Assembly: GCA_012798135.1 (NCBI GenBank)
Contig: JAAZNU010000021.1
Span: 199,797-263,796 of the forward strand
Source of the DNA: Veillonellaceae bacterium
GTDB lineage: Bacteria; Bacillota_C; Negativicutes; UBA1444
Direction: 5' to 3'
DNA length: 64,000 nucleotides
Shown here in pieces: positions 1 to 64,000 of this stretch (its first letter is position 1; the number at the start of each line of letters is the position of its first letter). A program made the translations under genes and the position numbers. The notes beneath the pieces are model-generated. The model was not told the origin of the DNA. It did not search any database and saw only the letters and a list, made by a program, of their open reading frames with translations.

Positions 1-804
1 GCCGAATCGTTGGAGGCGGCCAAAGAAGAAGTCGGGATGGAGCCGGAAGCCGCGCCGAAGAAGTCGCGCCGGCGTCGTAAACCCAAGGTGGCTGCGGCGG
101 ACGCCCCAGTGGAAACCGGAGAGACTGCCCTGCCTGCAGCAGTGGAATCGATGGCGACATTAGCTGCAGAGAGTTTGGCAATCAGCGAACCGGCCGCCGA
201 GGCGGAGCCGGCAAAACCGAAACGGAAGCGTCGTCGCAAGAAAAAACCGTCGCCGGCCGAACTGGTCGCGGCGGAAAATTCAGTGACGGATACCGACGCC
301 GAGCCGGCGGAGCCTGCTGAAGAAGCAGCCGCGGAAATGCCGGCGGCGGAAAGTGAAGATGCCGAAGTGGCTGTGAAAAAGACCAAACGGCGTCGTCGCA
401 AAAAGAAAAAACCGGCCTCGGAACAACCTGCGGAGTCGGACGTAGCCGATGCGGCTGTCGTCGAAGCCGCAACGCCTGCTGAGCCCGAGAAGTCGGCGGA
501 AGCAACGGCCGTAGCCGAAATTGCAGAGTTTACCGCTAAAAAGACCAAACGCCGCCGACGCAAGAAAAAGCCGGCTGATGTGGAAAACGGCGATACCGCT
601 GAACCGGCGGCGGAGCCCGACAGCCCTGCTGCGGAGCCGGCGATAACCAGCGCCAGCGAACCGACGGACGAAGAACCGACGGCGGAAGCGACCGCCGTCG
701 TGAAGAAAAAACGCCGCCGTCGCCGCAGCAACGGCAAAAAGAAACCGACGGAGGGCGAGGCTGAGTTGCCGGCCGAACCGGAATCCCCCAGCGAGCCGGA
801 TTGA
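1..804 (+). CDS. C-terminal tail of probable ribonuclease E/G family protein (5' truncated by window edge)
   Basis: The reading frame is open from base 1 to the TGA at 802-804, so only the C-terminal end is present. The visible ~265 residues are low complexity: Ala/Glu/Pro-rich acidic linkers alternate with five strongly basic blocks such as KKSRRRRKPK, KPKRKRRRKKKP, KKTKRRRRKKKKP and KKKRRRRRSNGKKKP. No catalytic domain is visible. In Negativicutes the gene directly before rplU is commonly an Rne/Rng-family RNase, and alternating acidic and Arg/Lys-rich segments suit the unstructured RNA- and partner-binding tails of that family. Function is therefore inferred from position and composition; another RNA-binding protein with a basic tail is possible. 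The rplU promoter begins inside its stop codon. Confidence 0.6.
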   Translation, partial: AESLEAAKEEVGMEPEAAPKKSRRRRKPKVAAADAPVETGETALPAAVESMATLAAESLAISEPAAEAEPAKPKRKRRRKKKPSPAELVAAENSVTDTDAEPAEPAEEAAAEMPAAESEDAEVAVKKTKRRRRKKKKPASEQPAESDVADAAVVEAATPAEPEKSAEATAVAEIAEFTAKKTKRRRRKKKPADVENGDTAEPAAEPDSPAAEPAITSASEPTDEEPTAEATAVVKKKRRRRRSNGKKKPTEGEAELPAEPESPSEPD

Positions 805-829
805 CATTGACCGCCGGCTATGCTAATAT
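801..829 (+). promoter_or_regulatory. Sigma-A promoter of the rplU operon
   Basis: A perfect -35 TTGACA (801-806) is followed by a 17-bp spacer and -10 TAATAT (824-829), with an extended TG at 821-822. The -35 overlaps the stop codon of the upstream gene. It drives the L21 leader and rplU-prp-rpmA. Confidence 0.85.
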
Positions 830-831
830 AC

Positions 832-934
832 TTTTGCGGCTTTGTCCGCATGGTTTCCGAACCGCTCGGAGAGGTCTGAAATCCGCCACGGCGGTACCGT
901 ATCCGGCGAGTCCACAGAATAAGGAGGTGCAAGA
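832..934 (+). promoter_or_regulatory. Ribosomal protein L21 leader (autoregulatory 5' UTR)
   Basis: The ~100-nt untranslated leader between the promoter and rplU contains consecutive small hairpins: GCGG/CCGC (836-849), CCGA..TCGG (857-869) and CCGCC/GGCGG around 892-903. The run CCGAACCGCTCGGAGAGG resembles the conserved core I remember for the Firmicute L21 leader family. It presumably binds free L21 to repress the operon. The assignment rests on position and core motif, with no covariance search. Confidence 0.7.
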
Positions 935-1246
935 ATGTACGCAGTAATTGCAACAGGCGGCAAACAGTATCGGGTGTCCGAAGGCGATGTGATTTTCGTC
1001 GAAAAACTGCCGGGCGAAGTGGATGATGCATTGGTATTCACTGATGTGTTGACCGTCGTTCAGGATGGCGAAGTCAAAGTCGGCGCGCCCTTCATCGAAG
1101 GGGCCAAAGTGACCGGCAAGGTGGTTAAGCAGGGTAAAGACAAGAAGATCCTGGTCTTCAAGTACAAATCCAAAGCTAACTACCGCCGCAAGCAGGGTCA
1201 TCGTCAACCGTATACGAAAGTTTCGATCGAAAAAATCGAAGCCTAA
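935..1246 (+). CDS. rplU: 50S ribosomal protein L21
   Basis: This 103-residue protein has the usual bL21 length and begins [18 protein letters not shown]. It carries the basic C-terminal segment [19 protein letters not shown] that contacts 23S rRNA. It is a structural component of the large subunit. An AGGAGGTG ribosome binding site lies 921-928. It is first in an operon with prp and rpmA: prp starts three bases after the stop codon. Confidence 0.98.
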
Positions 1247-1249
1247 CGC

Positions 1250-1558
1250 ATGATCCGGGTCAGAATCGAACGTGACGCCAACGGCCGGATCTTGGGGTTC
1301 GAAGCCAAAGGACATGCGGAAGCCGGTCCCAAAGGCAGCGACATCGTCTGCGCGGCAGTGTCGGTGCTCACCGATTCGGTGTTTTTAGGTCTGGACAGGC
1401 ATTTGAAACGAGCTATGGAATGGAGCGCGAACAGCGGCGACATTTCGGTTCGGCTGAAAGATGCCCCCGATGAAAAGACGGAAGCGATCCTGGCTACCTT
1501 GGTTCTCGGCCTGATGGAAATTCAAAAAATATATCCGGACAAACTCCGGATTCTGTAA
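1250..1558 (+). CDS. prp: Ribosomal-processing cysteine protease Prp
   Basis: This 102-residue protein has the Prp (YsxB) signature: His22 in KGHAEAG and Cys34 in SDIVCAAVS, the catalytic dyad of the family. Prp removes the short N-terminal extension from ribosomal protein L27 before ribosome assembly in Firmicutes and relatives. Its substrate is encoded immediately downstream and carries the expected leader, so enzyme and substrate are co-translated from one operon. The start codon is ATG, only 3 bp after rplU. The length is typical. Confidence 0.95.
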   Translation: MIRVRIERDANGRILGFEAKGHAEAGPKGSDIVCAAVSVLTDSVFLGLDRHLKRAMEWSANSGDISVRLKDAPDEKTEAILATLVLGLMEIQKIYPDKLRIL

Positions 1559-1574
1559 TTAGGAGGTGACACCG

Positions 1575-1871
1575 ATGTTTTTGTTTGATCTGCAGCGTTT
1601 TGCCCATAAAAAAGGGGTCGGCAGCTCCCGCAACGGTCGGGACAGCCATTCGCAACGCCTCGGAACCAAAGAGCCGGACGGCAAACTGGTGCCGGCGGGC
1701 AGCATTCTGGTCCGCCAGCGGGGTACGCGCTTCCATCCGGGTCGCAATGTCGGGATCGGCAGTGACCACACTCTGTACGCCAAAGTCGCCGGCAAGGTGG
1801 CTTTTGAGCGGCGAGGCCGGGATCTGCGCCAAATCAGCATTTATCCGGTGGAAGTGGAACAGGCGCAATAG
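1575..1871 (+). CDS. rpmA: 50S ribosomal protein L27 with Prp-cleaved N-terminal leader
   Basis: This is a 98-residue bL27. AGGAGGTG at 1561-1568 places the start at ATG 1575; the in-frame GTG at 1566 lies inside the ribosome binding site. The protein begins MFLFDLQRF followed by [15 protein letters not shown], so nine residues precede the mature Ala, as in L27 proteins processed by Prp. Residue 8 of the leader is Arg, where the best-known site (S. aureus) has Phe. L27 sits at the peptidyl transferase centre, where its freed N-terminus helps position tRNA. Confidence 0.96.
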
Positions 1872-1896
1872 TCCCGTTATTGGGTTTTTGAACGAA

Positions 1897-1917
1897 ATAT
1901 ATAATCAGATTATATAT
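1897..1917. repeat. Perfect 10-bp AT-rich inverted repeat
   Basis: ATATATAATC (1897-1906) and GATTATATAT (1908-1917) are exact reverse complements around one central A. It lies just before the rpmA terminator. It could be an operator, a cruciform or a weak hairpin; nothing in the sequence decides. Confidence 0.6.
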
Positions 1918-1924
1918 TGCAGTG

Positions 1925-1955
1925 AATCCCACGGTCTTCCGCCGTGGGATTTCTT
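1925..1955 (+). terminator. Intrinsic terminator after rpmA
   Basis: A 10-bp perfect stem AATCCCACGG (1925-1934) / CCGTGGGATT (1942-1951) with a 7-nt loop is followed by TCTT. It separates the ribosomal operon from obgE. Confidence 0.75.
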
Positions 1956-2028
1956 GCCGTTACGGGGAAATCTGCGTTTCCGCGGAGCATCACACAGGAA
2001 TTTTTCGGCGGAAGGCGAAATACAATAA

Positions 2029-3345
<1,317 letters not shown>

Positions 3346-3360
3346 CAGGAGGCCCGGGAG

Positions 3361-4515
3361 ATGTTTGACAGGACCCAGTTGCAGGCGGCGCGCCGCATTG
3401 TCGTGAAAGTGGGAACCAGTACGCTGACCCATCCCAATGGGAAACTGAATTTTTCCCGGATCGAGGGATTGGTCCGCGAACTGGCGGATGCGGTAAACGC
3501 CGGCAAACAGATACTGCTCGTCAGTTCCGGCGCGGTGGGCGCCGGCATGGACCGCTTGGGCTGGAAGGAAAAGCCCAAGACCATTCCCGCAAAGCAAGCC
3601 GCTGCCGCCGTCGGCCAGGGTATTCTCATGCACACGTACGAAAAGCTGTTCGCCGAGTATGGACAAGTGGTGGCCCAAGTCCTGCTGACCAGGGAGGACT
3701 CCGTCAACCGCCGCCGCTACGCCAATTCCCGCAACACGCTGCTGACGCTGCTAAACATCGGGGTCATTCCTATCATCAACGAAAACGACGCCGTGTCCAT
3801 CGACGAACTGAAAATCGGCGATAATGACACTCTGTCGGCGAATGTGGCGGCGATTGTCGACGCCGACGTGCTGATCATCCTGTCCGATGTGGAGGGCGTT
3901 TACTCCGCCAATCCTCAGACCGATCCGCAGGCGCGGCTGTTGCCCGAAATCGCCGACGTAACCCCCGAAGTGGAAGCAATGTGCGGCGGCGCCGGGACGT
4001 TGCGCGGCACCGGCGGCATGCTGACTAAGATGGCGGCGGCCCGAATGGCTATGAACTCCGGCATTGTGATGGTCATTGCTTCTGGCAGCCGGGACGGCGC
4101 TGTGCAGTCCATTCTGGCCGGCACGCCGATTGGCACACTGTTTCCGCCGCGGCAGAACCGGCTGCAGTTTCGGAAGCGCTGGCTGGCTTTCGGCGCCAGG
4201 ATCAAGGGCCGTCTGACGGTGGACAGAGGTTGCGCCCAGGCGTTGCTGTCGAACGGTTCCAGCTTGCTGGCGGCCGGGGTCAAAAATGTGGAGGGAAGCT
4301 TCGAGCAGGGCAGTACCGTCAGCATCGTCAATCCGGATGGCTGGGAGATTGCCCGGGGACTGGTCAACTACAGCACCGACGACGTGCGGAAGATTATGGG
4401 CGCACATACGCATGAGATCGCGGAAATTTTGGGGCATAAGCCCTACGACGAGGTCGTGCACCGGGACAATCTGGTCCTGTTGAGCCGACACGAAACGGAG
4501 GAGTCGAAATGTTAA
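3361..4515 (+). CDS. proB: Glutamate 5-kinase
   Basis: The 384-residue protein has the amino-acid kinase fold (1-260) starting with VVKVGTSTLT, and a C-terminal PUA domain (about 278-370). Motifs include SSGAVGAG, NENDAVS and GTGGMLTKM of the glutamate/uridylate kinase family. It phosphorylates L-glutamate to gamma-glutamyl phosphate, the first step of proline synthesis and normally the step inhibited by proline. AGGAGG lies upstream of ATG 3361. Its end overlaps the start of the VOC gene by 7 bp, which points to translational coupling. Confidence 0.97.
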   Translation: MFDRTQLQAARRIVVKVGTSTLTHPNGKLNFSRIEGLVRELADAVNAGKQILLVSSGAVGAGMDRLGWKEKPKTIPAKQAAAAVGQGILMHTYEKLFAEYGQVVAQVLLTREDSVNRRRYANSRNTLLTLLNIGVIPIINENDAVSIDELKIGDNDTLSANVAAIVDADVLIILSDVEGVYSANPQTDPQARLLPEIADVTPEVEAMCGGAGTLRGTGGMLTKMAAARMAMNSGIVMVIASGSRDGAVQSILAGTPIGTLFPPRQNRLQFRKRWLAFGARIKGRLTVDRGCAQALLSNGSSLLAAGVKNVEGSFEQGSTVSIVNPDGWEIARGLVNYSTDDVRKIMGAHTHEIAEILGHKPYDEVVHRDNLVLLSRHETEESKC

Positions 4516-4919
4516 CGAGAAGAATGGACCTAACCATCAGTACCAACAAACTGGAGCAATCACGGGAGTTCTACCGGGACTACCTGGGCTTTGAGCTGGT
4601 GTTCGAAAACGACAATTACATCGAGATGCTGGCCCAGGGCAGCACCACCATGGGGGTGAGCTTCGTCACCCCAGAATTGTCGGGCGGCGAGAAATTTACC
4701 GGTGAGGGCATCATTTTGTCGCTGGAAGCAGCGGATGTCGACGCGGAGTTTGCGCGGCTGAAAGCGGCCGGCGTCCGGATCTGCGAGGAGATCCGCGACA
4801 AGGCCTGGGGCGAGCGCAGCTTCGTCATCAATGACCCGAACGGCGTTCATGTTTATATCTACAAAGCCATTCCGCCAACTCCAGAATACCAGGAAATCTT
4901 CGACAAATACAAAAAATAA
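4509..4919 (+). CDS. VOC superfamily (glyoxalase/bleomycin-resistance-like) protein
   Basis: This 136-residue single-module VOC protein contains two beta-alpha-beta-beta-beta units. It begins with RMDLTISTNKLEQSREFYRDYLGFELVFEN and ends with FVINDPNGVHVYIYKAI. VOC proteins bind or transform small molecules at a metal centre. Here the usual first ligand position in the N-terminal strand is not an obvious His, so enzymatic activity is uncertain. It starts inside the 3' end of proB and ends 18 bp before proA, so it sits inside the proline operon. The substrate is unknown. Confidence 0.85.
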   Translation: MLTRRMDLTISTNKLEQSREFYRDYLGFELVFENDNYIEMLAQGSTTMGVSFVTPELSGGEKFTGEGIILSLEAADVDAEFARLKAAGVRICEEIRDKAWGERSFVINDPNGVHVYIYKAIPPTPEYQEIFDKYKK

Positions 4920-4937
4920 CCGGATGGGGTGAACGAG

Positions 4938-6194
4938 ATGGATTGGCAGACGGAACTGGAAACGTTGGGGAAACAGGCCAAAGCCGCCGCCCGGCGGCTG
5001 GGCGTTGTTTCGACCGCGCAGAAAAATCAGGCCTTGCTGGCGATGGCTGATCGGTTGCTGACGGAGCAGGACAAAATACTGACGGCGAATGCCGTCGATA
5101 TGGCGATGGGAAAAACGAAGGGACTGTCGCCAGCGCTGCTCGACCGTTTACTGCTGACGCCGGCGCGCATCGAGGCCATGGCGGAGGGACTGCGGCAGGT
5201 CGCGGCGTTGCCCGATCCGATCGGCGAGTGCGTGAGCGGCGTCCGTCGGCCCAACGGGCTGGAAATCCGGAAAGTCCGGGTCCCGTTCGGCGTAATCGCC
5301 ATGATTTACGAGGCCCGGCCCAATGTGACCGTCGACGCCGCAGGATTGTGCCTGAAAACCGGCAATGCCGTGATTTTGCGCGGCGGGTCGGAGGCCATCG
5401 AATCCAACAAAATGCTGGCAGCGGTTCTGATCGAGGCCGGCCGCCGATCAGGCCTGCCGGCCGGCTCGATTTCCCTGATCGAGACTACCGACCGGGAGGC
5501 GGTCAACCGCTTGCTGAAGCTGAACCGTTATATCGATGTCATTATTCCCCGGGGCGGCGCCGGCCTGATTCGGACGGTTGTGGAGAACAGCACGGTCCCG
5601 GTCATCGAGACCGGCATCGGCGTTTGCCATACCTTCGTGGACGAGTCGGCCGACCTGGAAATGGCGGCCGACATCGCGTTCAACGCCAAAGTGTCGCGCC
5701 CCGGCGTGTGCAATGCCATGGAAACGTTACTGGTGCACCGGGCGGTGGCGGACGCGTTGCTGCCGCTGCTGCTCGAACGTTATGCCCGGGCCGGCGTCGA
5801 ACTGCGGGGCTGTGCGGAAACAGCGGCGTGTCATGCGGCGGTGAAACCGGCGACTGAGGAGGACTGGGCCACGGAATACCACGACTTCATTCTGTCGGTG
5901 AAGGTTGTCGGCAGCCTTGACGAAGCCCTGGACCATATCGAACGGTACGGCACCAAACACTCGGAAGCCATTGTGACCCGCGATTACAACAATGCCCGGC
6001 GCTTTCAGCAGCAGGTGGATGCCTCGACGGTCTATGTCAATGCCTCGACCCGATTTACCGACGGCTTTGAATTCGGCTTCGGCGCGGAAATCGGCATCAG
6101 CACTCAGAAGCTGCACGCCCGGGGCCCGATGGGCCTGAAGGAACTGACTTCCTACAAGTATTTAGTGGACGGAAACGGCCAGATTCGCGGCTAA
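4938..6194 (+). CDS. proA: Gamma-glutamyl phosphate reductase
   Basis: This 418-residue member of the aldehyde dehydrogenase superfamily reduces gamma-glutamyl phosphate to glutamate semialdehyde with NADPH in proline synthesis. The catalytic Cys lies in SRPGVCNAMETLLVH. Other family motifs are NAVILRGGSEAIESN, IPRGGAGLI and GFGAEIGISTQKLHARGPMGL. I place the start at ATG 4938 because GGGGTGA (4926-4932) is correctly spaced for it; the GTG at 4929 lies inside that site. It pairs with proB, with a VOC gene between them. Confidence 0.96.
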   Translation: MDWQTELETLGKQAKAAARRLGVVSTAQKNQALLAMADRLLTEQDKILTANAVDMAMGKTKGLSPALLDRLLLTPARIEAMAEGLRQVAALPDPIGECVSGVRRPNGLEIRKVRVPFGVIAMIYEARPNVTVDAAGLCLKTGNAVILRGGSEAIESNKMLAAVLIEAGRRSGLPAGSISLIETTDREAVNRLLKLNRYIDVIIPRGGAGLIRTVVENSTVPVIETGIGVCHTFVDESADLEMAADIAFNAKVSRPGVCNAMETLLVHRAVADALLPLLLERYARAGVELRGCAETAACHAAVKPATEEDWATEYHDFILSVKVVGSLDEALDHIERYGTKHSEAIVTRDYNNARRFQQQVDASTVYVNASTRFTDGFEFGFGAEIGISTQKLHARGPMGLKELTSYKYLVDGNGQIRG

Positions 6195-6204
6195 TCCCGC
6201 GTAA

Positions 6205-6233
6205 GTTCACAAAAAGTTCACAAAGTCGTCACA
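6205..6233 (+). promoter_or_regulatory. Three 11-bp-phased direct repeats (response-regulator-type binding array)
   Basis: GTTCACA at 6205-6211, GTTCACA at 6216-6222 and CGTCACA at 6227-6233 recur every 11 bp, one helical turn. The array ends just before the -35 position of the efflux promoter. This layout is typical of OmpR/PhoB-family activators (Pho-box-like), but the regulator is not identified and no such gene lies in the window. Confidence 0.6.
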
Positions 6234-6236
6234 GAA

Positions 6237-6270
6237 GTTTCAAGCCTGGGCTGTATACTGAACTTGAAAC
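6237..6270 (+). promoter_or_regulatory. Promoter of the macAB-like operon, flanked by an inverted repeat
   Basis: The -10 is TATACT (6254-6259); the -35 position (about 6231-6236) is poor, consistent with an activated promoter. GTTTCAAG (6237-6244) and CTTGAAAC (6263-6270) form an exact 8-bp inverted repeat around the -10, a possible second operator. Confidence 0.55.
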
Positions 6271-6295
6271 ATATAGAAGCTGGGGGTGTCCGTTC

Positions 6296-7405
6296 ATGCA
6301 GAAAGTCCTGAACGTCCTGAAAAAATTCAAGTGGCTGTTGATCCTGTTGATCGTGGCCGGCGTAGGCGGCTATTATGCCTACGGCTATTATCAGGAACAG
6401 AACAAACCGAAGCAGACCGGACGTCAGGTCAAGGTGGAACGGGGCGACATCATAGCGATGGTGTCGGCGACCGGCACGATTTCACCGGTGGACAACGTCG
6501 ACGTCAGTTCCAAGATCACCGGCTTGATCACGGAAGTGAAAGTGGTCGAAAACCAATTTGTAAAAGCCCAGGATGTGCTGATCGTGCTCGACGATTCCAA
6601 ATATCGGGCCCAGCTGGCCCAGGCCGGCGCCAAGCTGGCCAATGCGGAAGCCAACTATGAGCGGGCCCGCAAGATGACGCAGGCCGGCGGCTATTCCCGG
6701 CAGCAACTGGACGCCGCCCGCACCGACTATGAGGTGGCCAGGGCGACCTATGATGATGCCGAGTCCAATCTGGAGGACACGGTGATCAAGGCCCCGATCG
6801 CCGGCATGGTGATCGGTAAACCGATTCCGGCCGGCCAGACGGTATCGCCGGGGATTTCCAACCCGATGGTGCTGTTGACGATCGCCGACCTGAACAGGAT
6901 GCAGATCCAGGCATTGGTCGATGAATCGGATATCGGCAAAATTCAGCTGAAGCAAAAAGTATCCTTCACGGTGGATGCCTATCCCGACAAAACCTTTAGC
7001 GGCATAGTCACCACTATTTCCAACAAGGCCAACATCCAGCAAAACGTGGTCTACTATAGCGTGCTGATCGATGTCGATTCACCGGAAGGATTGCTGAAAC
7101 CGACCATGACCGCCCGGGTTTCCGTACATGTGGGCGAACGGCGGGGCGTGCTGACGGTGCCGACCTTGGCGATCAAGGATAACCGGGGACAAAGGTTTGT
7201 AAATGTCCTGCGCAACGGCGATTCGCAACCGGAAGCGGTGAAGATCACAACCGGTCTGGCGAGCGAAGATCGGATCGAAGTCGTAAGCGGCCTGAAGGAA
7301 GGCGACATTCTCGTGTTGCCGCAAAGTGCGGCAGGCTCCAACCGGATTCCCGGCATGGGCGGCATGGGCGGCGCCGGCATGTTCCGTCAAACCCCGGCCC
7401 GTTAA
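6296..7405 (+). CDS. MacA-like periplasmic adaptor (HlyD/RND membrane fusion protein)
   Basis: The 369-residue protein has one N-terminal membrane anchor (about 13-30, [20 protein letters not shown]). Next come a split lipoyl domain ([28 protein letters not shown], then [23 protein letters not shown]), a short helical hairpin, a beta-barrel and a membrane-proximal domain. The C-terminus is Gly/Met-rich ([10 protein letters not shown]). Adaptors of this kind link a MacB ABC transporter to an outer-membrane channel. It heads a three-gene operon with the ATPase and permease. No TolC homologue lies in the window, so the outer-membrane partner must be encoded elsewhere. Confidence 0.92.
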
Positions 7406-7419
7406 GGGGGAACGGCGAT

Positions 7420-8111
7420 ATGAAGGAATGCATCGTAATTCAGGACATTGTTAAAACATATCAGATGGGTGATTCCATCGTCCGGGCCCTGGCCGGCGTG
7501 AGCCTGACGGTCGAGGAAGGCGAATTCACCGCGATCATGGGGCCATCCGGATCGGGAAAATCGACCCTGATGAATATTTTGGGCTGTCTCGATCGCCCCA
7601 CCAGCGGTTCCTATAAGTTGGACGGCGCCGAGGTGGCGACGCTCGGCGACGATGAACTGGCGGTGACCCGCAACAAGAAAATCGGCTTTGTATTCCAGAA
7701 TTTCAATCTGCTCTCGCGAATGTCCGCGCTGAATAATGTCGCCCTGCCAATGGTTTATGCCGGAGTCCCCCAACACGAGCGCCTGGAACGGGCACGGAAG
7801 AACCTGGAGATGGTCGGTCTGGGCGGACGGGTGCATCACAAACCGAACGAGCTGTCCGGCGGCCAGCGGCAACGGGTGGCAATTGCCCGGGCGTTGGTCA
7901 ACGAACCGACAATCATCCTGGCGGACGAACCGACCGGCAACCTGGACAGCAAATCCGGCGACGAGATCATGGAAATCTTCTGCGAACTGAACCGGCAGGG
8001 CCGGACCGTTATTCTGGTTACCCATGAACCGGATATCGCCGCTTACACCCGACGGACGGTCACCTTTCGCGATGGCTTGATCGTCAGCGACGAACGGAGG
8101 GAGGAAAGCCG

Positions 8112-8130
<19 letters not shown>
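7420..8130 (+). CDS. ABC transporter ATP-binding protein (MacB/LolD type)
   Basis: This 236-residue ABC ATPase has Walker [11 protein letters not shown]-loop [16 protein letters not shown], signature [15 protein letters not shown], Walker [14 protein letters not shown] and switch His in VTHEPD. The sequence places it in the MacB/LolD/FtsE group, whose members power mechanotransmission rather than alternating-access transport. It ends 19 bp inside the permease gene, so the separate ATPase and permease polypeptides are probably translationally coupled. In E. coli MacB the two are one chain. Substrate is unknown; macrolides, peptides or siderophores are possible. Confidence 0.94.
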
Positions 8131-9326
<1,196 letters not shown>

Positions 9327-9335
9327 GCCGGTGAA

Positions 9336-9363
9336 TTGAAACTCCCCGGATTTCTGGTATAAT
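9336..9363 (+). promoter_or_regulatory. Promoter of nadD-yqeK-LCP genes
   Basis: TTGAAA (9336-9341), 16-bp spacer and TATAAT (9358-9363) with extended -10 TGG immediately before. It lies just after the permease stop codon. Confidence 0.8.
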
Positions 9364-9404
9364 AAGACCGCGTGACAAATCACGGGGGCAGGGGAGATGC
9401 TACG

Positions 9405-10022
9405 ATGGCCGATCAGCCGCAGAAGATAGGAATTATGGGCGGGACTTTCGATCCCATCCACATGGGACATCTGGTAATGGCGGAAGCGGTCCGGATGGAC
9501 TATGATCTGGCGAAGGTCATCTTCATTCCCACCGGTACCTCGCCGCATAAGCGGGGGCTGACGGTTACGCCGGCTCTGGACCGTTATATCATGACTATGA
9601 TGGCCACCTATTCCAATCCTTATTTTTTTGTATCGCCGATTGAGAGGGACCGTCCCGGCCCCTCTTTTACCATTGATACGGTGCGGGCCCTGATTGCCCA
9701 ATACGGCGCGGGAACTGAGTTTTATTTTCTGACTGGGACGGACACGGTACTGGAGTTGCATACATGGAACAACATCGACGAACTGTTGGAGCTGTGCCAT
9801 TTTGTGGCAGCCTCCCGGCCGGGAAAAACCAGTAGCATCGCCGAAGCCATCAAACGACTGGGGCCTAAAGCCAAAGAACGGATTCATCGCCTGACCACGC
9901 CGGAACTGGAAATTTCATCGACCGATATCAGGGAACGGGTGCGGCTGGGGAAATCCATCCGATATTTTGTGCCGGAAAATGTCGAGCATTATATTCACAA
10001 GGAAGGACTGTACCTGAAATAA
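9405..10022 (+). CDS. nadD: Nicotinate-nucleotide adenylyltransferase
   Basis: The 205-residue protein carries the nucleotidyltransferase motif GIMGGTFDPIHMGH at its N-terminus and the ISSTDIRERVRLGKSIRY motif near its C-terminus. It makes nicotinate adenine dinucleotide from NaMN and ATP in NAD synthesis. The start is placed at ATG 9405, preceded by GGGGAG; an upstream in-frame GTG at 9372 lacks a ribosome binding site and would add 11 atypical residues. The order nadD-yqeK-LCP-rsfS is common in Firmicutes. Confidence 0.95.
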   Translation: MADQPQKIGIMGGTFDPIHMGHLVMAEAVRMDYDLAKVIFIPTGTSPHKRGLTVTPALDRYIMTMMATYSNPYFFVSPIERDRPGPSFTIDTVRALIAQYGAGTEFYFLTGTDTVLELHTWNNIDELLELCHFVAASRPGKTSSIAEAIKRLGPKAKERIHRLTTPELEISSTDIRERVRLGKSIRYFVPENVEHYIHKEGLYLK

Positions 10023-10026
10023 GCCA

Positions 10027-10614
10027 ATGATGGATTATCAAGAAATTTTGGTCATTCTCGCCAAAGAATTGCGGCCGGCGCGATTCCGCCACAGCCGCGA
10101 AGTGAGCCGGACTGCCGTTCGGCTCGCTGAACGTTGGGGCGTGGATATCGAAAAGGCCCGGCTGGCGGGAATCCTTCACGATTGCGCCCGCAACCTCAAA
10201 GGAAAGGAGCTGCTGAAATGTGCCGCTGCTAACGGCTTACCCGTTAGCGAGATCGAGATTTTGCAGCCGGCGCTGATTCACGCTCCGTTGGGGTCGTTGC
10301 TGGCAGAGCGCCGGTTCGGCGTCGCCGATCCCGAAATTCTGCGGGCCATTGCCCGCCATACCACCGGCGCCGCCCAAATGTCGCCATTGGACAAGATCAT
10401 CTACCTGGCCGACTGCATCGAACCGGGTCGTCACTACCCCGGCGTCGATGAGTTGCGCGCATTGGCGGAACAGGATCTGGACGCCGCAGTGCTACTGGCC
10501 TATGACCACAGCATTTCATTTGTCCTGGCCGGCGGCGGACTGTTGCATCCGAATACGGTCGATGGGCGCAATTCCCTGCTGTTGGAGATGAAAGCGAAAC
10601 ATAATGGCAAGTGA
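10027..10614 (+). CDS. yqeK: HD-domain hydrolase YqeK (diadenosine tetraphosphatase)
   Basis: This 195-residue HD-superfamily protein has metal ligands visible in RFRHSREVSRTAVRLAERW, AGILHDCARN and IHAPLGSLLAE. YqeK of Firmicutes is a symmetrical Ap4A hydrolase, with clients in stress nucleotide turnover. It starts 4 bp after nadD and overlaps the LCP gene by 11 bp, so the three genes are probably co-translated. Confidence 0.9.
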   Translation: MMDYQEILVILAKELRPARFRHSREVSRTAVRLAERWGVDIEKARLAGILHDCARNLKGKELLKCAAANGLPVSEIEILQPALIHAPLGSLLAERRFGVADPEILRAIARHTTGAAQMSPLDKIIYLADCIEPGRHYPGVDELRALAEQDLDAAVLLAYDHSISFVLAGGGLLHPNTVDGRNSLLLEMKAKHNGK

Positions 10615-11563
10615 GCTGAAAAGCCGATTGCGGCAAACAGAGGGTCGTCAGCCGATCCGCAAATCGCGGATATGGCCGAAGGTCCTGCTGTTTTTGTTTG
10701 TTGTGGCGTCGTTGGCCGGCGCGGCCATGCTGGGACGTAATCTGGCGTTGTACGGCCATGTCTGGGGCCCCGGCGAATCCGGCAACCGGATTAACATTTT
10801 GTTGGTAGGCATCGACGACGGCGACCTTGCTGATCCCAAGAACAGTCCCCACCGCTCCGACTCGATGCTGCTGCTTGGCGTGCACAAAGGTTCCGGCGCC
10901 GTTAGTCTGCTGTCAATCCCCCGCGATACCCGCGTGCCGATTCCGGGTCACAGCAACAATGACAAGTTCGGTCATTCCTTCGCCTACGGCGGCGTGGATC
11001 TGACCATTGCCACCTTGCAGGAGTTTCTGAAGGTGCCGGTCCATTACTACGTGGTGGCGGACTGGCAGGGATTCATCCGGGTGGTGGATGCGTTGGGCGG
11101 CGTGGACCTATACGTGGAAAACAAAATGGATTATGAAGACCCTTACGCCAATCTCAAAATTCATCTCAAAAAAGGCTTTCAGCATTTGAACGGTCAACAG
11201 GCCGGCCAATATGTCCGGTTCCGTTACGACGAGATGGGCGATATCGGTCGAGTGATCCGACAGCAGAAATTTCTGAAGGCGCTGGCGACTCAAGCGATTC
11301 GGCCATCAAACCTGATTCGCTTGCCACAGATCATGGGGATTATTGGGCAAAGTGTGCAGACCAATATGACGCCGTGGTCATTCCGGCAAGTGTTCATGGC
11401 CTTGCCTTCTTTGAAAGGAAACAAAATCCAGTCGGACATGGTGCCGGGAAATTTCGCCAACATCGGCGGCGTCAGCTATTGGGCGTCGGATCCGGAGGAA
11501 ACCCGCAAAGTGGTCGAGCGACTGTTCATCGCACCACCTCAACCTCCAGCCGAAAAAAAGTAG
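10604..11563 (+). CDS. LytR-CpsA-Psr (LCP) family protein
   Basis: The 319-residue protein has a short cytoplasmic N-terminus, one membrane helix (about 26-46, VLLFLFVVASLAGAAMLG) and an extracytoplasmic LCP domain. The domain shows NILLVGIDDGD, HRSDSMLLLGV, SIPRDTRVPIPG, YYVVADWQGFIRVVDALGGVD and the R-Q contacts of the pyrophosphate pocket. LCP enzymes transfer polyprenyl-linked glycopolymers to the cell wall. It overlaps yqeK. In a Negativicute the accepted polymer is uncertain. Confidence 0.9.
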   Translation: MASELKSRLRQTEGRQPIRKSRIWPKVLLFLFVVASLAGAAMLGRNLALYGHVWGPGESGNRINILLVGIDDGDLADPKNSPHRSDSMLLLGVHKGSGAVSLLSIPRDTRVPIPGHSNNDKFGHSFAYGGVDLTIATLQEFLKVPVHYYVVADWQGFIRVVDALGGVDLYVENKMDYEDPYANLKIHLKKGFQHLNGQQAGQYVRFRYDEMGDIGRVIRQQKFLKALATQAIRPSNLIRLPQIMGIIGQSVQTNMTPWSFRQVFMALPSLKGNKIQSDMVPGNFANIGGVSYWASDPEETRKVVERLFIAPPQPPAEKK

Positions 11564-11571
11564 CCGGGGAG

Positions 11572-11601
11572 CTGACAGCGGACCTGGAATAACGATATAA
11601 T
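11572..11601 (+). promoter_or_regulatory. Candidate promoter of rsfS
   Basis: CTGACA (11572-11577), 18-bp spacer and a perfect TATAAT (11596-11601) lie in the gap between the LCP gene and rsfS. Confidence 0.6.
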
Positions 11602-11651
11602 ATTGATATTAAGAACAAGGGGCTAATCCCCCGAACGTGAGGAGGCAGAGG

Positions 11652-12011
11652 ATGACCGAAACTGAAAAAACGTCGGCCGAGCTCGTCGAAATCGCGGCAG
11701 CCGCCGCCAGCTCCAAAAAGGCCCAGAACATCGTTATCATGGATATGCAGAAGGTGTTACCGGTCACAGATTATTTTCTGATTGCGAGCGGAACATCAGT
11801 TCCCCAGGTCCAGGCGATTGCCGACGCCATAGAGGAGAAACTGGCCGAGGCCGGCTGGCAGTTCCTGCATAAGGAAGGCTATCGTGAAGCACGCTGGGTG
11901 TTGTTGGATTACGGATTTTTCGTGGCGCATATCTTCGTCAACGAAGAACGCCAGTTTTATAACATGGAGCAACTCTGGAGCGGCGCTCCGGCCCGTGTGT
12001 ACGAGGATTAG
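11652..12011 (+). CDS. rsfS: Ribosomal silencing factor RsfS
   Basis: The 119-residue protein belongs to the RsfS/Iojap family: it has KKAQNIVIMDMQKVLPVTDYFLIASG, the conserved core HKEGYREARWVLLDYGFFVAHIF and a C-terminal YNMEQLWSGAP. RsfS binds L14 and blocks subunit joining in nutrient stress. GGAGG at 11641-11645 sets the start at ATG 11652; the GTG at 11637 lies upstream of that site. Linkage to nadD is typical. Confidence 0.96.
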   Translation: MTETEKTSAELVEIAAAAASSKKAQNIVIMDMQKVLPVTDYFLIASGTSVPQVQAIADAIEEKLAEAGWQFLHKEGYREARWVLLDYGFFVAHIFVNEERQFYNMEQLWSGAPARVYED

Positions 12012-12203
12012 GCGCCCCTGCGCAAAATATATCATGGATCTGAGGCCGCGAAGGCGCATTCCCCATAAACCGGGGTGTGCCCGTCGTGGCTTCTTTTATG
12101 CCAATATGCCAAGGAAACTTTTCAGGCAGGAATCATCGCCCTGACCGGGAATGATTGAAGAGAAATAACAGGGTGATTCCCTGGGCTCAGGAGGGACGGT
12201 TCC
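12012..12203 (+). other. 192-bp structured gap with three successive hairpins
   Basis: Three stems are visible: GGCGCA-TT-CCCC / GGGGTGTGCC (12053-12081) followed at 12090 by TTCTTTT, possibly a weak rsfS terminator; AATCAT..CCC / GGG..ATGATT (12131-12156); and CAGGG/CCCTG just before the AGGAGGG of the next gene. I recognise no known riboswitch class. Confidence 0.4.
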
Positions 12204-14021
12204 ATGCGACAAACGACGGCCGGAGAAGAACAAATCATTCTGACCATTTTTGACGGGACTGGACAGAAGATGTTCAGCGCCCCCAAAGGCCAGCGGCTGC
12301 TGGATATCTTGCGCCGCCAGGGCCTCTATATCAGTTCGCCCTGCGGCGGGCGCGGGACCTGTGGCAAGTGCCGCGTTGAGCTGCGACAGGGAAGAGTTCT
12401 GGTTGCCGGGGCCGCTGAGGAAACGACCGCGATGGCGGAAACTGGTGACAAAGTGCTGGCTTGCCGAAGCTGGCTGACGGAAGATTGCGCGGTCGATGTC
12501 AGCGCCGCCCAGGAACGGGGATTTGCCGCCAACGGCGAGTTCGTCGCTACGGCGCCGGGCGAAATCGATACCGGGTTTGCAATGGTGCGGTTTGCGCCGG
12601 CAGCCGATGATTGGGCTGCGGGACGAAGCGTGGTCGAGGAAATCTGCCGGGGATTGGCGCGGAATCTGACGTTTTCGCCGAAAGCCCTGCGTCAGGTGTC
12701 CTGTTGGCTCGGCGAAGCGTTACAGACCGGCCAGGCCACACCGACTGCGGATCAGCCATTGTTTTTGACGGTATGCGGAAACCGGGTTGCCCATGCGCGG
12801 ACGGAGGAAGCGGAAACACTCTATGGCATCGGCATTGATCTCGGCACGACCACGATTGCCCTGTCACTGGTGGACCTGGTGACGGGGCAGGTGCGAAAAA
12901 CCGTGACCGTGCTCAACTCCCAACGCCAGTACGGCGCGGATGTCATTACCCGTATTCAGAAGGGCGCAGCCGGCTTCACGAGCGAGTTACAGACCTGTGC
13001 CCGCACCGATATTTCCCGGGGAATCCAGGAATTGTGCGCCACGGCGACGGAGGCGGTCATTCGCGTCGTCATCGCCGGCAATACGACGATGATACACTTG
13101 CTGCTGGGGTTGCGCGCCGACTCGTTGGGGCAGTTTCCGTTCCGGCCGGTCTCCGCCGCGTCGGTCGAGTTGTCGTCCGCCGAACTGTTCGGGATTTCCG
13201 GGCTGGATTGCGACGTGATTGTCCTGCCGGCGGTCGGGGCGTTCCTGGGTGCGGACATTGTGGCCGGGATGATGTACTGTGAAATGGAAATTTCACCGGA
13301 GAAGGCCTTGTTCGTCGATGTGGGAACCAACGGTGAACTGGCGGTCGGCGGCAAAGACGGCATCATCTGCACTTCGACCGCGGCGGGACCTGCTTTTGAA
13401 GGGGCGAACATCACCTGGGGAACCGGCAGCGTTGCCGGGGCGATTTCCTGCGTGGACATCCGCAATGGCAAACTCGGGTTCCAAACGATCGGCGATGCGT
13501 CGCCCGTCGGGATCTGCGGTTCGGCTGTGGTGGATATCGCGGCGGTCTGTCTGCGCGAAGGCCTGCTGGATCATACCGGGCTGTTCACATCGGCAGATCT
13601 GCAAAACAATGGATTAAAGATCGCGCAGAAGCCGGACGACGAGTGGATCCGGTTTACCCAAAAAGACGTGCGGGAGTTCCAGCTGGCGAAAGCGGCGATC
13701 CGTTCCGGCCTGGAGCTGCTGGTACAGGAAGCGGGCTGCGGCTGGGCGGACATCGGGCGAGTGTATCTGGCCGGCGGCTTCGGTGCACGAATCGACGTGG
13801 CGAATGCCGTCGCCGTGGGACTATTTCCGGCCGAGCTGCAAGATCGGATTCAACCGGTGGGGAACGCCGCCCTGGGCGGGACGGTGCGTTATCTGCTGTC
13901 GCGGCAGCGACGGGAGGCGGTTGGCGTTCTGAAGCGATCGGCCCGGGTGATTGATCTCTCCCAACATCCGCAATTCAACGATTTGTTTCTGTCGCACCTT
14001 CAGTTCCCGGCTCAGGACTGA
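12204..14021 (+). CDS. 2Fe-2S ferredoxin/ASKHA protein of the corrinoid activator (RACo-like) family
   Basis: The 605-residue protein has an N-terminal [2Fe-2S] ferredoxin domain with Cys47, Cys53, Cys56 and Cys88 (SPCGGRGTCGKC, then ACRSWL). A linker follows, then a C-terminal ASKHA ATPase-like domain (about 208-600) with GIGIDLGTTTIALSLVD, VDVGTNGELAVG and YLAGGFGARIDVANAVAVG. Proteins of this architecture reductively reactivate corrinoid methyltransferase partners at the expense of ATP. No corrinoid protein or methyltransferase lies beside it here, so its client is unknown. CAGGAGGG precedes the ATG. A TauE/SafE permease follows. Confidence 0.88.
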   Translation: MRQTTAGEEQIILTIFDGTGQKMFSAPKGQRLLDILRRQGLYISSPCGGRGTCGKCRVELRQGRVLVAGAAEETTAMAETGDKVLACRSWLTEDCAVDVSAAQERGFAANGEFVATAPGEIDTGFAMVRFAPAADDWAAGRSVVEEICRGLARNLTFSPKALRQVSCWLGEALQTGQATPTADQPLFLTVCGNRVAHARTEEAETLYGIGIDLGTTTIALSLVDLVTGQVRKTVTVLNSQRQYGADVITRIQKGAAGFTSELQTCARTDISRGIQELCATATEAVIRVVIAGNTTMIHLLLGLRADSLGQFPFRPVSAASVELSSAELFGISGLDCDVIVLPAVGAFLGADIVAGMMYCEMEISPEKALFVDVGTNGELAVGGKDGIICTSTAAGPAFEGANITWGTGSVAGAISCVDIRNGKLGFQTIGDASPVGICGSAVVDIAAVCLREGLLDHTGLFTSADLQNNGLKIAQKPDDEWIRFTQKDVREFQLAKAAIRSGLELLVQEAGCGWADIGRVYLAGGFGARIDVANAVAVGLFPAELQDRIQPVGNAALGGTVRYLLSRQRREAVGVLKRSARVIDLSQHPQFNDLFLSHLQFPAQD

Positions 14022-14061
14022 CAATGCCAAGCAACCCGTGGACGTCAGGGGGGGATGAACA

Positions 14062-14805
14062 GTGATCATGGATCCGCTGATTCTGCAATATGTTTCCCTG
14101 ATCTCGATCACGCTGTTGACCTCGGTCATCACCCTGTTCACCGGTTTTGGCGTGGGAAGCATCATGATGCCGGTCATGGCTCTGTTTTTCGATGTCAAGG
14201 TCGCCATTTTTTTGGCGGCCATTGTCCATTTCTTCAACAACATCTCCCGGATCCTGTTATACCGGCGGAATCTGCGACGGGATATCCTGCGTCGGTTCGG
14301 CATTGTCAGTGTCGCCGGCGCGTTTATCGGTTCGCTTGCCCAGCTATACATCCAGAGCGCCTGGTTGAAATCTGGCGTGGGCGTCTTTCTCACTCTTTTC
14401 GCCCTTGCTTCCCTGCTGCCGTTTCCTATCCGCTGGAAGTTTCCGCCCGTCGTCGACTTGGCCGGCGGCTTCCTGTCCGGCCTGATCGGCGGTCTGATCG
14501 GCAACCAAGGCGCGATCCGGTCGCTGTATCTGCTCAACTATCGTCTGGACAAGCAGGAACTGATCGCGTCGGCCGCCATGATCGCCGTGGCCATCGACGC
14601 CACCCGGATTCCGGTGTATGCGGTTTCGAATTACGGCTACCTGCGGGAAAACCTGACGCTGATGCTACTGGTGGTTTTTGCCGCCATAGCCGGGACCGTG
14701 ATCGGTGGACGCATCCTGCCCAAAGTTTCCTACGAGTTTTTCCGGCGGATCATTCTGGTGGCGGTGCTGGGTCTCGGGATCATGATGGCAGCGGGAATGA
14801 TCTGA
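14062..14805 (+). CDS. TauE/SafE family membrane permease
   Basis: The 247-residue hydrophobic protein has about seven to eight membrane segments and family motifs such as FTGFGVGSIMMPVMALFF, AGGFLSGLIGGLIGNQGAIR and AIAGTVIGGRILPKVS. TauE/SafE carriers export or import sulfite, sulfoacetate or other small organic anions. GGGGGG upstream favours the GTG start at 14062; ATG 14068 is an alternative. It follows the RACo-like gene by 40 bp and probably shares its transcript. Substrate not inferable. Confidence 0.85.
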   Translation: MIMDPLILQYVSLISITLLTSVITLFTGFGVGSIMMPVMALFFDVKVAIFLAAIVHFFNNISRILLYRRNLRRDILRRFGIVSVAGAFIGSLAQLYIQSAWLKSGVGVFLTLFALASLLPFPIRWKFPPVVDLAGGFLSGLIGGLIGNQGAIRSLYLLNYRLDKQELIASAAMIAVAIDATRIPVYAVSNYGYLRENLTLMLLVVFAAIAGTVIGGRILPKVSYEFFRRIILVAVLGLGIMMAAGMI

Positions 14806-14860
14806 ACAGAAATATGGGGCAGCGGATGGGACGAGCTGCGGGCGGGATATAAAACAAAAA

Positions 14861-14910
14861 AATGAGACGGTTGTGGTGCATTTGGCGCACTTCAACCGTC
14901 TCATTGCTTT
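14861..14910 (+). terminator. Intrinsic terminator after the TauE/SafE gene
   Basis: A 13-bp perfect stem AATGAGACGGTTG (14861-14873) / CAACCGTCTCATT (14893-14905), with an inner GTGC/GCAC stem, is followed by GCTTT. The A-rich run before it makes it potentially bidirectional. Confidence 0.8.
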
Positions 14911-15171
14911 CGCATCACCATGCAACGACTGCGGGACGACCTTGCAACGTCATCATCGCTGCTGCCGTTGTTGCAACTAATCTTAATTTCATAGCCCATC
15001 AATCAGATCATAAGAAATTGATAGCCTGATTATCATTTATTTTATCAGAAATGTTGCTGTTGGCTATAAAAAAATATGCTTGCTGCTTGCAAGTCGATCG
15101 TTTATTGTCGGTTGGGGTAATTGGAGTAGGGTTCGAACGCAAACAGAAGATATTTTTAAAATTCTGATTTG
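14911..15171. other. AT-rich intergenic stretch without a gene
   Basis: No credible reading frame is present. One feature stands out: CTGAT..ATCAG at 15026-15048 encloses TATCATTTATTTT, a Fur-box-like AT pattern. No promoter can be matched to it with confidence. Confidence 0.4.
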
Positions 15172-15180
15172 TGCTATAAT
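15172..15180 (+). promoter_or_regulatory. Extended -10 promoter
   Basis: TGC followed by a perfect TATAAT (15175-15180) preceded by a T-rich, poor -35 region (about 15152). It would start a transcript about 330 nt ahead of the ferritin-like gene. Confidence 0.6.
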
Positions 15181-15186
15181 TATCGT

Positions 15187-15514
15187 GCGGTATAGTAAAA
15201 GCTCATCGGCCGACAAATATTACAAAAAAAGATTGCACACTTGAGCAACCGGTAATTCTATGGAAGAAGAGGATGCTTCGAAGAAATAACGCTAGTGTGA
15301 CGGAGTAAACACAACGGCGATTACAGGACCTAAATAACACTTTAGCATCGCCGCCGGCAGAGCTTATGCGGAAGCCAATATTGACAATAATCATTGTAAG
15401 AACTAGCGAAAGAATAAGTGAAGAGCCGGATCTTTGAAAAGCAAATCTCCGTCTTCTGCATAAAAGCAGATGACGGAGATTTTTCGCAAAAATATATAAA
15501 AGAGGAGGCACACA
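15187..15514 (+). ncRNA. Unidentified ~330-nt leader or small RNA ahead of the ferritin-like gene
   Basis: The segment between the 15172 promoter and the gene at 15515 encodes no plausible protein. It contains the perfect dyad ACAAT-AATC-ATTGT (15384-15397), overlapping a TTGACA at 15381, and ends in a long hairpin: AAATCTCCGTC (15444-15454) pairs with GACGGAGATTT (15473-15483), with CTGC/GCAG inside. I do not recognise a known riboswitch. It may be an attenuator leader or a free-standing sRNA. Confidence 0.35.
15444..15484 (+). terminator. Terminator-like hairpin directly before the ferritin-like gene
   Basis: An 11-bp stem plus an inner 4- to 5-bp stem ends in TTTT. It is 18 bp before the AGAGGAGG ribosome binding site, so it would stop the upstream transcript unless opened. 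Confidence 0.5.
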
Positions 15515-16021
15515 ATGAATATTTTTGATTTTGCCATGAAAATGGAAATGGATGGTGAACAGTTTTATTTACAGCAGGCGGCGAAAGTTAACTATGCGGA
15601 ATTGAAAGTTGTATTGAACGGCCTTGCGGAGGATGAACACCGGCATTACACGATCGTTCAGCGACTCCAAAATCAAAATAGAGAATATATTGAACCCGAC
15701 CCGGCCATCAGTGCGACACGAAATGTTTTTGAGCTTGTCAGGAACAAGCCGTTTATTCCTAAGGACCAAGATTCGATTGCAAAGCTGAAAGACGAACAAA
15801 GAGATGTTTATCAAGCGGCGTTGCGTAAAGAAGAAGAGAGCGTTCGGCTATATAAAAAATTGGAAGAGACCGCGGAATTGCAAGCAGAAAAAGACATTCT
15901 TGAAAAGCTTGTACATGAAGAGGAAAGCCATGCGGAAGTAATCGGCAACATCATTCAAATGCTCAACAATGTCAATGAATGGGTGGAATCAGCTGAGTTT
16001 AATCACCAAAAACCTTACTGA
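15515..16021 (+). CDS. Ferritin-like (rubrerythrin-type) diiron protein
   Basis: The 168-residue, mostly helical protein carries the carboxylate/His pairs expected of a four-helix diiron bundle: MEMDGEQFYL, AEDEHRHYTIV, EEESVRLYKKLEE and HEEESHAEVIGNI. There is no C-terminal rubredoxin domain, so it resembles the erythrin/COG1633 group. Such proteins reduce peroxide or store iron in anaerobes. It is well placed before an oxygen-sensitive 2-oxoacid:ferredoxin oxidoreductase, 51 bp downstream. Base composition is more AT-rich than the flanking genes. Confidence 0.85.
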   Translation: MNIFDFAMKMEMDGEQFYLQQAAKVNYAELKVVLNGLAEDEHRHYTIVQRLQNQNREYIEPDPAISATRNVFELVRNKPFIPKDQDSIAKLKDEQRDVYQAALRKEEESVRLYKKLEETAELQAEKDILEKLVHEEESHAEVIGNIIQMLNNVNEWVESAEFNHQKPY

Positions 16022-16072
16022 CCGAGCTGTGGTCAGTAAGAACTTTGGGTACACGGAAAGGAGCAAATTCGC

Positions 16073-17755
16073 ATGATCTATAACGTGTTAATCGGCGGGG
16101 CGGCCGGGCTCGGTATGGAAACACTGGCGCTGATCCTGGGTAAAATATTGAAACGCCAAGGCTTTGAAGTATTTGTCATTCAGGATTATATGTCCAGGGT
16201 CAGGGGCGGCCACAATTTTTTTCAGATCCGGTTTGCCAATGAGGAAATAGATTCGCACGGTGACGAACTGGATGGAATTCTTGCCTTGGATAAAGAAACG
16301 ATTCAAAACCACATTGTTCGATTAAAACCGGATGGCTTTATCCTTGCTGATGCGGAAATAGATTTTCAGGATGCCCGATTCTATCAGTTGGCGTTAAAAT
16401 CCACTGCAAAAACAATTGGTAATCCGAAAGTTTTCGGCAATGTTGCATTAGGCGCATTGCTTCGTTTTTTTAATTTTGATTTAGAAAGCGTGGAAGAAGT
16501 AATTTGTGAAAAATTCCAGGGCGAAACAGCAACCCAGAACATACAAGCCTTTATTGCAGGCGATAAGCTGGTACAGGGAAAATATGAGATTAGCGCCAAC
16601 CCTAAAGGCGAAAAAATTCTTATCAACGCCAGCGAAGCGATTGCCCTCGGAGCGTTGGCGTCGGGAGTGAAGTTTTATTCCGCGTATCCAATGACTCCTT
16701 CAACAGGGATTATGAATTATTTGGCCGCTAAGATGAATGATGCCCAAATGATTGTTGAACAAGCTGAAGATGAAATCGCCGCAATTAATATGGCTATTGG
16801 CGCGTCTTATGCAGGGGCCCGGGCTATGACCGGAACCGCTGGTGGTGGATTTGCGCTGATGGTTGAAGCCGTCGGGTTGGCAGCCATGCTTGAAGTTCCG
16901 CTGGTTGTCGCCGTGATGCAGCGTCCCGGTCCGGCAACCGGGCTTCCGACACGGACGGAGCAGGGGGATCTTAAATTCGTGGTTTTTTCATCACCGGCAG
17001 AAATTCCTAAAATGGTCATTGCCTTGCGCGATCCTGAGGATGCTTTTTATCAAACCAATAGAGCTTTCGATCTGGCAGACAAATATCAGATACCGGTCGT
17101 TTTAATGGGAGACCAGTTTTTGGCGGACAGTACCCGGACCATGAAATCTTTTGATTTTAGCACGCTGAAAAATGATCGACATTTTAGTACTGAAGAATAC
17201 TCCGAAACAAAAGAATACCGAAGATATGAAATCACCAGTTCTGGTATTTCGCCGCGAATTATTCCGGGAAAGATTCCTGGAACCAGTGTCCTGGTGGATA
17301 GTGACGAACACGATGAATACGGGCATATTACGGAATCGGCTGAAACGAGAAACAGAATGCATGAAAAACGGTTGAGGAAAATAACCTATTTGAAAGAAGA
17401 ACTCCAGGAGCCAATTTTTGTAGGGGAAGAGAATGCTGATGTTTTACTTTTGACATGGGGGTCCGTGTCCAGCCCGGTTAAAGAGGCCGTGAGGCTTCTG
17501 AATATCCAGGGGAACAGTAAATATGGCGCATTGTTGTTTGGCGACATTTGGCCGCTGCCGGATAAGCTGGTTAAAGAAAAGAGCAAAATGGCAACCAGGC
17601 TGATTAATGTTGAACAAAATGCTACGGGGCTGTTTTCGTCGCTACTCCGAGAATGCACAGGAATTGAATGCAACAGCAGTATTCTAAAATATGACGGCAG
17701 GCCGATTTCCTCGCAAGAAATCATTGCCAGGATTGAGGGAGGCGAGAAAAAATGA
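16073..17755 (+). CDS. 2-oxoacid:ferredoxin oxidoreductase, fused gamma-alpha subunit
   Basis: The 560-residue protein has an N-terminal gamma domain (about 1-180, starting IGGAAGLGMETLALILGKIL with SRVRGGHNFFQIR) and an alpha domain (about 195-555, with SAYPMTPSTGIMNYLA, EQAEDEIAAINMAIGASYAG and GTAGGGFALM). With the beta subunit it would oxidise a 2-oxoacid to an acyl-CoA with ferredoxin as acceptor. The fused gamma-alpha layout is seen in 2-oxoglutarate- or branched-chain-type enzymes (KorA/VorA-like). The exact 2-oxoacid cannot be read from sequence. It overlaps the beta gene by 4 bp (ATGA). Confidence 0.9.
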   Translation: MIYNVLIGGAAGLGMETLALILGKILKRQGFEVFVIQDYMSRVRGGHNFFQIRFANEEIDSHGDELDGILALDKETIQNHIVRLKPDGFILADAEIDFQDARFYQLALKSTAKTIGNPKVFGNVALGALLRFFNFDLESVEEVICEKFQGETATQNIQAFIAGDKLVQGKYEISANPKGEKILINASEAIALGALASGVKFYSAYPMTPSTGIMNYLAAKMNDAQMIVEQAEDEIAAINMAIGASYAGARAMTGTAGGGFALMVEAVGLAAMLEVPLVVAVMQRPGPATGLPTRTEQGDLKFVVFSSPAEIPKMVIALRDPEDAFYQTNRAFDLADKYQIPVVLMGDQFLADSTRTMKSFDFSTLKNDRHFSTEEYSETKEYRRYEITSSGISPRIIPGKIPGTSVLVDSDEHDEYGHITESAETRNRMHEKRLRKITYLKEELQEPIFVGEENADVLLLTWGSVSSPVKEAVRLLNIQGNSKYGALLFGDIWPLPDKLVKEKSKMATRLINVEQNATGLFSSLLRECTGIECNSSILKYDGRPISSQEIIARIEGGEKK

Positions 17756-18603
17756 CCCGGGAAGTTTTTCCGAAGATGGAAACAGCCTGGTGCCCAGGCT
17801 GTGGGAATCATAGTATTTTGAGCACCTTGAAAGCTGCGCTGGTTGAACTTGACAAGCAACCCCATGAAGTGCTTGTCGTGAGCGGGATCGGGCAGGCCGC
17901 GAAATTGCCGCAGTATATTTCAACGAATGGATTTTGTGGGCTGCATGGCCGGGCGTTGCCGGCCGCCGCCGCTGCGAAAATTGCCAACAAAAACCTGACA
18001 GTTATCGTTCATAGCGGTGACGGAGATTCTTACGGCGAAGGCGGTAATCATCTCATTCATAATATCCGAAGGAATGTAGACATCACCCACTGTGTTCACA
18101 ATAATCAGGTTTATGGGCTTACGAAAGGTCAGGCATCGCCAACTTCGGATTTAGGCTATATTACGGATGTACAGCCAAACGGGAGCAATAATACTCCTTT
18201 GAATCCTATGCTTCTGGCCATAGCATTAGGTTGTGGTTTTGTCGCCAGAGCCTTCAGCGGCGATCCGGAACATCTGAAAACAATGATGGTTGAGGGGATA
18301 CGACATAAAGGATATGCGCTGATAGATATTTTGCAACCGTGCGTCAGTTTCAATAAGGTGAATACCTACCAATGGTACAAGGATAGGGTTTATAAGTTAG
18401 GAACGGATTATAATCCGGAGAATAAATTATTGGCAATGGAAAAAGCAATGGAGTGGGGTGGGAAGATTCCCATCGGCATATTATATCGTGAAGAAAAAGC
18501 GGATTTTCATGATAAAATCGAATTTCTGCGGAATGGGGAAGCACTAGTCGACAGGATGTCGGAAATAGAGAAGATTAGCGGTTTCCTGAGAGATTTCAGT
18601 TAA
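17752..18603 (+). CDS. 2-oxoacid:ferredoxin oxidoreductase, beta subunit
   Basis: The 283-residue TPP-binding subunit has Cys14 and Cys17 in AWCPGCGNHSIL, typical of iron-sulfur cluster binding in this family, and the TPP/Mg motif GDGDSYGEGGNH with downstream HNNQVYGLTKGQASPTS. It pairs with the gamma-alpha subunit, whose stop codon overlaps its ATG. No separate 4Fe-4S delta subunit is present, in line with KorAB-type enzymes. Codon use is AT-richer than genes on either side, which may reflect transfer together with the ferritin-like gene. Confidence 0.92.
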   Translation: MTREVFPKMETAWCPGCGNHSILSTLKAALVELDKQPHEVLVVSGIGQAAKLPQYISTNGFCGLHGRALPAAAAAKIANKNLTVIVHSGDGDSYGEGGNHLIHNIRRNVDITHCVHNNQVYGLTKGQASPTSDLGYITDVQPNGSNNTPLNPMLLAIALGCGFVARAFSGDPEHLKTMMVEGIRHKGYALIDILQPCVSFNKVNTYQWYKDRVYKLGTDYNPENKLLAMEKAMEWGGKIPIGILYREEKADFHDKIEFLRNGEALVDRMSEIEKISGFLRDFS

Positions 18604-18630
18604 TGGGGCGGGATGCAAAGGAGTGGCAGT

Positions 18631-19749
18631 ATGGGGAAAAAGTGTTGGCTAGTTCCGGTAATCACTATTTTGGCGTTGCTCGTCGGAACTACTGGCTGCG
18701 GCAGTGCCCAATCCGGAATTTCCGCGATCACTCTCCCGCCGGGATTTCAGATCAGCATCTACGCATCGGATGTTGAAGGCGCCCGTTCGTTGACGTTGGG
18801 AGAAAACGGCGTTGTTTTCGTCGGTTCGCGGGATGCGGGATGTGTGTATGCGTTGGTTGACGAAAAAAAGACCGGTTCTGGCGTTACAGTCATCAAAATA
18901 GCCACTGGCCTAGACACACCGAACGGCGTTGCCTTCCACAAAGGTTCATTGTATGTCGCCGAAATCAGTCGGGTTTTGCGTTACGATCATATCATGGACA
19001 ATTTGCGGCAAGCGCCGGAGCCAGTGGTTGTGAATGACCGTTTGCCGCGCGAACGGCATCATGGCTGGAAATTCATTGCAATTGGCCCGGATGAAAAATT
19101 ATATGTTCCGGTGGGCGCGCCCTGCAATATCTGCAGCAGCAGTGATGAACGATTCGCCAGCATTCTGCGGATGAACCTGGATGGGTCCGGGTTGGAAGTA
19201 TTTGCGCATGGCGTGCGCAATACCGTGGGATTCGATTGGGATCCTGACCGCCGCGAGCTTTGGTTTACCGATAATGGGCGGGATTGGCTTGGCGATAATT
19301 TGCCACCGGACGAACTCAATCATGCCCCACGGCCGGGAATGCATTTTGGCTACCCCCATTATTATGGGGATAATGTCGCCGATCCGGAATTCAAAGAAGC
19401 ACCGCCCAGTTCTGGGCGCACAGTTCCGGCAATGAAACTTGGCGCTCATGTGGCGGCGCTGGGGATGCGGTTTTATACCGGCGCTATGTTTCCGGCCGAG
19501 TATCGCAACCAGATCTTTATTGCCGAGCACGGGTCCTGGAATCGGACGTCGCCGACGGGCTACCGGGTTACCATGGTACGATTGCAGGGGGGAAATCCCG
19601 TGAGCTACGAAGTTTTTGCTCAAGGTTGGCTTCAGTCCTTGAGAGCCTGGGGAAGGCCTGTGGACGTCTTGGTCATGCCGGATGGCGCACTGTTGGTTTC
19701 GGATGACCGGGCCAATGTTGTGTATCGGATCAGCTACGGCAGGCAGTGA
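18631..19749 (+). CDS. Sorbosone dehydrogenase-like (PQQ-type beta-propeller) lipoprotein
   Basis: The 372-residue protein starts at ATG 18631, preceded by AAAGGAG; the ATG at 18613 has no good site. It begins MGKKCWLVPVITILALLVGT then TGCG, a relaxed lipobox giving a lipid-modified Cys. The rest is a six-bladed glucose/sorbosone dehydrogenase fold with NGVAFHKGSLYVAE, DEKLYVPVGAPCNIC, RNTVGFDWDPDRRELWFTDNG and EYRNQIFIAEHGSWNR. Family members oxidise sugars with PQQ, but PQQ genes are not seen here and many homologues have no proven cofactor. It probably lies at the cell surface. Confidence 0.85.
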   Translation: MGKKCWLVPVITILALLVGTTGCGSAQSGISAITLPPGFQISIYASDVEGARSLTLGENGVVFVGSRDAGCVYALVDEKKTGSGVTVIKIATGLDTPNGVAFHKGSLYVAEISRVLRYDHIMDNLRQAPEPVVVNDRLPRERHHGWKFIAIGPDEKLYVPVGAPCNICSSSDERFASILRMNLDGSGLEVFAHGVRNTVGFDWDPDRRELWFTDNGRDWLGDNLPPDELNHAPRPGMHFGYPHYYGDNVADPEFKEAPPSSGRTVPAMKLGAHVAALGMRFYTGAMFPAEYRNQIFIAEHGSWNRTSPTGYRVTMVRLQGGNPVSYEVFAQGWLQSLRAWGRPVDVLVMPDGALLVSDDRANVVYRISYGRQ

Positions 19750-19864
19750 TGAATCCGTCACTAGTCTGCGACGTTTGGTTTTATAGTGAACCGGAACGAG
19801 TTTATCAATCGTTGAAGTCTACGCCCCACTGTAAAAAAAGACCTGCGACAAGGAGGTGACAAGC

Positions 19865-20104
19865 ATGGGCTATGGACGAGGGTATGGAATGATGGACAAC
19901 TGGTTTGGGGGAGGGATTTTCATGTTGTTGTTCTGGGGAGTGATTATCATCGGTGGTTTTTTTCTGGTCCGTTATTTGATGCGACAATCACAAACCGCAA
20001 CTCGGGTGACAGAAAATACTGCTCTGGAAATATTAAAGCAGCGTTATGCGCGCGGTGAAATCAATGATGAGGAATTCGAAAAAATGAAGGCGAAACTTTT
20101 ATAG
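19865..20104 (+). CDS. Small membrane protein with C-terminal SHOCT domain
   Basis: The 79-residue protein has a Gly/Tyr/Met-rich start (MGYGRGYGMMDNWFGGG), one membrane helix (FMLLFWGVIIIGGFFLVRYL) and a SHOCT motif (LEILKQRYARGEINDEEFEKMKAKLL). AGGAGGTG at 19851-19858 sets the start at ATG 19865. SHOCT proteins are often next to metal or stress systems; here it faces the copper/zinc ATPase operon. Specific role unknown. Confidence 0.8.
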   Translation: MGYGRGYGMMDNWFGGGIFMLLFWGVIIIGGFFLVRYLMRQSQTATRVTENTALEILKQRYARGEINDEEFEKMKAKLL

Positions 20105-20174
20105 GTGACAAAGTGGCTGCTTCCTTTTTTCATGCTGACAAAGATCGATACGGTAATAGAGGGTATTTGTGGGA

Positions 20175-22298
20175 TTAGGGCTTGTCCTTGATCGTCAGGA
20201 GGCGAAGGCTGTTCAGCGTGACGAGGAGGGTGGCGCCCATATCGGCGAGAATCGCCAGCCAAAGAGTCAGCCAGCCGGGGAAAACGGCCAGAATGGCCAG
20301 CGCCTTGACCGCCAGCGAAAAAGCAATGTTCTGGCGGATGACCGTCAGGGTCTGACGGCTCAGGCGGATCAGAAACGTCAGCTTGTCGAGGTCATCGGCC
20401 ATCAGGGCGACATCCGCCGTTTCGAGAGCGGTGTCGGCGCCGGCTCCGCCCATGGCAATGCCGACGGTGGACAGCGCCAGCGCCGGGGCGTCGTTGATCC
20501 CGTCACCGACCATGGCGACTTTGCCGTATTTGCCCCGCAGTTCGTGAATGGCGGCGAGCTTGTCCTGGGGCAGCAGCTCGGCTCGGTATTCATCCACGCC
20601 GACCTCGGCGGCCACCGCCGCAGCGGTGACTGCGTTGTCGCCGGTCAACAGGATAGTGTGGCGGATTCCGGATCGTTTTAGCTCGGCAACGCTGGCCGGG
20701 CTGTTTTTTCGCAGGGCGTCGGCGACGGCGATGAGGCCCAGCAGGTAAGTCGATGTGCCGATGATCATGACGGTTTTTCCCTGGTTTTGCAGCTCCGCGA
20801 TGGAACGGACGGCTGGTACAAGCGGAATTCCCCGTTCTTCGAACAGGCGGGGATTGCCGATCAGGATCTTTTCGCCGTTCCGGCTGGCTTGGGCGCCGCG
20901 GCCCGGCAAGGACTGAAAATCAGTTGCCGGAACGACCATATGGCCCTGTTCCCGAGCGGCATCTACGATCGCGTTGGTCAGGGGATGCTCGGAGCGGGCT
21001 TCGACATCGGCGGCCAAGGCCAGCAAATCTTTTGCCGGCAGGGAATGCAGGGGCAGGATGTCCGTGACCACCGGTCGTCCCTCGGTCAGCGTGCCGGTTT
21101 TATCCAAAGCGATGGCCTGGATGGATCCCATTTCTTCGAGATATATTCCGCCTTTAATAAGAACTCCGTTGCGTGCGGCAGTACCGATCGCACTGACGAT
21201 CGCCGCCGGCGTTGACACTACCAGGGCGCAGGGGCAGGCGACGACCAGCAAAGCCAGACCGCGGTAGATCCAGGGCTGCCACTCCAGACCCGACAACAGC
21301 GGCGGCAGGAACACGATGCCTGCCGCCAGCATCATCACTACGGGCGTGTACACGGCGGCGAACTTCTCGACGAACGCTTGCGACGGGGCCCGTTTGGTCT
21401 GTGCAGCTTCGACCATATGGATGATCCGGGCAATGGTCGTATCCCGGACGAGGCGGGTGACTTCGACTTCCAGGGCGCCGTAGGTATTCAGCGTACCGGC
21501 GAAAACCGGCGCGCCGGGCGATTTCTCCACCGGCAGCGATTCGCCGGTGATGGCGGCCTGGTTGATGGCGCTTTCGCCGTGCAGGACGTTCCCGTCCAGG
21601 GCGATTTTTACACCGGGACGGATGATCATGATTTCGCCAACAGCGATTTCTTCAACCGGCAGATCGAATTCAATACCATTTCGCCGCACCCGGGCTAGTT
21701 TCGGGGCCAGATCCATGAGCTGCCGGATGGAACGGCGGGATTTTTCCATCGTCCAGCCTTCCAGCAATTCCGAAACGGCATAGAGAAACGCGACGGTGGC
21801 GCCTTCCTCATATTGGCCGATGCCGACCGCACCGGTCACGGCCACGCTCATGAGGACACTCATGTTAAAATTCAGGCGTCGTAGTGAATAGGAGGCTTTG
21901 CGGAAGTTGCCCCAGCCGCCCAGAACCATGGCGGCGATATACAAAGCCAGATAGACGGGCGCGGGGCCCTGGAATTTCTCAAGCCCATAGGCAAATGTCA
22001 GAAACAGTCCGGACAATAGGGCCCGAGGCAGCTGCCGGCCGGCTGACGGCAGCGCAATGACGGTTCGCTGATCCAGCGGAAAAATCGTATAGCCTTCTTC
22101 CCGGGCCAAGGCACGGATCGCCGGCAAGTCGACGACGCCGGTCAGGGTGAGGCGGCCAGTCATGGGATTCAGGGAAGCGCTGATGACGTCGGGCAATTGC
22201 CGGACCGCGGTTTCAAATTTACCTGCGCAGTCCAGGCAGGTGATGCCGTCGACTTGCAGCACCGTTTGCGCGGTGGCGTTTTGTTGATTATTTTGCAT
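20175..22298 (-). CDS. P1B-type heavy-metal ATPase, Zn/Cd/Pb type
   Basis: The 707-residue protein has one N-terminal HMA domain with the CxxC of [12 protein letters not shown] and the A-domain motif [13 protein letters not shown]. The metal-site helix is [20 protein letters not shown], which resembles Zn/Cd/Pb (ZntA/CadA) pumps rather than Cu pumps. The P domain has [14 protein letters not shown] and [20 protein letters not shown]. It would expel divalent soft metals from the cytoplasm. It is last in the csoR-copA-zntA-like operon and overlaps copA by 11 bp. Confidence 0.93.
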
Positions 22299-24714
22299 AG
22301 GGCTGGAACCTTTTCAGGCGTAGGGCGTTCAGCACGACTGAGACCGAGCTGAAGGCCATGGCGGCTCCGGCGACCACTGGCGTGAGATAACCAGCGGCGG
22401 CCAACGGGATGCCCAGGGAATTGTAGAACAGTGCCCAGAAGAGATTTTGCCGGATGTTGCGCATGGTCGCCCGGCTGAGCCGGATGGCGGCGACGATGCC
22501 GCCGAGGTCGCCGCGCATGAGGGTGATGTCGGCCGCTTCGATGGCCACGTCCGTGCCGGTGCCGATGGCGAAGCCGACATCGGCGGTGGCGAGGGCCGGA
22601 GCGTCATTGATGCCGTCGCCCACCATGGCGACAACCTTGCCTTCCTTCTTCAAGGCTGCGACTTTTTCCGCCTTGTGTTCCGGCAATACTTCCGCCATCA
22701 CGTTGGCGATGCCGATGCCGGCGGCGATCGTCCGGGCGGCGCGTTCATTGTCGCCGGTGATCATCCAGACCTCGATGCCGAGCCGCTGCAATTCGGCGAC
22801 CGCCGCCGCCGAATCTTCCTTGACCGTGTCGGCGACCGCGATGAGACCGTTGATTATTCCGCCGGCGGCAACGAGCATAACGGTTTTTCCCTGCTGCTCG
22901 AGACGTTCGATTTCCGGAATCGTAGCGGCGAAGTCAATGTTGTTTTCCTGCAGGAGGCGGCGGGCGCCAACCAGGATTTGCTGATCGCCAACGGTGGCGC
23001 GTACGCCCTGGCCGGGAATGGCGACGAAGGAGGAGGGCGCAGCGAGCGGCAGGCTTTGCGCCTGCGCATGTTTTACAATCGCCTGCGCCAGAGGATGTTC
23101 GGAACTTTGCTCGACCTGCGCCGCCCGTTGCAGCAGTTCGGTTTCAGATAAACCGTTTAAAGGCAGGATGTCGGTGACCGACGGCTGCCCCTTGGTGATC
23201 GTGCCGGTTTTGTCGAGCACGATGGTCGTCAGACGGTGAGCGTTTTCCAGATGTTCGGCGCCCCGGATCAGAATGCCGTTCTCCGCGCCTTTGCCCGTTC
23301 CCACCATAATGGAGGTGGGTGTGGCCAATCCCAGGGCGCAGGGGCAGGCGATGACCAGCACCGCGGTGAAGTTGACCAAGGCCCGGGTAAAGTTCCCCGG
23401 ATCAAGGAGAAAATACCAGCCGAGAAAGGTCAGTACCGCCAATGCGACGACGGTCGGCACGAAATAGCCGGACACGATGTCGGCGAATCGCTGGATCGGC
23501 GCTTTGGAACCTTGGGCCGCCTCAACGATGCGGATGATCTGGGCCAAAGCTGTGTCTTTGCCGACTTTGGTCGCCTGGAATTTGAACGAGCCAAACTTGT
23601 TGATCGTCGCGCCGGCCACACTGTCGCCGACTTTTTTGTCGACCGGCAGACTTTCGCCGGTCAGCATCGATTCGTCCAGCGTGGAATCGCCCTCGACAAT
23701 GACGCCGTCCACTGGTACTTTTTCGCCAGGGCGGACAACGATGACGTCGCCGACCTGAACCGCCTCGATGGGGATATCCGTTTCGGCGCCGTCCCGGACC
23801 ACCCGGGCTGTTTTCGGCTGGAGGCCCATCAGGGCTTTAATGGCTTCGGAGGTGCGGCCTTTGGCGACTGCCTCCAGCATTTTTCCCAAGATGATCAGGG
23901 TAATCAGGATGGCCGAAGTTTCAAAATACAGATGGGGATCGCCGGTGAGCAGGTTGGCAATGCTGAAAAAATAGGCGGCGGAAGTGCCAAGAGCGACCAG
24001 TACGTCCATGTTGGCGCTGCCGTTGCGCAGGGCGGCCCAGGCGCCGCGATAGAACGGCCAGCCGGCGATGAACTGCACCGGGGTGGCCAGGGCGAGCTGA
24101 ACATAGGGGTGCATCAGGATGTGCGCCAGTTCGGGCAGGATGCCGGCCATATGCAGGATCATGCCGAGCAGAAGAGGGAACGACAACGTGGCCGACAGGA
24201 GGAAGCGTCGCCGCTGGCCGCGCACTTCCGCCTCCCGCAGCTGCTTTTCCCGGTCAACATCACCGGCATTGGCCGGATCGTGGGCTTCATAACCCAGCTT
24301 TTTCACTTTGGCCTGGATCTGCTGGAAACTCAACTCGTTTCCGCTGAACTCCACAGTCGCCCGCTCCGTGGCCAGGTTCACAGTGGCGCTGAATACTCCC
24401 GGCAGGGCGTTCAGGGCTTTTTCGATCCGGGCGGAGCAGGCCGCGCAACTCATGCCGGTGATTTTGAATTCGACCTTATCCGGGGCCACCTGATAGCCGA
24501 GATCGACCACTTTGGCCGCGAGATCCTTCAGACTGGCCAGGGTCGGGTCATAGGTGACACTGGCCGTTTCGGCGGCAAAGTTGACCACCGCTTTCGTTAC
24601 ACCGGGCAGTTTGCCGAGGCCTTTTTCGATGCGGGCCGCGCAGGCGGCGCAGGTCATGCCGATAATTTTCAATGTGCTGGAACGGAGAACTTTATCTGTT
24701 GTTTCGATTGCCAA
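22288..24714 (-). CDS. copA: Copper-exporting P-type ATPase
   Basis: The 808-residue protein has two N-terminal HMA domains (GMTCAAC at about 19-25 and GMSCAAC at about 90), the A-domain [16 protein letters not shown], and the Cu(I) transport helix [21 protein letters not shown]. It also has [14 protein letters not shown] and [20 protein letters not shown], and ends with the Asn/Ser-rich helices typical of Cu(I) ATPases. It uses a TTG start with AGGAGGGG upstream. It follows csoR by 145 bp on the same strand; the Zn/Cd-type ATPase overlaps its 3' end. It pumps cytoplasmic Cu(I) outward. Confidence 0.95.
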
Positions 24715-24859
24715 GAGGATCCCCTCCTTTGTTCAGGGAAAATATCGCTTGTTATTATGCTCACAATGATCAGCAGCGGGGCATAAGATAAGCGGAGGTT
24801 AAGCGCAGCGTCGAAGCGTTCTTATCCTCGCTGCCGGTCACGTTTCGTAATTTCTGACT

Positions 24860-25129
24860 CTATTTCGTGAACTGCTTCAGCACGTTCATGAGTTCGTCGA
24901 GGCTCTCGTCGGCGCGGTCTTCGCGGATCGCCGAAACCACGCAGCTTTTGGCGTGGCTTTCGATGATCAGCAGAGCGACCTTGTTGATGGCGGCGCGGGC
25001 GGCCAACAGCTGCTGCACGACGTCAACGCAGTAGCGTCCGTCATCCAGCATCTTGTCGATCCCGTTGATTTGTCCAGAGATTTTCTTCAGCCGTTGCTTC
25101 ATGTCGGCCTTTTCCTTGTCGGTCAGCAT
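24860..25129 (-). CDS. csoR: Copper-sensing transcriptional repressor CsoR
   Basis: The 89-residue all-helical DUF156 protein has Cys34 (GRYCVDVVQQ), His59 and Cys63 (ESHAKSC), the C-H-C Cu(I) ligand set of CsoR rather than the ligand set of FrmR or RcnR. Cu(I) binding releases DNA. It heads the operon with copA and the Zn/Cd-type ATPase, and a matching operator overlaps its own promoter, so it is probably autoregulated. Confidence 0.92.
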   Translation of the reverse strand: MLTDKEKADMKQRLKKISGQINGIDKMLDDGRYCVDVVQQLLAARAAINKVALLIIESHAKSCVVSAIREDRADESLDELMNVLKQFTK

Positions 25130-25157
25130 GGAGAACCCTCTTTCAAAGTTAAATTAC

Positions 25158-25210
25158 TATACCCCGGTAGGGTATATTTTAAGTATAGAACCTGTTTTGA
25201 ATGAAGTCAA
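25158..25210 (-). promoter_or_regulatory. csoR promoter with CsoR operator
   Basis: On the minus strand the promoter is TTGACT (25205-25210), 17-bp spacer and TATACT (25182-25187). Just downstream, TATACCC (25158-25164) and GGGTATA (25170-25176) form a dyad around CGGTA. This is the C-rich/G-rich half-site layout known for CsoR operators. Confidence 0.85.
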
Positions 25211-25289
25211 GGTTAAACAAGAATGGATTCGGTGACTTTGGGATCAATGAAAACCGTGGACGCGAGGGCGTTAAGAACGTGAATAATAA

Positions 25290-25317
25290 CACAAAAGCTC
25301 CCGGATATTCCGGGAGC
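25290..25317 (-). terminator. Terminator of the marR-arsM operon
   Basis: GCTCCCGG (25297-25304) / CCGGGAGC (25310-25317) forms a perfect 8-bp stem. Read on the minus strand it is followed by TTTTGTGTTATTATT, after the end of the methyltransferase gene. Confidence 0.8.
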
Positions 25318-25368
25318 CTGTGACACAGTCATGGCATTGCTTTGGGCGATCAATGCAAGTATTTTTGT

Positions 25369-26610
25369 TTATTCGAGTTTCATGCAGGTGCTGCTGGCCG
25401 GGCAGGCGCTCCCCAGGGTGGAAGCGGCGAGTAGCGCGGCTGGGATTTCTTCGCGGCTGATTTTGACGAATCCGAAGCGGGTCGCGAATGCTTCGGCCGT
25501 ATTCGTCAAAATATAGAGAGGAGAGATTCCTTCGAACTTCAGCTGGCCCAGCACGTGCCGCACCAACGCTTCGCCGATGCCGCGCTTGCGAAAATCGGCC
25601 TGAACGGCGAAAGAACGCAGCAAAGCGGCACCGCCGGACTTTTCGACGCCGAGCGCGCCGACGACTTTTCCGGCCAGGTCGGCTACCACATATTCGCCGC
25701 TGGCCGCATCGACACCGGCAACCGGCAGGCTGGCGGCGGTGAGCAATGCCTGAATGGCGGGAAAGTCCGCGGCGGTTGCCGGGCGGATCTGAAAATCCAC
25801 TCCCGACTGTAATACTTGTTTGGCTTTTTGGGCCCGGATGAAGGCGCTGCCGATCGCATCTCTCGTTTCCGCCGGGTCGAAGCCAAGATCCACGGGATCG
25901 TAGACACGGGTCATCTCGACGGATGGGTCGGCGAACCCGGCGTTCCGCAATTTACTCTTGAATTCGTCGACGCTCAGCGCGCCGGCGATGCAGCCGGTCC
26001 AGACGGCGAGATTCTGGCGTAGCCATTCCGGCAACGGTTTCAGGGTGACGATGTCGGAAACAGCCATGCGTCCGCCCGGCTTGAGAACCCGGTTAATTTC
26101 CCGGAATACGGCGTCCTTGTCTACGGACAGATTGATGACGCAGTTGGAAATGACGACATCCACACTTTCGTCCGGCAGTGGGATGCTCTCGATGGTGCCT
26201 TTCAGAAACTCTACATTGGTTACGCCCAGTTTGGTTTTGTTCGCATGGGCGGTCGCCAGCATTTCATCGGTCATGTCCAGACCGTACGCTTTACCGCCCG
26301 ATCCGACCCGGCGCGCCGACAGGATCACGTCGAGCCCGGCGCCGCTGCCGAGATCCAGCACCACCTCTCCGGCATAGAGGGGAGTCAGGGCGGTGGGATT
26401 GCCACAGCCGAACGAGGTTTCGACCAGATCCGGCGACAAGCCGGTGACATCGTCGGCTGTATACAGGTTGCCGGTAATGGCTGCGGTGGCTTTGCCCGCG
26501 CCGGAGGCGCAGCAGCCGCTGCCGCCGCCGCAACCGGTTTTGGCGGTAATGGCGCTGGCATAGCGCTGGCGGACTTTTTCGCGGATTTCTTCATTCGTCA
26601 GTTTTTCCAT
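25369..26610 (-). CDS. arsM: Arsenite methyltransferase ArsM fused to ArsN2-like GNAT acetyltransferase
   Basis: Residues 1-265 form a SAM methyltransferase with motif DLGSGAGLD (86-94) and the three conserved arsenic-binding cysteines Cys69 (SFGCGNP), Cys157 (SNCVINL) and Cys207 (WTGCIAG). A Cys-rich N-terminal patch is also present (CGGGSGCC, 27-34). Residues 273-413 form a GNAT acetyltransferase with LRSFAVQADFRKRGIGEALV and a C-terminal ACPASSTCM segment, resembling ArsN2. ArsM converts As(III) to methylated arsenicals; the GNAT half may modify an organoarsenical, which is inference. It lies 40 bp after a MarR regulator gene. Confidence 0.9.
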   Translation of the reverse strand: MEKLTNEEIREKVRQRYASAITAKTGCGGGSGCCASGAGKATAAITGNLYTADDVTGLSPDLVETSFGCGNPTALTPLYAGEVVLDLGSGAGLDVILSARRVGSGGKAYGLDMTDEMLATAHANKTKLGVTNVEFLKGTIESIPLPDESVDVVISNCVINLSVDKDAVFREINRVLKPGGRMAVSDIVTLKPLPEWLRQNLAVWTGCIAGALSVDEFKSKLRNAGFADPSVEMTRVYDPVDLGFDPAETRDAIGSAFIRAQKAKQVLQSGVDFQIRPATAADFPAIQALLTAASLPVAGVDAASGEYVVADLAGKVVGALGVEKSGGAALLRSFAVQADFRKRGIGEALVRHVLGQLKFEGISPLYILTNTAEAFATRFGFVKISREEIPAALLAASTLGSACPASSTCMKLE

Positions 26611-26650
26611 GGTGATTCACTCCTTCGCAATTTGCCGTAGCAGATTCAAA

Positions 26651-27103
26651 TTAACAGCAAGAGTTCGAATTCAACGCCGAGGCCAGAGCTTGCAACCCTC
26701 GGAGCATCGCTGCTCGTTCCGTCGGGTCGACGGCGTCCATGACCTCTTCAAAATACGCGGTCATCCGGCTTTCCAAATTGGTATAGATCTGGTTGCCGCG
26801 CTCGGTTAGCTTCAACACGACATAACGCCGGTCATTCGGATCTTCCTGCCGCAGCAACTGCCCGTCCAGCACCAGCTTGTCCGAGACACGGCTGGTGGTG
26901 CTCTTATCAAGGTTGAGCCGGTCCGCCAATTGATTGACGGAAAGAACGCCGGCTCGGCCGACTTCAATTAAGGCGTTGCATTGACTCAGGGTCATGTCGC
27001 AGCACAAGGCCTCACTACGCTCCAGAATACCGAGCTTGCGAATCAGGGTTCGCAGCAGTTCGCGCAGAATGGCTGCCTGTGCGACGGAGTTGTCCAAAAC
27101 CAT
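26651..27103 (-). CDS. Cysteine-rich MarR family regulator
   Basis: The 150-residue winged-helix protein has a MarR core, with recognition region LSVNQLADRLNLDKSTTSRVSDKLV and wing DPNDRRYVVLKLTERG. It has an unusual cysteine set: Cys34-Cys35, Cys42 and a C-terminal Cys149-Cys150. Arsenic genes are normally run by ArsR-type repressors, and none is present, so these thiols could sense As(III) or oxidants (inference). Two MarR-type palindromes lie in its promoter. It starts at an ATG preceded by TAGGAGGA and is probably co-transcribed with arsM. Confidence 0.85.
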   Translation of the reverse strand: MVLDNSVAQAAILRELLRTLIRKLGILERSEALCCDMTLSQCNALIEVGRAGVLSVNQLADRLNLDKSTTSRVSDKLVLDGQLLRQEDPNDRRYVVLKLTERGNQIYTNLESRMTAYFEEVMDAVDPTERAAMLRGLQALASALNSNSCC

Positions 27104-27129
27104 GCTTTATCCTCCTAATCATAGATGCG

Positions 27130-27189
27130 TTTGTTGTACAACAAATTTTTTATAAACTGAGTATATAACAATTTGTTGCATAATGCAAC
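27130..27189 (-). promoter_or_regulatory. marR promoter with two MarR-type operators
   Basis: On the minus strand, TTGCAT, a 17-bp spacer and TATACT form the promoter (27161-27188). TTTGTTGT/ACAACAAA (27130-27145) is a perfect 16-bp palindrome downstream of the start site. GTTGCAT-A-ATGCAAC (27175-27189), overlapping AACAA-T-TTGTT (27167-27177), covers the -35 to spacer. The shared TTGTTG/CAACAA core suggests one regulator. Confidence 0.7.
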
Positions 27190-27228
27190 TGATGAAATAA
27201 GCAACTAAACGAGATCGTCTTCCGCAGT

Positions 27229-27269
27229 AAAAAGAGAATGCCGGGGGTCTTTAGAACCCCCGGCATTCT
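27229..27269 (-). terminator. Terminator of the double substrate-binding protein gene
   Basis: A 14-bp perfect stem, AGAATGCCGGGGGT (27235-27248) with its complement 27256-27269 and a 7-nt loop. On the minus strand it continues CTCTTTTTACT. Confidence 0.85.
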
Positions 27270-27284
27270 TTAATACAAATCTTG

Positions 27285-29651
27285 TTACCGCGTCAGTTCA
27301 ATGACTCCCTTTTTGGCGTAATCTAAACTATACAGACCCGTATTGACCCAACGGTAGTTGCCGGACTTGTCTTCCAAACGATAGATGCGATAATAGCCGA
27401 GCTTTCGGTCGCCACTGTCGTTGAAGGCGACCAGCCCGCTCAAGCCCCTGAAGGCAGCGCGTTGTACATATTTTTCGATGCGATCTTGCGCAACATTGCC
27501 GTTTTCCAAATAAGCGCAGCCTAAGATCCATAGAGCGTCGAATGCGGCCAGAGAGCTTTCTTGCAACGGATGGTTGATTTTCCGGGCTAGACGGTAATTT
27601 ACGACGGGATATAAGGCGTCGAAATAGTTACCGTAGGCGCTGTGGCCGGGAGCGGTGAATTGTAAGGCGGCAGCAGTTTTGGCAGTTGACTTGTTTTGCA
27701 GCAATACACCGGTCAAGGCGGTGCTATCGGTGCCGTACCAACGCAGGCTGTGGAGAGGGCTTTCTGCCGGGAAATTCATCAGAGCAGCGATTTCGTCATA
27801 AGAGATCGCCAAGATTGCTGTATGGGCGGCGTCTGCCTTGGCGGCAAGCTGTTCCGCTTGTTTTTGCACCGCTTTGAAATCTTTGGCATTCGGGACATAA
27901 CTGATGGCCTGAACCGTTCCGGGATAGGCGGAGCGGAACGCAGCGGTCAGGTCCTGGCCGTAAAGGTCGTTGCGATACAAAACGATGACATTGTTGATCT
28001 GGTCTTGTTGCAGCAGAGCGGACAATGCCTGTGACTGATGCGTGTCATCCATGACCAGACGATAAATATGATCTTTTTTGCTGAGGGACGGAGCGGTGGA
28101 TAAGGGGGAAATGGCCAAGACACCTGGAGAATTTAGCAGGGGGGCAACCGCTGCCAACTCGGCGCTATTCAAAGGTCCGATCAGACTATGAACGCCCTGG
28201 TTGATCAGCTTTTTGGCGGCTAATGCGGCTGTCTGCGGATTGCCGCCCGTATCTTCGATCAGAAGCTTGATGGTTAAGTCTGAACCGAGTTTTTTGCTAT
28301 ATTTATTGAAACAATCAGCCGCTTCCTGCAGGACCGCCTGAACTTCCCGGCTGGTTTCGGCGCTGGCGCCGCTCAACGACAACAGGGCGCCTACCGGAAC
28401 TTCGCCGACTTTTTGCTGGATTTGCGGCATTATGGTATGGATGAACGGAGCGCTGATTACAGGGTTGACGTAATGGCCTTTGCTTTGCCAGATATATCGG
28501 CCATTGGCGGCGGCAATTTGATAGCGCAAGAACCGGGCGCTTCGGGTGTCGCCGTTTTCGTCCATGACATTAATCAGACCGAATGAGTTGCGAAACTGAT
28601 TGGCCGTTGACCGTAGTTCAGTCATCAGGGTCTCGTGGTTTGCTGTGGGGTTTCGACGATAAGTCTCCGTGATGAGCCAAAGGGCATCCCAAGTAGTCAG
28701 GGCATATGGTGAGATATCTGCGGCGTCGTTGAGAAAATAATTGATATAGGGAAGCACGTCCAAGGCAATTCCTTGATAGCCGACACTGAGTCCCTCCATG
28801 TGTACTTTGGCCGAAAAGTCGGCAACCTGTGGATTTTCCAGGAAAGCCTTGCTGTTTACGATATCGGCGCCGGCCAACCACTTAACATTGGACAGAGGGC
28901 TGGATTCGGCAATACCTTGGATGAATCCGCCGGCTTCCGTTGCGGAGCCGATAAAGATCAGCGCCGTTTGCTGAAGGTTATCCGCCGTTAATTGTTCCTC
29001 CGCAGCCGCGATGGCGGCGGGGTAATCAGCCGAAGACTTCGGCAGAGCGATACCAGCCATCATTTCAATGCCGTAAGCGTCGGCATCTTGGCGTAATTGA
29101 CGTTGGAAGCCTATCCCATAGGTGTCGTTGCGATAAACGATCACAAATCGATTGATTTTTCCAGCCGCCATGATTTTTAGCAATCCGTCGGCCTGATTCC
29201 AATCGGTCGGAATCACACGGAAGAAAGTGTCTTTTTGCGATAGATCCGGTGCGGTGGCCGAGGGACTGATGAGCAAAATATCATGCTCTGCAGCAAAATG
29301 ATTGACCTCGTGAGCTTCTTCACTGCTTTGGGGACCGATCACGACACGAACGCCAGCTTTAGCCAGCGAAGCCAGTTCGGTTAATGCTATTTGAGGATTT
29401 CCGGCGGTATCTCTGATATCCAGTTCAAAACGCAGCCCGGCAGGGGATAAATAGTGATTCGCTTGTTCCAGACCGGCGATTAACGCTTTGTGAGCGCCGG
29501 CCCCTTCGGCATTCCATTCACCGGTTAGCGTGAGGAGTGCGCCGATTTTGACAGTCTGTTTCGCCATGGCGTTGGCGGTGCTCGCACCGTTGCTTGCACC
29601 CGCAGCCAATAGCACTGTGAGTAGGCCAACAATCAAAAAAATCCGTTTCAT
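27285..29651 (-). CDS. Secreted protein with two tandem ABC-type (Leu/Ile/Val-family) substrate-binding domains
   Basis: I start it at the ATG at 29651, preceded by GGGAGG, where a signal peptide begins (MKRIFLIVGLLTVLLAAGAS). The remaining ~760 residues are two related periplasmic-binding (PBP type I) domains. Domain 1 starts VKIGALLTLTGEWNAEGAGAHK and domain 2, near residue 435, starts EVPVGALLSLSGASAETSRE. Both repeat ISPSATAPDLSQKDTFFRV / ISPLSTAPSLSKKDHIYRL and YRNDTYG / YRNDLYG. Typical LivK proteins have one such domain and ~390 residues. No permease or ATPase gene is nearby. It is divergent from a TonB-dependent receptor. Ligand unknown. Confidence 0.88.
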   Translation of the reverse strand: MKRIFLIVGLLTVLLAAGASNGASTANAMAKQTVKIGALLTLTGEWNAEGAGAHKALIAGLEQANHYLSPAGLRFELDIRDTAGNPQIALTELASLAKAGVRVVIGPQSSEEAHEVNHFAAEHDILLISPSATAPDLSQKDTFFRVIPTDWNQADGLLKIMAAGKINRFVIVYRNDTYGIGFQRQLRQDADAYGIEMMAGIALPKSSADYPAAIAAAEEQLTADNLQQTALIFIGSATEAGGFIQGIAESSPLSNVKWLAGADIVNSKAFLENPQVADFSAKVHMEGLSVGYQGIALDVLPYINYFLNDAADISPYALTTWDALWLITETYRRNPTANHETLMTELRSTANQFRNSFGLINVMDENGDTRSARFLRYQIAAANGRYIWQSKGHYVNPVISAPFIHTIMPQIQQKVGEVPVGALLSLSGASAETSREVQAVLQEAADCFNKYSKKLGSDLTIKLLIEDTGGNPQTAALAAKKLINQGVHSLIGPLNSAELAAVAPLLNSPGVLAISPLSTAPSLSKKDHIYRLVMDDTHQSQALSALLQQDQINNVIVLYRNDLYGQDLTAAFRSAYPGTVQAISYVPNAKDFKAVQKQAEQLAAKADAAHTAILAISYDEIAALMNFPAESPLHSLRWYGTDSTALTGVLLQNKSTAKTAAALQFTAPGHSAYGNYFDALYPVVNYRLARKINHPLQESSLAAFDALWILGCAYLENGNVAQDRIEKYVQRAAFRGLSGLVAFNDSGDRKLGYYRIYRLEDKSGNYRWVNTGLYSLDYAKKGVIELTR

Positions 29652-29878
29652 TCCGTACCAACCTCCCATGATTCCGATACCAGAAAACGATTGTAACAAT
29701 GAATCGCCTCTGTTTGGCTTATTCTCCACGTTTTGCCGTTTTCCTCCAGACAAGTGGAAAAATAATAGGCAGCTTGTTCTATTGGGCGCGCAGAAAACTG
29801 CGAAAATCAGGCAGGGATTTTGGGGTCAAACACCGAATTTCAGACAAATTGTGAACGCAGAATGAAAGTGGTGGAACA

Positions 29879-31957
29879 ATGAAATTTTGGGGGATGGGCC
29901 TACGAACAAGTCGAAACGGATTTTTGGGGATAACGATTTGGCTGTTGGGGGGATTGCTTTTTTCCCCAAAACCGGCTTGGGCCGAAGCTTCCCGACCGAC
30001 GGACGAATATAACTTGGAAACCATTTATGTTTCCGGCTCCAGGCCGACAGTGGACCTACAGAGTACCCAGCAGACAACAGTGAATGTCAAAGAAAAAATC
30101 GATGCCGGGCAATTCAAAAACGTTACGGATTTATTGCGCGATTTGGCTGGATTTACAGTGCTGTTTAATCCTAATTCCGGCTCTCAAGTGACATTGCGCG
30201 GCGTCGGTGGAGAAAGGTTTTTGGTGTCAATCAATGGGAGTGTGTTGCAGAACCAAGGCGGTTTGATGCTGGGACGGGGGTTTGCCTGGGACTCCATTCC
30301 GGTTGCCAACATCCGCAAAATAGAGGTGATCCGGGGCGCCAGTTCGGCCGTTTACGCAGGTACCTGGGGTGGGGTCGTTAACTTGGTCACGATTGACGCT
30401 CCCTTGGAAAACCGGACCGATCTTAAGTTTAGTTATGGGGCCTTTAATACTCGTAAAACGACATTGAGTAACCAGGGAACCGATCTTGCCGGAAAATTAT
30501 CGTGGACGATTACCGCTAATCAAGAGCGTTCGGATGGATTTTATCGCAACAACCGAGTAGATGACGATAATTTCAACATGAATTGGGTCTATAAGTTAAA
30601 TGCCAAAGATTCCTTGACGTTCATGCTGACGCATGATACCCGCCGCGAAGGGATCATTACCGGCAACAATCCCACTTCCGCCAACGGTTATGATCCCAGT
30701 TATCCAACTGTCGCGGACCCGCCAAAATTGTTTGAAAGCACCGGAAATGCCTGGCTCGATGGCAGCTATCGCTTTTGGCAGTCGAACAATCTTGCTTTGA
30801 CTTATAAAAATGACAAGACGAAGATCAATGTATATCAAAACACGCAGTATCGAACAGAATGGGTGCGGACCGACCCGCAAGCCGCTTTGCGGGAGAACTG
30901 GAAATCCAACCTGATCAATAATGGCTTGGACTGGCAGCAGTCCGAAAAATTCGGTGCCCATCACTTGACGTACGGGTTGCAGATGCAGACCATGAACTAC
31001 GATCTGGTTTCCTCGCAGTCCGTTTTGAACAGCGCATTCAACGGTGTGTTTATCCAGGATAATTGGCGAATTCGGCCTAAATGGACCTTGGGGTTGGGAA
31101 TGCGGTATGATTCGTATTCGTTTGATATGGACGTCGCCGGTACTCCGCAGCAGCAACAGGCTTGTGACAGCAAGTCCACGTATTTCAGCCCCAAGATCAG
31201 TCTGGTGTATGCGGCGAGTAAAACTGATCGACTGTTTGCGAGCGTCAGTTCGGTGTTCCGGCCACCCACTCCGGCCGATTACTTTCGCTGGAGCTACAAT
31301 TATTTTAACTGGGATTCCGGCAGTTCGGCCCGATTACTAGCCGCCAAGCTGGGATTAACCTCTCTGTCGGAGTGGCAGCAGACTTTCGGGAAACTGGAGC
31401 CGGAACACGGCCGTTCCTTCGAAGTTGGTTGGCAGAAGCAACTGAACAAGAGATTGAACTGGCGTGTTACAGGCTTCTACAACGACATCGACAATTATAT
31501 CAACATCCTGATTTCCCGTTATACCACTAAGGGATATTATCCAACGTACAACGTGGGCAATGCCAAAATCGGCGGGCTGGAAGTCGCTGCAGACTATATT
31601 CTGACCCCGCATCTCAGCACGTACCTGTCCTATTCTTATCAAAAAGGCATTAAAAGCGGCGATGCACTGGATGCGGGAACGACACTTACCAACCTGCCTG
31701 TTAAAACTTATGCCGTTGGGTTGCGTTACAAAAACAGACAATTTCAGGCGGCGCTGGATACTCACTACACCGGCGACACTCCGACAGCGGTGAAGCTGTT
31801 GTCGGGCTATTCAACGACCGACCTGTCACTGAGCTACACGTTCGGGAAATCGCTGATCAGTCTTATTTGCAGCAATATTTTTGATTTTAAATATGAAGAA
31901 GCCGGATATCCCATGCCGGGAAGGACAGTCAGCGTTGCCTGGCAACAAACTTTTTAG
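29879..31957 (+). CDS. TonB-dependent outer-membrane receptor
   Basis: The 692-residue protein has an N-terminal signal sequence (FLGITIWLLGGLLFSPKPAWA), a plug domain (about 55-165, with VTDLLRDLAGFTVLF, VTLRGVGGERFLVSINGS and IRKIEVIRGASSAVYAGTWGG) and a 22-strand-type beta-barrel. It ends in the outer-membrane C-terminal signature VAWQQTF. A TonB box may be the segment near ETIYVSG. It imports a scarce ligand such as a siderophore, corrinoid or metal complex. No TonB-ExbBD genes lie here. Its presence argues for a diderm cell. It is convergent with the chemoreceptor gene, 27 bp apart. Confidence 0.92.
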   Translation: MKFWGMGLRTSRNGFLGITIWLLGGLLFSPKPAWAEASRPTDEYNLETIYVSGSRPTVDLQSTQQTTVNVKEKIDAGQFKNVTDLLRDLAGFTVLFNPNSGSQVTLRGVGGERFLVSINGSVLQNQGGLMLGRGFAWDSIPVANIRKIEVIRGASSAVYAGTWGGVVNLVTIDAPLENRTDLKFSYGAFNTRKTTLSNQGTDLAGKLSWTITANQERSDGFYRNNRVDDDNFNMNWVYKLNAKDSLTFMLTHDTRREGIITGNNPTSANGYDPSYPTVADPPKLFESTGNAWLDGSYRFWQSNNLALTYKNDKTKINVYQNTQYRTEWVRTDPQAALRENWKSNLINNGLDWQQSEKFGAHHLTYGLQMQTMNYDLVSSQSVLNSAFNGVFIQDNWRIRPKWTLGLGMRYDSYSFDMDVAGTPQQQQACDSKSTYFSPKISLVYAASKTDRLFASVSSVFRPPTPADYFRWSYNYFNWDSGSSARLLAAKLGLTSLSEWQQTFGKLEPEHGRSFEVGWQKQLNKRLNWRVTGFYNDIDNYINILISRYTTKGYYPTYNVGNAKIGGLEVAADYILTPHLSTYLSYSYQKGIKSGDALDAGTTLTNLPVKTYAVGLRYKNRQFQAALDTHYTGDTPTAVKLLSGYSTTDLSLSYTFGKSLISLICSNIFDFKYEEAGYPMPGRTVSVAWQQTF

Positions 31958-31984
31958 TCTGGATAGGCGTAGCGAGAGCGGCGG

Positions 31985-33697
31985 CTAGATTTGAAATTTG
32001 CAGACCAGGGCTTGTAATTGTTGCGCCAAAGCAGATAGGGTTTCGCTGGAGGCAGCAATTTCTTGCATAGTGGCGGAATTTTCCTCCGTTGCGGCGGATA
32101 CGCTTTGCGTTGCGCCTGCCGTTGTCTTGGAAATATCATCAATGTTTCGTACGGATTCGACAATTTGTTCGCTGCCTTGCGCCATTTGCTGCACTGCATC
32201 GGATATTTCGCGGATTTGTTGACTCATTTCGCCAATGGAAGCCACAATCTCCTTGAATGCCCGTCCGGCGACATTGACCACTTCAGCACCGTTCTTCACT
32301 TCCCGGGTGCCGTCGTTCATTGCCGTGACGGCTTTATCGGTATCCGATTGAATGGCGGAAATCAAAGAAGCGATATGCTTGGCGGCTTCCTGCGACTGTT
32401 CGGCAAGCTTGCGAACTTCTTCGGCGACGACGGCGAAACCGCGTCCCTGTTCCCCGGCGCGGGCAGCTTCTATGGCGGCATTTAGCGCCAGAAGATTGGT
32501 TTGGCTGGCTAGTCCCGAAATTACGCCGACAATTTGGCCGATTTCTTTGGAACGGTTGCCCAGTCCGGTGACCATGTCCGCCGAATTGAGCACTGTTTTT
32601 TCAATATCGACCATCTTGTTGATCGCCACATCTACCGCTTTTTCGCCATCACGCGCCGCGTCGGCCGTTTTTTCGGACATTGCGGCGACATTGCTGCTGG
32701 AGGCGGCGATCTGCTCCGCGCCGGCCGACAGCTCCTCAACAACCGCCATGGCGTCGGTGACGGATTGCAATTGTCTGTCGGCGCCCTGAGCAACCCCACT
32801 GATGCTATCGGCAACTTGGGTGGACGCCTTGGCCATTTGGTCCGCGCTGGCTGTCAGTTCTTCTGACGAAGCGGCTACCTGTTCAGAGGCTTGCGAGACA
32901 TGCTTTACCAACGTGTGCAGGTTATCTACCATTTGGTTGAAGGCTTTGGCCAGTTTCCCCACTTCATCCCGACGATTCATCTCGATCTTTTTTACCGACA
33001 GATCGCCGGCGGCGACCAACTCCACATCCTTGAGCATGAGGCCAAGCGGCGCGGCAATCATCCGGGCGATTACAAAGCCGATGCCCAGCGCAAGCAAAAT
33101 GGCGACAACCGTTGCCCATAGGATGATTCTACCGGCCAATACGGCATCCTCGATCCCTTCTTTATTTTCCTTCGCCGATACTTCCGCAATGTGATCCGTG
33201 AGATTTTTCAAGGACGAGTTCAAGTCGTTCAGGGGGTTTAAGCTGTTTTGGTCATAATAGAGGAAAGCCGCCTCTTTATTGCCGGCCGCCAATAATTCCA
33301 GAGTACGGCTTCGCACCTGACGGACCCGGTTCAGTGACTCGCGGGCTACGGCATAGTTTTCTTTTTCGAAAGCGTCAAGACGGTTTTTTTCATAGCTGGC
33401 AAGCAACTCATTGATGAGTTCGGTACTCTCGCCGATTTCTTTGCGGATGGCGGTTTCTTGCTGTTTGTTGGTCAAAGGGTGGAGCAGCAGGAGCATGTCC
33501 GCCTCGATCGACCGGGCGTGGGTGCGGGCTGCGTTCAGGGATTTGACGGACAACAGATTGTTTTTATACATATCGTCCATCAAAATACTGATTTTTGCGC
33601 TGAAATGATATCCCGCATAGCCCACGATTCCCAAGAAAATGGTGGTGACCGAAATTAAAATCATGATTTTGGTTGCGGTATTAAGATTTTTTAACAT
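31985..33697 (-). CDS. Methyl-accepting chemotaxis protein
   Basis: The 570-residue receptor has a first membrane helix (about 11-30), a four-helix-bundle-type periplasmic sensor (about 31-190) and a second membrane helix (about 192-213, [18 protein letters not shown]). A HAMP domain follows, then a long signalling domain with the invariant hairpin tip [31 protein letters not shown]. It would feed CheA/CheW. Ligand not inferable. The HD-GYP/REC gene lies 36 bp upstream on the same strand, so they may be one transcript. Confidence 0.94.
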
Positions 33698-33733
33698 ATA
33701 CGATCCCTCCCAAAATGTATTGGCGCAATCCGG

Positions 33734-35191
33734 TTAGTTAGCGATTGTCAGCTGCTCAAGCTGCTGTTTGAGCTGTATGTTTTCATCCAAGAGCGCCTCC
33801 TTAATGATCTGTCGGCTATGCAGCGAATCTAGGTCGGCTTGGGCTTTTTGCAACAACTTCATCACTTCGGGGATTTCGACCGGTTTTAGGAAAAACCCGT
33901 AGGCGCCGGCATTGATGGCTTCGATGACTGTGATCATGTCGCCGTAGCCGGTATTGAGGACTACCCGGGCAGTGCCGTCGATGTCGCGGATGTTTTTTAA
34001 CAGGGTTAACCCATCCATTTCCGGCATACGTACGTCGGTGATCACCAAATCCGGCCAGATGACGTTGTATTGATTCAGAGCTTGAGCGGACGAGCAAAAT
34101 ACCCGGCAGTGATGACCGGCGGGGGCAATTGCGTCCGCTAATGCATTGGCGCATTCTTGCTCATCATCGACAATCAGGATTTTTAAGTTCCGCTCTCCCG
34201 TGTATTCAATCACTTGAATAAAATGTTCGGCATCGTGTTGCAAGTCCAAGACCAAAGGGTTGTCGGGCGAGCTTTCGGAATTAACCAAAACCCGCGGGCG
34301 GGTCGGAAAATTTTTGTCATAGGAAATGACTTTTCCCAACTCGCCGGTATTAAGATGAATCAGGCAATTCGGCGGATATAGAGTAACCGCGTCCAATAGG
34401 CAGCTGACAATATTCGGCGAGAAGTCCCTGTTACGCAACTTTATAATGATTTCCAGAGCGTGATAGGGCGGAATTGCCGGGCGATAGGAACGAGCCGAAA
34501 TGAGCGCGTCGAAAACATCAGCGATCCCGACAATCTGGGCATACGGGTGGATCTGTTCACCTTGGAGTCCCAGCGGATAACCTTGCCCGTTCCACCGCTC
34601 ATGGTGTTGCTGAACAATCCGTGTTACTTCTGGCGGGAGATCAACCTCTTGGAGCTTGAGAAAACCATTGATGGGATGCGTTTTGATCAGGACATACTCT
34701 TCCGGGAGCAGCCGGCCGGTCTTTTTTAGCAAGTCCGCCGGAACGGTCAGTTTGCCGATGTCGTGCAGCAAGGCGCCCAAAACAATCTGTTCCAGCACCA
34801 AATCCGGCAAATTAATGTGTTTGCCGATTAGATAGCTGAGTCGCCCTACGTTGAGCGAGTGTCGAAAAGTATATGGATCATGTCGCTGCAATGCCCGCAA
34901 ATCGATCCCTTCGTGACGCTCAAGAGAATGAAGGGATTCCTCAACTGCCAGTTCCGCCGCTAAATAGTCCTTGCTTTCAAACAGTTTGCTATTTCGATAG
35001 ACATCGGTTTGTACGGATAAATCGGCGCACAATCGAAATAGTGAATGGGATCGCAGCAACCCGGCGATGGCTGGGGAGAGAGGTTCCCCTTTCGTGACAG
35101 CCACTCGGCCGTCCCGGGTGAAGAGATCGTAGTCGGCGGGTGCGCCGGGAGTAATATTCGAACTGCCATAGGAAATGAATGAGTATTTCAT
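33734..35191 (-). CDS. HD-GYP domain protein with C-terminal receiver domain
   Basis: The 485-residue protein starts at the ATG at 35191 (AAAGGAC upstream); a longer frame from 35209 lacks a site. An N-terminal region (1-100) leads to an HD-GYP domain (about 105-260) with HD143-144 in LLHDIGKL and the signature HHERWNGQGYP (196-206), which predicts c-di-GMP phosphodiesterase activity. A receiver domain (336-460) follows, with VDDE, phospho-acceptor Asp386 in ITDVRMPEMDG and Lys436 in FLKP, then a coiled tail. RpfG-type proteins usually have REC first; here the order is reversed. Confidence 0.9.
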   Translation of the reverse strand: MKYSFISYGSSNITPGAPADYDLFTRDGRVAVTKGEPLSPAIAGLLRSHSLFRLCADLSVQTDVYRNSKLFESKDYLAAELAVEESLHSLERHEGIDLRALQRHDPYTFRHSLNVGRLSYLIGKHINLPDLVLEQIVLGALLHDIGKLTVPADLLKKTGRLLPEEYVLIKTHPINGFLKLQEVDLPPEVTRIVQQHHERWNGQGYPLGLQGEQIHPYAQIVGIADVFDALISARSYRPAIPPYHALEIIIKLRNRDFSPNIVSCLLDAVTLYPPNCLIHLNTGELGKVISYDKNFPTRPRVLVNSESSPDNPLVLDLQHDAEHFIQVIEYTGERNLKILIVDDEQECANALADAIAPAGHHCRVFCSSAQALNQYNVIWPDLVITDVRMPEMDGLTLLKNIRDIDGTARVVLNTGYGDMITVIEAINAGAYGFFLKPVEIPEVMKLLQKAQADLDSLHSRQIIKEALLDENIQLKQQLEQLTIAN

Positions 35192-35229
35192 AGACGTCCT
35201 TTCCCTCATAGTTTGATGTTGTCCCGATT

Positions 35230-35264
35230 AAATAGCAAAAAGCATGCCAAGTACAGGCATGCTT
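35230..35264 (-). terminator. Terminator of the two-component operon
   Basis: AAGCATGCC (35240-35248) / GGCATGCTT (35256-35264), 7-nt loop; on the minus strand the stem is followed by TTTTGCTATTT, after the response-regulator gene. Confidence 0.8.
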
Positions 35265-35337
35265 GATTTATCGGGGTTTGCACGGATCGATAATGGTTGG
35301 ATATGAAGAGGGTGTGTCGGAAATTATGCTTGAAATT

Positions 35338-36807
35338 CTACGGTTGTCGATGTTTCTTCATGCGTTCAATCAGAGTGTATAGAGTTTGGCGGGATATGCC
35401 AAGAAACAATGCGGCTTCGGTTTTATTTCCGTTCATTTTCCCGAGGGTTTTGGCAACGATTGCTTCGGTATAGGTTTCCAGGGAAAACGGTTGATCCGGG
35501 AGGTCAAAACCGGCCGGGTCAATCACCGGAGCCGCGGGAGAGGAATGATGGACGCCAATCCTTGCCGATTGCTCATAAGCGGTAATATGGCGTTCCGTTA
35601 ACTCTGGCCCGTCAAACATTAGCACCGTCCATTCCATCAAATTTTTCAGTTCCCGGACATTACTGGGCCAAGGTTGACGGAGCAAGTTGTCGGCAGCCGC
35701 GGGAGAAATTTTTAGAAAGTGTTTCTTTTTTTCCCGGGCAAAACGCAACAAATAATACTCGGCCAAGGGGAGAATGTCTTCCGGCCGTTCCCGAAGCGGC
35801 AACAATCGGATATGGCCGACGTGCAGCCGATAATAGAGATCTTCACGAAACTTGCCTTCCGCTACCTGCTGCAGAAGATCCGAATTCGAAGCGCAGATAA
35901 TGCGGGTATCCATGGGTATTTTTCGAAGCCCGCCGATTCGATAAAATTCTCTGCGTTCCAATACCCGTAGAAACTTGGCTTGGATTTCCAGCGGCATTTC
36001 GGTAAATTCGTCCAAAAATAAAGAACCGCCGGCCGCCAGATCCAGCTTTCCCTTGGACCCTTTCGACGCCGCGCCGGTGTAGGAACCTCCCTCGTAGCCG
36101 AACAACTCGGCTTCAAACAAATGGGCGGGGATCGCCGCACAGTTGATATCCACGAACGGCGAAGAGTCAACGTTATCACCATCATGGATCATTCTGGCGA
36201 GGATTTCCTTGCCGGTGCCGGTTTCTCCGTAGATGACAACCGGTACGGTACGGTCCTGGTGGTAGATTTGCGCTTGTCGCAATGCCTGCTTCATATTTTC
36301 CGAACGAAAAATCACATTGTTCCGATCGGCGGAACGGCTTACCATCGCTTGCAGGCGGGCAAGCTCCTGACGGGTTTCTTCCGTTGCCGAAGCGACCTCC
36401 GTCTGAAAATTTTCCGTTAAACGGCGGTTTTCGTGCAGCAAGGCCTGATGCTCGGCAATTCTGTCGGTCAGGGAGGCAAGTTCCGTCATACTGACCGGCT
36501 TGACGACATAGTCGTAGGCTCCAGCTCGCAACGCTTCCACGGCCGAGTTCATATCGCCGTAGCCAGTGAGCAGTACCACATCGCTGTTTTTTCCTTCGGG
36601 CAGCTTCTTTATGGCTCGGGTTAGCGCAATCCCGTTCATTTCCGGCATGCGCAGATCAGACAGTACCATGGGAAACGGGCTTTGCTGATAGGCTTTCAAT
36701 CCGGCGGCCCCGTCCACGCATTCCTGGACCGAGTGCCCAAGTTCGCGCAGACAGGATCCAATGGACTCCCGAACCAATGGATCGTCATCAACTAATAGAA
36801 TTTGCAT
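35338..36807 (-). CDS. Sigma-54-dependent response regulator (DctD/NtrC type)
   Basis: The 489-residue protein starts at the ATG at 36807, preceded by AAGGAG, inside the kinase gene. Its receiver domain (1-120) has Asp7-Asp9, phospho-acceptor Asp51 (LSDLRMPEMNG) and Lys103. The AAA+ domain (about 165-400) has Walker A GETGTGKE (194-201) and a sigma-54 contact loop written GSYTGA (241-246) where the family consensus is GAFTGA. A Fis-type HTH closes the protein (NKTEAALFLGISRQTLYTLIERM). It should activate sigma-54 promoters on phosphorylation by the adjacent kinase. Target genes are not evident. Confidence 0.93.
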   Translation of the reverse strand: MQILLVDDDPLVRESIGSCLRELGHSVQECVDGAAGLKAYQQSPFPMVLSDLRMPEMNGIALTRAIKKLPEGKNSDVVLLTGYGDMNSAVEALRAGAYDYVVKPVSMTELASLTDRIAEHQALLHENRRLTENFQTEVASATEETRQELARLQAMVSRSADRNNVIFRSENMKQALRQAQIYHQDRTVPVVIYGETGTGKEILARMIHDGDNVDSSPFVDINCAAIPAHLFEAELFGYEGGSYTGAASKGSKGKLDLAAGGSLFLDEFTEMPLEIQAKFLRVLERREFYRIGGLRKIPMDTRIICASNSDLLQQVAEGKFREDLYYRLHVGHIRLLPLRERPEDILPLAEYYLLRFAREKKKHFLKISPAAADNLLRQPWPSNVRELKNLMEWTVLMFDGPELTERHITAYEQSARIGVHHSSPAAPVIDPAGFDLPDQPFSLETYTEAIVAKTLGKMNGNKTEAALFLGISRQTLYTLIERMKKHRQP

Positions 36808-38890
36808 GACTGATCTCCTTGTTCTTTGCGGCAGTGTCGGGATTCGTCCCGGGAAACCGAAATTCAACCATTACGCCTTGGCCGGAGTTGGCGATTCCGA
36901 CGCTGCCCCCGGCGAGCTGCGTAATATTGCGGACAATGTGAAGGCCTAGGCCCATTCCTTCCGTACGGGCTTTGGTGGTGAAAAAGGGTTCGAAGGCTTT
37001 GGCCGCGACGGCTGTGTCAAGCGGCGGGCCGTTGTTTTCAATTTTTAGGATCAGGTCATTTTTCACGGTCAGGGTGGAGATCCAGATGGTGCGATCCGGA
37101 TTGGCGGTTGATTCCAACGCCTGTAACGCGTTATGGAGCACATTGATGACGGCCTCATCCAGACGGGACAGGTTACCGCCGGGTACCGGCATATCCGCCT
37201 GCAGGTCGAGACGGACATTGATGGCGTGGTCCTTAAGGCGCGCCTGCATGAGGTCCAGCGCCGACAGTACCGCCTGGTTGACGGTCGGGGAATTGGCGGC
37301 GCCTTGTTCCGGCGGGCGGACAAAATCACGCAAGTGCTGAACGATGCGGCTGATGCGCTGGAAAGCGTCGGCGGCGCGACGAACATTGCTCAACTGGTTT
37401 TTCTGGGAGAGTTCCTTCCCTTGTGACTGCCAGTAGATCACGCTTTCCACAGCCAACTTTCCCGCCTGCAGCGGTTGGCTGATCTCGTGGGCCACACTGG
37501 CGACCATGATCCCCAGGGAGGAAATCCTTTCGATGCCGGCGGCCTTGGCCAGCAAATCCTGTTTTTCACGTTCGATCCGACGTTGCTCCGTCACGTTGCG
37601 GCAGGCGGCCACAAATCCGTCCATCCTGCCCATAGAGTCCCGACGGATGCTGGCGTTGACCGAGAACTCCTGATGTTGGCCTTGCCGGTCGCGAATAGAG
37701 ACGGGAAAGTCATTGATATGTCCCTGCAAAGTAACTTTTTGCCGCAACTCCGCCCTTAAGTCGGCATCCTGCCAAAACGCGGCGATGTCTTTGCCGATTA
37801 GGTCACTGGGGGTTTGATAACCAAACGTTTGCGCCACGGCTTCGTTGGCCATGAGAATTTTTCCAGATAAGTCAGTCTGAATAACTCCATCCTGGATATC
37901 GTGCAACAAGGTGCGATACCGGTCGCTTATTTCTTCGGCCGTTTTTTCGGCGTGGACGCGATTGCGAATGGTGCGGATCAGGTAGCCGTCGAACAGGAGG
38001 ATGATAAGGGAAAAAATAACTCCCAACACGACAAAACCACGCGTCCGTTCGTAAAATGGTTTCAGAGCGGCGGATTCACTGATTTCTGTGCAGATAATGA
38101 GCGGATAACCCGAAATAAGCCGAAAAGCTCGATGGTAAAGATGATCGTGGTTGTCGCGGTTGATCAGTTCGCCGACTTGATTATATTGCGCGGCGGAGAG
38201 TAAAGGCTCTAGGTCATGGTCATAGGATTCCCCAGACAATATTGTCGGAAAATTGACTGACGCTCGGACGATCCCGTCCAAACCCAATATGACGATACCT
38301 TCGCGCGGCTGTTGGTCGGAACCGGACGGAATGGCAAAGAATTTTTCCATCGAAACGGCTACGGAAGCGATTCCGGCAAAATCACCATTGCGGTCGTTTA
38401 ATCTCATACTGAGATATAAATAATACTGAGCCGGCAACAGGCCGTTATGGGGTTTGTCGATGTGAAGGAGAGCGCTGTTTTGTTGCTTTTGTGACAAAAA
38501 ACGTTCTTCCTTGCCAATATTAACCTTCGCACCCGGATGTCCAAACAAGGCAAGGTTCCCTTGGCGGTCGGCAATGCCGATTTGCTTAACCGCGACGCGG
38601 CTTAATAACCGTTCGGTAAGGCCAATGGTCGCCGGGGAGAGTTTGCCGCTGGATTCAACATTTTGTTTAACCAGCGACAAGTAATCGTCGATTTCTTTTA
38701 GCACGGATTGTGTCTCGTATTCGAGGATTTGGGCGCGGTTGGCGTTGGCCTGTCTGGCGGCGGCGATTGTGATTTGCTTTTCGTGAGCCAGCAAGGCAAA
38801 CCCTGATATCCAGATGAAGATGATCACGCCAATACTAAACAAGCCGATGGATAGTTCGGCCTTTGTGCGCATGGAAAACAATTTACTCAT
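36788..38890 (-). CDS. Sensor histidine kinase with extracytoplasmic Cache-type sensor and PAS domain
   Basis: The 700-residue kinase has a membrane helix (about 14-36), a large periplasmic Cache-like sensor (about 40-285) and a second helix (about 290-312, GFVVLGVIFSLIILLFDGYLI). A PAS domain (about 328-445) follows, then a HisKA dimerisation domain with VASVAHEISQPLQAGKL and an ATPase domain with DEAVINVLHNALQAL and TEGMGLGLHIVRNI. The architecture resembles DctB and related carboxylate sensors. It overlaps its response regulator by 20 bp. Confidence 0.92.
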   Translation of the reverse strand: MSKLFSMRTKAELSIGLFSIGVIIFIWISGFALLAHEKQITIAAARQANANRAQILEYETQSVLKEIDDYLSLVKQNVESSGKLSPATIGLTERLLSRVAVKQIGIADRQGNLALFGHPGAKVNIGKEERFLSQKQQNSALLHIDKPHNGLLPAQYYLYLSMRLNDRNGDFAGIASVAVSMEKFFAIPSGSDQQPREGIVILGLDGIVRASVNFPTILSGESYDHDLEPLLSAAQYNQVGELINRDNHDHLYHRAFRLISGYPLIICTEISESAALKPFYERTRGFVVLGVIFSLIILLFDGYLIRTIRNRVHAEKTAEEISDRYRTLLHDIQDGVIQTDLSGKILMANEAVAQTFGYQTPSDLIGKDIAAFWQDADLRAELRQKVTLQGHINDFPVSIRDRQGQHQEFSVNASIRRDSMGRMDGFVAACRNVTEQRRIEREKQDLLAKAAGIERISSLGIMVASVAHEISQPLQAGKLAVESVIYWQSQGKELSQKNQLSNVRRAADAFQRISRIVQHLRDFVRPPEQGAANSPTVNQAVLSALDLMQARLKDHAINVRLDLQADMPVPGGNLSRLDEAVINVLHNALQALESTANPDRTIWISTLTVKNDLILKIENNGPPLDTAVAAKAFEPFFTTKARTEGMGLGLHIVRNITQLAGGSVGIANSGQGVMVEFRFPGTNPDTAAKNKEISHANSIS

Positions 38891-39057
38891 AAGCCATATT
38901 ATATCAACGAAATTAAGAAAAATCGTGTCTATTAGTAATTTCGCCGGAGAATTTAGCTGGGGCTATGGTCTTTGTTGGCAGGAAAAGCCTGTTAAATATC
39001 AAATATTATGAAGTATTAGTACCCGCAAATGCTGTGGATTAGCTAAGGAGGCCGGAT

Positions 39058-39447
39058 ATGGAACAATTTTCGCTCCAGACGACGCCAGAGGGCTTTGTCG
39101 ATATCACCCGGAAGGTGGCGGAAATCGTCCGTCGCAGCCAGGTACGGCAGGGCATTTGCCAAGTCTTCGTGCCGCACACGACCGCCGGGGTGACGATCAA
39201 TGAAAACGCCGACCCCGACGTGATAGACGACTTGCTGTCGGCATTGAACACGATGGCGCCCGCGTTGCGATACCGGCATGGCGAGGGAAATTCGCCGGCG
39301 CATTTGAAAAGTCTGTTGACCGGGTCATCGGTGCTGGTGCCGGTCGAGGAAGGTGCCTTGAAGTTGGGGACGTGGCAGGGAATTTATTTCTGCGAATACG
39401 ACGGACCGCGTCAGCGGCGGGTACAGGTGCAAGTTCTGGGTGAATAA
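39058..39447 (+). CDS. YjbQ family (UPF0047) protein
   Basis: The 129-residue protein is of YjbQ length and carries its signature residues: VPHTTAGVTINENADPDV and YRHGEGNSPAHLKSLLTGSS, then GTWQGIYFCEYDGPR. Family members have weak thiamine-phosphate synthase activity in vitro; the true role is open. TAAGGAGG precedes the ATG. It stands alone between the sensor kinase (divergent) and the first S-box. Confidence 0.88.
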   Translation: MEQFSLQTTPEGFVDITRKVAEIVRRSQVRQGICQVFVPHTTAGVTINENADPDVIDDLLSALNTMAPALRYRHGEGNSPAHLKSLLTGSSVLVPVEEGALKLGTWQGIYFCEYDGPRQRRVQVQVLGE

Positions 39448-39495
39448 ACCTTATGGCAGGTGTCCAGGGTCCCAAGAAATTTTTAAATCGCACTA

Positions 39496-39525
39496 TTGAC
39501 AAGCTCTATATCCGAGAACTATAAT
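39496..39525 (+). promoter_or_regulatory. Promoter of the first S-box transcript
   Basis: Perfect TTGACA (39496-39501), 18-bp spacer, perfect TATAAT (39520-39525), about 27 bp before the aptamer. Confidence 0.85.
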
Positions 39526-39551
39526 CGGGATAATATAAATTTCATATCGTT

Positions 39552-39709
39552 TCTCTTATCGAGAGTGGTCGAGGGACTGGCCCGATGACACCCGGCAACC
39601 GGCAGCAATGCAGTGGTGCCAATTCCAGCAGGAGCAATCCTGAAAGATGAGGGGAAGAGGAAAAGCTTGATTTGCCTCTGTTCCTTCGAACAGAGGCTTT
39701 TCTATTTTT
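39552..39709 (+). promoter_or_regulatory. SAM-I (S-box) riboswitch with terminator, copy 1
   Basis: The aptamer (39552-39660) shows CTCTTATCGAGAG (P1 side), GAGGGACTGGCCCGATGA, CCCGGCAACCGGC, GGTGCCAATTCC and the closing CTGAAAGATGAGGG. The expression platform is a terminator: GCCTCTGTTC (39674-39683) / GAACAGAGGC (39688-39697) then TTTTCTATTTTT. SAM binding should stop transcription of the DUF2292 and MetQ genes. Confidence 0.95.
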
Positions 39710-39724
39710 GAAGGGAGGGGACCT

Positions 39725-40069
39725 GTGGAAATGGAGTACCCGTTGGCGCCGGAAGTCAGGGAAACCGTTTCCCGCTTGATGCGGGAGATACAATTTGGAA
39801 TGCTGACTTTAACCGTACAGGATGGACGCATCGTTCAACTGGAACGAAATGAAACTTTCCAGTTTCCAGCGGTATCCTCCAAAGCGCAGCCGTCACGGCA
39901 AGTTTCAAAACCGGCGACGGAATCGTTGGCGGGACTGGCGGGGGCGTTGGCGGGATTGCAGTTTGGCCAGGTAGTGGTCAAATTTCAGGCGGGCCGCGCG
40001 ATTCAAATCGACCGGACGGAAAAACGACGCTGGTCGGATTTGATGGGCATCGGCGGCGACGGAATATAG
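39725..40069 (+). CDS. Protein with two tandem DUF2292 (YezD-like) repeats
   Basis: The 114-residue protein contains the same ~33-residue unit twice: REIQFGMLTLTVQDGRIVQL plus ERNETFQF, and LAGLQFGQVVVKFQAGRAIQ plus IDRTEKRRW. Single-unit DUF2292 proteins are ~55 residues and cluster with sulfur genes in Firmicutes. GGAGG (39714-39718) favours GTG 39725 over ATG 39731. It follows the SAM riboswitch and precedes metQ, so it belongs to the Met/Cys regulon. Molecular function unknown. Confidence 0.75.
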   Translation: MEMEYPLAPEVRETVSRLMREIQFGMLTLTVQDGRIVQLERNETFQFPAVSSKAQPSRQVSKPATESLAGLAGALAGLQFGQVVVKFQAGRAIQIDRTEKRRWSDLMGIGGDGI

Positions 40070-40106
40070 CAGGGAAAGCGATAACGGAAAAAGAGGAGAG
40101 AGTAGA

Positions 40107-40949
40107 ATGGGTAAAACGAAAAACTGGTTATCCTACATCACGGCGGCGACACTGCTCGCCTTTGCTCTGACCGGCTGCGGCGGCGAAACCCAAAAAACGG
40201 CTACCGGGAAACCGGCGCAACCGGCTGTGCGTAACACCATCAAAGTCGGCGTGACTGCCGGCCCGCAGGCGGAAGTCATGGAGGTCGCCAAAAAGGTGGC
40301 GGCGAAAGACGGCCTGACCATCCAAATCGTCGAGTTCAACGATTTTATCCAGCCCAATGTCGCGTTGAGCCAGGGCGATCTCGATGCCAATGCCTACCAG
40401 CACCAGCCATTCCTTGACAACCAGATTAAAGAGCGCAAATACGAACTTACATCGATTGCCCAGACCATCATCATCCCGATGGGGATTTACTCGAAAAAGA
40501 TCAAGAAACTGGACGAACTGAAACCCGGCTCGACCGTGGCGGTGCCGAATGATCCGACCAATGGCGGCCGCGGCTTGCTGCTCCTGGAAAAAGCCGGGCT
40601 GATCAAGCTGAATCCCCAGGCGGGCCTCAAGGCCACTCCCCAGGACATCGTCGCCAACCCGAAAAACCTCAAGATCAAAGAGCTGGAAGCGGCGCAGGTT
40701 CCCCGGTCGCTGGACGACGTCGACATCGCGGCGGTGAATGCCAATTACGCCGTGGTGGCCGGGCTGTCACCGAAGACCGATTCGCTCCTGCTCGAAGATT
40801 CCAAATCGCCGTATGCCTGCGTGATCGCCGTCCGGACCAAAGACAAGGCGGATCCGGTATTCCAGAAGCTGATCAAAGCCTATCAGTCGCCGGAAGTGAA
40901 GGCATTTGTCGAAAAACAGTACAAGGGAGCCTTTGTCGCTATTTGGTAA
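40107..40949 (+). CDS. metQ: MetQ/NlpA family methionine-binding lipoprotein (copy 1)
   Basis: The 280-residue protein has a lipoprotein signal (ITAATLLAFALTGCGG, lipidated Cys at the lipobox) and the NlpA_lipoprotein fold. Motifs include VEFNDFIQPNVALSQGDLDAN, AYQHQPFLDNQ and VPNDPTNGGRGLLLLEKAGL. MetQ feeds D- or L-methionine to the MetNI importer, but no metN or metI is present in the window. It is controlled by the upstream S-box. It is paralogous to the second copy at 42149, with a different first pocket segment (GPQAEVMEV). Confidence 0.88.
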   Translation: MGKTKNWLSYITAATLLAFALTGCGGETQKTATGKPAQPAVRNTIKVGVTAGPQAEVMEVAKKVAAKDGLTIQIVEFNDFIQPNVALSQGDLDANAYQHQPFLDNQIKERKYELTSIAQTIIIPMGIYSKKIKKLDELKPGSTVAVPNDPTNGGRGLLLLEKAGLIKLNPQAGLKATPQDIVANPKNLKIKELEAAQVPRSLDDVDIAAVNANYAVVAGLSPKTDSLLLEDSKSPYACVIAVRTKDKADPVFQKLIKAYQSPEVKAFVEKQYKGAFVAIW

Positions 40950-40967
40950 AAATCTCCGCCGACTGGT

Positions 40968-40997
40968 TGACAAATCGAAATCCGAGTGAAATAATAA
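40968..40997 (+). promoter_or_regulatory. Candidate cysK promoter
   Basis: TTGACA (40968-40973), 18-bp spacer and TAATAA (40992-40997), the same geometry as both S-box promoters. Confidence 0.6.
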
Positions 40998-41034
40998 GAT
41001 ATAAATAAAAAACGGCAGCTGATCAGAAAAACTG

Positions 41035-41086
41035 AAGGCTCAAAGGACACTTCGACAAGGAAGCGTTTTTTGAGCCTTTCTTTCTT
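41035..41086 (+). terminator. Terminator between metQ and cysK (possible cysK attenuator)
   Basis: AAGGCTCAAA (41035-41044) / TTTGAGCCTT (41069-41078) then TCTTTCTT. It lies downstream of the candidate cysK promoter, so it may be an attenuator as well as the metQ terminator. Confidence 0.8.
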
Positions 41087-41116
41087 CACAGACTGCAACA
41101 ATGGGGAGGAATTATC

Positions 41117-42058
41117 ATGAGCAAAATCGCCCAACAGTTAACGGACCTGATTGGCAACACCCCGCTATTGGCACTGAACCGGTACAGTCGGGAAGCAGGA
41201 TTGTCTTCCGCCATTGTGGCCAAGCTGGAGTATTTCAATCCACTGGGGAGCGCGAAAGACCGGATCGCCTATGCGATGATCACGGCAGGTGAACAGGCCG
41301 GAAAAATCAACCAGGATACCGTGATCATCGAGCCGACGAGCGGCAACACCGGCGTCGGACTGGCTTTCGTTGCGGCCGCCAAAGGCTATAAACTGGTGCT
41401 GACCATGCCGGAAACGATGAGCATCGAGCGGCGCAACCTGCTCAAGGCCCTGGGTGCGGAAATCGTGCTCACTCCCGGCGCCGCCGGTATGAGGGGCGCG
41501 ATCGCCAAAGCGGAGGAACTGGCCCAGGCCAATCCCAACTCGTTCATTCCCCAACAATTCGAGAATCCGGCCAATCCGGAGATCCACAGGAAAACGACGG
41601 CGGAAGAAATCTGGCGGGATACCGATGGCAAAGTGGATATCTTCGTGGCTGGCGTTGGCACGGGCGGAACGATTACCGGCGTGGGCGAGGTTCTCAAAAA
41701 ACATAATCCCGCCATCAAGATCATCGCCGTCGAGCCGGCGTCCTCGCCGGTATTGTCCGGCGGACAGCCGGGACCGCACGCACTGCAGGGAATCGGCGCC
41801 GGCTTTGTTCCGGATGTGTTGAATCGCGCTATTTTGGATGAGATCGTTCCCGTGAAAAACGAGGATGCATTCACCACTTCCCGTTCCCTGTCGAAAACGG
41901 AAGGCCTGCTGGTCGGCATCTCGTCCGGAGCGGCGGCGTGGGCGGCGACGCAGATCGCCAAACGGCCGGAAAACGCCGGCAAGGTGATTGTTGTGTTGTT
42001 GCCGGATACCGGCGAACGGTATCTGTCGACCCCGCTGTTTACCGAGCCGGCGGAATAG
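41117..42058 (+). CDS. cysK: Cysteine synthase A (O-acetylserine sulfhydrylase)
   Basis: The 313-residue PLP enzyme has the PLP Lys in [12 protein letters not shown], the substrate loop [11 protein letters not shown], the phosphate-binding loop [15 protein letters not shown] and the late Ser motif [11 protein letters not shown]. It makes cysteine from O-acetylserine and sulfide. GGGGAGG precedes the ATG. It lies between two MetQ genes in the sulfur cluster. The substrate call between CysK and a CBS-like enzyme is based on overall similarity. Confidence 0.94.
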
Positions 42059-42148
42059 GCGACTGATTTTGCGGACGCGACGTTGTTTTCTTTGCACAGT
42101 TTGCCAATTTATATTATTTTAATGAAAGAGAGAGGAAGGGGATTTCTG

Positions 42149-42973
42149 ATGAAAAAAATCATTGCCCTGCTGGCGACCATTCTGCTGCTGGCCATCCTGA
42201 CCGCCGGCTGCGGCGACAAGAAAGCGGCGGCGCCGGCGCCGGCCGCTGACAAAAAGGTGGTTCTGAAGGTTGGCGCTACGCCGGTGCCGCACGCGGAAAT
42301 TCTGAAAGTGATCCAGCCGATCTTGGCGAAAGACGGCATCGAACTGAAGATCGTCGAATTCACCGACTATGTCCGGCCCAACGTGGCGTTGGCCGAAAAG
42401 GAACTGGACGCGAATTTCTTCCAGCACCTGCCGTATTTGCAGCAGTTCGCGGCCGACCGCAAACTGGACCTGGTCTCGCTGATTGCGGTCCATATCGAGC
42501 CGATGGGCGTGTATTCGAAAAAAATCAAGAACCTGAGCGAAGTGCCGAACGGCGGCATTATTGCCATTCCGAACGATCCGACTAATGGCGGCCGGGCGCT
42601 GTCGATCCTGGCGCAAGCCGGCCTGATCAAAATGAGGGACGGCGTCGGCGTCAAAGGCACGGTCAAAGATGTGACCGACAATCCGAAGAAACTGGTATTC
42701 AAGGAACTGGAAGCGCCGCAACTGCCCCGCTCGCTGGATGATGTGACGCTGGCAGTCATCAACTCCAACTATGCGCTGGAAGCCAAGCTGAATCCGACCA
42801 AGGATGCGTTGTTCATCGAGAAGAAGGAGTCCCCCTACGCCAACATTCTGGCGATTCGCAAAGGCGATGAAAAACGGCCGGAACTCGTGAAGCTGGCCAA
42901 GGCCCTGACTTCGCCGGATGTGAAGAAATTCATCGAAGATAAATACAAGGGCGCGGTCGTGCCGGCGTTCTAA
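42149..42973 (+). CDS. metQ: MetQ/NlpA family methionine-binding lipoprotein (copy 2)
   Basis: The 274-residue protein starts at ATG 42149, with GGAAGGGG upstream; longer frames add non-signal residues. Its lipobox is AILTAGCG. The mature part matches the first copy closely: VEFTDYVRPNVALAEKELDAN, QHLPYLQQF and IPNDPTNGGRALSILAQAGL, but with VPHAEILKVI in the first segment. That may reflect a different ligand preference. No MetNI genes adjoin it. The second S-box promoter begins within 20 bp after its stop codon. Confidence 0.88.
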   Translation: MKKIIALLATILLLAILTAGCGDKKAAAPAPAADKKVVLKVGATPVPHAEILKVIQPILAKDGIELKIVEFTDYVRPNVALAEKELDANFFQHLPYLQQFAADRKLDLVSLIAVHIEPMGVYSKKIKNLSEVPNGGIIAIPNDPTNGGRALSILAQAGLIKMRDGVGVKGTVKDVTDNPKKLVFKELEAPQLPRSLDDVTLAVINSNYALEAKLNPTKDALFIEKKESPYANILAIRKGDEKRPELVKLAKALTSPDVKKFIEDKYKGAVVPAF

Positions 42974-42982
42974 ATTTCCGCG

Positions 42983-43012
42983 TTGACAAAAGCCGCCGCC
43001 GGGAAGTAAAAT
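42983..43012 (+). promoter_or_regulatory. Promoter of the second S-box transcript
   Basis: TTGACA (42983-42988), 18-bp spacer, TAAAAT (43007-43012), ahead of the metX-metY S-box. Confidence 0.8.
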
Positions 43013-43033
43013 CATATCAACACAATTTCATAT

Positions 43034-43190
43034 TCATCTCTTATCAAGAGAGGCTGAGGGACTGGCCCGATGACGCCCGGCAACCGGCAGAAATGCAGTG
43101 GTGCCAATTCCAGCAGGAGCAATCCTGAAAGATGAGGGAGCGGAAGCGCGGCATGTGCCTCTGTCCCCTTGGGACAGAGGCTTTTGTTAT
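43034..43190 (+). promoter_or_regulatory. SAM-I (S-box) riboswitch with terminator, copy 2
   Basis: The aptamer (43034-43140) has the same core as copy 1: GAGGGACTGGCCCGATGA, CCCGGCAACCGGC, GGTGCCAATTCC and CTGAAAGATGAGGG. The terminator is GCCTCTGTCCC (43157-43167) / GGGACAGAGGC (43171-43181) then TTTTGTTAT. It controls metX and probably metY. Confidence 0.95.
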
Positions 43191-43208
43191 ACACGGGAGG
43201 GAACGACG

Positions 43209-44459
43209 ATGGATACACAGACAGCTTTGTCGGATCGGTTCCGCTATTTGCCCGGGTTTCAGATCATGCCGTATCTGCGGCTGCGGCAGGTGGCAACGCC
43301 GGACGAACCATTGGAACTCGTCAAGGGCGGCCGGCTCGATCATGTGGAGGTCGCCTATGAAACATATGGCAGTCTGTCGCCGGAAAAAGACAATGCCATA
43401 TTGCTTTGCCACGCCCTGACCGGCGACAGCCATCCGGCCGCCCATTATCAGGACGACCGGGAGGGCTGGTGGGAGGATCTGGTCGGGCCGGGGCAGTTAC
43501 TGGACACGGACCGGTTCTTCATTATTTGTCCCAATGTATTGGGCGGCTGTCGCGGCACCACCGGACCGGCTTCGCCGAATCCGGTCACAGGCAAACCGTA
43601 TGGCGCCAGCTTTCCGCTGGTGACAATTCGCGACATGGTACATGTGCAGAAACGCTTGCTGGACCAACTCGGCATCAGCAAACTGGTCATGGTGGTCGGC
43701 GGTTCGATGGGCGGGATGCAGGCCCTGGAATGGGCGGTGACCTATCCGGAGGCAGCGGCGGGGGTGGCGGTGATCGCGGCGCCCGGCTACACGACGGCGC
43801 AGGCCATTGCCTACAACGATGCCGGCCGGCGGGCGATCCAGCTCGATCCCGAATATCGGGGCGGCGACTACTATGGCGGGCCGGGACCGGTGCAGGGGCT
43901 GACGGTGGCCCGGGCCGTAGGGATGATCACTTACCAGAGCGAGGAGTCCATGACCCGAAAATTCAGCCGCCGCATGCGCGACGGCCGGTTCGAGATCGAG
44001 CACTATCTGGATTATCAAGGCGACTGCCTAGTGAAACGGTTCGACGCCAATTCCTATCTCTGCTTGATTCGGGCAATCGACCTGTTTGACCTGGCGGACG
44101 GACGGCCGTCCTATCAGGCGGCGCTGGCGGCGGTCAAAGCCAAGATGATGATTGTAGGCGTGAGCTCGGACATCCTGTATCCAGTTCATCAGCAGCGGCA
44201 GCTATCGGTCGAGTTGGCCCGCCAGGGGGCGCGGGTGGTGGTGTTCCGGGAGATCGAGAGCGCTCACGGTCACGACGGGTTCCTGATCGATTTTCCGAAG
44301 CTGGCGGATATCCTGGGGCCGTTCATCGAGACGGTGACCATCAAGTCACGGCCTTGGTACCAAAAAAGATTCAGCGCATCCCGCATGGCTTATTACGGCG
44401 CGGTCATGCCGGCCGACCGGGAGTTCACCAGTCTGGACCGCACCGGCGCGTTTCCCTGA
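43209..44459 (+). CDS. metX: Homoserine O-acetyltransferase
   Basis: The 416-residue alpha/beta-hydrolase acyltransferase has nucleophile Ser166 in GGSMGGMQALEW, catalytic Asp in the VSSDILYPV region and His in ESAHGHDGFL. NVLGGCRGTTGPASPNP and RDMVHVQKRLLDQLG are family motifs. It acetylates homoserine for direct sulfhydrylation by MetY. GGGAGG sets the start at ATG 43209, right after the riboswitch terminator. Succinyl specificity cannot be excluded from sequence alone. Confidence 0.93.
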   Translation: MDTQTALSDRFRYLPGFQIMPYLRLRQVATPDEPLELVKGGRLDHVEVAYETYGSLSPEKDNAILLCHALTGDSHPAAHYQDDREGWWEDLVGPGQLLDTDRFFIICPNVLGGCRGTTGPASPNPVTGKPYGASFPLVTIRDMVHVQKRLLDQLGISKLVMVVGGSMGGMQALEWAVTYPEAAAGVAVIAAPGYTTAQAIAYNDAGRRAIQLDPEYRGGDYYGGPGPVQGLTVARAVGMITYQSEESMTRKFSRRMRDGRFEIEHYLDYQGDCLVKRFDANSYLCLIRAIDLFDLADGRPSYQAALAAVKAKMMIVGVSSDILYPVHQQRQLSVELARQGARVVVFREIESAHGHDGFLIDFPKLADILGPFIETVTIKSRPWYQKRFSASRMAYYGAVMPADREFTSLDRTGAFP

Positions 44460-44488
44460 GCTGCGGCGAATGGTCCATTGCTTAATAA

Positions 44489-45793
<1,305 letters not shown>

Positions 45794-45830
45794 AGTCGGA
45801 GCGGTTTCAACCCAGGCCTGGCAGATAAAC

Positions 45831-45862
45831 GAGGGGGGGGCCTGTATCGGCCCCCCTCTTGG
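45831..45862 (+). terminator. Terminator after metY
   Basis: A G/C-only stem, GAGGGGGG..CC (45831-45842) with GGCCCCCCTC (45849-45858) and a two-base bulge, sits between convergent metY and the DUF3343 gene. The T-tract is poor. Confidence 0.6.
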
Positions 45863-45865
45863 AGT

Positions 45866-46105
45866 TTATTCCTTATTAAGCTTCACGCCGCGCTTTTCAA
45901 GCTGCACCTTTTCGGCATCGAGCAGCGATAGCGCCCGTTCCAGGTCGGTCTCGGCGATTTTCGCCGCCAGCCCCTGACAGGAACTACTCAGTTCCCTTGG
46001 AACGGGGATCAGCGCACAGGTCACGCCGGCGCCCTTGAGCACTTTTTCCGCCCGGAACGCGTGCCAGACGGAGGGAAAGGTGATGATCCGGGTTTCTTCC
46101 GCCAA
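45866..46105 (-). CDS. DUF3343 (putative Se/S carrier-like) protein
   Basis: The 79-residue protein starts best at the TTG at 46105, because AAGGGG lies 7 bases upstream; a longer frame would run over tusA sequence. It carries TFPSVWHAFRAEKVLKGAGVTCALIPVPRELSSSCQG, the DUF3343 core with a conserved Cys. It ends with ALSLLDAEKVQLEKRGVKL. DUF3343 genes travel with TusA-like and YedE genes and are thought to carry selenium or sulfur. It is third in a yedE-tusA-DUF3343 run. Confidence 0.8.
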   Translation of the reverse strand: MAEETRIITFPSVWHAFRAEKVLKGAGVTCALIPVPRELSSSCQGLAAKIAETDLERALSLLDAEKVQLEKRGVKLNKE

Positions 46106-46119
46106 TTTGATGCCCCTTG

Positions 46120-46329
46120 TCAGGATTTTACGATATGCAGCGTCCATTCCCCGTTGCCGTCGACACATTCCGCCTGATAGTGCTGTGCTGCGGCAAATTT
46201 GAGGATGTTTTCGCGGGCCGCCGGCTCATCGATCAGGACCGTGAGATCGTCACAAGTCATCAAGGCGTCCCGGGTCCGCAACAACGGGATCGGGCAACTG
46301 TAACCGCGCAAATCCAAAGTTTTTTTCAT
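46120..46329 (-). CDS. TusA/SirA family sulfurtransferase-like carrier
   Basis: The 69-residue protein begins MKKTLDLRGYSCPIPLLRTRDAL; Cys12 of the CPxP motif is the persulfide- or selenide-carrying residue. The rest fits the two-layer alpha/beta TusA fold. Beside YedE and DUF3343 it matches the YedF-like carriers linked to selenium metabolism rather than tRNA thiolation. AAGGAG lies upstream. Confidence 0.88.
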   Translation of the reverse strand: MKKTLDLRGYSCPIPLLRTRDALMTCDDLTVLIDEPAARENILKFAAAQHYQAECVDGNGEWTLHIVKS

Positions 46330-46389
46330 GAAGAGGATCTCCTTTCCATTATACAGGATAAAGCCCGTGAGACCAAGAAACTTGTTTGT

Positions 46390-47448
46390 TTAGGCCGGAA
46401 CCTTCTCACGGAATATAAAGCCGATCCCGAACGCTACCAGGATGCCGATTCCGACGGCGATTTGCCCGTTAACCGGAACTCCGGCGCCGCTGGCCGCCAA
46501 ATTAATCGTATGCGCCAAGCCGGCCCCGGCCAGCATGCCCAGCACGCAGACGCCAGCATCGGTATTGCCGTCGGCCGCCATGATCAGCTGCCGAAGCGGA
46601 CAGCCACCCAGAAGGGTGGCGGCAACGCCGACGAGGTACAGGCCGAGAAAGTTCCAGAGATGCATCGTGTGGGCCAGGGGTTGGCCGGTAAATCCGAGCT
46701 TAAAGGTGCCTAATGCCATATTGGCGACCATGGCACTTAAAAACAGCAACCCATACGTTTTCAGCAGAAAAGTATCCCGGACCAGAAAGAAATCACGAAA
46801 TCCGCCGCTCAGGCACATACGCGTCTTCATGGCGACAGCGCCCGTGACCAGGCCGGCAATCAGGCTGACCAGGATCGGTGCATGCTGAGAACCGGGGCCC
46901 TTGGTGGAAAAGTAGAGAAACCCGGCGCCGGTGGCCACTGCCACGACTAAAACGACGGCCAGCGTTACCGGCAAGTAGCCGGCGTAAGCAGCCGCTCCCT
47001 GGATCGTTTTGGCCCGGCCCAAACTGAACCCCCGTTTCAGAAAATAGATGCCGGTCTGAATACCGGCGATAAATCCGGCCAAGGCCGTGATGCCGTTCAG
47101 ATCGCCGCCGGCGAGGCGGAGAATCGCCCGCAGTGGGCAGCCCAGAAACACCAGTGCACCGAGCATCATCAGCACGCCGAGCAAAAATCGGACAGCCGGC
47201 GCGGAGCCGCCGCGGGGGCGATATTCACCGCTCACCTTCGACATGGCGAACGCGCCGATCATCCAGCCGAAAATTTCCGGCCGGGCATATTGCAGCATGG
47301 CGGCCTTGTGGAGACCCAGCGCTCCGGCAATATCCCGCAGGTGACAGGCGGCGCAGAATCCGTAGTTACCGGGGTTTCCCGCCTTGACCAGCAAGACGGC
47401 CCCCACGCCGAACGACAGACCGGCGATCCAGATCCAGATCGATGACAA
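46390..47448 (-). CDS. yedE: YedE/YeeE family putative selenium (or thiosulfate) transporter
   Basis: The 352-residue membrane protein has about nine to ten hydrophobic segments in two halves, each with a cysteine signature: NYGFCAACHLRDIAGALGLH near the N-terminus, then LGCPLRAILRLAGGDLNG and LGGCPLRQLIMAADGNTDAG. YeeE/YedE proteins pass thiosulfate or related species via cysteines; the YedE branch is associated with selenium use. It uses a TTG start behind GGGGAG. It leads the TusA/DUF3343 genes and is divergent from a LysR regulator. Confidence 0.88.
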   Translation of the reverse strand: MSSIWIWIAGLSFGVGAVLLVKAGNPGNYGFCAACHLRDIAGALGLHKAAMLQYARPEIFGWMIGAFAMSKVSGEYRPRGGSAPAVRFLLGVLMMLGALVFLGCPLRAILRLAGGDLNGITALAGFIAGIQTGIYFLKRGFSLGRAKTIQGAAAYAGYLPVTLAVVLVVAVATGAGFLYFSTKGPGSQHAPILVSLIAGLVTGAVAMKTRMCLSGGFRDFFLVRDTFLLKTYGLLFLSAMVANMALGTFKLGFTGQPLAHTMHLWNFLGLYLVGVAATLLGGCPLRQLIMAADGNTDAGVCVLGMLAGAGLAHTINLAASGAGVPVNGQIAVGIGILVAFGIGFIFREKVPA

Positions 47449-47479
47449 AATAAACCACTCCCCATAGTATGATGATTGC

Positions 47480-47496
47480 TATCGATAAAGTCGATA
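47480..47496. promoter_or_regulatory. LysR-type T-N11-A dyad in the yedE-lysR divergent region
   Basis: TATCGA (47480-47485) and TCGATA (47491-47496) form a dyad with the TCGA-N5-TCGA (T-N11-A) pattern of LysR-type regulators. It lies between the divergent yedE and lysR genes. Confidence 0.55.
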
Positions 47497-47633
47497 TTAA
47501 TAATTATTAAACTCTATGGTGATAAATTCCTGCCACAGAACAGGAAAAAAAATGTGCGTAGCGAAAAATAAATAACAGACTGTTAAATTGATGTGGACAG
47601 CCCAGAATCGTGCTTGTCTTCAGGAGGAACTTC

Positions 47634-48560
47634 ATGTCCTATTTGCAGGCGCTGGCGGTTTTCATCGCCGTGGCGGAAGAAAAGAGCTTTTCGGCGGCGG
47701 CCAAGAAACTGTCGCTGACTCAGCCGACGGTGTCGTTTCATATCGACGGGATGGAGCGGAAATTTGGCTGTCCCCTGTTTGTCCGCACCCGCCGGGGCGC
47801 CGAGCTGACGGTATACGGGCGGACTCTGTACGACAACACCCGTGACGTTCAAGAACTCTTGGACCGGACAGAACGCCGGATTCAGGATCTGTGCCGGGGC
47901 GTGGCCGGGCAGATTTCAATCGGCGCCGGAACCATTCCGGGCGAATACATTCTTCCCCCGCTGTTGGCGGCATTTCTGCGTGATCATCCGGGGGTTTCCA
48001 TCAACTTGGTGTCGGGAGACAGCCGATCCATCTATGAGCAATGGCAAAGCGGCATATTGCCGATCTGTGTGGTCGGCTTCCTGCCGCCGGTGGACGGAGC
48101 CCAAACGGTCTGGTCTGACGAACTGGTGGCGGTGGCGGCCGGCCGCCTCCGGGAAACGATGCCGCGACAACTAGCGCCGCAAGAGCTGTCCCGTTATTCA
48201 CTGGTAATGCGCCATGCCAGTTCCTCGTCCCGCACGGCGGTGGCCCAGGCATTGCGACAACTGGGAATTCAGCTGGAAAAATGCAGGGTCACACTGGAAG
48301 TCAGCGGGAATGAGGCCCTGAAACGGGCCGTCCAGGCCGGGGCCGGCATCGGTTTCATTTCCCGCCGCGCGGTGGAAGCCGAGCTGGCGGCTGGCTCACT
48401 CGCAACGGTGAATATCGAAGGATTGTCGATCACACGAAACTTTTACGCGTTGCAGCGGCCAAACCAGGAACTGCCGCTGGTGACGACCCTCTGGACCTAT
48501 TTATTGACGAACAGCCGGGAAACGGATTATTCGGTCCAGCGTCGGACAGACAACAGATAA
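47634..48560 (+). CDS. LysR family transcriptional regulator
   Basis: The 308-residue protein starts at ATG 47634, with AGGAGG at 47622. Its N-terminal winged HTH is SYLQALAVFIAVAEEKSFSAAAKKLSLTQPTVSFHI, followed by a two-lobed effector domain (about 88-300, IGAGTIPGEYILPPLLAAF...). It is divergent from yedE, with a T-N11-A dyad between, so control of the YedE-TusA-DUF3343 genes is likely. The effector is unknown; a selenium or sulfur compound is a reasonable guess. Confidence 0.9.
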   Translation: MSYLQALAVFIAVAEEKSFSAAAKKLSLTQPTVSFHIDGMERKFGCPLFVRTRRGAELTVYGRTLYDNTRDVQELLDRTERRIQDLCRGVAGQISIGAGTIPGEYILPPLLAAFLRDHPGVSINLVSGDSRSIYEQWQSGILPICVVGFLPPVDGAQTVWSDELVAVAAGRLRETMPRQLAPQELSRYSLVMRHASSSSRTAVAQALRQLGIQLEKCRVTLEVSGNEALKRAVQAGAGIGFISRRAVEAELAAGSLATVNIEGLSITRNFYALQRPNQELPLVTTLWTYLLTNSRETDYSVQRRTDNR

Positions 48561-48564
48561 GGAT

Positions 48565-49602
48565 GTGGCAGGTTTGGCAGTGACAATCAACGATGTAGCC
48601 CGAGCAGCAGGAATTTCCAAAAGTACGGTGTCCCAATATCTGAACGGGCGCTACGAATTCATGAGCCTGGAAACGCGGCAGCGGATCAAACAGGTCATCG
48701 AGGATCTGGGATATCGACCGAACGCGCTGGCCCGCAGTCTGAAACAAAAAAAGACCCACACGATTGCCGCCGTGGTGTCCAGCATTCTGAATCCCTTTAT
48801 TACCAACACGATTCGGGGCGCCGAGGATTACTGCAAGGAAACCGGGTTCAACTTGATTCTGTGCAACGCCGACGATGATCCAAAACAAGAGCTGGCCTAC
48901 ATCCAAACCTTACAGTCAAAACAGATCGACGGCATCATCATCAGTACTACCGGCCGCAATAACGAGGCGCTGAGGGAAATGAACCGCACTGGCACGCCCG
49001 TCGTTTTGTTCTCCCGCCATGTACCGGAGATCGAAGTGGATGCCGTCACGGTCGACAACCGGGCGGGGATCGGCATGGGGATCCGGCATCTGATGGCGCA
49101 TGGACACCGCAACATCGCGTTGTTCGTTCTGCCTTACAGCGATAGCCAGGTGACGCCCCGGCGCGAACGGGCCCAGGCGTTCCGCGAGTATATGCGGGAA
49201 TATGGTCTGCCATTTCATGAGGAATGGCTGGTGGAATGCAGCAATGAAGAAGAAGTGCTCGCCGGGCATCTGGACCGTTTGTTGCAGGGGCCGGAGCCGC
49301 ATCCGACGGCCGTGTTCGGCGCCAACGACCTGATGACGATGTCGCTGGTGCGGCTGCTGAAAAACCGGCGCATGCGCATTCCCCAGGACATGGCGGTGCT
49401 GGGATTCGACGACTGGGAATGGGCACCGTATTTGACCACCCCGATCACGGTCGTGGCCCAGCCATCCTATGAAATGGGCCGTCGGGCGACTGAACGCCTG
49501 ATCCAGCGGATTCGCAACCAGCTGACGGATGTACCGCCGACGCTGGAATATTACCCGCCAACGCTCATCGTGCGGCGGTCCTGTGGGGAAAGCGGCGAAT
49601 AA
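48565..49602 (+). CDS. LacI family transcriptional regulator (probable KDG/ketogluconate regulator)
   Basis: The 345-residue protein has a LacI HTH (TINDVARAAGISKSTVSQYLNG), a hinge with the N-A-L-A-R-S-L-K-Q-K segment and a sugar-binding core (VVSSILNPFITNTIRGAEDY ... VLGFDDWEWAPYLTTPITVV). It starts 5 bp after lysR; GTG 48565, TTG 48574 or GTG 48580 are all possible starts. The KDPG aldolase and KDG kinase genes lie directly downstream, with a palindrome before them, so it is likely their repressor. Confidence 0.88.
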   Translation: MAGLAVTINDVARAAGISKSTVSQYLNGRYEFMSLETRQRIKQVIEDLGYRPNALARSLKQKKTHTIAAVVSSILNPFITNTIRGAEDYCKETGFNLILCNADDDPKQELAYIQTLQSKQIDGIIISTTGRNNEALREMNRTGTPVVLFSRHVPEIEVDAVTVDNRAGIGMGIRHLMAHGHRNIALFVLPYSDSQVTPRRERAQAFREYMREYGLPFHEEWLVECSNEEEVLAGHLDRLLQGPEPHPTAVFGANDLMTMSLVRLLKNRRMRIPQDMAVLGFDDWEWAPYLTTPITVVAQPSYEMGRRATERLIQRIRNQLTDVPPTLEYYPPTLIVRRSCGESGE

Positions 49603-49673
49603 ATCGCGGACGCGGGAATCTTTTTTGCGCCATTGCCAAGGACGGCAGGATTTTAGGATAGGACGCAGAACTT

Positions 49674-49689
49674 TATATTTGTTAACAAA
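49674..49689 (+). promoter_or_regulatory. Palindromic operator over the eda-kdgK promoter
   Basis: TTTGTTAACAAA (49678-49689) is a perfect 12-bp palindrome overlapping a weak -10 TATATT (49674-49679), 29 bp before the aldolase start. It is a plausible binding site for the upstream LacI-type regulator. Confidence 0.55.
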
Positions 49690-49718
49690 ACCGATTTATC
49701 TGTAGAGGAGGCGAGATC

Positions 49719-50366
49719 ATGATTCCCAAACTGAAATTATTGGAACGCCTGATGGTTTCTGGCGTTGTCGCCGTGGTCCGGGCGGAAAATGCCGAACAGG
49801 CAAAAAAAATTGCCGATGCCTGCATCAAGGGCGGAATTGCCGCGATTGAGATCACGTTCACCGTGCCGGGCGCCGCTGAAGTCATCAAGGAACTGGCGGC
49901 CACCTACAAGCCGGCAGAACTGATCCTGGGCGCCGGCACGGTGCTGGATGCCGAGACGGCGCGGCTGGCGATCCTGGCCGGGGCGCAGTACATCGTCTGC
50001 CCGTCGCTGAATGTGGAGACAGTGAAGCTGTGCAACCGTTATCAGATTCCCTGCATGCCGGGCGCCCAGACCATCCGGGAAATCGTCGAGGCCATGGAAG
50101 CCGGCGCGGATATCATCAAGGTGTTCCCGGGCGAAACCCTCGGACCGTCGTTCGTGAAGGCGGTGAAAGGCCCGTTGCCGCAGGCGCCGCTGATGCCAAC
50201 CGGTGGGGTCAGTCTGGACAACGTCACCGAATGGATCAAGGCCGGTTGCGTGGCTGTCGGCGTGGGCGGCAATCTGACCGCCGGCGCCAAGAAAGGCGAT
50301 TACGATTCAATCACGGAAATCGGCAAGCAGTTCGTCGAAAAAGTTCGCCAGGCGCGGGGAAAGTAG
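49719..50366 (+). CDS. eda: KDPG / 4-hydroxy-2-oxoglutarate aldolase
   Basis: The 215-residue class I aldolase shows GVVAVVRAENAEQAKKIADAC, the catalytic Glu region GIAAIEITF, LGAGTVLDAETARLAILAG and the Schiff-base Lys in ADIIKVFPGE. It cleaves 2-keto-3-deoxy-6-phosphogluconate to pyruvate and glyceraldehyde 3-phosphate. GAGGAGG precedes the ATG. With the kinase 15 bp downstream it gives a complete KDG-to-triose pathway. Confidence 0.94.
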   Translation: MIPKLKLLERLMVSGVVAVVRAENAEQAKKIADACIKGGIAAIEITFTVPGAAEVIKELAATYKPAELILGAGTVLDAETARLAILAGAQYIVCPSLNVETVKLCNRYQIPCMPGAQTIREIVEAMEAGADIIKVFPGETLGPSFVKAVKGPLPQAPLMPTGGVSLDNVTEWIKAGCVAVGVGGNLTAGAKKGDYDSITEIGKQFVEKVRQARGK

Positions 50367-50381
50367 GAGGTACAATCAAAA

Positions 50382-51404
50382 ATGGCAAAAGTGGTTTGCT
50401 TCGGCGAAATCATGCTGCGGCTGGCGCCGCCCGGTTATCTCCGGTTTGAGCAGGCGGCGGCCCTGGAGGTCGTGTATGGCGGCGGCGAGGCCAATGTATG
50501 CGTAGCGCTCGCCAATTTCGGCATCGATGCCGGTCTGGTGACGAGAGTACCGGAAAATCCGATCGGCCAGTCGGCGGTCAACGAAATGCGCCGTTACGGC
50601 GTGGATACCCATTGGATGCTGCGCGGCGGCGAGCGCCTCGGTATCTATTTCCTAGAGAAAGGCGCTTCCCAGCGTCCGTCCAAAGTCGTTTACGACCGGA
50701 AGTTGTCCGCCATTTCCACGTCGAAACGCGAAGATTTCGACTGGGGAAAAATTTTTGCCGGCGCGACTTGGTTCCATTTCACCGGCATCACCCCCGCGTT
50801 GGGCGAAAATGTCGCCGAGTGTGTACTGGACGCCTGCCGGGCGGCCAAGGCAGCCGGGCTGACGGTCAGTTGCGACCTGAATTTCCGCAAGAACCTTTGG
50901 ACCAGCGAGAAAGCCGGCAAAACCATGGCCCAGTTTATGCCGTACGTCGATGTTTGCATCGCCAACGAGGAAGACGCCGACAAAGTTTTCGGCATCAAAG
51001 CCCATAATACCGATGTCACGAGCGCGTCTCTCAGCCACGAGGGGTACAAGGATGTCGCCAGACAGTTGATCGACCGGTTTGGCTTCCAGTCGGTGGCCAT
51101 CACGCTGCGAGGTAGCATTTCGGCGTCGGACAACACTTGGGCGGCGATGCTCTACACCGGCGGGGAGCATTATTTCTCGCGCGAATATCCCGTCCACATC
51201 GTGGATCGCGTCGGCGGCGGCGACTCCTTTGCCGGCGGTCTGATATATGGCATGCTCAACAATATGGGAGCGCAGGATACCCTGGAGTTCGCCGTGGCGA
51301 ATTCCTGCCTGAAGCACAGCGTCGAAGGCGACCACAACCATGTCACACTAGCCGAGGTCAAGGCACTGATGGCGGGCGATGCTTCCGGCCGTGTACAACG
51401 TTAA
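50382..51404 (+). CDS. kdgK: 2-keto-3-deoxygluconate kinase (PfkB family sugar kinase)
   Basis: The 340-residue ribokinase-like protein has an N-terminal VVCFGEIMLRLAPPG and GGGEANVCVALANFG. Its catalytic PfkB signature is DRVGGGDSFAGGLIYGM, with the base Asp in GGGDS. It would phosphorylate KDG for the aldolase encoded just upstream. AGGAGG precedes ATG 50382. Other 2-keto-sugars are possible substrates. Confidence 0.9.
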   Translation: MAKVVCFGEIMLRLAPPGYLRFEQAAALEVVYGGGEANVCVALANFGIDAGLVTRVPENPIGQSAVNEMRRYGVDTHWMLRGGERLGIYFLEKGASQRPSKVVYDRKLSAISTSKREDFDWGKIFAGATWFHFTGITPALGENVAECVLDACRAAKAAGLTVSCDLNFRKNLWTSEKAGKTMAQFMPYVDVCIANEEDADKVFGIKAHNTDVTSASLSHEGYKDVARQLIDRFGFQSVAITLRGSISASDNTWAAMLYTGGEHYFSREYPVHIVDRVGGGDSFAGGLIYGMLNNMGAQDTLEFAVANSCLKHSVEGDHNHVTLAEVKALMAGDASGRVQR

Positions 51405-51431
51405 CCCCTATCCCGGAGAAAACCAGCCGAT

Positions 51432-51463
51432 AACCTGGAGCCATTAGGCCTCAGGTTTTTTTT
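51432..51463 (+). terminator. Terminator after kdgK
   Basis: AACCTGGAG (51432-51440) / CCTCAGGTT (51449-51457) with one bulged G and a run of eight T. Confidence 0.8.
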
Positions 51464-51544
51464 CATTAGGCCACTAGTTCGGCAGGATTTTTCCCCGGAC
51501 AAAGCCAATTTAATATATTTGGAAATGGAAAGGGGTTGAATCCG

Positions 51545-52408
51545 TTGAAAGTAACGGTTGTAGTCGACAATTGCGTTTCGCCGGGAGGAAAAAAACCTTT
51601 TCGCGGCCAGCATGGGTTGGCGATATTGATCGATACCGGCGCCAACAAGATTTTATTCGATGCTGGGCCTTCGGATATCGTTGTTCATAACCTGGGCCTG
51701 CTGGGTATTCATCCCCGGGACTTGGACGCCATAGTGCTGAGCCATGGCCACTATGACCACACTGGCGGCCTGGCCAGCGTATTGACGATGGCGGCCAAGA
51801 AGATTCCGGTATTCGCGCACCCGGATATTTTCAAACCTCGCTACCATGTCGACGGGACAAACTGCAAATATGTGGGGGTTCCTTTCGCCAAGGAGCATCT
51901 CACCCACCTGGGCGCCGACTTTCGCAATGTCGAAGAGCCGGTGGAACTGGTGCCCAACTTGTGGATCAGCGGACCTATCCCACGGGAAACAGTGTACGAA
52001 GAGGGAGATGTGGGCCTGGTGGTCGCCGAGGGCAGTTGCGACTGCGCCGCCGGGGAATTGCCGGCGGTCTTTTCGCGCGATCCGTTGGTCGACGATATGG
52101 CCATTTTTGTACGTTGCAGTAAAGGACTCGTCGTTTTGGGCGGCTGTGCCCATTCCGGGATCATCAACATGATCAACTATGGGTTGAAGGTTACCGGCGC
52201 GATCAAAGTGCATGGCCTGTTGGGCGGCACCCATCTGGGTCCGACAGCCGACCCGCAAAAAAATGCCACTATCGGCGCGCTGGAATGGTTCAACCCTGAT
52301 TTCATTGCCTCGAACCACTGCACTGGATTTGCTATGATGGCTCGCTTGTCCCAAGTCTTCGGCGACAAATTTATTCCGGCCTTTTGCGGAACCTCGGTGG
52401 AATTCTGA
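51545..52408 (+). CDS. MBL-fold metallo-hydrolase
   Basis: The 287-residue protein has the metallo-beta-lactamase motif LSHGHYDHTGGL, further metal ligands in the GGCAHSGIIN and SNHCTGF regions, and N-terminal KVTVVVDNCV. It resembles COG1237 hydrolases. AAAGGGG upstream favours the TTG at 51545 over the TTG at 51536, which abuts the site. Substrate unknown; some relatives are annotated as methanopterin-precursor enzymes, which I do not assert here. Confidence 0.85.
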   Translation: MKVTVVVDNCVSPGGKKPFRGQHGLAILIDTGANKILFDAGPSDIVVHNLGLLGIHPRDLDAIVLSHGHYDHTGGLASVLTMAAKKIPVFAHPDIFKPRYHVDGTNCKYVGVPFAKEHLTHLGADFRNVEEPVELVPNLWISGPIPRETVYEEGDVGLVVAEGSCDCAAGELPAVFSRDPLVDDMAIFVRCSKGLVVLGGCAHSGIINMINYGLKVTGAIKVHGLLGGTHLGPTADPQKNATIGALEWFNPDFIASNHCTGFAMMARLSQVFGDKFIPAFCGTSVEF

Positions 52409-52431
52409 ATGAAATAATCAATATTTCCGGT

Positions 52432-52485
52432 AAAAACTAGAGGCCGAGCTTCTCAATGAGATGATAAGCTTGGCCTCTAGTTTTT
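52432..52485. terminator. Bidirectional terminator between convergent genes
   Basis: A 20-bp stem (52432-52451 with 52466-52485, one G-U pair, 14-nt loop) has A-rich and T-rich flanks. It lies between the MBL gene and the RDD gene, so it can stop transcription on both strands. Confidence 0.9.
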
Positions 52486-52585
52486 ACATGGATTTTAAAA
52501 GTAGAATATTTTAAAAATAATATTATACTTGTTTAATAATATTAGTGAAATTAAAAATAATTTATTTGCGAATTTGTAAAACCCT

Positions 52586-53035
52586 TTAATCTGTGATTGT
52601 GCTGCGGCTTTTCAAAACGACAGTTCCGGCGATTTTGTCATGCAGAGCCTGGCTGCGGATCGTGAGACAGGCCATCAAAAAACCGAAGCCGAACGGCAAG
52701 AACGATAGCACCTTGGCGATATTCCGGAGAAAGGCCCGGCCGAACGAAAGACGATTTCCCGCCATGTCCACGACTTTCAGGTGGCATAGGCGTTTGCCGG
52801 GTGTGGCTTGCCAAGCGGAACTTTCGAACAAGGGCCAGTATGCCAGATGGATCGCCAGCTTCAACAAAGCCGGACCGCTAGTTTGTCGGGCGATGGCCTC
52901 GGGAGAAATGCCGCTGGGAACGCCGAGGGCCAGGTCGATCACGGCGCCGATCAGGCCGATGATGAGAGAATCGACCACAAAGGCCAATAAACGCCAGAAG
53001 AGACCGCCGTATGGATGATCAGGCTGCAATTTCAA
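52586..53035 (-). CDS. RDD family membrane protein
   Basis: The 149-residue protein has YGGLFWRLLAFVVDSLIIGLIG, the Arg and Asp-Asp-type positions of RDD domains in the first helix, a second hydrophobic stretch and WQATPGKRLCHLKVVDMAG, typical of RDD proteins. Three membrane segments are expected. Function is unknown in most bacteria; some RDD proteins are Na+/H+ antiporter-like. Confidence 0.8.
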   Translation of the reverse strand: MKLQPDHPYGGLFWRLLAFVVDSLIIGLIGAVIDLALGVPSGISPEAIARQTSGPALLKLAIHLAYWPLFESSAWQATPGKRLCHLKVVDMAGNRLSFGRAFLRNIAKVLSFLPFGFGFLMACLTIRSQALHDKIAGTVVLKSRSTITD

Positions 53036-53129
53036 AGTCCCCTTCCTTGTTTTTCATTCAGTTGTATTTTCCAATTTGACGCATCCCACGGATTCTCCTG
53101 CCGAAGCCGACGAGTCCTTTTTGCTTGCA

Positions 53130-53221
53130 ATGTAAACGTAGTTTGAATAATGGCTTTACAAATCGGCCGCGGCAAGATATAATCCCCTATGTGAACGATA
53201 AATATTGCTGTTGGTTTACAA
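53130..53221 (+). promoter_or_regulatory. bioYB promoter with two BirA-type operators
   Basis: TTTACA (53155-53160), 17-bp spacer and TATAAT (53178-53183) form the promoter. TGTAAAC (53131-53137) with CTTTACA (53154-53160), 16 bases apart, overlaps the -35. TGTGAAC (53190-53196) with GTTTACA (53214-53220), 17 bases apart, lies at the start site. Both resemble the TTGTAAACC/GGTTTACAA dyad of bacterial BirA boxes, so biotin repression is expected. Confidence 0.7.
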
Positions 53222-53235
53222 AGGAGGCATTGCTC

Positions 53236-53805
53236 GTGTCATTACGCCGAAAAATGTTGGTGTCGCTGTTCGCGGCGATGATTTGCATTAGTTCCATCCT
53301 GATTTTCCCGATCGGCCCGGTGCCAGTAACCTTGCAGGTGTTCTTCATCGTACTGACCGGCGCTGTACTCGGTCCGAAGATGGGCGCACTCAGCGTCGTG
53401 ATCTGGATCATGCTCGGAACGTTCGGCCTGCCGGTATTCGCCGGCGGCAAAGCCGGCCCGATGGTGCTGCTCGGACCCACCGGCGGCTACTTGCCGGGAT
53501 TCACCATTTGCGCCTGGATCGTGGGAGCGCTGACGGAAAAGCAGACGAGTTCCCGGTTACGCATCGGCCTGGCGATGGTGGCCGGCATGGTTGTCGCCTA
53601 TGCCGTCGGGTTGGCGGGCTTCATGGCCAGTTTCGCTTTTTTTCTGCAGAAACCGATGTCGGTGCAGCAGGCTCTGACGATTGCCGTCTATCCCTTCGTC
53701 GCGTTTGATCTGGTCAAAGTCGTGTTGGCCGCCTGGCTGACTCCCGTCCTGCGGGCGGCGATCGACCGCGCCGGATTGCTGGAGGGGCAGCACGAGCATG
53801 CATAA
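53236..53805 (+). CDS. bioY: Biotin transporter BioY
   Basis: The 189-residue protein starts at GTG 53236, 8 bases after AAGGAGG. It has about six membrane helices and BioY motifs: FPIGPVPVTLQVFFIVLTGAVLG, GTFGLPVFAGGKAG and GPTGGYLPGF. BioY is the biotin-binding S component of ECF transporters and can work alone or with EcfAAT. It overlaps bioB by 8 bp. Confidence 0.93.
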   Translation: MSLRRKMLVSLFAAMICISSILIFPIGPVPVTLQVFFIVLTGAVLGPKMGALSVVIWIMLGTFGLPVFAGGKAGPMVLLGPTGGYLPGFTICAWIVGALTEKQTSSRLRIGLAMVAGMVVAYAVGLAGFMASFAFFLQKPMSVQQALTIAVYPFVAFDLVKVVLAAWLTPVLRAAIDRAGLLEGQHEHA

Positions 53806-54787
53806 ATGGATCGATGAACTGACGCAAAAAATATTGGCCGGCGGTGAAATCCTGCCGGCGGAAGCCCGAGAACTCGCAGGCGTGGCCAATGCCGACCTGC
53901 CGCACCTGTTCGCAGCCGCCAACTCCATCCGCCAACAATTCCAGGGCGAACAGGTTCATCTGTGCGCCATTCTCAACGGACGCTCCGGGCATTGCAGCGA
54001 AGACTGTTCTTATTGTGCTCAGTCGGTGCACCACCAGACCGGAGTGGCTGTTTATCCGCTGCTGGATTCCGATGAAATCCTGCGCCATGCGAAAGCGGCC
54101 GAAGCGACCGGCGTCAGTCATTTCTCCCTCGTCCTCAGCGGCCGGGGCATGGATGCTGCCCAAGAAGCGGAAAACTTCGACCGGATCATCGACACTTACC
54201 GTCGCATCCTGCAGCAGACACGCCTGAAACTTTGCGCATCGCTGGGTTCCCTGACGGCGGAACAGGCCCGGCGCCTAAAAGAAGTTGGCGTAGAACGTTA
54301 TCACCATAACGTCGAAACCAGCCGCGATTATTACGCCTCCATCTGCAGTACCCATACCTACGAGGACCGCACCTGCACCATTCGTGTGGCGCAGGAGGCG
54401 GGCCTCGCGGTGTGTTGCGGCGGCATCATAGGGATGGGCGAAAACCTTCACCAACGGATCGACATGGCGTTTGAACTCCGGGCCATGGGGATCGGCTGCG
54501 TGCCAATCAATATCTTGAATCCCGTGCCTGGAACCCGGCTCGAACATCAGCCCCCGCTGCCGCCACTCGAAATCCTCAAAACGCTGGCGATCTTCCGGTT
54601 CATTTTGCCCCGAGCCGTCATCCGCACCGCCGGCGGTCGCGAGAAAAACCTGAGGGATCTGCAATCCATGGCTCTGTTCAGCGGCGCCAACGGCATGCTG
54701 GTGGGCGGTTATCTGACCACGAGCGGTCGTGACACAAACCTGGATCACCAAATGATCGCCGACCTCGGTCTGAAAGTGGCGCTATAG
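53798..54787 (+). CDS. bioB: Biotin synthase
   Basis: The 329-residue radical SAM enzyme has the 4Fe-4S motif with Cys66, Cys70 and Cys73 (GHCSEDCSYCAQS), the conserved RYHHNVETSRDYY and CCGGIIGMGE, and the 2Fe-2S ligand region near PRAVIRTAGGRE. It inserts sulfur into dethiobiotin. No bioF/A/D is adjacent, so the operon combines uptake and only the last biosynthetic step. It may allow use of external dethiobiotin. Confidence 0.96.
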   Translation: MHKWIDELTQKILAGGEILPAEARELAGVANADLPHLFAAANSIRQQFQGEQVHLCAILNGRSGHCSEDCSYCAQSVHHQTGVAVYPLLDSDEILRHAKAAEATGVSHFSLVLSGRGMDAAQEAENFDRIIDTYRRILQQTRLKLCASLGSLTAEQARRLKEVGVERYHHNVETSRDYYASICSTHTYEDRTCTIRVAQEAGLAVCCGGIIGMGENLHQRIDMAFELRAMGIGCVPINILNPVPGTRLEHQPPLPPLEILKTLAIFRFILPRAVIRTAGGREKNLRDLQSMALFSGANGMLVGGYLTTSGRDTNLDHQMIADLGLKVAL

Positions 54788-54865
54788 TCGCAGCAGGAAA
54801 TCTGGGCGAAGTCGGCGAAAAACTATAGCCAACTACAAATTCGCCGGAAAAGATAGGTGATCCCG

Positions 54866-55468
54866 ATGAATAACTTTCCTGACAATAATGCCTCCCTACC
54901 GAACCCTGACAGTTCGGGCAGGGAGGCTTCGCTATGTCCAGATTTCACCGCCATCGACTTTGAGACCGCCAATCCATTGATGGACAGCGCCTGCCAGCTC
55001 GGGCTGGCGGTCGTTCAAAACGGCATTGTCGTCGAACGGCGGGACTGGCTGATCTGCCCACCGACCGAACGGTTCGATTTCACCTACATTCACGGAATCA
55101 GCTGGCGGGACGTGGCGGACGCTCCCGATTTTCGCCAACTGTGGCCGGAGATCAGGCCCTATCTGGCGGAGCGGGTGATCGCCGCGCACAACGTGAGTTT
55201 CGACATCAACGTGTTTTTCGCCCTGATCAAGCGCTACCGGATCGAATACTGGCAAGGCGGTACGATCGACTCCGTTACCGTGGCCCGGCGGATCTGGCCG
55301 CACCTGCCGAACCATCAGCTCAGTACGGTCGCTGGGCATCTACAGATCCCGCTCGATCATCACGACGCCGCCAGCGATGCCAATGCTTGCGCCGAAATCA
55401 TCCGTCAGGCCGAAGCGTGCCAGGCCGGCATCGCCAAACGAGTCATGCGCTGGTATGGAAAACGATAA
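54866..55468 (+). CDS. DEDDh 3'-5' exonuclease (DNA polymerase III epsilon-like)
   Basis: The 200-residue protein has the ExoI motif FTAIDFETAN, ExoII HNVSFDINVFF and ExoIIIepsilon LDHHDAASDANACAEI, giving the D-E-D-D-H set. It probably trims DNA or RNA in repair. The start is ATG 54866 (AGGTGA upstream); the GTG at 54857 lies at that site. About 25 residues precede the first motif, more than usual, and their coding DNA forms a strong hairpin (54890-54927). Confidence 0.88.
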   Translation: MNNFPDNNASLPNPDSSGREASLCPDFTAIDFETANPLMDSACQLGLAVVQNGIVVERRDWLICPPTERFDFTYIHGISWRDVADAPDFRQLWPEIRPYLAERVIAAHNVSFDINVFFALIKRYRIEYWQGGTIDSVTVARRIWPHLPNHQLSTVAGHLQIPLDHHDAASDANACAEIIRQAEACQAGIAKRVMRWYGKR

Positions 55469-55503
55469 AAGTCGTTGGCCGTCCACAAAAAAAGACCGCA
55501 CCG

Positions 55504-55544
55504 AATCGACTGACAGGCATATGTCAGTCGATTTTGTTATTTTG
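55504..55544 (+). terminator. Terminator after the exonuclease gene
   Basis: AATCGACTGACA (55504-55515) / TGTCAGTCGATT (55522-55533), 6-nt loop, then TTGTTATTTTG. Confidence 0.9.
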
Positions 55545-55727
55545 CGCTGCCTGCACAGGCTCACTATCCATCCAAACAGTCGCTTTAGTAACATCGGTGC
55601 GAATTTGCACAAAAAATATCCTGACTCGAGCAGGAACTGATAGAAAATGGTAGAAATGGTTTCTTTGGTAGGCTATGGGGATGTGCGAAGCGCCGCCTTG
55701 ACGACCCAATAAAAACGAGAGATACCT
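55545..55727. other. Intergenic stretch without a recognisable gene
   Basis: Between the exonuclease terminator and the 21-bp repeat array I see no supported gene, RNA or promoter. Short frames lack ribosome binding sites. Confidence 0.5.
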
Positions 55728-55811
55728 CCAGGGTAAAATCTTTGCCGGCGGGGGAAAACTTTTTACCCTCGAGGGCAAACTTCTTACCCCCGGGGGTAAA
55801 TACTTTTCCCC
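55728..55811. repeat. Four tandem 21-bp repeats, each a 17-bp dyad, upstream of the cas operon
   Basis: Four adjoining 21-bp units occupy 55728-55748, 55749-55769, 55770-55790 and 55791-55811. Each fits GGG-n-AAA-n3-TTT-n-CCC with few mismatches, a dyad centred in the unit. A fifth, degenerate copy lies at 55872-55888. The period is two helical turns, as for dimers bound side by side. Candidate -10 hexamers (TATAGA 55821, TATACA 55830) follow directly. It looks like a regulatory array for the cas genes; the binding protein is unknown. Confidence 0.8.
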
Positions 55812-55992
55812 GAACTATCCTATAGAACTTATACAAGTAACTTACCCATGGAAGGGAACGTATTAAATTAGGGGCAAAATTCTTGCTATAGGAAAATTTT
55901 TCAAAAAGCGTTCACAAACGAAAAAAGTGACGATAATGGAGTGGGGAGAAGGGGACGTTTGGTAATGACCGGCACAGTTGGGAGGCTAAATA

Positions 55993-60684
<4,692 letters not shown>

Positions 60685-60698
60685 AAAGGGTGAATATG

Positions 60699-61556
60699 AT
60701 GAGCAAAATTTTGGACAAGCGCTATGAATTCGTTCTGTTCTTCGAAGTGGAAAATGGCAATCCAAATGGTGATCCGGATGCCGGGAATATGCCGCGAATT
60801 GATCCGGAAACCAGCCATGGTCTGGTGACGGATGTGTGCCTGAAGCGCAAAGTCCGTAATTATATCGATCTCGTTAAGGGTGGAAATGCTCCCTACGATA
60901 TTTATGTCCGTGAAAATGCGGTTCTCAACAACGTTAATCTGGAAGCATACAAAGAGTTAGGCATAAAACCTGAACCCAAAAAACTACCCAAGGATGATCC
61001 TTTGGCGCCAATAAAATATATGTGCAATCGATTTTTTGACATTCGCGCTTTTGGCGCAGTGATGACGACTGAAGTAAATTGCGGTCAGGTTCGCGGACCG
61101 ATTCAATTTGGCTTTGCCAAGAGTCTGGATCCCATCGTGCCGCAGGAAGTGACAATCACCCGTATGGCGGTCACCAATGAAAAGGACGCGGAGAAAGAAC
61201 GGACCATGGGCCGCAAACATATTGTGCCGTATGCATTATACCGCGCCGAAGGGTATGTTTCTGCGCCGTTGGCAGAGAAAACCAACTTTAGCGATGAGGA
61301 TCTAGCATTATTTTGGGATGCCCTGCTAAATATGTTTGAACATGACCATTCGGCGGCGCGGGGACGGATGGCCAGCAGGAAGCTCATCATTTTCGAACAT
61401 GAATCTCGGCTGGGCAATGCGCCGGCACACAAGTTGTTTGAACTTGTTTTAACAAAGCGAAAAGATTGTAGTGCACCGCCTCGGGCGTTTGCCGATTATG
61501 AAATTGTTATTGATAAAGCAAACAAACCCGACGGCGTAACGATTTTAGAAAAATGA
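60699..61556 (+). CDS. cas7c: Type I-C Cascade backbone Cas7
   Basis: The 285-residue Csd2-family protein has FEVENGNPNGDPDAGNMPRI and TDVCLKRKVRNYI, hallmarks of the family. It polymerises along the crRNA. GAAAGGG upstream fits ATG 60699 (ATG 60696 and GTG 60690 are alternatives). Its end overlaps cas4 by 4 bp. Confidence 0.96.
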   Translation: MSKILDKRYEFVLFFEVENGNPNGDPDAGNMPRIDPETSHGLVTDVCLKRKVRNYIDLVKGGNAPYDIYVRENAVLNNVNLEAYKELGIKPEPKKLPKDDPLAPIKYMCNRFFDIRAFGAVMTTEVNCGQVRGPIQFGFAKSLDPIVPQEVTITRMAVTNEKDAEKERTMGRKHIVPYALYRAEGYVSAPLAEKTNFSDEDLALFWDALLNMFEHDHSAARGRMASRKLIIFEHESRLGNAPAHKLFELVLTKRKDCSAPPRAFADYEIVIDKANKPDGVTILEK

Positions 61557-62242
61557 TGACTGGCGATGAAGATGACCTGCTGCTGCTTTCAGGAATCCAA
61601 CATATGGCTTTTTGCGAGCGGCAGTGGGCGCTCATCCATATCGAACAGGTATGGGCGGAAAATGTGCGAACCGTGGAAGGCAAACATTTGCATGAACACG
61701 CCGATGATCCGTTTTTTGATGAGACGCGAAATAATCTTCGGGTGGTGCGCGGCATGCCGGTCGTTTCACAACGGCTCGGACTGCGTGGCGTTGCCGACGT
61801 GGTGGAATTTTACCGAAACGACACTTTTGTCGACGGCCAGACTTGTAGATTGGATGATCGTTCGGGTTGGTGGAAGCCGGTCCCGATCGAATACAAACGC
61901 GGCAAGCCCAAACCCGACGATCGGGACGCCGTGCAAGTCTGCGCCCAGGCTATGGCGCTCGAAGAAATGCTGAATGTTCACATTTCCGAAGGGGCGGTTT
62001 ACTATGCCCAAGTCCGGCGTCGCGAGCCGATCATTCTTGACGAAACGCTGCGGACCCATACGACGAATTTGGCGCTGCGGATGCACGAACTGGTTCGGCA
62101 AGGGTTGACCCCGAAAGCTCCCAAGGGAAAACACTGTTCACAATGTTCCTTGATCGAGCAATGCCAGCCGAACTGGATGTTGAAGCATCATTCCGTCAAA
62201 AACTATCTTGACCGGATGTGCCGGATGGAGGTGAGTGATTGA
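61553..62242 (+). CDS. cas4: CRISPR-associated exonuclease Cas4
   Basis: The 229-residue RecB-type nuclease has an N-terminal cysteine in MAFCERQWALIH, the nuclease core with IEYKRGKPKPDDRDAVQVCAQAM, and a C-terminal cysteine cluster CSQCSLIEQC. The four cysteines bind 4Fe-4S. Cas4 trims prespacers and checks the PAM with Cas1-Cas2. It overlaps both neighbouring cas genes by 4 bp. Confidence 0.95.
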   Translation: MMTGDEDDLLLLSGIQHMAFCERQWALIHIEQVWAENVRTVEGKHLHEHADDPFFDETRNNLRVVRGMPVVSQRLGLRGVADVVEFYRNDTFVDGQTCRLDDRSGWWKPVPIEYKRGKPKPDDRDAVQVCAQAMALEEMLNVHISEGAVYYAQVRRREPIILDETLRTHTTNLALRMHELVRQGLTPKAPKGKHCSQCSLIEQCQPNWMLKHHSVKNYLDRMCRMEVSD

Positions 62243-63270
62243 GGCGCTTATTAAACACGCTGTATGTGACGATACCTGAATCCTATCTCGCCTGTGACGG
62301 GGAAAATGTCTTGATCAAAGTTCAAAATGAAGTGAAATTCCGGGTTCCGGTGCATAACCTGGAAGGGATCGTTTGTTTTGGCTTTGCCGGCGCATCGCCC
62401 AAGCTGATGAAGTTGTGTTGTGAACGGAATGTCGCGTTATCGTTCCTGTCCGAGTACGGAGGCTTTATGGGCCGGGTATCCGGCAAAGTGTCAGGCAATG
62501 TGCTGTTGCGGCGAACCCAGTATCGTTGGGCGGATGATGCGACGATTTCCACCCGGATGGCGCAGCGGTTTATCGCCGCGAAAATTGTGAACAGCCGGGC
62601 GTTGTTGCACCGGGCTCTGCGCGATCATGTCGATGTTGTGGAGATCGAGCCGCTGGAACGGGCGATCGGTTTGATGGCGGGGATGATGACCCGTTTGGGT
62701 GATGCTTCTTCCGGGGATGTGATCCGGGGAATCGAAGGGGAAGCAGCCAATGTATACTTCGCTAATTTTAATCAGATGCTGTTGGCGCAGCAGGATGCCT
62801 TTCGGTTGAAAGACCGGAACCGAAGACCGCCAACAGACCCCATGAATGCGTTGTTGTCCTTTCTGTATACGCTGCTGGCGCACGAGGCAACCGCTGCCTT
62901 AGAAAGTGTTGGCCTTGATCCGCAGGTCGGCTTTTTGCATCGGGATCGCCCCGGGAGAGCAAGCTTGGCATTGGATTTGATGGAGGAGATGCGGCCGCAC
63001 TTTGCGGATCGATTGGCCTTGACGTTGGTAAATCGTCGGCAAATTACAGGGAAAGGGTTCGTGGTCAAGGAAAGCGGCGCGGTGATCATGGATGACGAGA
63101 CGCGAAAAGAAGTGCTGAACGCCTGGCAAAAGCGCAAGCAGGAAGAAATCACTCATCCGTATCTGGAAGAGAAAATACCGTTGGGATTGGTGCCCTATGC
63201 GCAGGCCATGTTGTTGGCACGGCACATGCGGGGCGATCTGGAGGATTATCCGCCGTTTTTCTGGAAATGA
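62239..63270 (+). CDS. cas1: CRISPR integrase Cas1
   Basis: The 343-residue protein starts at TTG 62239, overlapping the cas4 stop, with GGAGGTGAG before it. Metal-ligand regions are visible: IRGIEGEAANVYF (Glu), GFLHRDRPGR (His) and ALDLMEEMRP (Asp/Glu). LSFLYTLLAHEATAALESVGLDPQVG is typical of type I Cas1. It integrates spacers with Cas2. Confidence 0.97.
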   Translation: MRRLLNTLYVTIPESYLACDGENVLIKVQNEVKFRVPVHNLEGIVCFGFAGASPKLMKLCCERNVALSFLSEYGGFMGRVSGKVSGNVLLRRTQYRWADDATISTRMAQRFIAAKIVNSRALLHRALRDHVDVVEIEPLERAIGLMAGMMTRLGDASSGDVIRGIEGEAANVYFANFNQMLLAQQDAFRLKDRNRRPPTDPMNALLSFLYTLLAHEATAALESVGLDPQVGFLHRDRPGRASLALDLMEEMRPHFADRLALTLVNRRQITGKGFVVKESGAVIMDDETRKEVLNAWQKRKQEEITHPYLEEKIPLGLVPYAQAMLLARHMRGDLEDYPPFFWK

Positions 63271-63281
63271 GGTGATGCGAT

Positions 63282-63572
63282 ATGATGGTGTTAATCACAT
63301 ATGACGTGAGTGTCACGACGGATAGCGGCAAAGCCCGCTTGCGCAAGGTTGCGAAGCAGTGCGTCAACTATGGGCAACGGGTTCAAAATTCGGTGTTTGA
63401 ATGCTTGGTGGACCCAACCGAGTTCGCAGAATTGAGGCATCGACTTGAAAGCATTATCGATCCGGAAACGGATAGTTTGCGGTACTATTTCCTGGGAAGC
63501 AACTGGAAAAGTCGAGTTGAGCATGCCGGCGCAAAAACGGGTTACGATCCGGAAGGAATGATGATGGTGTAG
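63282..63572 (+). CDS. cas2: CRISPR-associated protein Cas2
   Basis: The 96-residue ferredoxin-fold protein begins MMVLITYDVSVTTDSGKARLRKVAKQC and has NYGQRVQNSVFECLVDPTEF, the Cas2 signature. It bridges Cas1 dimers during spacer capture. GAGGTGATG precedes the ATG. The array begins about 170 bp later. Confidence 0.97.
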   Translation: MMVLITYDVSVTTDSGKARLRKVAKQCVNYGQRVQNSVFECLVDPTEFAELRHRLESIIDPETDSLRYYFLGSNWKSRVEHAGAKTGYDPEGMMMV

Positions 63573-63740
63573 GTGCGAACCGGAAGTGTACATGTTTTTG
63601 CTGGCGCGTTCGCACCGCTGGAAAAATGGGAAGTTCAAGCGGAAATGGAAACGTTGGAAGGAGGTTTGCGATACATAAATAAGTAGGTTCGCAAAATCAT
63701 GTCGGAAACAGCATGATTTTTCCTTGGTTCGAAAATGACT
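63573..63740 (+). promoter_or_regulatory. CRISPR leader
   Basis: This 168-bp AT-rich gap between cas2 and the first repeat is the expected leader, carrying the array promoter and integration signals. GGTGCGAAC (63572-63580) and GTTCGCACC (63608-63616) form a 9-bp inverted repeat. AAATCATG (63697-63704) pairs with CATGATTT (63712-63719) nearer the array. Confidence 0.75.
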
Positions 63741-64000
63741 GTCGCGCCCCGCGCGGGCGCGTGGATTGAAACCGCTATTTGGCAAAGGAGATCCACAGAA
63801 TCATGTCGCGCCCCGCGCGGGCGCGTGGATTGAAACCCGGATTTTTGCCGGATCACCAGCCCCATAAGGTCGCGCCCCGCGCGGGCGCGTGGATTGAAAC
63901 GCTGATAATCAGTTGGCATTCCGCCGGGGTGATCGTCGCGCCCCGCGCGGGCGCGTGGATTGAAACCCATGTATGCTCCCCACCGAACGATAGCGGGACG
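63741..64000 (+). CRISPR. Type I-C CRISPR array (continues past the window)
   Basis: Four identical 32-bp repeats lie at 63741-63772, 63805-63836, 63869-63900 and 63935-63966; each begins GTCGCGCCCC, has an inner CGCGCGGGCGCG stem and ends GTGGATTGAAAC, the classic I-C repeat. Complete spacers are 63773-63804 (32 bp), 63837-63868 (32 bp) and 63901-63934 (34 bp); a fourth starts at 63967 and is cut by the window edge. Confidence 0.99.

Follow-up and report, generated by a model that had tools for sequence, protein, structure and literature searches.

The type I-C cas operon in the window (the whole stretch of DNA analyzed, 64 kb long) is preceded by an array of four tandem 21-bp dyads, which we tentatively interpret as a block of iterons from a phage-type replication origin, retained at cas as a cis element for a phage initiator. 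The origin-like segment stands alone, directly before the cas operon and with no initiator gene around it. The coordinates of the locus are collected in Table 1.

Table 1. Features of the locus around the iteron array (positions are those of the window).
Feature	Position	Strand	Remarks
DnaQ-like 3'-5' exonuclease gene	54857..55468	+	RNase_T PF00929; cas operon lies downstream
Intrinsic terminator of upstream operon	55503..55534	+	13-bp stem, T-rich tail
Four tandem 21-bp iterons (putative)	55731..55810	none	Cores 55732-55746, 55753-55767, 55774-55788, 55795-55809; GGNAA-N5-TTNCC
Three AT-rich 13-mers, AACTATCCTATAG / AACTTATACAAGT / AACTTACCCATGG	55813..55851	none	Period-13 self-match 17 of 29
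Fifth, isolated dyad, GGCAAAATTCTTGCT	55873..55887	none	One mismatch here; perfect in G430 (L054:9234)
Conserved leader	55888..55946	+	55854-55946 identical to G430 at 89/93 positions
cas3	55993..58239	+	
cas5, cas8c (Csd1), cas7, cas4, cas1, cas2	58262..63572	+	Type I-C operon
CRISPR array, 32-bp repeats	63741..64000	+	4 repeats in window; window end cuts array

The type I-C operon is complete (cas3-cas5-cas8c-cas7-cas4-cas1-cas2, 55993-63572) and is followed by a CRISPR array. Since the terminator upstream of it closes the bioB/dnaQ operon, the cas genes probably need a promoter of their own in 55535-55993. The four spacers in the window had no match in six fetched loci, and one of them, searched for exactly, had none in viral contigs. 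Elsewhere in the window, two SAM riboswitches (RF00162) were located at 39553-39653 and 43038-43138, the second upstream of metX.

The four dyad units adjoin one another, as had been described from the sequence alone, and start at 55731, 55752, 55773, and 55794. Compared with GGGNAAANNNTTTNCCC, two units were exact and two carried one mismatch; at up to two mismatches, this pattern had 19 matches in the window, as opposed to a mean of 4.95 and a maximum of 11 in 100 shuffles. At periods of 12 to 40, self-matching in 63 columns peaked at 44, at position 55728 with a period of 21. Dinucleotide shuffling of the 524-bp intergenic region, repeated 300 times, never reached this value (the maximum was 35), and no self-match of 38 or more was found elsewhere in the 64-kb window, leaving the array as the only such one there. 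All four units satisfied a tighter core, GGNAA-N5-TTNCC. Because the window has six more single perfect cores outside the array, where about one is expected on uniform bases, the tandem arrangement is the unusual part; the double-unit pattern had three matches at the array and none in 100 shuffles. The four-dyad array is confirmed as real, beyond chance. It had no match in plasmid and phage records. We know of no regulator that fits the odd-centered GGGTAAA-N3-TTTACCC, and the operator of a known family was rejected as a candidate for lack of such a fit. A coding heptapeptide repeat was likewise discarded: the array reads as GKxFxP-like heptads on both strands, and phage initiator genes do encode such a repeat, but no gene surrounds it here.

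The same core was frequent in viral contigs. An exact scan for three tandem GGNAA-N5-TTNCC cores at 21-bp spacing returned at least 120 of them, as opposed to 1 for the reversed control; a stricter double-dyad pattern was found in no viral contig. Eighty of these contigs were fetched, and in all 80 the array lay within an open frame 180 or more codons long (stop to stop, longest frame taken), although they hold 35 distinct arrays, many in near-identical O-like genes, and are not 80 independent cases. Pfam placed three of four viral frames tested in Phage_rep_O, and the three frames compared with PHROGs all fell in "replication initiation" families, including that of L100, which had no Pfam match. 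Since four O-like viral genes (L065, L066, L112, and L132) read the dyads in a frame other than that of the usual GKxFP heptads and so encode other heptads, the DNA dyad itself seems to be the conserved entity. What the window array shares with the viral initiator-type frames is the iteron core.

We also searched 350 genomes of the class to which G147 belongs, presumably Negativicutes. The double-dyad pattern at up to three mismatches occurred in six of them, compared to one genome for the reversed control. Two arrays were found in genome G430; the other five genomes had one match each, at three mismatches, and these were judged to be background or unrelated repeats. One such match (L045, G699:C6 around 15522) comes from a run of GGKxxP-type coding repeats, which may be another initiator-type origin.

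In one of the two G430 arrays (L055), the repeats follow the HTH-coding part of an HTH_36 gene that is 99% identical to P0121 and is interrupted by a stop; P0121 was assigned to PHROG 270, "replication initiation protein." The following gene matches PF11417, the helicase loader/inhibitor of phage G40P, an XRE-type gene is divergent, and the locus appears to be a phage-type replication module. The same contig carries secretin and phosphoesterase genes; a prophage was not delimited. The window array and its flank were 76% identical to L055 over 92 nt (E = 3e-11), and the non-repeat flank alone, with the iterons excluded (55812-55860), was homologous to the post-iteron segment of the L055 initiator gene with a score of 49, as opposed to a maximum of 27 in 5,000 shuffles. 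From the array through ~50 bp beyond it, the window sequence is homologous to the iterons and 13-mers of a phage-type initiator gene, and the dedicated operator, ending at a -35 element, that had been proposed here is not supported. In tblastn comparisons of five family members with the array site, residues 82-153 of ~177 were covered, and in no case did a match extend into the HTH domain or the 24 C-terminal residues; at E < 0.08 the array segment was the only match, and no initiator gene was found in the window. Since no initiator HTH domain remains at the array, the origin appears to have been kept but not the gene.

P0121-like HTH_36 genes were present in 5 of the 350 class genomes. By eye, they contain tandem GGNAA/TTNCC-type dyads and then AACT-type repeats, most clearly in L055, L059, and L061; the dyads were weakest in L058 and L060, with two N5 cores and no exact core. 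The dyads of the HTH_36 initiator-like genes L059 (1795-1900) and L061 (1816-1921) have N7 rather than N5 spacing, and the window therefore matches the specificity of L055. From these sequences, iteron specificity appears to vary between initiators. In viral contigs P0121 had one weak match, of 44 residues and not initiator-like on reading, and in annotated phage records it had 16 weak matches, mostly to products listed as HTH protein or repressor or left unannotated, with one "replication initiation protein."

The other G430 array (L054) occupies the same chromosomal site as that in the window, and G430 was the one genome found to share this site. The bioB-dnaQ segment was 89.7% identical between the two, the 38-bp terminator region (55503-55540) 100%, and the array with its leader 90.3% over 269 bp, or 95% over 222 bp from 55725. 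Between terminator and array, G430 has a VWA gene and a gene for a WYL-WCX regulator; the latter (L054 8091-9065) encodes WYL and WCX domains with a weak HTH match, and 27 bp separate its end from the array. The array and cas3 are in turn separated by an ORF that has HTH_17 and matches TrbI below threshold. The G430 Cas3 encoded downstream of the array is only 37-43% identical to that of the window, and therefore one module stands before two distinct I-C operons.

Two further observations concern this chromosomal site. In L054 the interval 9318-12867 holds the HTH_17 ORF and then the different I-C cas3, the frame of which is split at an N-run near 12009, and the I-C operon seems to have been swapped here. 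The upstream neighbor in both the window and G430 is a DnaQ-like exonuclease gene; such a gene is also found just upstream of I-C cas3 in L038 and L044 (two of nine class loci), and the exonuclease is possibly an accessory of spacer adaptation.

The three AT-rich 13-mers next to the iterons resemble a DNA unwinding element and may serve as one. Within them lie the TATAGA and TATACA hexamers, which had been taken for -10 boxes; both form part of repeats whose homologues lie in a phage-type initiator gene, which speaks against that assignment. The sigma-70 promoter with its -35 at the array end was not recovered either: a promoter scan found no -35/-10 hexamers at 16-18 bp there, and its only match was at 55965-55994. 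The true promoter is probably in the conserved leader, where TTCACA at 55911 and GATAAT at 55932, with a spacing of 15, form a weak candidate that was read by eye and missed by the scan. The degenerate copy noted at 55872 corresponds to GGCAA-N5-TTGCT (55873-55887), which departs from the core at one base. A sigma-54 -24/-12 site (GG-N10-GC) at 55872 scored 13.2 of 20.8 and ranked fifth in the window. We set aside a sigma-54 promoter at this position with the array as its enhancer, for the site is itself a dyad, the fifth, and GG-N10-GC is also found in iteron unit 1; dyad symmetry by itself may produce such a match. A strong sigma-54-like site (TGGCATGCTTTTTGCT) is present at 35234-35249 on the minus strand, just upstream of the minus-strand gene 33734-35209.

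How widely the array accompanies I-C operons was judged from relatives of Cas3, which had 7,999 homologues in all. Among the 120 listed, the two closest (P0001 and P0002) were 94-95% identical, another (P0003) was 78% identical, and the named ones at 65-68% belonged to Sporomusaceae (Pelorhabdus, Sporomusa, and Pelosinus) and to Pelotomaculum/Desulfotomaculaceae. Cas3 matches were found in 23 of 299 phylum genomes (E <= 1e-150), in 9 of 350 class genomes (E <= 1e-180, 62-68% identity), and in no viral contig. The resulting I-C set had 44 rows; L030 was dropped, with only 2 bp before cas3, and one locus appears twice, as L001 and L020, so that the 43 readable rows represent 42 distinct loci. 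Within the regions examined, up to 700 bp upstream of cas3 in a set that does not include the loci of the 94-95% homologues, none of the 43 rows contained chained dyads, including the nine loci at 62-68% Cas3 identity. The best repeat in these rows was 34 of 63 at periods 17-25, as opposed to 44 in the window. The idea that related I-C loci would carry the array thus held for G430 but failed in all 43 readable rows outside the closest relative. A conserved I-C element was rejected accordingly; the array is a lineage trait, and its recurrence was not seen in the 43 readable I-C rows. Genes for WYL-domain regulators were noted just upstream of cas3 in 3 of the 44 rows (L009 8305-8796, L012 8499-8927, and L013 390-1298).

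The comparison with G430 allowed the constraint on the element to be gauged. The iterons were identical at 77 of 81 positions and the 13-mers at 41 of 42. Iterons and 13-mers taken together were identical at 118 of 123 positions (95.9%), as opposed to 199 of 262 (76%) at the fourfold sites of bioB and dnaQ (P = 2.6e-7), and the flank just upstream of the array was identical at 36 of 53 (67.9%). The four iteron cores are intact in both genomes; in the window, the core of the fifth dyad is altered. Within the array, the four differences spare the core bases, for which the chance expectation is about one in eight. On this evidence the element looks constrained, and the high identity, taken from one genome pair, could reflect purifying selection or a recent local recombination tract.

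The array may instead be an inert relic, a functionless fragment left over from a phage or prophage origin, with its likeness to G430 explained by a recent recombination tract or by the adjacent promoter. Source DNA for such a relic would be at hand, since G430 carries the related, stop-interrupted initiator gene elsewhere; none of the other 43 readable I-C rows has the array, and the constraint is seen in a single genome pair. We nevertheless hold an inert relic to be possible but doubtful: the iterons and 13-mers exceed both the fourfold sites and the upstream flank in identity, the four cores survive in both genomes, and the origin part alone was kept while the gene was not.

The HTH-WYL-WCX protein of G430 could bind the dyads as an operator and control cas. 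Its gene ends close to the array, WYL genes adjoin I-C cas3 in the three rows noted above, and PMC9122601 offers a precedent in a WYL protein that represses an I-D locus and in BrxR, which binds inverted repeats. The resemblance to BrxR and Sll7009 consists of inverted repeats near defense operons and of the WYL gene beside the G430 array. The window, however, has the array but no homologue of the G430 WYL protein (tblastn best E, 0.71), L009, L012, and L013 have the WYL gene but not the array, and the homology of the array points to phage-type origins, so a WYL operator is improbable. We give even less credence to the sequence-only reading, an operator through which a dimeric host regulator activates a poor -35. 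It correctly described dyads at a two-turn period just before the I-C cas operon, in an array of the type that binds proteins cooperatively; these in-phase dyads adjoin the operon, and the upstream terminator implies a separate promoter. An ordinary operator does not agree, however, with a promoter scan that finds none at the array end, with supposed -10 hexamers that fall in origin-type 13-mers, or with the use of the same core in viral initiator genes. An RNA-level element, with the dyads as hairpins in a leader transcript, is scarcely credible despite a fold z-score of -3.55 (0 of 200 shuffles were as stable) and a weak terminator-like hairpin at 55784-55799, because any palindromic repeat folds as a by-product and the dyad is retained within viral genes in more than one reading frame.

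Several phage-origin features are thus present, namely tandem dyad iterons in helical phase, a core common to phage initiator genes, and adjacent AT-rich repeats, and one is missing, an initiator gene around or beside the array. Lambda iterons, too, are dyad-symmetric. The lambda origin lies inside gene O and consists of four initiator-bound iterons and an adjacent AT-rich tract (PMC7466680). The window likewise has four iterons and an AT-rich tract, with a core of the class found in viral Phage_rep_O frames, but its array lies before cas3 in a bacterial chromosome, without a surrounding initiator gene. In SPP1, direct repeats inside the initiator gene and an AT-rich unwinding element make up oriL, and the second origin, oriR, is elsewhere and exemplifies an origin apart from its initiator gene (PMC6316719). 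The G430 module resembles SPP1 gp38-gp39-gp40 in having a gp39-type loader/inhibitor (PF11417), whereas neither a loader gene nor a helicase gene was observed next to the array in the window. Phage origin segments are also known on the host side: in phage-encoded resistance (PER), a host-carried segment restrains phages in a copy-number-dependent manner (PMC6356513), and a plasmid-borne origin segment inhibits phage through lambda iterons (PMC3349717). The window differs from both in having one chromosomal copy joined to cas genes. The PLE satellite, an anti-phage element that replicates during infection, has a semi-palindromic iteron origin (PMC8263062), and the putative iteron origin of the window is similarly found in an anti-phage setting. 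PLE, however, encodes its own RepA, and we noted no cas operon placed after an origin of this kind in PMC8263062. In the parts of the open-license literature on cas regulation and phage origins that we consulted, we recognized no report in which a cas operon is preceded by a phage origin or by initiator iterons. Elements of this kind are familiar; what looks new is where this one lies and what it may do.

If the array is a retained phage-type iteron block, a phage with a matching initiator that replicates in the cell would load its initiator cooperatively on the four in-phase iterons. The promoter region of cas could then be switched or opened; local replication could fire and amplify the cas genes; or the array could act as a decoy that sequesters (titrates) the initiator. 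Both the binding and its effect on cas are supposed here, and induction, amplification, and decoy action are not separable by sequence. The boldest form of this scheme, which we consider rather unlikely, is that the cas operon is wired to phage replication: the captured origin would be an infection sensor or amplifier at which the initiator of an infecting or induced phage binds, melts the 13-mers, and induces or locally replicates cas just as phage replication begins.

How cells raise CRISPR-cas expression only in the presence of phage is poorly understood. If the cas operon is indeed wired in this way, the phage's own initiator would be the signal for cas, and it is a signal that a phage could not drop without losing replication. 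If it is only a relic, the array still shows that palindromic repeats ahead of defense genes may represent a phage origin and not an operator. Three tandem copies of GGNAA-N5-TTNCC provide a simple search key for such origins.
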